NCBI GenBank assembly: GCA_944319795.1
Contig: CALUFA010000024.1
Span: 1 to 36,033 of the forward strand
Direction of reading: 5' to 3'
Origin: an uncultured Prevotella sp.
Lineage (GTDB): Bacteria > Bacteroidota > Bacteroidia > Bacteroidales > Bacteroidaceae
Length of the DNA: 36,033 bases
Shown: in pieces, positions 1 to 36,033 of the stretch
How positions within the stretch are numbered: the first letter of the stretch is position 1
Layout: each line of letters starts with the position of its first letter
Program-made: the position numbers and the translations under genes
Notes under the pieces: model-generated
Told to the model about the DNA's origin: nothing
Database searches by the model: none
What the model saw: the letters and a program-made list of their open reading frames with translations, nothing else

Positions 1-58
1 AGAGGCAAGCAAAGCAGCCGTCAGGCGCTTGTTTGTAAGGACGTGTCCTAAAACGGCT

Positions 59-90
59 GCAAAGATAGGCATAATTTCCGAACCACCAAA
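59..90 (-). promoter_or_regulatory. Bacteroidetes-type promoter reading leftward out of the window
   Basis: On the minus strand a TTTG box (87-90) is followed after 19 bp by TATCTTTG (60-67), then C; this matches the Bacteroidetes sigma-ABfr consensus TTTG-N19/20-TAnnTTTG. It lies just after hpf. An 8-bp inverted repeat (14-21 with 53-60) would fold near the predicted transcript start. The driven gene is outside the window; from memory of related Bacteroidales synteny, tRNA genes and tuf are likely, but that is inference. Confidence 0.6.
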
Positions 91-107
91 ACTTTTGGCG
101 ATTTTTT

Positions 108-407
108 TTAATTATTCCGCAGTTTTTCCTTGAATTTCACCAATTGTACCTTCATAGAGTCGACGCAGAGGTCGATTCCTTCCTCGAAAGTGTCGCATGT
201 CTTCTCGACGAAAAGACGCGAGCCGGGTACCATTACCGTCATGCTGGTTTCCTTGTTCAAGGCCGTGGCGGGCTTGACAACCTTAAGCCCAACCTCTACC
301 GTCTGAATATCTTCGTAAGACTTTTCCAACTTTGCAACTTTTTTCTCGATGAAAGCCTTCAATTGCTCAGTAGCGTCAAAATTGATTGACTGGATTCTAA
401 TTTCCAT
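108..407 (-). CDS. hpf: ribosome hibernation-promoting factor, short HPF/RaiA family
   Basis: This 99-residue protein matches the short HPF/YfiA family. The family binds the 30S subunit in the mRNA/tRNA channel and helps inactivate or protect ribosomes in stationary phase or starvation. The start (MEIRIQSINFDATEQL) and a central acidic helix around residues 20-40 fit the usual beta-alpha-beta-beta-beta-alpha fold. It ends near residue 99, so it lacks the C-terminal dimerisation domain of long HPFs. It follows the XerC-type gene on the same strand by 129 bp, with no clear promoter of its own in that gap, so co-transcription is likely. A strong promoter begins just after its stop. Confidence 0.93.
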   Translation of the reverse strand: MEIRIQSINFDATEQLKAFIEKKVAKLEKSYEDIQTVEVGLKVVKPATALNKETSMTVMVPGSRLFVEKTCDTFEEGIDLCVDSMKVQLVKFKEKLRNN

Positions 408-536
408 AGTTCCTCCTATTTTTTAAAGGTTAATTAAAGGTCTCGGCAAGCCCCGTCAAATACCAGCCGATTTTATTCTCACACCGGACTTACGGCGGCC
501 GCCTCGGCGGCTGGCGTAATCGACAGGTTCCGGCAA

Positions 537-1421
537 TCACGCCCTCGGGTGGGCTGATTCGTAAACTTTCTTCAGTTGTTCGAACGTCGTGTGGGTGTAT
601 ATCTCCGTCGTCGTCAGCTTGCTGTGCCCCAGCAGCTTTTTCACGCTTTCAAGCCCGGCACCGTTGTTGAGCATCGCCGTGGCGAACGTATGGCGCAATA
701 CGTGAGGGCTGCGCTTCTTCAGGGTGCAAACGCGGCCGAGGTGCTTCATCACCTCGCGCCTCGCCTGGAAGTAATCGGTGCGTTCGCCTTTCGACGAAAG
801 GAACAGCGCCGCCGACTTCTTTCCCACAGAGGCGTCGCGCAGCAACATGTACGCCGCCAATGTGTCGCGCAATTCCGTGCCGAACGGCACTATGCGCTGC
901 TTGTCGCCCTTTCCGGTAACTTTCAGGCGGCACGCCTGAAGCTCCACGTCGGCATCGTCGAGTCCGAGCAGCTCGGATATGCGCAGGCCCGTTTCATATA
1001 ATGTCAATATAATAGTACGCGCGCGGACGTCTTCATAGCGCTCCATGTCCCACATGCTTTCGTCGAGCAGGGCGTCGATGTCGCCCTCCCTCACGAACTG
1101 AGGCAGCAGCCTTTCCTTCTTCGGCCCTTTCACGCAATGGGCCGGATCAGACGCTACGTAGCCGCGCGACAGGGCGTAGCGGTAGAACGAGCGCACGGCG
1201 CTCAGCCGCCTGTTGACCGACGAAGCGGCGTTGCCCTTGTCCATCATGCTCTCAACCCAGCTGCGTATTACGTCTGCGTCGACGGTATCCCACTCCAATC
1301 CGGCATCCAAATTCTTGAAGAACGACTCAAAACTCCTTAAGTCGTCACCGTATTCCTCCGTCGTCCTATCGGAATAATTCCGCTCCGACTTGAGATATTC
1401 TATGAATTCGCTTACCTTCAT
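537..1421 (-). CDS. xerC: tyrosine recombinase, XerC/XerD type
   Basis: A 294-residue site-specific tyrosine recombinase of the XerC/XerD size class, which resolves chromosome dimers at dif together with a partner. Residues 1-85 form the SAM-like core-binding domain. The catalytic domain follows with R147 (ETGLRISELLGL), K171 or K174 (GKGDKQR), H240-x-x-R243 (HVLRHTFAT), H266 (LLGHSKLTTT) and the nucleophile Y275 (EIYTH). All catalytic positions are intact. It lies between rpsU and hpf on the same strand, and this position suggests a housekeeping recombinase rather than a mobile-element integrase. XerC versus XerD cannot be settled from the sequence alone. Confidence 0.9.
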   Translation of the reverse strand: MKVSEFIEYLKSERNYSDRTTEEYGDDLRSFESFFKNLDAGLEWDTVDADVIRSWVESMMDKGNAASSVNRRLSAVRSFYRYALSRGYVASDPAHCVKGPKKERLLPQFVREGDIDALLDESMWDMERYEDVRARTIILTLYETGLRISELLGLDDADVELQACRLKVTGKGDKQRIVPFGTELRDTLAAYMLLRDASVGKKSAALFLSSKGERTDYFQARREVMKHLGRVCTLKKRSPHVLRHTFATAMLNNGAGLESVKKLLGHSKLTTTEIYTHTTFEQLKKVYESAHPRA

Positions 1422-1452
1422 AAAGCCGATGCCTGCAATTGTAATTCGGCAA

Positions 1453-1484
1453 CGAATTTACGAAAATAAAACCGAACCGCCAAA
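1453..1484 (-). promoter_or_regulatory. candidate promoter of the XerC-type gene
   Basis: The minus strand carries TTTG (1481-1484), a 20-bp spacer and TAAATTCG (1453-1460), one base from the TAnnTTTG consensus. It lies 32-63 bp before the recombinase start codon. Confidence 0.45.
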
Positions 1485-1602
1485 TTTTTCACCGATATTT
1501 TCCTCTGCGCCGGCGTTTACCGTGTGCCGGTAACGCTCAAGCAGCCAACCTCGGGCCGCGGTAACCGTCTTAAACTTAAAAGCGTTGCGCACAATGCATG
1601 CG

Positions 1603-1697
1603 CCAGCTCGGTATAAGGATTATTCCATAAAAAGTATCGTTGTTGTATCGGATTTAAGAAGTCGGCATTCTCTTATTTCTTATTACCGAACCCACGT
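1603..1697. repeat. short copy of the GTTCGGTATAAG-ended palindromic repeat family
   Basis: The left end near 1604 reads CAGCTCGGTATAAGG and the right end near 1677-1697 reads TTTCTTATTACCGAACCCACG, an inverted pair. The left 60 bp (1604-1663) is nearly identical, in reverse complement, to the right arm of the larger element at 9793-9853. The two are therefore copies of one repeat. No coding capacity is seen. Confidence 0.65.
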
Positions 1698-1770
1698 TTC
1701 CTTAACGTCGGACTTGCGTAATAAGAAGAATCCTTTTCGTGTTTTTACATCAAGAACCCGAGTAGACACG

Positions 1771-1812
1771 AAAAAAAGAGGATGTGGCACAACCATGTCG
1801 CGCACATCCTCT
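1771..1812 (-). terminator. rho-independent terminator after rpsU
   Basis: A perfect 10-bp stem (AGAGGATGTG at 1777-1786 with CACATCCTCT at 1803-1812) has a 16-nt loop. On the minus strand it is followed by seven T (1771-1777, the last overlapping the stem). It lies about 125 bp downstream of rpsU. The rest of 1422-1938 holds the xerC promoter and a repeat copy, and no gene is seen. Confidence 0.8.
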
Positions 1813-1938
1813 ATAAAGTTTATGGCAAAACCACACTTGTCCCCGTTCCACGCACGAACGAAGCGGCCACGGGAACAGCAGGCACGTAAGTCTATATTAA
1901 CTATAAGCATGCAGGGCATGCAGCCCCCAACGCAGTTT

Positions 1939-2130
1939 TTATTCCTCAGCGGTCCTGAGTTTCTGTACGTAAATGGCACGCTGCATCTTGAGCCTCTTGA
2001 TGACAGACGGCTTGTCGTACTGCTGGCGGGCACGAAGCTCCTTAACTACGCCTGTCTTCTCAAATTTTCTCTTAAACTTCTTCAATGCTCTTTCGATGTT
2101 CTCGCCATCCTTAACTGGTACAATAATCAT
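1939..2130 (-). CDS. rpsU: 30S ribosomal protein S21
   Basis: A 63-residue S21, the small basic 30S platform protein near the 3' end of 16S rRNA. It begins MIIVPVKDGENIERALKKFKRKFEKTG, written here in outline: the family N-terminal beta strand then a long Lys/Arg-rich helix containing LKKFKRKFEK. The length is typical for Bacteroidetes. It has its own promoter (2193-2225) and a terminator (1771-1812), so it seems mainly monocistronic, though xerC follows in the same direction. In Bacteroidetes S21 is also known for its proximity to the anti-Shine-Dalgarno region of 16S rRNA. Confidence 0.95.
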   Translation of the reverse strand: MIIVPVKDGENIERALKKFKRKFEKTGVVKELRARQQYDKPSVIKRLKMQRAIYVQKLRTAEE

Positions 2131-2192
2131 TTTTTGTCTTTAATTTTTTATATGTTAAACTTATTTTTATTCTGATGCTTTGATTAGCGGCT

Positions 2193-2225
2193 GCAAAGTT
2201 ACATCTTATTTTTCTGATTTGCAAA
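2193..2225 (-). promoter_or_regulatory. rpsU promoter
   Basis: On the minus strand TTTG (2222-2225) is separated by 20 bp from TAACTTTG (2194-2201), followed by C. This is an exact match to the Bacteroidetes consensus, about 65 bp upstream of the rpsU start. Confidence 0.7.
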
Positions 2226-2321
2226 ATATTACGGGTTTTTTTATTAAAACCGTGCATTAAATTGCCGACATCCGCCACGGTCGGGGTGGGAATGGGGCTG
2301 TGGGGGCGCATCCACCACCGT

Positions 2322-3860
2322 TCAGGCCACCTTCTTTGCGTTGATTCTCGACTTCATCGTCCTCAGTGCGCCGGCCGTCATGCACATTATACGCTGCACG
2401 TCGGCATCGTTGCGCTGCATGTCGACCAAGAGCAGATAGAATATGTTCGACGACGGCAGGCGACGGTAATTGTTCTCGGCATCGGCAACGGCGTCGGCGT
2501 GGTTCAAGCGGTAGAACTCAATGAACTCGTCGAACTCCTTCTTCTTCCAAGTTGCCGTAGTGCCGCCGGCGGCTATGTCGTCGTAAAGGCGCTGGCCGTT
2601 GCCGAGCACTGTGGCCTGGTCGTTCCTCAGCTTGCGTATCTTCTGCTTAAGGTCGCTCACCTTGTCGGCATGGCTTGCGTCCTGCCGTTCAAGCTCGCTT
2701 ATCTTCTCGGTATATTCGGCTATAAGGCGGTTGCCCTCGGTTATGGTCTTCTTGGCCCTGTTTATGCGCTTCTGATAATATATTACCAACGTTGCTACGA
2801 GCAGGGCCACGCATGCTAATACAGCCGCCCCGGCCGCCACCACGCTCCGGTTTACGCGCTCTTTATACCTGTCGCGCTCATAGTCGCTCTGCGCCATCAC
2901 CGTTTCTTCGGTTTTCATGTTGCGCCGCACGCTGTCTTGCATGGCATGCGCATCTTTGTAAAAACGGGAAGAAGCCGCATAGTCGCCAGCCTTCTCAGCC
3001 CGTGCGGCACGAAACTGCAAGATTTCTACCTTCTCCTCATCTGAAGCCCCAGGCCACGCATTATTATATAAGGTGTCGCCTTCAGCATCCTTCCCAAGCA
3101 TATAACATGTCTTGGCTAGGTTTATCTGCGTTGTTGGAACCGGTAACAGTTTGAACGCATTTCGAAATAACGGTTCTGCTTCGTTATAAAGTTTATTTTC
3201 ATAATACAAAAGACCTATGTTTGAGAGCAACGCTGCACGGTCGCCATTTCTTTCTATCTTATCAAGATTGGGATAAATTTTATTAATGTAGTATTCCGCA
3301 CTATCCTTACGTCCCAAACTATAATAGCACATGGCTATATTATTGAGAGCAAAACATTTAAATTGGACATTATCTAATAACACTGCATCTGCCAACGCCT
3401 TCTTCGCATATTCAAGTCCAAGTTTGTTTGCACCTTCTAAAATATCCATATAAGCGATGTTGACGTAAATCAGGAAACGTAATTGCGAAACGCCCATGCC
3501 AATATGCTCGTTTTCTGCTTTTTTTAGGAACAATATACTATTGGTGATGTCGCCTTTCCCAAACAAATAAACACCTTTGTTATAATAAGCCCGTGCAAGA
3601 CGTTCGCTATCGTCATCCTTTTCATAGAACCTTATACTATGTTCTATCATCAAATCCTCACCTTTGACATGAATATCTTCGTTTAATGCAGATTCAGTCA
3701 GCAATAAATTATAATATGCAATCTCTTTGTCTCCATGTAAGTCATCATAGTTCATCTTCGTCAATTCCGAATAAGCGGAATCATAACATCCTTTTTCACA
3801 AAGAGAATCTATCCGCTCAAGATTTCTTATCATTTCCCCTTTATCAATACAATTAACCAT
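2322..3860 (-). CDS. TPR-repeat, membrane-anchored, HTH-like regulatory protein with probably frameshifted signal peptide
   Basis: This 512-residue frame has TPR-like helical repeats at about residues 10-310 and one transmembrane segment at about 338-362. A coiled coil follows at about 364-415. The C-terminal module (about 440-512) ends with DADVQRIMCMTAGALRTMKSRI, which resembles the LuxR/sigma-70-region-4-like helix-turn-helix of Bacteroidetes TPR regulators. Such proteins are usually inner-membrane-anchored with an outward TPR sensor. Here the N-terminus (MVNC...) lacks a signal peptide. However, an upstream ATG at 3901 starts a 12-codon frame (MGRGIILLIFYL) that would fuse to it as a lipoprotein signal ending VIMVNC if the T4 run at 3871-3874 had one more T. 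The N-terminal half is AT-rich and the C-terminal half GC-rich. Targets are unknown; the divergent outer-membrane gene at 4203 is a possible one. Confidence 0.75.
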   Translation of the reverse strand: MVNCIDKGEMIRNLERIDSLCEKGCYDSAYSELTKMNYDDLHGDKEIAYYNLLLTESALNEDIHVKGEDLMIEHSIRFYEKDDDSERLARAYYNKGVYLFGKGDITNSILFLKKAENEHIGMGVSQLRFLIYVNIAYMDILEGANKLGLEYAKKALADAVLLDNVQFKCFALNNIAMCYYSLGRKDSAEYYINKIYPNLDKIERNGDRAALLSNIGLLYYENKLYNEAEPLFRNAFKLLPVPTTQINLAKTCYMLGKDAEGDTLYNNAWPGASDEEKVEILQFRAARAEKAGDYAASSRFYKDAHAMQDSVRRNMKTEETVMAQSDYERDRYKERVNRSVVAAGAAVLACVALLVATLVIYYQKRINRAKKTITEGNRLIAEYTEKISELERQDASHADKVSDLKQKIRKLRNDQATVLGNGQRLYDDIAAGGTTATWKKKEFDEFIEFYRLNHADAVADAENNYRRLPSSNIFYLLLVDMQRNDADVQRIMCMTAGALRTMKSRINAKKVA

Positions 3861-3901
3861 TATTACAGATAAAAGATTAATAATATTATCCCTCTTCCCA
3901 T
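3861..3901 (-). pseudogene. out-of-frame signal-peptide start of the TPR regulator
   Basis: An ATG at 3901-3899 opens the frame MGRGIILLIFYL and stops at TAA (3865-3863), just before the long downstream frame. The long frame itself has no ATG, GTG or TTG between its preceding stop and 3860, yet it reads a hydrophobic run (NIINLLSVIMVNC) there. One extra T in the TTTT run (3871-3874) would give a complete lipoprotein signal ending in a lipobox Cys. It could be a natural frameshift, a phase-variable tract or a sequencing error. Confidence 0.5.
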
Positions 3902-4104
3902 ATTTTCGCCTATCTATTACAATTTATATTCCTATTCCTTTTACAGTGTCTTTGCTTGCAAAAGCACTGATTTTTTCAAAATCACGCAATATCGGGCGAA
4001 TATTTAGGAGTTACAATGTTACAACTTTTATGTCGTTTGATATGTAACTTACTGAAAATCAGCAATCTCTATGTAACAACCGATTAAAAATACTCTTCAA
4101 AATA

Positions 4105-4136
4105 TTTGGATTTAAATTTTGCCCGAACTAATTTTG
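4105..4136 (+). promoter_or_regulatory. promoter of the small outer-membrane protein gene
   Basis: TTTG (4105-4108), a 20-bp spacer and TAATTTTG (4129-4136) match the Bacteroidetes consensus exactly, 66 bp before the ATG at 4203. The rest of the 342-bp intergenic stretch 3861-4202 is AT-rich. It contains a small inverted repeat around 3942-3966 but no other gene. Confidence 0.7.
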
Positions 4137-4202
4137 CGTCAGAAATCTCAACGAAAGCAGAGATCGATTCAATAATAATAACAATTAAAAAAATTACTTT
4201 TT

Positions 4203-4760
4203 ATGAACACTATCAAGAGACTCTTGGCATTGGCGCCGTTCTTGCTTATCGGGATTACGGTCATGGCGCAAGGCGCAGGCAGCCAAAGCGGCATGGAAAA
4301 TGGAAGCAATGCTACGGCGTTCGCCCAAAGGCTGTACGGACACATAGGCTTCGGCGCAAGCACTAAGCACGACGGCATGACCCCGGCCGAGTTTTCGGCC
4401 GACCTCGGTTACCGCTTCATTCCACGCATGTACGCCTTTTTCCACGCCGGCGGACTTTACGGCCTTTACGACAAAGGGCACGGACAGGCGTACACTAAGA
4501 GCACGGCCATAGGCGGCGGACTCGGCTACACGCTCTTCAAGACAGACGGCGGAGGCTTGTCGATGGACGTGCGCGGCACGGTGGCCGCAGGCGTGGGCAA
4601 CGCCGACTGGAAGCATACGTCGTATGACGCGGCGCTGATGTTCCGCATAGGGCGCGGCATCAAGATGGACGTAAGCATAGGCTACAAGCACGTAACGTCG
4701 CACACGGCGGGCATCGGCTCGTACAACGGACTGGCCTGCACGCTCGGCTTCGGCTTCTGA
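4203..4760 (+). CDS. small outer-membrane beta-barrel protein, function unknown
   Basis: This 185-residue protein has a clear signal peptide (residues 1-22, MNTIKRLLALAPFLLIGITV then MAQ). The mature part alternates Gly/aromatic-rich strands (GHIGFGAS, SADLGYRF, AFFHAGGLYG, IGGGLGYTLF, MDVSIGYKHV) and ends in GLACTLGFGF with a terminal Phe, the typical BAM-recognition signal. It resembles OmpA-N/OmpW-type 8-stranded barrels in length and pattern, but I do not recognise the family. It is transcribed divergently from the TPR regulator, with its own promoter. GC content is markedly higher than in the preceding 1.1 kb. Confidence 0.75.
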   Translation: MNTIKRLLALAPFLLIGITVMAQGAGSQSGMENGSNATAFAQRLYGHIGFGASTKHDGMTPAEFSADLGYRFIPRMYAFFHAGGLYGLYDKGHGQAYTKSTAIGGGLGYTLFKTDGGGLSMDVRGTVAAGVGNADWKHTSYDAALMFRIGRGIKMDVSIGYKHVTSHTAGIGSYNGLACTLGFGF

Positions 4761-4800
4761 CGCACGGCACAACCAGCGCAACAACTCTCTCTCATACGGG

Positions 4801-4866
4801 CGTGCCCCGGGAGATTGCCGTTCCGTCTTTCGCTCTTTCATCGGAACGGCAACCGCTCGGGGCGCG
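4801..4866. repeat. imperfect 25-bp inverted repeat (hairpin)
   Basis: 4801-4825 (CGTGCCCCGGGAGATTGCCG...) pairs with 4842-4866, with four mismatches and a 16-nt loop. It is the first of three successive hairpins between the convergent genes ending at 4760 and 5030. Confidence 0.6.
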
Positions 4867-4885
4867 TTTACGGCTTTCGTCAATG

Positions 4886-4950
4886 CGTCAGTTCGGCATA
4901 AGGAGAAGGAAGCCAAACTTCTCCTTATGCCGAACTGACGTTGTTTTTTT
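4886..4950 (+). terminator. perfect 23-bp hairpin with T tract; terminator built from a repeat end
   Basis: CGTCAGTTCGGCATAAGGAG (within 4886-4908) pairs perfectly over 23 bp with 4918-4940. The loop is 9 nt and TTGTTTTTTT follows on the plus strand. It can terminate transcription of the outer-membrane protein gene. The stem is itself the terminal motif of the GTTCGGTATAAG repeat family, and a further half-site (TTCCTTATGCCGAACCTGCG) lies at 4953-4972. Confidence 0.75.
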
Positions 4951-4980
4951 ATTCCTTATGCCGAACCTGCGTAAGGAATC

Positions 4981-5017
4981 ATTACGGCCCGGCGGAGCCG
5001 CTCCGCCGGGCCGTAAT
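4981..5017. repeat. perfect 17-bp GC-rich hairpin
   Basis: ATTACGGCCCGGCGGAG, a CCG loop, and its exact reverse complement. It sits 12 bp past the end of the minus-strand lipoprotein gene and has no T tract on either side. It could be a transcript-stabilising or bidirectional terminator stem. Confidence 0.7.
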
Positions 5018-5029
5018 ACATGTACCGCC

Positions 5030-5689
5030 TTACTCGCCGGGCACGAACTTGTTGGCTTTCCAAAAGCTCACGCTCGTAACCGAATCGTCGGCGACATTGT
5101 CGGCATAGGCTGCAAGGTTGATGCCTCCGTAGCGTTCTTCGTCGTTATTGAATACCTTAAGCATGTAGTCAAAGCTGTCAGGCAGATCGTATGTCTGGTC
5201 GTCGTTCTTTGCGAAAGTATAACTTTCCGATGTGTTACCGTTGGCATAAGTCAACTTGTGCGTCGCAGTGACGGTGAAACTCAAATTTATCTTATCCGAA
5301 ATGGCTGCAAGGCTTGTAGAGTCTTTTGCCACGCCGATTACTTGGCAGGCCATCGTGCCGCCGCCTTCGATGACCGGTATTTGCACCGCCTTTTCCCATT
5401 CGCCGCTGAAAGGCTCTTGGTGTATCTGGTTGTCTTCGCCCACATACCTTACGTAAACGTCGTCGGCAACGGCCAATACGTCGGCCATGTCGGCCGTCTT
5501 AACAGAATAAACCACCGAGACTGAGGCTATCGGAGAGGCTTCCTCTGCGTCGTCGCCGTCCTCGCCGCCGTCCGGCGTGATTACGTCCGGTGTCGAGTCG
5601 TCTTCGTCGTCGCCACAGGCCGTGAATGAAAAGCCTGCCACGAGCATCATGGCTGCCATGACGCCGTACTTGAAAAATGATTTTTTCAT
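5030..5689 (-). CDS. surface-type lipoprotein, function unknown
   Basis: A 219-residue protein with a type II signal peptide: MKKSF..., a hydrophobic core, and lipobox FTAC with Cys25. It is followed by GDDEDD, an acidic patch typical of the Bacteroidetes lipoprotein export signal, so the mature protein is probably exposed on the cell surface. An Asp/Glu/Gly-rich linker (about 26-52) leads to a single domain of about 165 residues rich in beta-strand patterns and ending SVSFWKANKFVPGE. I do not recognise this domain. It is convergent with the outer-membrane protein gene and appears monocistronic. Confidence 0.75.
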   Translation of the reverse strand: MKKSFFKYGVMAAMMLVAGFSFTACGDDEDDSTPDVITPDGGEDGDDAEEASPIASVSVVYSVKTADMADVLAVADDVYVRYVGEDNQIHQEPFSGEWEKAVQIPVIEGGGTMACQVIGVAKDSTSLAAISDKINLSFTVTATHKLTYANGNTSESYTFAKNDDQTYDLPDSFDYMLKVFNNDEERYGGINLAAYADNVADDSVTSVSFWKANKFVPGE

Positions 5690-5747
5690 CTTGGAATTTA
5701 ACTTGATTAATAAAACGATATAATTCTTAAAATCTGAAAACCGACGG

Positions 5748-5755
5748 CAAAATTA
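5748..5755 (-). promoter_or_regulatory. -7 element of the lipoprotein gene
   Basis: TAATTTTG on the minus strand, followed by CC, lies 59 bp before the lipoprotein start. No convincing TTTG box is seen 19-20 bp upstream, so only the -7 element is claimed. Confidence 0.45.
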
Positions 5756-5834
5756 CAAATAAAGGCCAATTTATCCGACTCGTACCTGTTAAAAAAATAT
5801 TATAGGCAATGGCGTATTTGCACATTGCTACAAA

Positions 5835-5952
5835 ATGTCGGCGGCAAAGCCGCAAGAAAACGGCAAACCGTCATCAGGCCGTCAACCAACGGGCGACGGC
5901 GCGCCGGGCGCCGTGCCGCCGACATGCCGGCTACGGTCGGATGACGGTTTGC
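5835..5952. repeat. two interleaved inverted repeats in intergenic DNA
   Basis: A 12-bp perfect pair (ATGTCGGCGGCA at 5835-5846 with 5914-5925) and a 13-bp perfect pair (GCAAACCGTCATC at 5863-5875 with 5940-5952) are interleaved as L1-L2-R1-R2. They lie in a GC-rich stretch within the 628-bp gap 5690-6317, which contains no credible gene. Confidence 0.6.
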
Positions 5953-6024
5953 ACGGTATCCGTAAACTGGCATGCAAACCGGGAAACGCCGCCGCAGGCC
6001 GGCCCTTGCGCCACGGGCGGAAAA

Positions 6025-6112
6025 GCGAACGGCTGCCTTTCGGCCTGCAAAAGGTAACCTTTCGGCGTATGAAAGGCGGTCTTTTATCGTACAAAAGGCC
6101 ACCTTTTGGAAT
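6025..6112. repeat. four tandem 22-bp dyad units (locus 1)
   Basis: Units begin at 6025, 6047, 6069 and 6091, exactly 22 bp apart. Examples are GCAAAAGGTAACCTTTCG, ATGAAAGGCGGTCTTTTA and ACAAAAGGCCACCTTTTG. Each unit has its own dyad symmetry around AAAGG-N3-CCTTT. The units are degenerate but phase-locked. Matching four-unit loci are at 10201 and 14989. Confidence 0.75.
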
Positions 6113-6190
6113 ATGATTTGTAAGGCGTTGAATGTCAATAAATTATGCAACGCATGGCTTAACGCGACATTCACGGTGTTATAATCGCAA

Positions 6191-6272
6191 TGAATGGCTG
6201 CAGTTTTGCAAATTGCAGCCATTCATCTTTAATTAATGTCAGCGTTTGGCTAAGTGCTGACATTAATGTTTT
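6191..6272 (+). terminator. two consecutive hairpins, the second with a T tract
   Basis: A 12-bp stem (TGAATGGCTGCA at 6191-6202 with 6214-6225) is followed by a 12-bp stem (ATTAATGTCAGC at 6232-6243 with 6256-6267). GTTTTT follows on the plus strand. No plus-strand gene precedes them. They may act bidirectionally for pepP, or end an unannotated small transcript. Confidence 0.45.
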
Positions 6273-6317
6273 TAAAGAGTATTATGCTGTTTGGCCGACA
6301 TGCAGACACTCTTGTAA

Positions 6318-8105
6318 TCATATCGTGCGGCACGCATCGGCTAACCAACGGCGGTCGGCTTCGTCGTCGAGCAGCGGCGAAAGGCGGTCGCACACGGTGC
6401 GGTGGTAGTCGTTCAGCCAATCCTTTTCCTCCGGGGCGAGCATCCCGGGGATTACGGGCGCAGTGTCGATGGGGCACAGCGTGAGTGGCTCGAAGCCGAG
6501 AAAACGGCCGAACTCGGTATCGCGGTAGGGCACGGCGAGCAGCGTGTTCTCGATGCGCACGCCGAAACGGCCGGCAAGGTAAACGCCCGGCTCGTCGGTT
6601 ACGGTCATGCCCTCTACTATCGGCGCAGGCTTGTATTCCATGCGTATCTGGTGGGGGCCTTCGTGTACGTTGAGGTACGAGCCTACGCCGTGGCCCGTAC
6701 CGTGCAGGTAGTTGAGGCCGTAGCGCCATAGGTCCTTACGGGCGAGGGCGTCGAGCTGGGTGCCCGACGCGCCGCGCGGAAACTTGCAAAGTTCAAGCTG
6801 GATGTGCCCTTTCAGCACAAGGGTGTACGCAAGCCGCTCTTCGTCGGTCAAAGGGCCGAGCGCTATGGTGCGTGTAATGTCGGTGGTGCCGTCGAGATAT
6901 TGCGCTCCCGAGTCTATAAGGATGAACCCTTCGGGGCGCAGGGCTGCGTCGGTGTCAGGCTCAGCCTCGTAATGCACTATCGCCCCGTGCTCGCGGTAGG
7001 CGGCTATCGTGTCGAACGAGAGGCCGCGGTACAACGGCTGTACGGCGCGCAGGCAGGCTAACTTGTCGCCGACCGACATCTCGGTCTGCTCTCCGGCCTC
7101 GACGGCGGGGCGCAGCCAGCGCAGGAACTTCACCAAGGCCACGCCGTCGCGCAGCATCGCCTGGCGGAAGCCTTCTATCTCTACGGTGTTCTTAACGGCC
7201 TTCATCGCCGGTATGGGCGACTCTGCCGCCACCTTCAGGCACGGTGGTATATTAAATAAGGTATAACAGGTTTCGTTGCGGTCCATCAGGATGTTGTACT
7301 CGCCGTAGGCCGCAAGCGCGCGGCGCACGTCGCCATAGTCGGCCGTGGCTACGCCTTCTGCGCTTAGGTATTCACGCACCTCGGGCGACAGTTTGGCCGG
7401 GTCGACGAACAGGGTGGCCTGCTTCGGGCCGATAAGAAGGTAAGCTACGAACACTGGGTTGCAGTGAACGTCGGTGCCGCGCAGGTTGAGCGTCCAGGCG
7501 ATGTCGTCGAGGGCAGACACCAGCATGCCGTAGGCGTGTCTCTCCCTGAGGCTCCGGCGTATGCGCTCCAGCTTCTCGCGGCACGGCTCGCCGGCGTATT
7601 CCAACGGGTGGACGACTACCTTGTCGGCCGGCACGGGCGGCCGGTCGTGCCATATAACGCTGAGGGGGTCGAAGTTGGTGCGCACGGTTATGCCGCCCTC
7701 GGCACGCAGTCCGGCTATCAGCGCGTCTACCGCCGCCGCCGAGTTCACCATGCCGTCTACGCCGACCGACGGACTTTCCACCGTGGCGAGCTTCATGCCG
7801 AGCCACTTGGTTATCGTCGGCGTGCCCTCAACACGCTCTTTCATCAGTTTGAAACCGGTGCCGCGCAGCTGTTCTTCGGCCGCAATGAAATAGCGCGAAT
7901 CGGTCCAAAGGGCGGCGTCGTCCATCGTCACCACCGCCGTTCCGGCCGACCCGTTGAATCCGCTTATCCACTTACGCCCCTCCCAATGGGCAGGTACGTA
8001 TTCGCCGTTATGCGGATCGGTACTGGGGAAAATAAAAGCGTCGATGCTCTCGCGCCGCATCACTTCGCGCAAGGCTTCAATCCTGTTGCAAATAATTTGG
8101 TTCAT
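6318..8105 (-). CDS. pepP: Xaa-Pro aminopeptidase (aminopeptidase P, M24B)
   Basis: This 595-residue enzyme removes N-terminal residues preceding proline. It has the long eukaryote-like three-domain layout: two creatinase-type N-terminal domains (about 1-300), the pita-bread M24B catalytic domain (about 305-530) and a C-terminal cap (about 535-595). The dinuclear metal ligands are all present: D398 (LIDSGAQY), D409 (GTTDITRT), H472 (HGTGHGVGSYLNVHEGPH), E505 (TVTDEPG) and E519 (VRIENT). No signal peptide is seen, so it is cytoplasmic. The start MNQIICNRIEALR sits directly after a tandem-repeat leader. It is divergent from mdh, with a strong promoter at 8280-8311. Confidence 0.93.
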   Translation of the reverse strand: MNQIICNRIEALREVMRRESIDAFIFPSTDPHNGEYVPAHWEGRKWISGFNGSAGTAVVTMDDAALWTDSRYFIAAEEQLRGTGFKLMKERVEGTPTITKWLGMKLATVESPSVGVDGMVNSAAAVDALIAGLRAEGGITVRTNFDPLSVIWHDRPPVPADKVVVHPLEYAGEPCREKLERIRRSLRERHAYGMLVSALDDIAWTLNLRGTDVHCNPVFVAYLLIGPKQATLFVDPAKLSPEVREYLSAEGVATADYGDVRRALAAYGEYNILMDRNETCYTLFNIPPCLKVAAESPIPAMKAVKNTVEIEGFRQAMLRDGVALVKFLRWLRPAVEAGEQTEMSVGDKLACLRAVQPLYRGLSFDTIAAYREHGAIVHYEAEPDTDAALRPEGFILIDSGAQYLDGTTDITRTIALGPLTDEERLAYTLVLKGHIQLELCKFPRGASGTQLDALARKDLWRYGLNYLHGTGHGVGSYLNVHEGPHQIRMEYKPAPIVEGMTVTDEPGVYLAGRFGVRIENTLLAVPYRDTEFGRFLGFEPLTLCPIDTAPVIPGMLAPEEKDWLNDYHRTVCDRLSPLLDDEADRRWLADACRTI

Positions 8106-8106
8106 A

Positions 8107-8218
8107 GTTGTGTGGTTGTGGGGTTATAAGGTTGTGTGGTTTTACGGTTATACGGTTGTGGGGTTATATGGTTTTACGGTTATACGGTTGTGCGGTTGTA
8201 CGGGTTATAAGGTTGTAA
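8107..8218 (-). repeat. degenerate tandem repeat in the pepP 5' leader
   Basis: On the plus strand this is a GGTTNTA-type G/T-rich repeat; in the pepP mRNA it reads ACAACC/ATAACC. A 23-bp string starting GGTTTTACGGTTATACGG occurs exactly at 8138-8160 and again at 8170-8192. GTTGTGGGGTTATA occurs at 8115 and 8155. It abuts the start codon. Confidence 0.8.
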
Positions 8219-8231
8219 GATGTTTGTTTTC

Positions 8232-8265
8232 TCACCTTTTCGCCTTCCCACCTTTTCACCTTTTG
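8232..8265 (-). repeat. short CACCTTTT-type repeats in the pepP leader
   Basis: CACCTTTTC, GCCTTCC, CACCTTTT and CACCTTTTG follow each other. In the pepP transcript they read as repeated AAAAGGTG, purine-rich and separate from the C/A-rich repeat nearer the start codon. Confidence 0.6.
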
Positions 8266-8279
8266 TAAAATCGACATTA

Positions 8280-8311
8280 CAAAGATATGTCTTTTTAATT
8301 TTAATAACAAA
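8280..8311 (-). promoter_or_regulatory. pepP promoter
   Basis: TTTG (8308-8311), 20 bp, TATCTTTG (8280-8287) on the minus strand is an exact consensus match. It predicts a leader of about 165 nt that includes both repeat tracts. Confidence 0.75.
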
Positions 8312-8350
8312 CTAAAAGGAGAATAAATACCGCATATTCATCTTTTTTCG

Positions 8351-8358
8351 TATCTTTG
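8351..8358 (+). promoter_or_regulatory. mdh promoter (-7 element)
   Basis: TATCTTTG followed by CA is an exact -7 match; the -33 region is not convincing. The predicted mdh leader is about 145 nt, and an interrupted 21-nt inverted repeat (8370-8390 with 8449-8469) spans most of it. Confidence 0.6.
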
Positions 8359-8369
8359 CACAGACGGAA

Positions 8370-8469
8370 ACAAGTAACAATAAGACAAGCAAACAAGGGA
8401 ATTTGCAGTTCCGGGCGCATCCCTCTAATTTACAAACTTCATTTGCAGGCTTGCTTATCCGTCACTTGT
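8370..8469 (+). promoter_or_regulatory. inverted repeat spanning the mdh 5' leader
   Basis: ACAAGTAACAATAAGACAAGC (8370-8390, written in two parts: ACAAGTAACA and ATAAGACAAGC) can pair with 8449-8469, whose reverse complement reads ACAAGTGACGG then ATAAGCAAGC. The match needs one indel and a few mismatches. No known riboswitch class is recognised. Confidence 0.4.
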
Positions 8470-8511
8470 CAACTAAAAAGAATGTCTTAACATATAAAAC
8501 ACTAAGTTACT

Positions 8512-9504
8512 ATGGAATTTTTAACTAACGAGAAACTTACAATCGTCGGCGCAGCCGGAATGATTGGTTCAAACATGGTTCAGACTGCTCTTACCATGCG
8601 TCTGACTAACGACATCTGCCTTTACGACGTGTTCTCACCCGAAGGAGTGGCTGAGGAAATGCGCCAGAGCGGCTTCGGCGACGTGAAAATAACCGCTACT
8701 ACCGACGCTAAGGAGGCATTCACCAACGCCAAGTACATCATCTCTTCGGGCGGCGCTCCCCGTAAGGCCGGCATGACCCGCGAAGACCTTTTGAAAGGAA
8801 ACTGCGAAATAGCCGAGGGCCTCGGCAAGAACATCAAGGAGTATTGCCCCGACGTTAAGCACGTAGTGATAATCTTCAACCCCGCCGACCTTACCGGCCT
8901 CGTAACCCTTCTCTACTCAGGCTTGAAGCCTTCACAGGTTACAACACTCGCCGCACTCGACTCTACGCGCCTGCAGAGCGCGCTCGCAAAGAAGTTCAAC
9001 GTAATGCAAAGCGAGGTTAAGGGATGCGCCACATACGGAGGCCACGGCGAGCAGATGGCTGTGTTCGGTTCTCATGTAACCATCGACGGCAAGCCCCTAA
9101 CCGAGATTATCGGCACTCCGGAGTTCACTAACGAGGAGTGGGAGCAGATGAAGACCGACGTTACTAAGGGCGGAGCCAAGATTATCGAGCTGCGCGGACG
9201 CTCTTCATTCCAAAGCCCGGCTTACCTTTCAGTAGAGATGATACGCTCGGTTATGGGCGGCGAGCCGTTCAAGTATCCTGTCGGAACTTACGTTTCAACC
9301 GACAAGTACAACCACATCATGATGGCGATGAACACAACGCTCGACACAACCGGCGCACACTACACCGTACCGCAGGGCACGGCCGAGGAGAACGCCAAGC
9401 TCGACGCAAGCTATGAGCACCTCTGCAAGATGCGCGACGAGCTGGTAACGCTGAACATCGTACCCGAAATCTCTAAGTGGAACGAAATCAACCCGAACCT
9501 GTAA
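8512..9504 (+). CDS. mdh: malate dehydrogenase (NAD-dependent)
   Basis: A 330-residue cytoplasmic LDH/MDH-superfamily enzyme that interconverts malate and oxaloacetate. In Bacteroidales it serves the reductive branch leading to fumarate, succinate and propionate. Residues 1-150 form the Rossmann domain with GAAGMIG (13-19) and D39 ending the second strand, as expected for NAD. Catalytic and substrate residues are visible: R84 and R90 (GGAPRKAGMTRED), D150 and R153 (LDSTRL), H178 (YGGHGE). The three Arg positions are those of MDH-type enzymes. It is monocistronic, with a -7 element at 8351 and a strong terminator at 9527. Confidence 0.95.
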   Translation: MEFLTNEKLTIVGAAGMIGSNMVQTALTMRLTNDICLYDVFSPEGVAEEMRQSGFGDVKITATTDAKEAFTNAKYIISSGGAPRKAGMTREDLLKGNCEIAEGLGKNIKEYCPDVKHVVIIFNPADLTGLVTLLYSGLKPSQVTTLAALDSTRLQSALAKKFNVMQSEVKGCATYGGHGEQMAVFGSHVTIDGKPLTEIIGTPEFTNEEWEQMKTDVTKGGAKIIELRGRSSFQSPAYLSVEMIRSVMGGEPFKYPVGTYVSTDKYNHIMMAMNTTLDTTGAHYTVPQGTAEENAKLDASYEHLCKMRDELVTLNIVPEISKWNEINPNL

Positions 9505-9526
9505 TAACTACTTTTTTCATACGCAA

Positions 9527-9563
9527 CGGGGCGCGCCTGACTTGAGGTGCGCCCCGCTTTTCG
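9527..9563 (+). terminator. mdh rho-independent terminator
   Basis: CGGGGCGCGCCT (9527-9538) pairs with AGGTGCGCCCCG (9545-9556) across a 6-nt loop, with one G-T pair. CTTTTCGTTT follows. It starts 23 bp after the mdh stop. Confidence 0.85.
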
Positions 9564-9596
9564 TTTATTTTGCACAAAAGCAAGTCCTTATATGCT

Positions 9597-9853
9597 ACGT
9601 GAGTTCTGTATAAGAAAAATGTAATCATTCTAAAAACAAATTACATCATTCTAAACTGTAAGAAGTCTAAGAAGTCTGCGGCATACTGTCATTCTGGGCC
9701 GGGACCCGGAATCCAGGGAACACGCTTTCGTCAACAACTTGGTTGCATATACTGGATTCCGGGTCCCGGCCCGGAATGACAGTATGCTGCAGACTTCTTA
9801 AATCCAATACAACACGATACTTTTTATGGAATAATTCTTATACCGAACTGACT
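9597..9853. repeat. nested palindromic repeat element, copy A
   Basis: The element is bounded by inverted ends: GAGTTCTGTATAAGAA at 9601-9616 and TTCTTATACCGAACTGAC at 9835-9852. It contains a 48-bp inverted repeat (9669-9716 with 9752-9799, two mismatches, 35-bp loop) with the motif CATTCYGGGCCGGGACCCGG, plus a small hairpin (ATGTAAT/ATTACAT). Its 9655-9716 part is homologous to copy B at 15231-15290, and its right arm to 1604-1663. No protein is encoded. It looks like a non-autonomous mobile or REP-like element. Confidence 0.8.
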
Positions 9854-9921
9854 TGTTATTTGGCAACTTATATGCTTCCAACCGAATTCTTTGCGGAAAC
9901 TAATAAATTTTTTATTCAACG

Positions 9922-10119
9922 TTTTAATGTCACAATGTCACATCATGGCTCTACATTCTGATTACCAATAAGTTACGTTGTGACATTGGACGCAGTGCCA
10001 CGTTCACTACTTTCACGTTGGAGTGGTGAATGTGGTGAACGTGCCAACATCTTAATGTCACGACGCAACACCGTGACGGTCAACGGCTTATACAGTGATG
10101 TGACATTGTGACATTAAAA
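9922..10119. repeat. 198-bp element with perfect 24-bp inverted ends
   Basis: TTTTAATGTCACAATGTCAC... (9922-9945) is the exact inverse of 10096-10119. Inside there is an imperfect hairpin around CACGTTCAC (about 9991-10046) and a second inverted GTGACATT pair, so the ATGTCAC motif recurs in both directions. No clear flanking target-site duplication or coding region is seen. Confidence 0.75.
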
Positions 10120-10156
10120 TCCCGAACAAAAATATTTATGAATGTCCGCAATCGTA

Positions 10157-10201
10157 AAAGATTATTCGTCGTGTTTGGCAATAACACAACGAATAGTCTT
10201 T
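10157..10201 (-). terminator. 19-bp hairpin, candidate terminator of the CMD-cupin gene
   Basis: AAAGATTATTCGTCGTGTT (10157-10175) pairs with 10183-10201; its two mismatches are compatible with G-U in one orientation. On the minus strand the stem ends in CTTTTACG, a modest T tract. It is about 120 bp past the CMD-cupin stop, with repeat locus 2 in between. Confidence 0.45.
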
Positions 10202-10288
10202 GCGTTTGCCGCTTTTCATAGTGTAAAAGGCCATGTTTCAGTCTTCAAGACACTGTTTCTTGCCTTTTGAAAGACGGCCTTTCACACT
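10201..10288. repeat. four tandem 22-bp dyad units (locus 2)
   Basis: Units start at 10201, 10223, 10245 and 10267. GTAAAAGGCCATG (10223) and TTGAAAGACGGCCTTTCA (10267) are clearest; 10201 (TTTGCCGCTTTTCATAGT) and 10245 are degenerate. The outer parts also pair with each other (10220-10232 with 10276-10288, one mismatch). A TTCTTATACCGGACTCACG end motif of the other repeat family follows directly. Confidence 0.6.
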
Positions 10289-10322
10289 ATTCTTATACCG
10301 GACTCACGACGTTACCGTTGCT

Positions 10323-11438
10323 TCACTTCAACTTGTCGTATTCTTCATCCGTCACCGCTTCCAACCATTCGTTGGATGCGCCTTCGGCAGGCAGGGAAAT
10401 GGCAATGTGCTGGAACCATGAACCGGCGGTTGCTCCGTGCCAGTGTTTTACTTCGGCTGGGATGTTCACCACGTCGCCGGGGCGGAGCTTGCGGGCCGGC
10501 TTTCCCCATTCTTGGTACCAGCCTTCGCCGCCCACGCAGATAAGTATCTGGCCGCCTTTGTGGTGGATGTGCCAGTTGTTGCTGCAGCGCGGCTCAAACG
10601 TCACGTTCGACATCGGCAGGCCTTCCGTGAGCAGTGGGGCGAGGTAGCTGTTGCCGGTGAAATACCGGGCGTATGCCGTATTTGGTTCTCCCTTCGGGAA
10701 CATCATGTTATCCACGGGCTTGCCTTCGTTGAACGGCTCTCCGTATACTTCCGCAATCGCCTTGGCGGCACGGTAAGCCTCCGTGTCTCCAACATAGGCT
10801 GCCAGTACATGGGGAATGGCGTGTATCTCCTCATCGCTGACACCCATGTTCCTTGCGCCGCTGATGTGCGATTTCAATTGCGGTTCCACGCCCTGCATGG
10901 AAGCCAGCGCGCTGACGGTAACTATCTCGCGTTCGGCATGGGTAAGGATGTCGCGTGCGAAAATGTCACCGAACAGATGCGCCTTCAGGTAGTAGTCGGT
11001 TGCCGGGGCGAAGGCGTAGTCGAATGGTTTGCCGCCACACAGTTTGGTCTGCACGGCCGTGCCCTGTGCCAAAGCGTCGTAATCGGGGGCAAGCGGCGAG
11101 GCGTCCTTGCCACGTCGGTCTTCAATGCCTTTCGCCTTCCGGTCTGCCAGCACGCTTTGCAAAGCGCCAAGCCCGTTCAGGCTGCGCGGAAATCCGGTGT
11201 AGGCATACAGGTGCGAGAGTGCTTCTTTCGCTTCGTTGACGGTCAGTCCGCCGTCCAAGGCATCCGTGAGAGCGGTTTTCAAGCCTTCGATGTCGCCTTT
11301 CGCCTCGAAAGCGGCTATCACTGCCAGGTGTTGCTGTTTCTTGTTCAATACTTCCATATCGTTTTGTGCTTTGATTGTCGATAAGCCGCATGCCATGATG
11401 ACTAATGCGCAGGCGGCCATTCTGATTATTCTGTTCAT
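10323..11438 (-). CDS. exported carboxymuconolactone decarboxylase-like / cupin fusion protein
   Basis: A 371-residue protein with an N-terminal signal peptide (about 1-24, ending STIKAQ). Two carboxymuconolactone decarboxylase (CMD/PcaC-type) helical units lie at about 35-110 and 145-230; the second contains AEREIVTVSALASMQGV and lacks the AhpD CxxC redox pair. A C-terminal cupin_2 barrel spans about 265-350, with metal-site candidates H290, H292 and Q297 (NNWHIHHKGGQILICVGGEG) and H332/H334 (PAEVKHWHG). CMD-cupin fusions are known in many bacteria but their substrate is generally unclear. Export to the periplasm is inferred. It appears to be transcribed alone. Confidence 0.85.
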   Translation of the reverse strand: MNRIIRMAACALVIMACGLSTIKAQNDMEVLNKKQQHLAVIAAFEAKGDIEGLKTALTDALDGGLTVNEAKEALSHLYAYTGFPRSLNGLGALQSVLADRKAKGIEDRRGKDASPLAPDYDALAQGTAVQTKLCGGKPFDYAFAPATDYYLKAHLFGDIFARDILTHAEREIVTVSALASMQGVEPQLKSHISGARNMGVSDEEIHAIPHVLAAYVGDTEAYRAAKAIAEVYGEPFNEGKPVDNMMFPKGEPNTAYARYFTGNSYLAPLLTEGLPMSNVTFEPRCSNNWHIHHKGGQILICVGGEGWYQEWGKPARKLRPGDVVNIPAEVKHWHGATAGSWFQHIAISLPAEGASNEWLEAVTDEEYDKLK

Positions 11439-11466
11439 AACCCGTTTATATTTTGATTTCCTGTTT

Positions 11467-11475
11467 GCAAAGTTA
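11467..11475 (-). promoter_or_regulatory. CMD-cupin gene promoter (-7 element)
   Basis: TAACTTTGC on the minus strand lies 29 bp before the start codon. It is an exact -7 match with no clear -33 box. Confidence 0.5.
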
Positions 11476-11532
11476 CAGCGATGCGCCGGAAAACAGGGTA
11501 AACAAATTACGGATACTCGAACCGTTTTTACG

Positions 11533-11571
11533 GAAAATCCCCTGCAAGCCCGTCACTGCTTGCAGGGGATT
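11533..11571 (-). terminator. 14-bp hairpin, terminator of the DUF4595 lipoprotein gene
   Basis: AATCCCCTGCAAGC (11536-11549) pairs perfectly with GCTTGCAGGGGATT (11558-11571). On the minus strand the stem runs into ATTTTCC. A T run also exists on the plus side (11577-11582), so it may work both ways. It is about 70 bp after the gene ending at 11642. Confidence 0.65.
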
Positions 11572-11641
11572 CCCGATTTTTTAATCATAAATCACGGCGA
11601 CGGTTTTTCCCGTCTTCTTCCTTCGTGCCCGTGGAAGATTT

Positions 11642-13231
11642 TTAGTCCATGAAGCTGAAGTATTTGGTGCTGGTGCTGCCGCTGTTTCCGGTCATTGTGA
11701 AGCTGTTGTCAGTCCAAGTGTATGTTGTTACGTTGCCTTCGTCGCTTGTCTCGCTTGCCAGCAGGTGGCGCGGAGCCTTGCCTAAAAGACCGGCGTAATA
11801 GATGAGTTCAACCTCGTCGAGGTCGACCGAGAACATGCGGTAATACATCATGATGCCGTTCGAGTTGAGTCCGCTGCCGTATGCGTAGTCGTAATAGCTT
11901 ACGTTGCCTCGTTCAGAGACATAGCTTACCTTTGTAAGGTCGCCGTCTGTCCATGTAAGGGTGTAGTCGCGGCCGTTGCGGTCGTCCTTCAAGGCAGTGA
12001 CGTGCCCGTCGGCGTCGTATTCGAACGTCTTTGTGTATACATCCTCGCCGTAGTAGTCATGGCTTGTCTGTACGATCTTCTCGGCGAATCCTTGTTTGTT
12101 GAGCGTTATGTCGAACTCGTCGCGGTAGCCCGACTCTTCAAGTACGGCGTAGACGTCGGGGCCTTCAGCTCCGGTCAGGTAGTTGTATTTGAAGGTCATG
12201 GTCTCGTCGCCGTCGATGATTTGCGTCAGGTATCCGTTTTCGTAAACCATGCGCATGCCGTCAATTTCCTTGAGCAGCTTGCCCGTGAACACTTTGCCGA
12301 GGGGCGATTGGCCTTCGGGCAGGCCGGCGTCGGGCGTTGTGGGCGCGTCGTCGGTTACGAGGTAAGTCCACGACTCGTCGCGTCCGTACTCGTCTTCCCA
12401 CTTGTCGTGTATCATGGCGCGGTTGCCGTCGAAGGTTATCGTGCAGTAGTCGCCCGTCCATTCGCCGTCCCAGGCGTAGTATATGGTGCCGTTCTTGCGG
12501 CTTTTCCATTTCCATTCGGCTACGCCGATAGAGCCGTCGAGGTATGACACTAAGTACGTACCCGACTTCGACAATACCACTTCTACGGGCATGTCGTAGC
12601 CGTCGGCGCCGGGATTCTCGGGCGTTACGGTCATGTCTTCGGTCTCGCCGGTCTCCTTGTCGTAGTACACGTCGCGTATTTTTTCAATCCTCCATGTGCG
12701 GCATAGGGCGTTGGTAATGTCGTCGCCGCTCATCGTGGGCTCTTTCTTCGCGTCGTACTGCGTAGTCTGTCCGCCCTGCGTAGTCACCTCGATGCTGGTC
12801 ACCTTGCCGCCAGAGTATCCGAGCTTGATCGTGCCGAAGCCTTCGAGTGCGAACTCGTTGCCGCCGAGTCTGGTGAACGTGCCGTAGATGATGCCGTCGT
12901 ACTGCGTGGCGCGCGTCTGTCCTTCGGCCTTGCCGTTGTTGAGCAGCGACCGCCTGCGGCTTTTGGCCGCGCCGTTTTCCGGTGCGTTGTAGTAGCCTCC
13001 GCCGTAGCTTAGCGTCACGATGTAGTTGCCGCTTGCGCTAAGCTCGATGTTCTCGTAGGGAGAGTCGGCCGACGTGATTTCGTACTTTCCGCTTACCTCT
13101 TCATACTCCGGCGTGGGTAGGTTTACGTTTCCTACGCCGTCGCCGTCGTCGTCACTGCTGCACGCCGTGGTGCATACGGCCGAGCAGATGAACAGCAGGG
13201 CCATCATCAGAATGCTGCTTTTCTTTTTCAT
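11642..13231 (-). CDS. surface-type lipoprotein with C-terminal DUF4595 domain
   Basis: A 529-residue lipoprotein. The type II signal peptide ends CTTAC with Cys24, followed by SSDDDGDG, an acidic surface-export signal. The region to about 300 contains two beta-rich lipocalin-like stretches (KYEITSADSPYENIELSASG and WRIEKIRDVYYDKETGE). The C-terminal about 220 residues match DUF4595 by pattern: FKYNYLTG, FEYDADGHVTALKDD, YTLTWTDGDLTKVSY, YYAGLLGKAPRHL. DUF4595 proteins are mostly Bacteroidetes lipoproteins of unknown function. An unusually long leader precedes it, with a -7 element 337 bp upstream. Confidence 0.8.
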   Translation of the reverse strand: MKKKSSILMMALLFICSAVCTTACSSDDDGDGVGNVNLPTPEYEEVSGKYEITSADSPYENIELSASGNYIVTLSYGGGYYNAPENGAAKSRRRSLLNNGKAEGQTRATQYDGIIYGTFTRLGGNEFALEGFGTIKLGYSGGKVTSIEVTTQGGQTTQYDAKKEPTMSGDDITNALCRTWRIEKIRDVYYDKETGETEDMTVTPENPGADGYDMPVEVVLSKSGTYLVSYLDGSIGVAEWKWKSRKNGTIYYAWDGEWTGDYCTITFDGNRAMIHDKWEDEYGRDESWTYLVTDDAPTTPDAGLPEGQSPLGKVFTGKLLKEIDGMRMVYENGYLTQIIDGDETMTFKYNYLTGAEGPDVYAVLEESGYRDEFDITLNKQGFAEKIVQTSHDYYGEDVYTKTFEYDADGHVTALKDDRNGRDYTLTWTDGDLTKVSYVSERGNVSYYDYAYGSGLNSNGIMMYYRMFSVDLDEVELIYYAGLLGKAPRHLLASETSDEGNVTTYTWTDNSFTMTGNSGSTSTKYFSFMD

Positions 13232-13440
13232 AATGTTTAATGTTTTTGTATTATTGTGTATTTGGTTGGTTTATGGGCATGACGCTGCCTGCCGTGGCCG
13301 TAGCTCCGGTCATGGCGTTGGTTGTGAATAAGGTTGAACTTGAGCCTCTGCGGCAAATCTTCCCGTTTCGTTGCATTGAATAACCTTTCGCGCGGCTGCA
13401 CCGCGTGCGGCGCAGCCGTTTCCGAATTATTCTGCAAGAC

Positions 13441-13561
13441 GGGACGCAGACGATAGTTTGTAAGTTGTTACGGGAGAAGAGCCGTCCCATTACTTTCAGC
13501 CGGGGAATGTCCCTGCCGAATTGCCGAGGTAATGTAATCTCCCGTCAGGAAAAACCTGATT
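13441..13561 (-). promoter_or_regulatory. candidate structured 5' leader of the DUF4595 lipoprotein gene
   Basis: After the -7 element at 13568-13576 the predicted RNA starts with a small hairpin (CAGG-AAAAA-CCTG on the plus strand, 13546-13558). ACGGGAGA/TCTCCCGT (13470-13477 with 13538-13545), enclosing ATTAC/GTAAT (13489-13493 with 13529-13533), can form a long stem. GGGACG/CGTCCC (13441-13446 with 13483-13488) crosses it. No known riboswitch consensus is recognised. The 502-bp gap 13232-13733 holds no gene. Confidence 0.4.
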
Positions 13562-13567
13562 TGCGCC

Positions 13568-13576
13568 GCAAAGGTA
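13568..13576 (-). promoter_or_regulatory. DUF4595 lipoprotein promoter (-7 element)
   Basis: TACCTTTGC on the minus strand is an exact -7 match. It is the best promoter candidate for the lipoprotein gene and implies a leader of about 330 nt. Confidence 0.5.
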
Positions 13577-13696
13577 TTGAATATTTACCGAATAAGAACC
13601 GTGCCTGATGTTAAATCTTATTAATATAGGCTTGCCGCGGCCTTAAGCAGGGTGCGCGCGCCGGGGTGGGGTACGTTCCGTTACGCCTTTATTTAG

Positions 13697-13704
13697 TATA
13701 TTTG
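13697..13704 (+). promoter_or_regulatory. MscS-type channel gene promoter (-7 element)
   Basis: TATATTTG followed by C lies 29 bp before the ATG at 13734. The -33 region is weak. Confidence 0.55.
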
Positions 13705-13733
13705 CAGGCGTTAAACTGTAACAGAATGGCATT

Positions 13734-14924
13734 ATGGGAAATATAGACAAATACCTGTCAGACTTCCTCCGTTACACGGCCGGGGTGTCCGAGGACATAT
13801 TGTATTGGGTTTATCCGCTGACGGCGGCTTTCGGCATAGCCGTCTTGTCGTATGCGTGTACGGCGGCGTTCCGTTTCGCCGTTATGCCCGCCGTGCAGAA
13901 ACTTACCGAAAGGACGAAGGCCACTTGGGACGATTATCTTTTCAACGCGAAAGTGATGAGGGCTTTCCGCCGCATCATTCCGCCAGTAGTGTGGTATGTG
14001 GCGCTGCCTGCCGTGCTCACCCATTCGCCGTCGCTGCTGCTGTTCCTGCAGAAAGTCTGCAACATATACCTCGTCATAGTGTCGCTTATGTTCGTAAGCG
14101 TGTTCATCCATTCGCTTTACGAAATATCCGAGTCTCACCAGAAGTTGCGCAACCGTCCGCTGAAAGGCGTCTACCAGATGTTCAACCTCCTCGCCTTCGT
14201 CCTCGGCTGCATACTCGTAATAAGCATAGTCATCGACAAGAGCGCGACGGCCGTGCTTGCCGGCCTTGGAGCGTCGGCGGCCGTGCTGATGCTGATTTTC
14301 AAGGACTCGATACTCGGCCTCGTTGCCGGCGTGCAGCTGTCGGCCAACGACATGCTGCGCCCGGGCGACTGGATAACGATGGACAAATACGGCGCCAACG
14401 GCTTCGTCATAGAAGTGTCGCTGACTACGGTCAAGGTGCAGAACTTCGACAAGACGATAACCACCATTCCGCCTTACGCCCTCGTAAGCGACTCGTTCCA
14501 GAACTGGCGCTTCATGCGCGAGTCGGGCGGTAGGCGCATGAAGCTGTCGGTGAACATCGACTCCAACTCGGTGCATTTCTGTGAAAAGGACGAGATTCAG
14601 CGGTATGTGGATAAGGGGTTCATACCAGCGGAGCGTTACGCCGACCACGGTTTTCCGATAGCCAACACGCAGGTTTACCGCGACTTCATGATGGATTTCA
14701 TGCGGCGTCATCCCGACGTGAACAAGGACATGATGATAATGGTGCGCATGCTCCAGCCTACGCCCGAGGGGCTTCCCGTCGAACTGTATTGCTTCTCTTC
14801 GTTTACAGACTGGCAACCTTTCGAGCGTTTCCAGGGCGAAATGCTCGATTACGCCTTGGTTATGGCCCGCGAGTTCGGTCTTAGGATATTCCAGCGCCCG
14901 TCGGGAATTGACTTTACCAAGTGA
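13734..14924 (+). CDS. mechanosensitive ion channel, MscS family (YbdG-like)
   Basis: A 396-residue inner-membrane channel of the MscS superfamily, which opens under membrane tension to release solutes during osmotic downshock. Predicted transmembrane segments are at about 22-46, 82-98, 105-128 and 148-168. The pore helix is at about 172-200, with the Gly/Ala-rich AVLAGLGASAAVLMLIFKDS. The beta domain follows (LRPGDWITMDKYGANGFVIE) and then the cytoplasmic cage. The long C-terminal region and WDDYLFN loop resemble the YbdG/MscM branch, with moderate certainty on the subfamily. It starts GNIDKYLSDF, shortly after its promoter. Confidence 0.88.
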   Translation: MGNIDKYLSDFLRYTAGVSEDILYWVYPLTAAFGIAVLSYACTAAFRFAVMPAVQKLTERTKATWDDYLFNAKVMRAFRRIIPPVVWYVALPAVLTHSPSLLLFLQKVCNIYLVIVSLMFVSVFIHSLYEISESHQKLRNRPLKGVYQMFNLLAFVLGCILVISIVIDKSATAVLAGLGASAAVLMLIFKDSILGLVAGVQLSANDMLRPGDWITMDKYGANGFVIEVSLTTVKVQNFDKTITTIPPYALVSDSFQNWRFMRESGGRRMKLSVNIDSNSVHFCEKDEIQRYVDKGFIPAERYADHGFPIANTQVYRDFMMDFMRRHPDVNKDMMIMVRMLQPTPEGLPVELYCFSSFTDWQPFERFQGEMLDYALVMAREFGLRIFQRPSGIDFTK

Positions 14925-14988
14925 AGGGTACGGGTGGGGAATCCGTTAATCGCGGGCTGATAATTGTCGTACCGTTTCAAGCCATGTT

Positions 14989-15076
14989 ATGAAAGGCCGC
15001 CTTTTGCATCGTAAAAGGCGGCTTTTTATATTGTAAAAGGCCATGAATTGGAACGTAAAAGGCCATATCTTGCTAA
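14989..15076. repeat. four tandem 22-bp dyad units (locus 3)
   Basis: Units start at 14989, 15011, 15033 and 15055, exactly 22 bp apart. ATGAAAGGCCGCCTTTTGC and GTAAAAGGCGGCTTTTTA are near-perfect dyads; the last two keep GTAAAAGGCCAT but lose the right half. The array starts 65 bp after the MscS-type gene stop. The 799-bp gap 14925-15723 also holds copy B, a 24-codon relic and a structured leader. Confidence 0.8.
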
Positions 15077-15200
15077 ATGCGTGGTAATCAGCGTGTTGGT
15101 CGGGCGTATCTCCCCGCGTTACCAAATGCAACGCCGTGGCGGCGGTTTTACGGGTGGATGATGCTACGGGTGGATGATGCTTGGTGGACAAGCAGACTTA

Positions 15201-15414
15201 ATGTCAGTTCGGTATAATGAAAAGGAATCCATTCTAAACCGTAAGAAATCTATGGCATACCGTCATTCCGGGCTTAGACCCGGAATCCAGGAAACATTCT
15301 TTTGAGAATAAAGTGTTTTTTATATTGGTTTCCGGGTCTAAGCCCGGAATGACGGTATGCCATAGACTTCTTATCGGATAGATTGATTATATTTTCTTAT
15401 ACCGAACTGGCGTA
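15201..15414. repeat. nested palindromic repeat element, copy B
   Basis: The ends are inverted: GTCAGTTCGGTATAATGA at 15203-15220 and TTCTTATACCGAACTGGCG at 15394-15412. Inside is a 46-bp inverted repeat (15243-15288 with 15327-15372, two mismatches) carrying GTCATTCCGGG-CCCGGAAT. Shared strings with copy A include CATTCTAAAC-GTAAGAA-TCT and GGCATAC-GTCATTC. No coding capacity. Confidence 0.8.
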
Positions 15415-15415
15415 G

Positions 15416-15490
15416 ATTTACAACGGCATGATTCAGCGGCAGGAGCAGAAGATAAGGGAACTTGAGGCTGAATTGCGCCAAGCCAAGTGA
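15416..15490 (+). pseudogene. 24-codon coiled-coil relic or C-terminal fragment
   Basis: Starting at the right edge of repeat copy B, this frame reads IYNG, then MIQRQEQKIRELEAELRQAK and a stop (ATG at 15428). The heptad pattern is protein-like, but the fragment is far too short, has no promoter and no upstream coding in frame. It may be the tail of a gene cut off by repeat insertion or rearrangement. The family is not recognised, and chance is possible. Confidence 0.3.
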
Positions 15491-15582
15491 CGCTGGCCGG
15501 TTGAATGCAGGCCGTATTATTGCGTATTGCATAAAAAACATTAAATAAAGGGGTACATATCGGCCTTGCGTCCGTCATTATT

Positions 15583-15695
15583 ACGGGCAGGAACCGGCGT
15601 CGGGCTGACGGACGTAGCATGCATGTCCGTCCGACGCCGGGTTGTCTTGCCGTTGCGCCGGCTTATGACAAGAACGCCGGCGGACGTCGGTTTTT
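15583..15695 (+). promoter_or_regulatory. attenuator-like leader before the isomerase-family gene
   Basis: CCGGCGTCGG (15594-15603) is the exact inverse of CCGACGCCGG (15631-15640). The latter can alternatively pair with CCGGCGGACGTCGG (15677-15690, 3-nt bulge), which is followed by TTTTT (15691-15695). The first stem extends outward to about 15583-15653. The 1:2 versus 2:3 choice, with a T tract after 3, is the layout of an antiterminator/terminator switch, 28 bp before the ATG. Confidence 0.5.
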
Positions 15696-15723
15696 AATTT
15701 AACTTCAAATCAAAGAATAAACT

Positions 15724-17142
15724 ATGTTAGTAAACACTAAAGCAAGAGTAGGCGTTTTCTCTATCGCCTTGGGCGCGTATTTACCCCAGTTCCCTTCATT
15801 GGTACCCGAGTTTGAGGCTCAATATGAGGCTTTCAAGAAGATGATTCCCGATACTGTCGAGATAATCGACGGAGGTTTGGTTACGACTAAAGAGCAGTCG
15901 CAGGCAGCCGGAGACAAGTTCCGCGCAGCCGACGTTGACATCGTTATGATGCAGCTTCTCACTTATGCCACATCTTATAATATGCTTCCGGCCGTCAAGG
16001 ACCTCGACGTCCCGGTAGTACTCGTGAACATACAGAAGCTCAAGGCCCTTGACTACGACCATACCGACATCGCCTCTTGGCTGGGCGAAGGCTACGCCTG
16101 CGGCGCAGTAGGCGAGATGGTTGCCGACCTTGAGCGCTACGGCAAGCGCCACGCCGTAATCACGGGAGTGGTTGAAGGCGGCGACCCGCAGGTTCAGGAG
16201 GAAATCGACGACTGGTGCCGCGCGGCACAAGTGAGGAGGCGCTTCCGCGATACGAACATCGCCCAGATAGGCCGCCCGTATCCCGGAATGATGGACCTTT
16301 ACATTGACGAGTCGAACCTTTACCGCCGCATGCACCTCTACACCAAGCAGTTTGACTGGGAAAAAATGTGGGCCATCGCCGACAACATCACCGACGACGA
16401 GGCCATCCGCGCCAAGGCCCAAGACATACTCGACACCTTCGACATCGAGGGCGGAGGCAGCATAGAGGAAGTTTGGGAGATGGCCAAGTACGTGGTTGCC
16501 TTCGAACAGTGGGTTAAGGACGAGAAACTCGGCCTTATCGCATCTCACTACGACGGCTACGCACAGGGCAAGGCCGGCGTGTTGGACAGCATGCTGATAC
16601 CGGCCTTCTCGATGCTCATCAAGCAAGGCACGGCCTGCGCCGTAGAAGGCGACATGAAAGTTGCTATGGCCATGAGCATAATGAAGACCATCTCGGGCAC
16701 GGGACAGTTAGCCGAGATGTACTCTATCGACTTCAACGACGACATCGCCATCATCGGCCACAGCGGTTCGGGCGACGCCGACATCTCGGATAAGAAGCCG
16801 ACGATGAAGATTGTCAAGGTGTTCCACGGCAAGACCGGCGGTGGATATCTCACGCAGTTCTATCCGTACCTCGGCCCAGTTACGTATCTCGCAATAACCC
16901 AAGACGGAGACGGGCACTTCAAGTTCGTGGTAGCCGAGGGCGTGAACGAGGAAGGAAAGATCTTGTCGTTCGGCGACACTAACATGCGCACGCGCTTCAC
17001 TTGCGGTGCGCGCGACTTCGTTACGCGCTGGAGCGAGTGCGGCCCGACCCACCACTTCGCCGCCGCAACGGGCCGCCATATCGACACGATACTGAAGGTC
17101 GCAAAGATATTCAACGTGCCCGTAGACGTCGTAACACGATAA
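15724..17142 (+). CDS. L-fucose/L-arabinose isomerase-family protein
   Basis: A 472-residue cytoplasmic protein of the arabinose/fucose isomerase superfamily, which interconverts aldoses and ketoses using Mn2+. Candidate metal ligands are in the expected order: E308 (ACAVEGD), E331 (QLAEMYSIDF), H346 (IIGHSGSGD) and H443/H444 (CGPTHHFA). The GPTHH box near the C-terminus is typical of AraA-like enzymes. The N-terminus (ARVGVFSIALGAYLPQFP) differs from classical AraA, so the substrate is uncertain and I give no symbol. No other sugar genes are adjacent. It has an attenuator-like leader, and a 31-bp perfect hairpin follows the stop. Confidence 0.75.
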   Translation: MLVNTKARVGVFSIALGAYLPQFPSLVPEFEAQYEAFKKMIPDTVEIIDGGLVTTKEQSQAAGDKFRAADVDIVMMQLLTYATSYNMLPAVKDLDVPVVLVNIQKLKALDYDHTDIASWLGEGYACGAVGEMVADLERYGKRHAVITGVVEGGDPQVQEEIDDWCRAAQVRRRFRDTNIAQIGRPYPGMMDLYIDESNLYRRMHLYTKQFDWEKMWAIADNITDDEAIRAKAQDILDTFDIEGGGSIEEVWEMAKYVVAFEQWVKDEKLGLIASHYDGYAQGKAGVLDSMLIPAFSMLIKQGTACAVEGDMKVAMAMSIMKTISGTGQLAEMYSIDFNDDIAIIGHSGSGDADISDKKPTMKIVKVFHGKTGGGYLTQFYPYLGPVTYLAITQDGDGHFKFVVAEGVNEEGKILSFGDTNMRTRFTCGARDFVTRWSECGPTHHFAAATGRHIDTILKVAKIFNVPVDVVTR

Positions 17143-17169
17143 GGCGGAATATTATTTGTTGCTTTTTTA

Positions 17170-17283
17170 ATGTGAACTCTGTATAAGAAGCAAGAAACTG
17201 AAATGGTTTTTAATCGTAAGAATGCCACTGACTTCTTACGATTAAAAACCATTTCAGTTTCTTATTTCTTATGCCTGGCTTAG
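17170..17283. repeat. nested palindromic repeat element, copy D, with 31-bp perfect stem
   Basis: AAGAAACTGAAATGGTTTTT... (17192-17222) is the exact inverse of 17233-17263, with a 10-nt loop. It is flanked by GTGAACTCTGTATAAGAAG on the left and TTTCTTATGCCTGGCTTAG on the right, which are diverged family ends. The stem sequence is unrelated to copies A and B. It lies 28 bp after the isomerase-family gene and may serve as its terminator. The rest of the 375-bp gap holds only the next promoter. Confidence 0.75.
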
Positions 17284-17417
17284 ATAATCAGGCTTTCCCG
17301 CAAGGAAACTCGGGCTTTACGGCGGTAATATGTCCATGCTTGGCACGTCATTACCTTATTAACTTTTTTAAACCCGAAATATTGTCACATTTATTATAAT
17401 ATCCCGAAGTCTTTCGC

Positions 17418-17425
17418 TATATTTG
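17418..17425 (+). promoter_or_regulatory. promoter (-7) of the HAD/thioesterase fusion gene
   Basis: TATATTTG followed by C lies 92 bp before the ATG at 17518. The -33 box is not convincing. Confidence 0.55.
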
Positions 17426-17517
17426 CAAAAGATAATCTGCGTTCGGGATATTACGGACAAGTCCGTTTTCCGCCTGCTGACATTATCTTTTTTAGGAAAC
17501 CCCAAAACACCAACGCT

Positions 17518-18750
17518 ATGAAATACAAATTATTAGTTCTCGATGTAGACGGAACGTTGCTTAACAACGCGAAGGAAATCAGCAAGCGCACGTTGGCGGC
17601 CTTGCTGAAGGTGCAACACATGGGAGTGCGCATCGTGCTCGCCTCAGGCAGACCCACTTCAGGCCTTCTCCCGTTGGCCAAGGCGCTTGAGCTTGACAAT
17701 TTCGGAGGCTTCATCGTGTCATATAACGGATGCCAGATAATCAAGGCCGACGACGGAGAGGTGATGTTCGAAAGGCGGATCAATCCCGAGCAGATACCTT
17801 ATTTAGAGAAGAAGTCGCGCAAAAACAACTTCTCGATTTTCACCTACGGCGACGACATATTGCTGACCGACAATGCCGACAACATATACATCCGCCGGGA
17901 AGCCCAGTTGAACAACCTTAAGATCGTGGAGGAAGAGGATTTCTCGATAGCCATCGACTTCGCCCCGTGTAAGTGCGTATTGGTGAGCGACGACGAAGAG
18001 GCGCTGCGCGGATTGGAAGCCCACTGGAAGCGCAGGCTTGCCGGCGTGTTGGACGTGTTCCCCTCAGAGCCTTACTTCCTCGAGGTCGTGCCGTTCGGAA
18101 TAGACAAGGCCAACACGCTCGGAGTGCTGATGGAACAGCTTGGCGTGACGCGCGAGGAAGTCATTGCCATCGGTGACGGCGTGGCTGATGTAACGATGCT
18201 GCAACTTGCCGGCAAGAGCGTGGCAATGGGGCATGCGCAGGACTCAGTGAAAGTGTGCGCCGACTACGTTACTGCCTCCAACGAGGAGGACGGTGTGGCG
18301 CAGGCCGTTGAGAAGCTCATCCTTGCCGAAGTTCATGCCTCGGAGATACCGCTCGACCTTATGAACGCCCAGGCCAAGCACGCGCTGATGGGCAACCTCG
18401 GCATCCAGTACACTTACGCCTCGCGCGACCGCATTGAGGCCACCATGCCCGTAGACGAACGCACGCGCCAGCCTTTCGGCATACTTCACGGCGGAGCGAC
18501 GCTGGCCTTGGCCGAGACTGTGGCCGGATTAGGCTCGATGATCTCATGCCAGCCGGACGAAATCGTTGTGGGCATGCAGGTCAGCGGCAACCACGTATCA
18601 TCGGCCCACGAGGGCGACACCGTGCGGGCAGTGGGCACCGTAGTTCACCGCGGACGCTCGTCGCATGTGTGGAACGTCGACGTGTTCACTTCGACCAATA
18701 AGCTGGTGTCAAGCATACGCGTGGTGAACAGCATCATGAAGAAACGGTGA
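17518..18750 (+). CDS. bifunctional HAD-IIB (Cof-type) phosphatase / hotdog thioesterase fusion
   Basis: A 410-residue fusion. Residues 1-270 are a Cof-type HAD-IIB phosphatase: nucleophile D9 and acid D11 (LDVDGTLL), S43 (ASGRP), K197 (GIDKANT) and D220/D224 (IGDGVADVTML; the usual ND of the GDGxND box is AD here). Residues about 280-408 are a PaaI/YdiI-like hotdog thioesterase with RQPFGILHGGATLALAET. Q318, H324 and E333 keep the spacing of Q48, H54 and E63 in E. coli YdiI, which hydrolyses DHNA-CoA in menaquinone synthesis. A MenI-like role is therefore possible. The phosphatase substrate is unknown and the protein is cytoplasmic. The gene has its own promoter and terminator. Confidence 0.88.
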   Translation: MKYKLLVLDVDGTLLNNAKEISKRTLAALLKVQHMGVRIVLASGRPTSGLLPLAKALELDNFGGFIVSYNGCQIIKADDGEVMFERRINPEQIPYLEKKSRKNNFSIFTYGDDILLTDNADNIYIRREAQLNNLKIVEEEDFSIAIDFAPCKCVLVSDDEEALRGLEAHWKRRLAGVLDVFPSEPYFLEVVPFGIDKANTLGVLMEQLGVTREEVIAIGDGVADVTMLQLAGKSVAMGHAQDSVKVCADYVTASNEEDGVAQAVEKLILAEVHASEIPLDLMNAQAKHALMGNLGIQYTYASRDRIEATMPVDERTRQPFGILHGGATLALAETVAGLGSMISCQPDEIVVGMQVSGNHVSSAHEGDTVRAVGTVVHRGRSSHVWNVDVFTSTNKLVSSIRVVNSIMKKR

Positions 18751-18773
18751 CAGCCGTGCGCGTTTGGCTTAAG

Positions 18774-18811
18774 ATGCCGTCGTCCGTGAGCGGATAGACG
18801 GCATTTTTTTT
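18774..18811 (+). terminator. terminator of the HAD/thioesterase fusion gene
   Basis: ATGCCGTC (18774-18781) pairs with GACGGCAT (18797-18804) and is followed by an unbroken T tract of eight (18804-18811). Confidence 0.85.
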
Positions 18812-18854
18812 GTTCAAATACGTGCCATCCTGCTATTATCTCGTAAAAAATTAG

Positions 18855-18862
18855 TAAGTTTG
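18855..18862 (+). promoter_or_regulatory. trpS promoter (-7 element)
   Basis: TAAGTTTG followed by C lies 43 bp before the trpS ATG. The -33 box is not clear. Confidence 0.55.
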
Positions 18863-18905
18863 CAACTCGTAAAATGAGGAATAGCAAAAAATAAGGAAAA
18901 TATAA

Positions 18906-19997
<1,092 letters not shown>

Positions 19998-20066
19998 TAG
20001 GCCGTCGTACGGCGTAGTCGAAACCGTCAATTAACAGGCCATGCGCATTACATAATCGCCGGGCTT

Positions 20067-20098
20067 CTTGTTTTTTCGGATAAAATAGATTATCTTTG
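20067..20098 (+). promoter_or_regulatory. promoter of the DUF3467 gene
   Basis: CTTG (20067-20070), 20 bp, then TATCTTTG (20091-20098) followed by C. This is one mismatch from the full consensus, 75 bp before the chosen start. Confidence 0.6.
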
Positions 20099-20173
20099 CA
20101 TTGCCTTGCGGCGTGTTGTTGCCGCCGGGCCGATGGATTAATATGGAACACATTATTAATATATATAAGCAAA

Positions 20174-20494
20174 ATGGAAAATAACAATAACAAGCAACAA
20201 GGGCAGTTTCAGATAGAGCTGCCCCAGGAAGTGGCTCAGGGAGAATACGCCAACTTCGCCATCATAACACATTCAAGTTCTGACTTCGTGCTCGACTTCG
20301 CACGCATACTGCCCGGAGTGCCAAAGGCTACGGTGAAATCGCGCGTGATACTTGCGCCGGAGCACGCCAAGCGCCTGCTTATGGCATTGAAAGACAATAT
20401 CGTAAGATACGAGAATGCTTACGGACAGATACAGCTCCCGCAGCAGGAAAAGGGTACGATAGCTCCCTTTAACATCAATAAGGGCGAGGCGTAA
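20174..20494 (+). CDS. DUF3467 family protein
   Basis: A 106-residue protein starting MENNNNKQQGQFQIELPQEV; upstream in-frame codons are not protein-like, so the ATG at 20174 is chosen. The core (QGEYANFAIITHSSSDFVLDFARILPG, seen in pieces such as YANFAIITHS and FVLDFARILPG, and VKSRVILAPEHAKRLL) matches DUF3467, a small conserved family of unknown function. A short acidic/Gln-rich tail follows. In related Bacteroidales it normally sits between rpoC and rpsL. Here rpsL follows after 338 bp, but trpS precedes it. It has its own promoter, and a hairpin separates it from rpsL. Confidence 0.85.
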   Translation: MENNNNKQQGQFQIELPQEVAQGEYANFAIITHSSSDFVLDFARILPGVPKATVKSRVILAPEHAKRLLMALKDNIVRYENAYGQIQLPQQEKGTIAPFNINKGEA

Positions 20495-20664
20495 GCCTTT
20501 TAACGTAGTCCACTGTCGGATGCAGGAGGGGTTCGGCGCCGATTGCGTTGGACGGATGTGCCAAGAGGCATGTTTGATGTGATGCTTATTTCATGGTAAT
20601 GTCGGACTGGCGTAATGGTTTTGACATACTATTTAGGTAGATATATTAGTTAAATAGTTTTAAT

Positions 20665-20708
20665 AAAGCCTATATTGTCAAAAATAATTGACGGTATGGG
20701 CTTTTGTG
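20665..20708 (+). terminator. hairpin between the DUF3467 gene and rpsL
   Basis: AAAGCCTATATTGTCAA (20665-20681) pairs with TTGACGGTATGGGCTTT (20688-20704) across a 6-nt loop, with G-U pairs, and runs into TTTTG. It probably ends the DUF3467 transcript before the rpsL promoter. Nothing else is seen in 20495-20832 except a weak half-match to the GTTCGGTATAAG repeat ends near 20602. Confidence 0.55.
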
Positions 20709-20743
20709 GTTCTTTATAATTAGGTAATTTGAATATTTATTCG

Positions 20744-20751
20744 TACCTTTG
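20744..20751 (+). promoter_or_regulatory. str operon promoter (-7 element)
   Basis: TACCTTTG followed by CAGCC lies 81 bp before rpsL. The TTTG at 20728-20731 is too close (12 bp) to be a normal -33 box. Confidence 0.55.
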
Positions 20752-20832
20752 CAGCCCAAAATGGTCTGTGTCTCAGATTGTTGCTTGAATAAGGAAAATA
20801 ACAAAACAATATATAACTAAAAATTAACAACA

Positions 20833-21213
20833 ATGCCTACAATTCAACAATTGGTAAGAAAAGGTAGAAAGGCGCTTGTTGACAAGAGCAAATCTCCTGC
20901 GCTGGACTCATGTCCGCAGCGTCGTGGAGTATGTGTTCGCGTGTACACAACAACCCCCAAGAAACCTAATTCGGCAATGCGTAAGGTTGCCCGTGTTCGT
21001 TTGACAAACCAGAAGGAAGTGAACTCTTACATACCTGGAGAGGGACACAACCTTCAGGAGCACTCTATCGTGCTGGTTCGTGGCGGTCGTGTTAAGGACC
21101 TGCCCGGTGTGCGTTATCACATCGTCCGTGGTACTCTTGATACCGCAGGCGTGGCTAACCGCACGCAGCGTCGCTCTAAGTATGGAGCAAAGCGTCCTAA
21201 GGCCAAGAAGTAA
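20833..21213 (+). CDS. rpsL: 30S ribosomal protein S12
   Basis: A 126-residue S12, at the decoding centre of the 30S subunit and the target site of streptomycin resistance mutations. The loops [13 protein letters not shown] and [11 protein letters not shown] keep the wild-type lysines equivalent to K43 and K88 of E. coli, so no classical resistance substitution is seen. It is first in the rpsL-rpsG-fusA unit. The 138-bp gap to rpsG contains no promoter-like element that I can support. Confidence 0.97.
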
Positions 21214-21351
21214 TAATCCTTTTTAATCAGGACAGACATTTTATTTAAACGTTTTGCTGGAGAATTGTTATAAAGGTTGAGTAAGTGTTCCCGGAGGGGA
21301 AGCTGAAGAACAAGTGAACAGCCCCATGCAGAATTAATTTCAAACAAAGAA

Positions 21352-21828
21352 ATGAGAAAAGCAAAACCAAAGAAGCATGTGATCCTGCCGGATCCGGTTT
21401 ACAACGACCAAAAGGTCTCGAAATTCGTTAATCATCTGATGTATGACGGTAAGAAGAATACATCTTATGAGATTTTCTACAAAGCATTGGATACCGTAAA
21501 GGAGAAGATGGCTAACGAGGAGAAGTCGGCTCTCGAAATATGGAAGGCCGCCCTCGACAACATCACTCCTCAGGTCGAGGTTAAGAGCCGCCGTATCGGT
21601 GGCGCGACGTTCCAGGTTCCTACTGAAATCCGCCCCGACCGCAAGGAGAGCATCTCGATGAAGAATATGATCAACTTCGCACGCAAGCGCGGCGGCAAGA
21701 CAATGGCCGACAAGCTGGCAGCCGAGATCATGGACGCTTACAACAATCAGGGCGGTGCCTTCAAGCGTAAGGAAGACATGCACCGCATGGCCGAGGCTAA
21801 CCGTGCATTCGCTCACTTCAGGTTTTAA
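21352..21828 (+). CDS. rpsG: 30S ribosomal protein S7
   Basis: A 158-residue S7, the primary assembly protein of the 30S head, binding the 3' domain of 16S rRNA and contacting the E-site tRNA. It begins [20 protein letters not shown], has the [20 protein letters not shown] beta-hairpin region and ends [15 protein letters not shown], all family features. It lies 24 bp before fusA in the standard str order. S7 classically autoregulates the str operon in enterobacteria; whether it does so here is not visible. Confidence 0.97.
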
Positions 21829-21852
21829 AACATAGTTTAGGTAAAAAGAATC

Positions 21853-23970
21853 ATGGCAAAGCAAGATTTACATTTGACCCGTAATATCGGCATCATGGCC
21901 CACATCGACGCCGGTAAGACGACCACTTCTGAGCGTATCCTGTTCTACACGGGTAAAACTCATAAGATTGGCGAGGTTCATGACGGTGCCGCTACGATGG
22001 ACTGGATGGCACAGGAGCAGGAGCGTGGTATAACCATTACTTCTGCCGCAACGACTTGTTACTGGAAGTACGACAACAAGCAGTTTAAGATAAACTTGAT
22101 CGACACTCCGGGACACGTAGACTTCACCGCCGAGGTTGAACGCTCGCTGCGCGTTCTCGACGGAGCCGTTGCCACTTACTGCGCCGTAGGCGGCGTTCAG
22201 CCCCAGTCTGAAACAGTATGGCGCCAGGCTGACAAGTACAACGTTCCGCGTCTTGGCTATGTGAATAAGATGGACCGCTCAGGTGCCGACTATTTCGACG
22301 TGCTCCGTCAGATGAAGGAAGTGCTGGGAGCAAATCCCGTTTCTTTGGTCGTACCTATCGGCAGCGAAGAAACTTTCAAGGGTCTTGTAGACCTTATCAA
22401 GATGAAGGCTATCTATTGGCACGATGAGACTATGGGTGCCGAGTATGAGATAGACGACATACCCGCCGACCTGAAGGACGAGGCTGAAGAGTGGAGGGGC
22501 AAGCTCCTCGAAGCCGCAGCTGAGTTTGACGAGGCCCTCATGGAGAAATATTTCGACGATCCCAACTCTATCACGGAGGAGGAAGTCATCGCAGCCATCC
22601 GCAAGGGTACCCTCTCTATGCAGTGCACGCCTATGCTTTGCGGTTCTTCGTTCAAGAACAAGGGTGTGCAGACGTTGCTTGACTATGTGTGCGCGTTCCT
22701 GCCTTCACCTCTCGATACTCCTAATATCATCGGCACAAACCCGACGACAGGCGAAGAGGAAGACCGTAAGCCGTCGGAGGATGCACCTACTTCGGCTCTC
22801 GCGTTTAAGATCGCTACCGACCCGTATGTAGGCCGTCTCGTGTTCTTCCGCGTTTACTCAGGTAAGGTTGAGGCTGGCTCATACGTTTACAATACCCGTT
22901 CGGGCAAGAAGGAGCGCGTAAGCCGTTTGTTCCAGATGAACTCTAACAAGCAGGTTCCCATGGATGCTATCGACGCAGGCGACATCGGCGCAGGCGTAGG
23001 CTTCAAGGACATCCGCACAGGCGACACACTCTGCGACGAGGCTCATCCTATCGTACTCGAGTCGATCACATTCCCTGACCCGGTTATCGGTATCGCCGTT
23101 GAGCCGAAGAGCCAGGCTGATGTTGATAAGCTGGGCATAGGTCTCGCTAAGTTGGCAGAGGAAGACCCGACCTTCACCGTACATACCGACGAGCAGAGTG
23201 GCCAGACCGTAATCTCAGGTATGGGTGAGCTCCACCTCGACATCATCCTTGACCGTTTGAAGAGGGAGTTCAAGGTTGAGTGCAACCAAGGCAAGCCGCA
23301 GGTGAACTACAAAGAGGCTATCACCAAGACCGTCAACCTGCGTGAGGTTTACAAGAAGCAGAGTGGTGGACGTGGTAAGTTCGCCGACATTATTGTCAAC
23401 GTCGGTCCGATCGACGAGGATTACAAGGAAGGTGGATTGCAGTTCATCAACGAGGTTAAGGGCGGTAACATTCCTAAGGAATTCATCCCGTCGGTACAGA
23501 AGGGCTTCGAGACGGCCATGAAGAGCGGCGTGCTCGGCGGTTATCCTATGGACAGCCTGAAGGTTACCTTGCTTGACGGTTCGTTCCACCCCGTTGACTC
23601 TGACCAGTTGTCGTTCGAGATCGCAGCCATCAACGCTTACAAGAACGCATGCGTTAAGGCTGGTCCCGTGTTGATGGAGCCTATCATGAAGCTCGAGGTT
23701 GTTACTCCCGAAGAGAACATGGGTGACGTTATCGGTGACTTGAACAAGCGCCGTGGCCAGGTTGAAGGCATGGACGAGACCCGTAGCGGCGCGCGCATCA
23801 TCAGGGCGATGGTTCCGCTGGCAGAGATGTTCGGTTACGTTACGGCTCTCCGTACAATCACTTCCGGACGTGCTACAAGCTCTATGGAGTATGACCATCA
23901 CGCACCTGTTTCAAGCTCAATCGCTAAGACCGTGCTTGAAGAGATAAAGGGACGCGTAGATTTGGTATAA
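21853..23970 (+). CDS. fusA: translation elongation factor G
   Basis: A 705-residue EF-G, the GTPase that drives translocation and, with RRF, ribosome recycling. The G domain motifs are intact: [12 protein letters not shown] (16-27), RGITITSA (58-65), DTPGHVDFT with H88, and NKMD (138-141). Domains II-V follow, with domain IV ending [13 protein letters not shown] and the C-terminal helix [12 protein letters not shown]. These motifs mark it as the canonical, GTP-hydrolysing copy of the str operon. Some Bacteroidetes carry a divergent second EF-G elsewhere; it is not in this window. Confidence 0.97.
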
Positions 23971-23984
23971 TCGTGAAAAACTAA

Positions 23985-24040
23985 AAGAGAAAGAGGCGTC
24001 TCGTTAGCGAATGACTCTTAACGGGCGTACCTCTTCTCTT
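23985..24040 (+). promoter_or_regulatory. hairpin in the fusA-rpsJ gap
   Basis: AAGAGAAAGAGG (23985-23996) pairs with CCTCTTCTCTT (24030-24040), and inside CGTTA pairs with TAACG. There is no T tract. It may be a processing or attenuation site between the str and S10 units. No promoter consensus is seen in the 104-bp gap. Confidence 0.45.
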
Positions 24041-24074
24041 GTTGATTTAATATTTAAAATAAAAGTCAAAAAAC

Positions 24075-24380
24075 ATGAGTCAGAAAATCAGAATCAAGCT
24101 GAAGTCTTACGACCACAAATTGGTTGACAAGTCAGCAGAAAAAATCGTAAAGGCCGTCAAGGCTACGGGAGCTATTGTCAGCGGTCCTATTCCACTGCCG
24201 ACACACAAGCGCATCTTCACCGTAAACCGCAGTACTTTCGTTAATAAGAAGTCTCGCGAGCAGTTCCAATTGAGCGACTACAAGCGCCTTATCGACATTT
24301 ACAGTTCTACTGCAAAGACAGTCGACGCTCTTATGAAACTCGAATTGCCGAGCGGTGTTGAAGTTGAAATCAAAGTATAG
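24075..24380 (+). CDS. rpsJ: 30S ribosomal protein S10
   Basis: A 101-residue S10 (NusE), a 30S head protein that also joins transcription antitermination complexes through NusB. It starts [20 protein letters not shown] and contains the long loop [21 protein letters not shown] that reaches 16S rRNA, in family form. It is first in the S10 series, 23 bp before rplC. Confidence 0.97.
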
Positions 24381-24403
24381 TTTAATTTTTAATATTAATT
24401 GAA

Positions 24404-25018
24404 ATGCCAGGATTAATTGGAAGAAAAATCGGAATGACATCCGTTTTCAGTGCCGACGGCAAGAATGTGCCGTGCACTGTTATCGAAGCTGGTCCTTGTG
24501 TTGTTACCCAAGTGAAGACTGTCGAGAAAGACGGCTACAAGGCTGTTCAGCTTGGCTTCGGTGAAGCTAAGGAAAAGAACACCACAAAGCCTATGCAGGG
24601 AGTCTTCAAGAAGGCTGGTACGACACCGAAGAGACACTTGGCCGAGTTCAAGTTTGATGAGGAGTACAACCTTGGTGACACTATCACCGTTGACATCTTC
24701 AACGATACTACTTTTGTAGACGTTGTTGGTACGTCAAAAGGAAAAGGTTTCCAGGGTGTAATGAAGCGTCATGGCTTCGGTGGTGTAGGTCAGAGTACCC
24801 ACGGTCAGGACGACCGCGCCCGTAAGCCGGGTTCTATCGGCGCATGTTCTTATCCTGCAAAGGTGTTCAAAGGAATGCGCATGGCCGGACAGATGGGTGG
24901 CGACAGGGTCACAACCCAGAATCTCAAAGTGTTAAAAGTAATACCGGAGCATAACCTCATCCTTGTGAAAGGTAGTGTTGCTGGTTGCAAAGGTTCAACC
25001 GTTTTAATTGAGAAATAA
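24404..25018 (+). CDS. rplC: 50S ribosomal protein L3
   Basis: A 204-residue L3, an early 50S assembly protein whose loop approaches the peptidyl-transferase centre. It starts [20 protein letters not shown] and contains [18 protein letters not shown] and [16 protein letters not shown], the conserved extension. Its stop overlaps the rplD start by one base (TAATG), indicating translational coupling. Confidence 0.97.
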
Positions 25019-25647
25019 TGGAAATTAACGTATTAAATATCAAAGGTGAAAACACTGGGAGAAAGGTTACGTTAAACGAATCTATCTTCGGAATTGAACC
25101 GAACGACCACGTTCTTTATCTTGACGTAAAGCGTTACATGGCTGCTCAGCGCCAGGGAACTGCAAAGTCAAAGGAAAGAAGTGAGCATGCTGGTTCTACA
25201 CGCAAACTCGGTCGCCAGAAAGGCGGCGGCGGTGCTCGTCGCGGTGATATCAACTCTCCGTTGCTCAAGGGTGGTGGCCGCGTATTCGGTCCGAAGCCCC
25301 GCGATTACAGCATAAAGCTGAATCATAAAGTTACTCTCCTTGCACGTAAGAGTGCTTTGTCGTATAAGGCTAAAGACGATGCTATTATCATCGTTGAGGA
25401 TTTCAATTTGGAAGCTCCGAAGACAAAAGATTTCGTAAATATTACTAAAAATCTTAAAGTTGACGGCAAGAAATTGCTTTTCCTTTTGCCGGAAGTAAAT
25501 AAAAACGTATATTTGTCAGCTCGTAATTTGCAGCGCACCGAGGTCATGGTTGCTTCAACCCTCAACACTTACAAGGTTTTGGATGCAGACGTAGTGGTGA
25601 TGACCGAGAATTCGCTGAAGGCTATCGACGAAATCTTAAACAAGTAA
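25018..25647 (+). CDS. rplD: 50S ribosomal protein L4
   Basis: A 209-residue L4, lining the peptide exit tunnel. The extended tunnel loop carries the basic/Gly run [19 protein letters not shown] and the globular part follows. In E. coli L4 represses the S10 operon; no equivalent leader site is visible here. The start overlaps the rplC stop. An AAAGGAG stretch lies in the 16-bp gap to rplW, an unusually SD-like signal for Bacteroidetes. Confidence 0.96.
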
Positions 25648-25663
25648 AAAGGAGAAAAGTATT

Positions 25664-25957
25664 ATGGCATTTATCATAAAACCATTGGTCACTGAGAAGA
25701 TGACCAAGATTACAGACAAGTGGCCTAACCGCTACGGCTTCATAGTACGCCCTGAGGCTAACAAACTCCAAATTAAGAAAGAAGTCGAAAGTCTGTATAA
25801 CGTTACGGTTGAAGACGTCAATACGATGCGTTACGCCGGGAAGCGCTCGGCGCGTTACACTAAGGCCGGACTTATAAGAGGCCAGAAGAACGCATTCAAA
25901 AAGGCAATCGTTACCCTTAAAGAGGGCGATACAATTGATTTTTACAGCAATATTTAA
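25664..25957 (+). CDS. rplW: 50S ribosomal protein L23
   Basis: A 97-residue L23 at the exit-tunnel rim, where trigger factor and SRP dock. It begins MAFIIKPLVTEKMTKITDKW and has the YNVTVEDVNTMRYAGK motif. It is preceded by an SD-like AAAGGAG and is 7 bp from rplB. Confidence 0.96.
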   Translation: MAFIIKPLVTEKMTKITDKWPNRYGFIVRPEANKLQIKKEVESLYNVTVEDVNTMRYAGKRSARYTKAGLIRGQKNAFKKAIVTLKEGDTIDFYSNI

Positions 25958-25964
25958 ATAAAAG

Positions 25965-26792
25965 ATGGCAGTACGTAAATTTAAACCGGTAACTCCGGGT
26001 CAAAGACACAAGATTATTGGTACGTTCGAGGAGATTACTGCATCCGTACCAGAGAAGTCTCTCGTTTGCGGTAAACGTTCTACCGGCGGTCGAAACAATA
26101 CGGGTAAGATGACCATGCGCTACCTCGGCGGCGGTCACAAGAGGAAGTATCGTTTCATCGACTTCAAGCGTGAGAAAGATGGTGTTCCAGCTGTAGTTAA
26201 GACAATCGAGTACGATCCGAACCGTTCGGCCCGTATCGCGTTGTTGTATTATGCAGATGGTGAAAAACGTTACATTATTGCTCCTAACGGACTGCAGGTA
26301 GGTGCAACCCTGATGTCCGGCAAGGACGCGGCGCCTGAGATTGGTAACGCGCTTCCCTTGGCCAACATCCCCGTGGGTACTGTAATTCACAATATTGAAT
26401 TGCGTCCAGGGCAGGGTGCTCTGCTCGTTCGTTCGGCTGGTAATTTCGCTCAGTTGACTTCTCGTGAAGGCAGTTATTGCGTTGTTAAGCTCCCTTCTGG
26501 CGAGACTCGCCAGATACTAAGTGCTTGTAAGGCTACCGTAGGAAGTGTTGGTAACTCCGACCACGCCCTTGAGCAGTCAGGTAAGGCCGGACGCTCTCGT
26601 TGGCTCGGACGCCGTCCTCACAACCGTGGTGTTGTCATGAACCCGCATGATCACCCGATGGGTGGTGGTGAAGGACGTCAGTCAGGAGGCCACCCGCGTT
26701 CACGCAAGGGCTTGTATGCTAAGGGTCTCAAGACGAGGGCTCCGAAGAAGCTTTCAAACAAGTATATCATCGAAAGAGCTAATAAGAAATAA
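25965..26792 (+). CDS. rplB: 50S ribosomal protein L2
   Basis: A 275-residue L2, needed for subunit association and close to the peptidyl-transferase centre. It starts [19 protein letters not shown], has the OB and SH3-like barrels, and carries the conserved loop [20 protein letters not shown] whose His corresponds to the functionally important His229 of E. coli. The length matches the family. Confidence 0.97.
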
Positions 26793-26814
26793 CCAAGTAA
26801 ACTAAGTGTAAATT

Positions 26815-27081
26815 ATGAGTCGTTCATTAAAAAAAGGTCCATATATCAACGTGTCACTCGAGAAGAAGATTCTCGCGATGAACGAGAGTGGCAAGAAGAG
26901 TGTTGTTAAGACATGGGCCAGGGCATCGGTGATTTCTCCGGATTTCGTGGGACACACCGTGGCAGTTCATAACGGAAACAAATTTATCCCTGTTTACATT
27001 ACCGAGAACATGGTCGGCCATAAGCTCGGAGAGTTCGCTCTGACACGCCGTTTCGGCGGACATGCCGGTAATAAGAAGTAA
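26815..27081 (+). CDS. rpsS: 30S ribosomal protein S19
   Basis: An 88-residue S19, on the 30S head in complex with S13 and near the A-site t[21 protein letters not shown] at the start and [20 protein letters not shown] at the end are family hallmarks. It lies between rplB (22 bp) and rplV (37 bp). Confidence 0.97.
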
Positions 27082-27118
27082 TACAGGCTAAACCATTGAA
27101 AAATAAAAAGACAATATA

Positions 27119-27523
27119 ATGGGAGCAAGAAAAAAGATTGCGGCTGAAAAAATAAAAGAAGCCCGTAAGACGTTGTATTTCGCAAAGCTCAAGGGCGTGC
27201 CTTCTTCTCCGCGCAAGATGCGTTATGTCGTGGACATGATCCGCGGAATGGAGGTGAACCAGGCGCTTGGAGTCTTGAGATTCTCCAAGAAGGCAGCTGC
27301 TGCTGACGTTGAGAAACTTTTGCGTTCAGCTATTGCGAACTGGGAAGTTAAGAATGACCGTAAGGCCGAAGACGGCGAGCTTTACATATCTAAAGTGTTC
27401 GTTGACGAGGGCGTTACGATGAAGCGTATGAGACCGGCACCTCAGGGCCGTGGCTACCGTATCCGCAAGCGTAGCAACCACGTAACCTTGTTTGTTGATG
27501 CCAAAACTAATGACGAAAAATAA
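27119..27523 (+). CDS. rplV: 50S ribosomal protein L22
   Basis: A 134-residue L22, whose beta-hairpin lines the exit tunnel. The tunnel loop is the segment [20 protein letters not shown], without the deletions known to give macrolide resistance. It has extra N- and C-terminal residues relative to the 110-residue E. coli protein, usual for Bacteroidetes. It is 8 bp before rpsC. Confidence 0.96.
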
Positions 27524-27531
27524 GAAGCAGA

Positions 27532-28251
27532 ATGGGACAGAAAGTTAATCCGATAAGCAACCGTCTCGGTATCATCAGGGGTTGGGATTCAAATTGGTTC
27601 GGTGGAAAGAACTTTGGCGACAACCTCGTCGAGGATATGAAGATCCGCAAGTACCTGAACGAACGCCTGGCAAAGGCCAGTGTATCTCGCATCGTCATTG
27701 AGCGTACGCTGAAACTCGTCACTATCACTATTTGTACGGCTCGTCCTGGACTTGTTATAGGTAAGGGCGGCCAGGATGTTGACAAACTGAAAGAAGAGCT
27801 GAAGAAACTTTACGACAAGGAAATTCAGATAAACATCTACGAAGTAAAGAAACCTGAGCTTGATGCGTCAATCGTAGCTAATAACATCGCACGCCAGGTT
27901 GAAGGTAAGATAGCTTACCGTCGTGCGATAAAGATGGCTGTGGCTAATACGATGCGTGCCGGAGCAGAGGGTATCAAGGTGCAGATTACCGGCCGTTTGA
28001 ACGGTGCGGAGATGGCCCGCAAGGAAATGTACAAGGAAGGTCGTACTCCTCTTCACACTTTCCGTGCGGACATCGACTACTGTCAGGCTGAGGCTCTCAC
28101 CAAGGTAGGCCTTTTGGGCATTAAGGTTTGGATTTGCCGCGGAGAGGTTTACGGAAAGCGTGACCTTACTTTGAATTTCGCACAGGAGAAACAGGGCGGA
28201 CGTTCTAACGGCAAACCGAGAGCCAATCGTAAGAGAAACAATAACCGTTAA
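27532..28251 (+). CDS. rpsC: 30S ribosomal protein S3
   Basis: A 239-residue S3 at the mRNA entry channel, part of the ribosomal helicase. It begins [20 protein letters not shown]. The KH domain carries the GxxG loop in [13 protein letters not shown], and the C-terminal domain includes [20 protein letters not shown]. The C-terminus is Asn/Arg-rich. It lies 14 bp before rplP. Confidence 0.97.
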
Positions 28252-28265
28252 AGAAAGAAGTTATC

Positions 28266-28694
28266 ATGTTACAGCCAAAAAGAGTAAAATATAGAAGACC
28301 TCAAGACGGGCGTGGCAACAAGGGCAACGCCCATAGGGGCACACAATTGGCTTTCGGATCATTTGGCATCAAGACCCTTGAGGCCAAATGGCTTGACAGC
28401 CGCCAGATAGAGGCAGCCCGTGTTGCCGTCAACCGTTATATGCAGCGTGAAGGCCAAGTTTGGATCCGCATTTTCCCGGATAAGCCCATCACACGTAAGC
28501 CTGCCGATGTCCGAATGGGTAAAGGTAAGGGTGATCCCGCAGGTTGGGTGGCACCAGTGACGCCCGGACGTATCCTCTTTGAAGTTGAAGGTGTATCTTT
28601 CGACGTTGCAAAAGAGGCTCTCCGCCTCGCCGCACAGAAGTTGCCTGTTAAGACGAAATTTGTTGTTAGACGTGATTACGATAAAAACGCTTGA
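28266..28694 (+). CDS. rplP: 50S ribosomal protein L16
   Basis: A 142-residue L16, which organises the A-site tRNA-binding region and 5S rRNA contacts of the 50S subunit. It starts [20 protein letters not shown] and carries the conserved [20 protein letters not shown] loop. Its stop is 2 bp from the rpmC start. Confidence 0.97.
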
Positions 28695-28696
28695 TT

Positions 28697-28891
28697 ATGA
28701 AGATTAAAGAAGTAAGAGAGCTTGAGACCAAAGACTTGGTAGAAAGACTCGAGGCAGAGGTTGCCAAGTACCATCAGATGAAGTTGAATCACTCAATCAC
28801 GCCGTTGGAGAATCCATCTCAGATAAAGGCTGCTCGTCGTGACATAGCACGCATGAAAACGGTTCTTCGCCAAAGGGAACTTAATAAATAA
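28697..28891 (+). CDS. rpmC: 50S ribosomal protein L29
   Basis: A 64-residue L29, a two-helix hairpin protein at the exit-tunnel rim next to L23. The ATG at 28697 ([20 protein letters not shown]) is chosen over an in-frame TTG at 28691 that overlaps rplP, because the family begins at this Met. [20 protein letters not shown] is the second helix. Confidence 0.94.
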
Positions 28892-28902
28892 CAATGGTTC
28901 AG

Positions 28903-29160
28903 ATGGAAAAGAGAAATTTAAGAAAGACAAGATCGGGTGTCGTTATAAGCAACAAAATGGATAAAACCATTGTTATTGCCACGAAGTTCAAGGAAATGCA
29001 CCCTATATATGGTAAGTTCGTCCAAAAGACAAAGAAATACCATGCACATGATGAAAAGAATGAGGCAAATGTAGGTGATACAGTGCTCATTATGGAGACC
29101 CGTCCTTTGAGTAAGACAAAGAGATGGAGATTAGTTCAAATAATTGAAAAAGCTAAGTAA
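28903..29160 (+). CDS. rpsQ: 30S ribosomal protein S17
   Basis: An 85-residue S17, an early 16S rRNA-binding protein with an OB fold. [20 protein letters not shown] at 28903 matches the family N-terminus. An in-frame ATG at 28894 would add MVQ and is only 2 bp after the rpmC stop, so the start is not fully certain. [18 protein letters not shown] is the conserved C-terminal strand region. Confidence 0.93.
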
Positions 29161-29162
29161 TT

Positions 29163-29528
29163 ATGATACAGGCAGAATCAAGACTTACAGTATGTGATAA
29201 CAGCGGCGCCCGCGAGGCTTTGTGCATTCGCGTGCTGGGCGGTACGCGCCGTCGTTATGCAAGCGTTGGTGATGTTATTGTCGTTGCCGTCAAGAACGTC
29301 ATCCCGTCAAGTGATTTGAAAAAGGGTGCAGTATCTAAGGCTTTGATTGTCCGCACAAAGAAGGAAATACGTCGTGCCGACGGCTCATATATTCGTTTTG
29401 ACGATAATGCTTGCGTCTTGCTGAACAATGCAGGCGAGCTTCGCGGTAGCCGTATCTTCGGCCCGGTCGCACGCGAACTTCGTGCGGTGAACATGAAAGT
29501 CGTTTCTTTGGCACCGGAGGTTCTTTAA
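29163..29528 (+). CDS. rplN: 50S ribosomal protein L14
   Basis: A 121-residue L14 at the subunit interface (bridge B8), also the docking site of silencing factor RsfS. It starts [20 protein letters not shown] and ends [11 protein letters not shown], as in the family. In E. coli it opens the spc operon; here it follows rpsQ by 2 bp with no promoter, so S10 and spc appear merged. Confidence 0.97.
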
Positions 29529-29546
29529 TTTTAAAGTGAAGAAGTA

Positions 29547-29867
29547 ATGAACAAGTTACATATAAGGAAAAATGACACGGTTATTGTCTTGGCCGGCGAG
29601 GACAAAGGCAAGACCGGTAAGGTGCTCAAGGTCTTGGTGGAAAAGCAGCGCGCAATTGTCGAGGGCGTCAACATGGTGTCTAAGAACATGAAGCCGAGCG
29701 CTAAGTACCCCCAGGGAGGAATCATCAAGCAGGAGGCTCCGATACATGTTTCGAACTTGAGTCTGATTGATCCTAAGAGTGGGAAGCCCACGCGTATAGC
29801 CATCAAGAGAACCGAGGATGGCAAGAAGATTCGTATCGCTAAAAAATCAGGGGAGGAAATCAAATAA
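29547..29867 (+). CDS. rplX: 50S ribosomal protein L24
   Basis: A 106-residue L24, an assembly initiator for the 50S subunit with a KOW domain ([20 protein letters not shown]). The stop overlaps the rplE start by one base, indicating coupling. Confidence 0.96.
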
Positions 29868-30421
29868 TGAATACAGCTGAATTAAAGAAAGTATATGCGG
29901 AGACTATAGCTCCGGCACTGCAGCAACAGTTCAACTATTCTTCTAAGATGCAGATTCCTGTCCTGAAGAAGATTGTTGTGAACCAAGGTCTTGGAGAGGC
30001 TACGCAAGATAGGAAAATCATTGATATCGCTATCAATGAGATAACCACTATCACCGGTCAGAAGGCTGTCGCTACTTATTCGAAGAAGGACATTGCCAAC
30101 TTCAAGCTCCGTAAGAAGATGCCCATCGGTGTCATGGTTACATTGCGTCGTGAGCGCATGTATGAGTTCCTTGAGAGGCTCATCCGTATCGCTCTTCCGC
30201 GTATCCGCGACTTCAAGGGCATTGAGAGCAAGTTCGACGGCCGTGGTAATTACACTCTTGGCATTCAGGAGCAAATCATTTTCCCTGAAATCAATATTGA
30301 TACCATAAATAAGATTCAGGGTATGAACATCACTTTCGTCACTTCTGCAAAGACCGACGAAGAAGGATATGCTCTGCTCAAGGCTTTTGGTTTACCTTTC
30401 AAGAACGCTAAAAAAGATTAA
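29867..30421 (+). CDS. rplE: 50S ribosomal protein L5
   Basis: A 184-residue L5, a 5S rRNA-binding protein of the central protuberance that contacts P-site tRNA. VPVLKKI-like segment [20 protein letters not shown] near residue 30 and the [16 protein letters not shown] motif are family features. It is 3 bp before rpsN. Confidence 0.97.
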
Positions 30422-30424
30422 TAT

Positions 30425-30727
30425 ATGGCAAAAGAATCAATGAAAGCCCGCGAGGTGAAGCGTGCGAAACTCGTTGCCCGCTATGCCGAGAAGCGTGCGG
30501 CTTTGAAGAAAATCATCGCTACGACGGACGATCCTGCCGAGGCTTATGAAGCTGCAAGGAAGTTGCAGGGCATACCTCGCAACGCAAACCCGATACGCTT
30601 GCACAACCGTTGCAAGATAACCGGACGTCCGAAGGGATACATGCGCCAGTTTGGCCTTTCACGTATTCAATTCCGTGAGATGGCTTCAGCAGGACTTATT
30701 CCCGGTGTCAAGAAGGCGAGCTGGTAA
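30425..30727 (+). CDS. rpsN: 30S ribosomal protein S14, zinc-independent long form
   Basis: A 100-residue S14. It lacks the CxxC...CxxC zinc knuckle of the short form and has only one Cys in [20 protein letters not shown], so it is the long C-minus type that does not need zinc. It sits in the 30S head. A 69-bp gap with a tiny hairpin (TCGGG-GCAGT-CCCGA near 30764) separates it from rpsH. Confidence 0.96.
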
Positions 30728-30796
30728 ATCCGCGTATAAGAAGAGTTTTTATTTAATATTGTCGGGGCAGTCCCGATTAATTAAACATTTATTTTT

Positions 30797-31192
30797 ATGA
30801 CAGATCCAATAGCAGATTATCTGACGAGGTTGAGAAACGCAATCATGGCTCACCACCGTGTTGTCGAAGTACCGGCTTCAAACTTGAAGAAAGAGATTAC
30901 AAAGATCCTCTTCGAGAAAGGTTATATCCTGAACTACAAGTTCATCGAGGATGGCCCTCAGGGTACGATCAAGGTCGCTTTGAAGTACGACCCCGCAACT
31001 AAAGAAAACGCCATAAGGTGTTTGAAGAGAGTGTCTACCCCTGGCTTGCGTAAGTATACGGGTTACAAGGACATGCCGAGAGTTATTAACGGATTGGGCA
31101 TAGCTATCTTGTCCACATCTAAGGGTGTAATGACAGACAAGGAGGCCACGGCGCTGAAGATCGGCGGTGAGGTTCTTTGCTATGTATATTAA
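30797..31192 (+). CDS. rpsH: 30S ribosomal protein S8
   Basis: A 131-residue S8, a primary binder of the 16S central domain and the translational repressor of spc in E. coli. It begins MTDPIADYLTRLRNAIMAHH, and the C-terminal LGIAILSTSKGVMTDKEA loop is conserved. Confidence 0.97.
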   Translation: MTDPIADYLTRLRNAIMAHHRVVEVPASNLKKEITKILFEKGYILNYKFIEDGPQGTIKVALKYDPATKENAIRCLKRVSTPGLRKYTGYKDMPRVINGLGIAILSTSKGVMTDKEATALKIGGEVLCYVY

Positions 31193-31208
31193 TTGGGAGG
31201 ATTGAAAA

Positions 31209-31775
31209 ATGTCAAGAATAGGTAAATTGCCAATTAGTATCCCTGCCGGAGTTGCTGTGACTCTCAATAATGGCGTAGTTAATGTAAAGGGACCGAAGGG
31301 TGAGCTTTCTCAAAAAGTGGATTCTTCAATCATCGTAAAGATAGAGGACAACCATGTGCTTTTTGAAATCGACGAGAACAGCCCTGTGAACTACAAGCAG
31401 AAGCAGGCATTCCACGGCCTTTACCGTGCGCTTGTGAACAACATGGTTGTGGGCGTGAGCGAAGGATACAAGAAAGTTCTTGAACTTGTCGGTGTCGGCT
31501 ACCGTGTTTCAAATCAAGGGAACATCATTGAGTTTGCTTTAGGTTACACTCACCCTATATTCATCCAGTTGCCTAAGGAGGTTAAGGTTGAGACGAAATC
31601 TGAAAGGAACCAGAATCCTATCATCATATTGGAATCTTGCGATAAAGCGTTGCTCGGACTTATTTGTGCAAAAATCCGTTCTTTCCGTATGCCTGAACCT
31701 TACAAGGGCAAGGGTATATTGTTCCAAGGCGAAGTCATTCGCAGAAAGTCTGGTAAGACTGCCGCTGCTAAGTAA
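31209..31775 (+). CDS. rplF: 50S ribosomal protein L6
   Basis: A 188-residue L6 near the GTPase-associated centre. It starts MSRIGKLPISIPAGVAVTLN and has two similar alpha/beta domains. A C-terminal PEPYKGKGI and a Lys-rich end are conserved. A GGGAGGA stretch 11 bp before the ATG is an unusually strong SD-like signal for this phylum. Confidence 0.96.
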   Translation: MSRIGKLPISIPAGVAVTLNNGVVNVKGPKGELSQKVDSSIIVKIEDNHVLFEIDENSPVNYKQKQAFHGLYRALVNNMVVGVSEGYKKVLELVGVGYRVSNQGNIIEFALGYTHPIFIQLPKEVKVETKSERNQNPIIILESCDKALLGLICAKIRSFRMPEPYKGKGILFQGEVIRRKSGKTAAAK

Positions 31776-31793
31776 CTTTAATATTTTACGATT

Positions 31794-32138
31794 ATGACAA
31801 CTAAGAAAGAAGAAAGACGAATTAAGATAAAATTCAGAATCCGCAAGCGTGTAAGCGGAACAGCTGAGCGTCCACGCATGAGTGTTTTCCGTAGCAATAA
31901 GCAGATCTACGTTCAGGTTATCAACGACTTGACAGGTACGACTTTGGTTTCAGCTTCGTCTCGTGGAATGGAAACCATGCCCAAGTGTGAGCAGGCAGCC
32001 AAGGTTGGCGAGCTCATAGCCAAGAAGGCTGTTGAAGCTGGTATCTCAAAGGTCGTTTTCGACCGTAACGGCTATCTTTACCACGGTCGTGTCAAGGAAC
32101 TTGCAGAAGCAGCCCGTAAAGGAGGACTTAATTTTTAA
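31794..32138 (+). CDS. rplR: 50S ribosomal protein L18
   Basis: A 114-residue L18, which binds 5S rRNA with L5. [20 protein letters not shown] and [20 protein letters not shown] are typical motifs. It is 6 bp before rpsE. Confidence 0.97.
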
Positions 32139-32144
32139 TCGATT

Positions 32145-32657
32145 ATGGCAATGAACAAAGTTAAGATAAATAGTGACGTTGAGTTAAAAGACAGGTTGGT
32201 TGCTATTAACCGTGTAACTAAGGTTACAAAGGGAGGCCGCACCTTCACGTTCGCTGCAATCGTCGTTGTCGGCGATGGTAATGGCATTATCGGCTGGGGA
32301 CTTGGAAAAGCCGGTGAGGTTACTGCTGCAATATCCAAGGGGGTTGAAGCAGCCAAGAAGAACCTTGTTAAGGTTCCGGTACTGAAAGGCACCGTTCCTC
32401 ATGAGATTGAGGCAACCTTCGGTGGTGCTCACGTATTCTTGAAGCCTGCGGCAGCAGGTACTGGCCTGGTAGCTGGAGGCGCTATGCGCGCCGTGCTCGA
32501 AAGCGTCGGCGTAAAGGACGTGCTCGCTAAGTCCAAGGGCTCTTCAAACCCCCACAACCTTGTCAAGGCTACAATTGTGGCGCTTAGCCAAATGCGCGAC
32601 GCCTACACGATAGCCAAGACCCGTGGCATCAGTCTTGAAAAAGTATTTAGAGGATAA
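32145..32657 (+). CDS. rpsE: 30S ribosomal protein S5
   Basis: A 170-residue S5 near the decoding site and mRNA entry; mutations in it affect fidelity and spectinomycin response. [20 protein letters not shown] is the N-terminal dsRBD-like region containing the spectinomycin loop, apparently wild type. [16 protein letters not shown] lies near the C-terminus. An in-frame ATG two codons later (32151) is an alternative start. Confidence 0.96.
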
Positions 32658-32671
32658 GGAGGCGAAATAAT

Positions 32672-32848
32672 ATGGCAACAATAAAGATAAAGCAGATTAA
32701 GAGTAAGATTGGCGCTCCCGTTGATCAGAAGCGTACGCTTGATTCTCTTGGATTGCATAAGATATCTCAAGTTGTAGAGCGCGAGGACACACCTGAACTT
32801 CGTGGCATGATAAGGAAGGTTCACCATTTGGTAACCGTTGTTGAGTAA
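32672..32848 (+). CDS. rpmD: 50S ribosomal protein L30
   Basis: A 58-residue L30 in the 50S subunit: MATIKIKQIKSKIGAPVDQK, then HKISQVVEREDTPELRGMI, ending LVTVVE. A strong SD-like AAGGAGG lies 9 bp before the ATG. It lies between rpsE and rplO in the usual order. Confidence 0.95.
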   Translation: MATIKIKQIKSKIGAPVDQKRTLDSLGLHKISQVVEREDTPELRGMIRKVHHLVTVVE

Positions 32849-32880
32849 CGTAACTTAATTACATTTAAAGGAGAACGATT

Positions 32881-33327
32881 ATGAAATTAAATAATTTAAA
32901 GCCGGCCGCCGGTTCTACGCATTCACGCCGCCGTTTGGGACGTGGACCGGGTTCAGGACTTGGAGGTACGTCAACTCGTGGCCACAAGGGTGCAAAAGCT
33001 CGTTCTGGTTACAAGAGGAAGATTGGATTTGAAGGAGGCCAGATGCCGTTGCAGCGTCGCGTTCCGAAGTTCGGATTCAAGAACATCAACCATAAAGAGT
33101 ATTTTGCCGTGAACCTTTCTACGCTTCAGTCGCTTGCTGAAACTAAGAATCTGACCAAGATCGGCATCAACGAACTTAAGGAAGCCGGTCTTACCAACGG
33201 AAAGGAATTGGTTAAGATTTTGGGCAACGGCGAGCTCAAGGCTAAGCTCGAGGTGGAGGCTAATGCCTTCTCTAAATCTGCCGAAGAGGCTATCAAGGCA
33301 GCTGGTGGTAACACAACTATAATCTAA
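32881..33327 (+). CDS. rplO: 50S ribosomal protein L15
   Basis: A 148-residue L15, a late 50S assembly protein. The Gly/Arg-rich N-terminal extension (RRRLGRGPGSGLGGTSTRGH) penetrates 23S rRNA, and the globular domain carries FEGGQMPLQRRVPKFGF. AAAGGAG precedes the start. It is 4 bp before secY. Confidence 0.97.
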   Translation: MKLNNLKPAAGSTHSRRRLGRGPGSGLGGTSTRGHKGAKARSGYKRKIGFEGGQMPLQRRVPKFGFKNINHKEYFAVNLSTLQSLAETKNLTKIGINELKEAGLTNGKELVKILGNGELKAKLEVEANAFSKSAEEAIKAAGGNTTII

Positions 33328-33331
33328 GTAA

Positions 33332-34678
33332 ATGAAAAAGTTTATTGAGACACTGAAGAACTGTTGGAAGATTGAGGATTTGCGTCAGCGAATCCTCATC
33401 ACCATCGCGTTTGTGGCAATATACCGTTTTGGGTCGTTCGTGGTTTTACCGGGTATCGACCCATCTATGTTGGAAAAGCTGCAGTCGCAGACCAGTGGCG
33501 GTCTTATGTCGCTGTTGGACATGTTCTCCGGTGGTGCGTTCTCCAATGCGTCAATCTTCGCATTGGGAATAATGCCTTACATCTCTGCTTCTATCGTGAT
33601 GCAGCTCCTTGCCGTGGCAGTGCCATACTTCCAAAAAATGCAGCGTGAGGGCGAGAGCGGACGAAAGAAAATCAATTGGTACACTCGTATATTGACTGTG
33701 GCCATCCTTTTGTTCCAAGCGCCTTCATACTTGATGAACTTGAAGATGCAGGCCTACGGCGCATTGTCATCCGGCATTGACTGGTCTGTGTTCATGATAC
33801 CTGCGACAGTTATCCTTGCTGCTGGTAGCATGTTCATACTTTGGCTGGGCGAGCGTATAACCGACAAGGGCATTGGAAATGGTATTTCGTTGATAATAAT
33901 GATAGGTATCATAGCTCGCTTGCCTCAGGCTTTCATACAGGAGGTAAGTTCACGCTTTACGGCGATTTCGGGCGGTGGCCTTGTCATGTTCATCATTGAG
34001 ATAGCAATTCTCTATGCAGTGGTATGTGCTTCTTTGCTTTTGGTTCAGGGTGTCCGCAAGATACCAGTGCAATATGCAAAGCGTCTCGTCGGTAACAAGC
34101 AATACGGTGGAGCGCGCCAGTATGTTCCGCTGAAGCTGTTTGCTGCCAACGTCATGCCTATCATCTTTGCCCAGGCTTTGATGTTCATACCGTTGGCGAT
34201 AGTACAGTATTCAACCGATCAGACTGGTTTTGTCATCCGCTCTTTGATGGATCATAGGAGCCTGCTTTACAATATAGTATTTGCGGCGCTTATAATCGCC
34301 TTTACTTATTTCTATACGGCGATAACCTTAAATCCAACCCAGATGGCGGAGGATATGAAGCGTAATAATGGATTCATTCCTGGCATAAAGCCTGGTAAGG
34401 ATACGGCGAATTACATTGATACCGTTATGTCGCGTATCACGCTGCCTGGTTCTTTGTTCATTGCGTTCATAGCGATAATGCCGGCCCTTGCTGGTCTGCT
34501 GGATGTGCAAGAGGCGTTCTCGCAATTCTTTGGAGGTACGTCGCTTCTCATACTTGTAGGTGTTGTAATTGACACTTTACAGCAGATAGAGAGCCATTTG
34601 ATGATGCGTCATTATGACGGATTGCTTAATTCGGGCAGAATCCGTGGACGCGGCGGCAATACTGTTTCTGCATATTGA
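33332..34678 (+). CDS. secY: protein translocase subunit SecY
   Basis: A 448-residue SecY, the pore of the SecYEG inner-membrane channel for secretory and membrane proteins. Ten hydrophobic segments are visible. The first is around RILITIAFVAIYRFGSFVVL, followed by the plug region (LDMFSGGAFSNASIFALGIM). The cytosolic loop with PVQYAKRLVG and the C-terminal SHLMMRHYDGLLNSGRIRGR follow. It lies 4 bp after rplO and 21 bp before map, as in many bacteria. Confidence 0.97.
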   Translation: MKKFIETLKNCWKIEDLRQRILITIAFVAIYRFGSFVVLPGIDPSMLEKLQSQTSGGLMSLLDMFSGGAFSNASIFALGIMPYISASIVMQLLAVAVPYFQKMQREGESGRKKINWYTRILTVAILLFQAPSYLMNLKMQAYGALSSGIDWSVFMIPATVILAAGSMFILWLGERITDKGIGNGISLIIMIGIIARLPQAFIQEVSSRFTAISGGGLVMFIIEIAILYAVVCASLLLVQGVRKIPVQYAKRLVGNKQYGGARQYVPLKLFAANVMPIIFAQALMFIPLAIVQYSTDQTGFVIRSLMDHRSLLYNIVFAALIIAFTYFYTAITLNPTQMAEDMKRNNGFIPGIKPGKDTANYIDTVMSRITLPGSLFIAFIAIMPALAGLLDVQEAFSQFFGGTSLLILVGVVIDTLQQIESHLMMRHYDGLLNSGRIRGRGGNTVSAY

Positions 34679-34699
34679 TTTAGCGTGTTTCTGTACTGA

Positions 34700-35500
34700 A
34701 TGAAGATATTTCTAAAGACAGAAGATGAAATTGAACTGATGCGTAAAGCGAACCGACTTGTCGGTAAAACACTCGGTGAGATAGCTAAGCATATCAAGCC
34801 GGGTGTTACCACGCTTCAGTTAGATAAGGTTGCGGAAGAGTTCATAAGAGACAACGGGGCTATACCCACATTTAAGAATTTTCCAAATCCGTTCGGTAAT
34901 CCTTTTCCTGCCAGTATTTGCACGTCGGTCAACGATGTCGTCGTGCATGGCATACCTGACGATAAGACCGTGCTAAAGGAAGGTGATGTTATATCTGTGG
35001 ATTGCGGTACGCTACTTGATGGTTTCAACGGCGATTCTTGTTACACGTTTTGTGTTGGAGAAGTCGAGCCTGAAATCAAGCAGTTGCTGAAAGTCACGAA
35101 AGAGTCTTTATATCTTGGAATTGAGTCGGCGGTAGCCGGCAAACATATCGGAGATATAGGCAATGCAGTCCAAAGTCATTGTGAATCTTTCGGTTACGGA
35201 ATTGTCAGGGAACTGACGGGGCACGGTATCGGTAAGGACATGCATGAAGATCCTTCCGTCCCTAACTACGGGAATAAGGGAAACGGCGTGCTTCTGAAAT
35301 CCGGTATGTGCATTGCAATCGAACCGATGGTAACAATGGGCGACCGCTCAATTTATATGATGCCTGACCGTTGGACTATAAGGACGCGCGATGGCAAGCC
35401 TGCTGCCCATTTCGAGCATACGGTAGTAGTGCGCAGGGGAAAGGCTGAGATTTTATCTTCGTTTGAAGAAGTTGAACAATTAGAAGGAAATTTATTTTAA
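34700..35500 (+). CDS. map: type I methionine aminopeptidase
   Basis: A 266-residue cytosolic metalloprotease that removes the initiator Met from nascent proteins. The five metal ligands are D101 and D112 (VDCGTLLDGFNGDSC), H175 (TGHGIGKDMHEDP), E208 (AIEPMVTMG) and E239 (FEHTVVV). It has no zinc-finger N-terminal extension. It lies between secY and infA in the spc series. Confidence 0.96.
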   Translation: MKIFLKTEDEIELMRKANRLVGKTLGEIAKHIKPGVTTLQLDKVAEEFIRDNGAIPTFKNFPNPFGNPFPASICTSVNDVVVHGIPDDKTVLKEGDVISVDCGTLLDGFNGDSCYTFCVGEVEPEIKQLLKVTKESLYLGIESAVAGKHIGDIGNAVQSHCESFGYGIVRELTGHGIGKDMHEDPSVPNYGNKGNGVLLKSGMCIAIEPMVTMGDRSIYMMPDRWTIRTRDGKPAAHFEHTVVVRRGKAEILSSFEEVEQLEGNLF

Positions 35501-35506
35501 AACAGT

Positions 35507-35725
35507 ATGTCAAAACAAGACGCAATTGAACAAGACGGAACGATAGTTGAAGCATTGTCGAATGCAATGTTCCGAGTGGAATTAGAGAATGGCTGTCCAA
35601 TTACGGCTCACATCTCGGGTAAGATGAGAATGCACTACATTAAGATTCTTCCCGGCGACAAGGTTAAGGTTGAGATGAGTCCTTATGACTTGACCAAAGG
35701 CAGAATAGTGTTCAGGTACAAATAA
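35507..35725 (+). CDS. infA: translation initiation factor IF-1
   Basis: A 72-residue single OB-fold protein that binds the 30S A site during initiation. [20 protein letters not shown] and the C-terminal [16 protein letters not shown] match the family. It is 6 bp after map and 13 bp before rpmJ. Confidence 0.97.
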
Positions 35726-35738
35726 TTTATAGAGATAT

Positions 35739-35855
35739 ATGAAAACGAGAACATCAATCAAGAAACGTACTCCCGACTGCAAGATAGTACGTCGTAAAGG
35801 TCGTCTGTACGTTATCAACAAGAAGAACCCCAAGTACAAATTACGTCAGGGCTAA
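35739..35855 (+). CDS. rpmJ: 50S ribosomal protein L36, C-minus form
   Basis: A 38-residue L36 in the 50S subunit: [20 protein letters not shown], then [18 protein letters not shown]. Only one of the four zinc ligands (C14) is present, so this is the zinc-free form, as in other Bacteroidetes. It lies 13 bp after infA. Confidence 0.94.
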
Positions 35856-35884
35856 ACAATTAATTTTAAATTTTTTAATAACAA

Positions 35885-36033
35885 ATGGCAATAAGAATTG
35901 TTGGAGTAGATTTGCCCCAGAACAAGCGTGGCGAAATCGCATTGACCTACATCTACGGTATAGGTCGAAGTAGTTCAGCAAAGATATTGGATAAGGCAGG
36001 CGTAAGCCGTGACCTGAAGGTCAGCGAGTGGAC
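35885..36033 (+). CDS. rpsM: 30S ribosomal protein S13 (partial, runs off the window)
   Basis: The first 49 codons of S13: [20 protein letters not shown], then [20 protein letters not shown]13 lies at the top of the 30S head and forms intersubunit bridges. The C-terminal part is outside the window. It would be followed by rpsK-rpsD-rpoA-rplQ if the usual order continues. Confidence 0.95.

Follow-up and report, generated by a model that had tools for sequence, protein, structure and literature searches.

Evenly distanced intergenic palindrome arrays in Prevotella chromosomes point to a possible undescribed chromosome-organising system

Several Prevotella chromosomes carry evenly distanced short tandem blocks of palindromes, similar to protein-binding sites, between their genes, usually of four or five units each, which point to an undescribed chromosome-organising system. 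The window analysed here, a stretch of 36,033 nucleotides from an uncultured Prevotella sp., contains three such blocks (Table 1). The original prediction had described them from the letters of the window, and the further loci that it anticipated were found: 84 arrays lie in 773 kb of the 2.61-Mb genome (2,612,451 bases), which extrapolates to about 280 arrays genome-wide. The observation itself is thus confirmed as real, and the claims built on it were borne out in part. In the reading that we prefer, and that we regard as evenly poised between right and wrong, the arrays would be platforms of set size for a putative architectural protein, with a minimum distance between them kept by selection. 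The even chromosomal spacing, the differing unit numbers in related species and the two-fold symmetry that each array has as a unit all go beyond what had been predicted.

Table 1. Arrays in the window and the genes that adjoin them
Feature	Position	Strand	Description
Array 1	6024..6111	.	Four units at 6024, 6046, 6068 and 6090; scores all positive
Right neighbour of array 1	6318..8105	-	Peptidase_M24 (creatinase/prolidase-type); 3' end 206 bp from array
Array 2	10200..10287	.	Degenerate; 10222 and 10266 hold good units, 10244 a weak one and 10200 none
Right neighbour of array 2	10323..11438	-	Carboxymuconolactone decarboxylase/cupin gene; 35 bp between array and 3' end
Left (upstream) neighbour of array 3	13734..14924	+	Protein with an MS_channel_2nd (mechanosensitive channel) domain; array begins 63 bp after the 3' end
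Array 3 (focal)	14988..15075	.	Four 22-bp units at 14988, 15010, 15032 and 15054
Downstream neighbour of array 3	15724..17142	+	472 aa; start 648 bp beyond array

The arrays are built from a 22-bp repeat with a unit consensus of approximately TTSY AAAAGG C N G CCTTTT R S N N. In the focal array, whose core is YAAAAGGCNGCCTTTTR, the four units score 25.8, 23.2, 15.4 and 15.5 bits against the family profile, the right half-sites of units 3 and 4 being decayed, and the 22-bp slots that adjoin the array score -15.6 and -23.4 bits. On the same profile the units of array 1 score 15.2, 21.8, 19.3 and 25.8 bits. Three loci of four units each had been proposed for the window, in a 22-bp register. Read directly from the sequence, the register was right to within one base, and four units stand for arrays 1 and 3 but not for array 2, where scores of -3.3, 16.0, 4.5 and 20.4 bits on the family profile leave two good units. 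The proximity of two arrays to a gene 3' end, put at no more than about 65 bp, also held, with distances of 63 bp for array 3 and 35 bp for array 2. A mechanical open reading frame on the minus strand (5800-6222) overlaps array 1 and is dropped by the coding-score caller. The product of the gene downstream of the focal array has no Pfam match at 1e-5. Beyond position 15,076 the window consists largely of ribosomal protein, EF-G and SecY genes, and no array was detected there.

Other elements were seen in the same window. A 16-bp unit, TACGGGTGGATGATGC, occurs in two exact copies at 15149-15181, ~75 bp past the focal array, and a second dispersed repeat, an inverted repeat of the type GTCATTCCGGGC...GACCCGGAATCC, lies at 15261-15290, close to that array; it also adjoins arrays on contig C6 of the same genome (G000), at about 45.4 and 49.7 kb. 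Positions 8107-8264 are densely filled with tandem repeats that have periods of 8, 24 and 32 bp (GGTTATACG-like), and a lactate/malate dehydrogenase gene lies ~250 bp downstream of them. A tyrosine recombinase (Phage_integrase with a SAM-like N domain), presumably XerC/D-like, is encoded at 537-1421.

The number of units per array is largely uniform within most of the species that we looked at. A run-based caller assigned four units to 63 of 80 arrays in this genome, three to 13, two to 2 and five to 2. In most arrays the slots that border the four units have strongly negative scores, which indicates a unit number without minisatellite-like drift. Four units were likewise found in 37/41 arrays of one relative (G065) and in 11/13 arrays of another (G053), and all 20 P. 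histicola arrays, at loci picked by a two-and-a-half-unit pattern, have five. In G010, which we take to be P. bivia, the number is not fixed, with 9 five-unit, 8 four-unit and 6 three-unit runs, one of two units and one of a single unit among 25. A variable-number minisatellite was rejected on these counts, as the free variation in copy number expected of one is not seen in the own genome, G065, G053 or P. histicola, P. bivia being mixed. Two exceptional arrays in the own genome contain six units (L060 3594, on contig C35) and five (L067 3795, on C46). On contig C3 of the P. bivia genome, two pairs of arrays (40843/40975 and 58584/58716) are each 132 bp apart, or six unit lengths, and keep the 22-bp phase across the gap.

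Each array is also symmetric as a whole, with TT to the left of units 1-2 and AA to the right of units 3-4, an arrangement that is repeated in P. histicola. Loop bases are variable beside strongly conserved half-sites. The flanks carry a weak trace of the unit only, ~0.2-0.35 bits at a few positions, and over 40 bp on each side conservation drops to ~0.3 bits or less past the bordering T. Terminal inverted repeats flanking a body were not found; the array is itself symmetric and bodiless. The largely fixed unit number and the exact register lend support to the proposal that selection may act on the 22-bp spacing.

Detection was controlled with reversed and shuffled sequence. An exact pattern of one unit plus the next half-site gave 69 matches in the whole genome against 0 in the reversed control, and a profile run over 606 kb found 75 four-unit arrays that reached 25 bits, where reversed sequence gave 1. 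A looser symmetrised profile at 24 bits gave 116 matches against 4 in the examined parts of the own genome; at loci of other species it gave 46 against 18, so that reversed sequence is no clean control for those loci. When runs were fitted to each species, block-shuffled sequence of all four genomes yielded none that reached 20 bits. A whole-genome model search returned at least 158 matches, on both strands, with 150 of 1,227 candidates scored, and is therefore no census.

Strong dyads are confined to the arrays. Within the 773 kb, 150 units scoring at least 20 bits lie inside arrays and 0 outside. At 18 bits or more the counts are 197 inside and 2 outside, with 0 in shuffled sequence, and at 15 bits or more they are 246 inside and 7 outside, with 5 in shuffled sequence.

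The family extends to other members of the genus. Exact patterns detect near-consensus copies only, so the counts are lower bounds: among 150 genomes from the genus, at least 13 carry the pattern, the own genome included, and none of 47 genomes from other families of the order has such a near-consensus copy. Named hosts are P. histicola, P. bivia, Leyella stercorea, Xylanibacter rarus and four uncultured Prevotella assemblies. Loop and half-site preferences vary between species. In five genomes (G004, G143, G131, G145 and G060), 25 loci were inspected, without a formal unit count.

With respect to genes, the predicted intergenic location was confirmed: among the 63 arrays that have a called gene on both sides (coding-score caller), none overlaps a gene by more than 20 bp. 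These arrays lie between divergent genes in 19 cases, between convergent genes in 12 and between codirectional genes in 32, and in 29 of the 32 codirectional cases the array is nearer the upstream 3' end. Placement is biased to gene 3' ends, 27/56 of the adjoining 3' ends being within 100 bp of an array, as against 3/70 of the adjoining gene starts.

Spacing along the chromosome was measured on the six largest contigs (C1-C6, with C4 minus its last 1,059 bases) and the window contig, together 772,902 of 2,612,451 bases. The 84 arrays are separated by 77 gaps with a mean of 8,867 bp, a coefficient of variation (CV) of 0.453, a minimum of 3,713 bp and a maximum of 23,309 bp. No gap is shorter than 3.5 kb, compared with 25 under uniform placement (minimum 13 in 5,000 trials), for which the CV is 0.95. 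Random choice of intergenic positions, a null whose crude ORF caller puts only 61/84 arrays in its intergenic regions, gives 20-23 gaps below 3.5 kb and a CV of 0.84-0.89; none of 4,000 such trials, in each of two modes, was as even as the observed arrays.

A shortage of short gaps is observed in three relatives as well, making four genomes. With the cut-off at 0.4 x each genome's mean gap, which was our own choice, and with phased neighbours less than 400 bp apart merged beforehand in the relatives (the two P. bivia pairs 132 bp apart), G065 has 5/35 short gaps against 10.0 expected (P 0.016), G053 0/12 against 3.3 (P 0.008) and P. bivia 2/21 against 7.0 (P 0.004). When all gaps are counted, none of these three genomes has a significantly low CV (P 0.06-0.26). 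In the own genome the arrays keep to a minimum gap without following a strict period.

The first 452 kb of the P. bivia contig hold 19 arrays, in a hand-picked list with one array per phased pair and an end, before an island, chosen after seeing the data; the 18 gaps of 13.6-45.7 kb (mean ~25 kb) have a CV of 0.32, and none of 50,000 uniform trials was as even. The island, at 463-572 kb of contig C3 of that genome, is a stretch of ~109 kb with one single-unit match and without a multi-unit array. It has 43% GC, and 4/83 of its genes have relatives in the examined parts of other genomes, compared with 102/334 in the 450 kb before it. It is probably an acquired island.

Two readings of the dyads had been offered, a protein binding each dyad and a series of RNA hairpins. 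The hairpins were not supported, since the named base pairs lack compensatory change. In an alignment of 60 of 72 arrays, the 12 omitted being among the weaker ones, the covariation of local hairpins is 0.159 against 0.176 in shuffles (495/500 shuffles at least as high), that of a 41-pair long stem 0.183 against 0.189, and that of spacer hairpins 0.178 against 0.177. RNA or cruciform hairpins were accordingly rejected, none of the three structures covarying above shuffles, and so was a structured RNA family, as an Rfam search of the window gave 0 gathering matches and none of these helices covaries. Instead, the 25 strongest within-unit couplings include positions 5-7, 13-15 and pairs around the loop, and a single dyad-symmetric pair is found among them, 9-11, in the loop. 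The strongest couplings are thus local to the half-sites, consistent with a protein dimer code on duplex DNA. Dyad symmetry without base pairing likewise suggests a protein dimer on duplex DNA, and the proposal of a protein on each dyad may be considered backed by the sequence, the local coupling included.

Array positions turn over between species. Of 127 reciprocal-best-hit genes shared by the own genome and G065, 7 adjoin arrays in both, 4 of them on the same side (Fisher P 0.053); the corresponding figures are 1/68 orthologues for G053 (P 0.60) and 1/103 for P. bivia (P 0.74). Two neighbourhoods on contig C5, in each of which an array adjoins at least two orthologous genes, are kept in G065. 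Arrays at orthologous positions show a free-position likeness of 0.31-0.44 (five pairs), with a random mean of 0.36, and since they are hardly more alike than random pairs, they cannot be used to date the arrays. A bare 88-bp insertion facing an empty site was not found in four of five aligned orthologous regions, and the fifth has the array in both genomes.

Arrays are nevertheless copied. Pairs with at least 66/88 identical positions number 90, as against 24.6 in unit-shuffled arrays, and the arrays at 45551 and 49505 on contig C6 are identical at 83/88 positions, with ~25 bp of one flank in common and flanks otherwise unrelated; together, the excess and this pair indicate that array copying occurs. 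Another similar pair is part of a segmental duplication. Searched for target-site duplications, the flanks share 5-mers at 25 of 114 arrays against 22.0 in shuffled flanks, 6-mers at 7 against 6.7, 7-mers at 1 against 2.2 and 8-mers at 1 against 0.4. The own genome, 97.67% complete, has 0 matches to the Y1 (RAYT-type) transposase, and RAYT-driven REP was rejected on this ground; Y1 matches are present in 4/9 array-bearing and 7/10 pattern-free genomes. Given the absence of both target-site duplications and a Y1 match, the labels MITE and REP fit poorly. PF09299 (Mu/Tn7-type transposase) matched 0/19 genomes, the control genomes being silent too. The exact two-unit pattern found one matching stretch only in the viral contigs, on which a viral origin was rejected.

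The main rival to platforms is a non-autonomous, MITE-like mobile element consisting of transposase-binding sites, because minimum spacing and copying also follow from target immunity; an element that does not insert close to a copy already in place, like Tn7 or Mu, would by that alone give even spacing. The copied pair on C6 with its mostly unrelated flanks, the excess of similar pairs, the turnover of positions and a minimum gap in place of a strict period are all in keeping with it. Nevertheless, we think it unlikely, as the flanks show no excess of 5- to 8-mer target-site duplications, loop bases vary beside strongly conserved half-sites, four species each have a preferred unit number (P. 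bivia does not) and viral contigs yielded the one stretch. Sites for a global regulator of transcription that controls genes one by one would account for the protein-like half-site code and for the arrays between divergent genes (19/63), and we hold this reading to be less probable again: gene starts within 100 bp are rare (3/70) compared with 3' ends (27/56), the spacing is more even than random intergenic choice gives, and isolated strong sites are absent from the 773 kb.

Tandem transcription terminators, or hairpins that stabilise RNA, are suggested by the resemblance of AAAAGGC/GCCTTTT to a bidirectional terminator and by the bias to gene 3' ends. Yet the three structures tested lack base-pair covariation, the same 19 of 63 arrays stand between divergent genes, and termination needs no preferred number, register or spacing, which leaves this explanation improbable. 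At least as improbable, and perhaps slightly more so, are tags for DNA uptake or self-recognition, comparable to the uptake sequences of Haemophilus and Neisseria. Many chromosomal copies at fairly even spacing would suit such tags, and PMC1939737 takes up how evenly uptake sequences are spaced, which is read as a hint of roles in replication, repair or compaction and is later doubted as insufficiently even. The arrays, however, amount to one 88-bp block per 9-25 kb rather than to many single short words, and they are intergenic, with isolated strong units absent. Regulator sites, terminators and uptake tags all fit less well than platforms or target immunity.

On the platform reading, one dimer of the putative protein would bind each 22-bp dyad through the half-sites AAAAGG/CCTTTT and their variants. 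About four dimers would then be aligned two helical turns apart, five in P. histicola and four or five in P. bivia, and the dimers on one array may form a single two-fold symmetric complex. Such platforms, between genes, often just past their 3' ends and a minimum distance apart along the chromosome, could anchor, loop or bound chromosomal domains. We infer the protein, its stoichiometry and a chromosome-organising role, the last from spacing and placement alone. A fuller version, which we put forward as possible but doubtful, sees a built-in ruler: hundreds of nucleoprotein platforms sharing one architecture, each with four or five dimers in strict helical register and at a selected minimum distance, would serve as distributed anchors or domain boundaries, perhaps as a holocentric-like segregation or looping system.

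Candidates for the binding protein were considered among the genes beside arrays. An XRE-cupin gene adjoins the five-unit array L067 3795 and stands beside an array in two species; it was rejected as the binder, being absent from 5/9 array-bearing and present in 9/10 pattern-free genomes. The genes that adjoin arrays in as many as three or four species, which we take to be ABC-transporter genes, an ExbB/MotA-like gene and a translation GTPase, gave no candidate.

To our knowledge, chromosome folding in Bacteroidota has been little explored. An evenly spaced binding array would be a sequence-level handle on it, with domain positions readable from the genome. The arrays also pose an evolutionary puzzle, in that hundreds of loci shift position yet hold their mutual distance, and unit number largely agrees within most species looked at. 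The literature searches that we made returned no description of these arrays. The defining features of REP elements, MITEs, minisatellites and RNA families that we tested were not found in them.

Several known systems share individual features with the arrays. In the ParR/parC centromeres of plasmids, tandem protein sites stand in helical phase at one locus per replicon, whereas here hundreds of short arrays are distributed over a chromosome. The ends of Tn7 and Mu carry several ~22-bp transposase sites within ~90 bp, and these elements show target immunity. The arrays resemble them in both site size and extent, and target immunity could space the copies, but the dyads here are symmetric, with no transposon body and no target-site duplication. 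REP/BIME elements are short palindromic extragenic repeats, present in hundreds per genome and often near gene 3' ends, a description that the arrays share as far as palindromes, numbers and placement are concerned. They differ in having no pairing covariation and, in the own genome, no Y1 match, and in their 22-bp register, preferred number and even spacing. Looping and compaction of DNA by a site-specific protein are known from MatP, whose palindromic matS sites, like the arrays, are scattered over a chromosome.

A recent survey of REP elements (PMC12306157) does not mention Prevotella by name in its main text. Closer in host is BrickBuilt, a MITE minisatellite of Porphyromonas gingivalis, which according to PMC4596501 has 23-nt tandem units dispersed in a Bacteroidales genome and terminal inverted repeats like those of IS elements and MITEs, and is grouped with MITEs of ~10-20 copies. 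The likeness in host order and in dispersed short tandem units contrasts with the lack of duplicated target sites, the ~280 copies by extrapolation and the 22-bp dyads of the arrays described here. Scattered architectural sites are, as a working principle, already known. According to PMC12284271, SegB of Sulfolobales is a site-specific protein by which DNA is looped and compacted through scattered palindromes, 46 short motifs in S. solfataricus that are mostly intragenic, and thus illustrates that scattered palindromes can organise a chromosome. The Prevotella sites differ from those of SegB in being grouped into arrays, intergenic and evenly spaced, with a protein that is putative.
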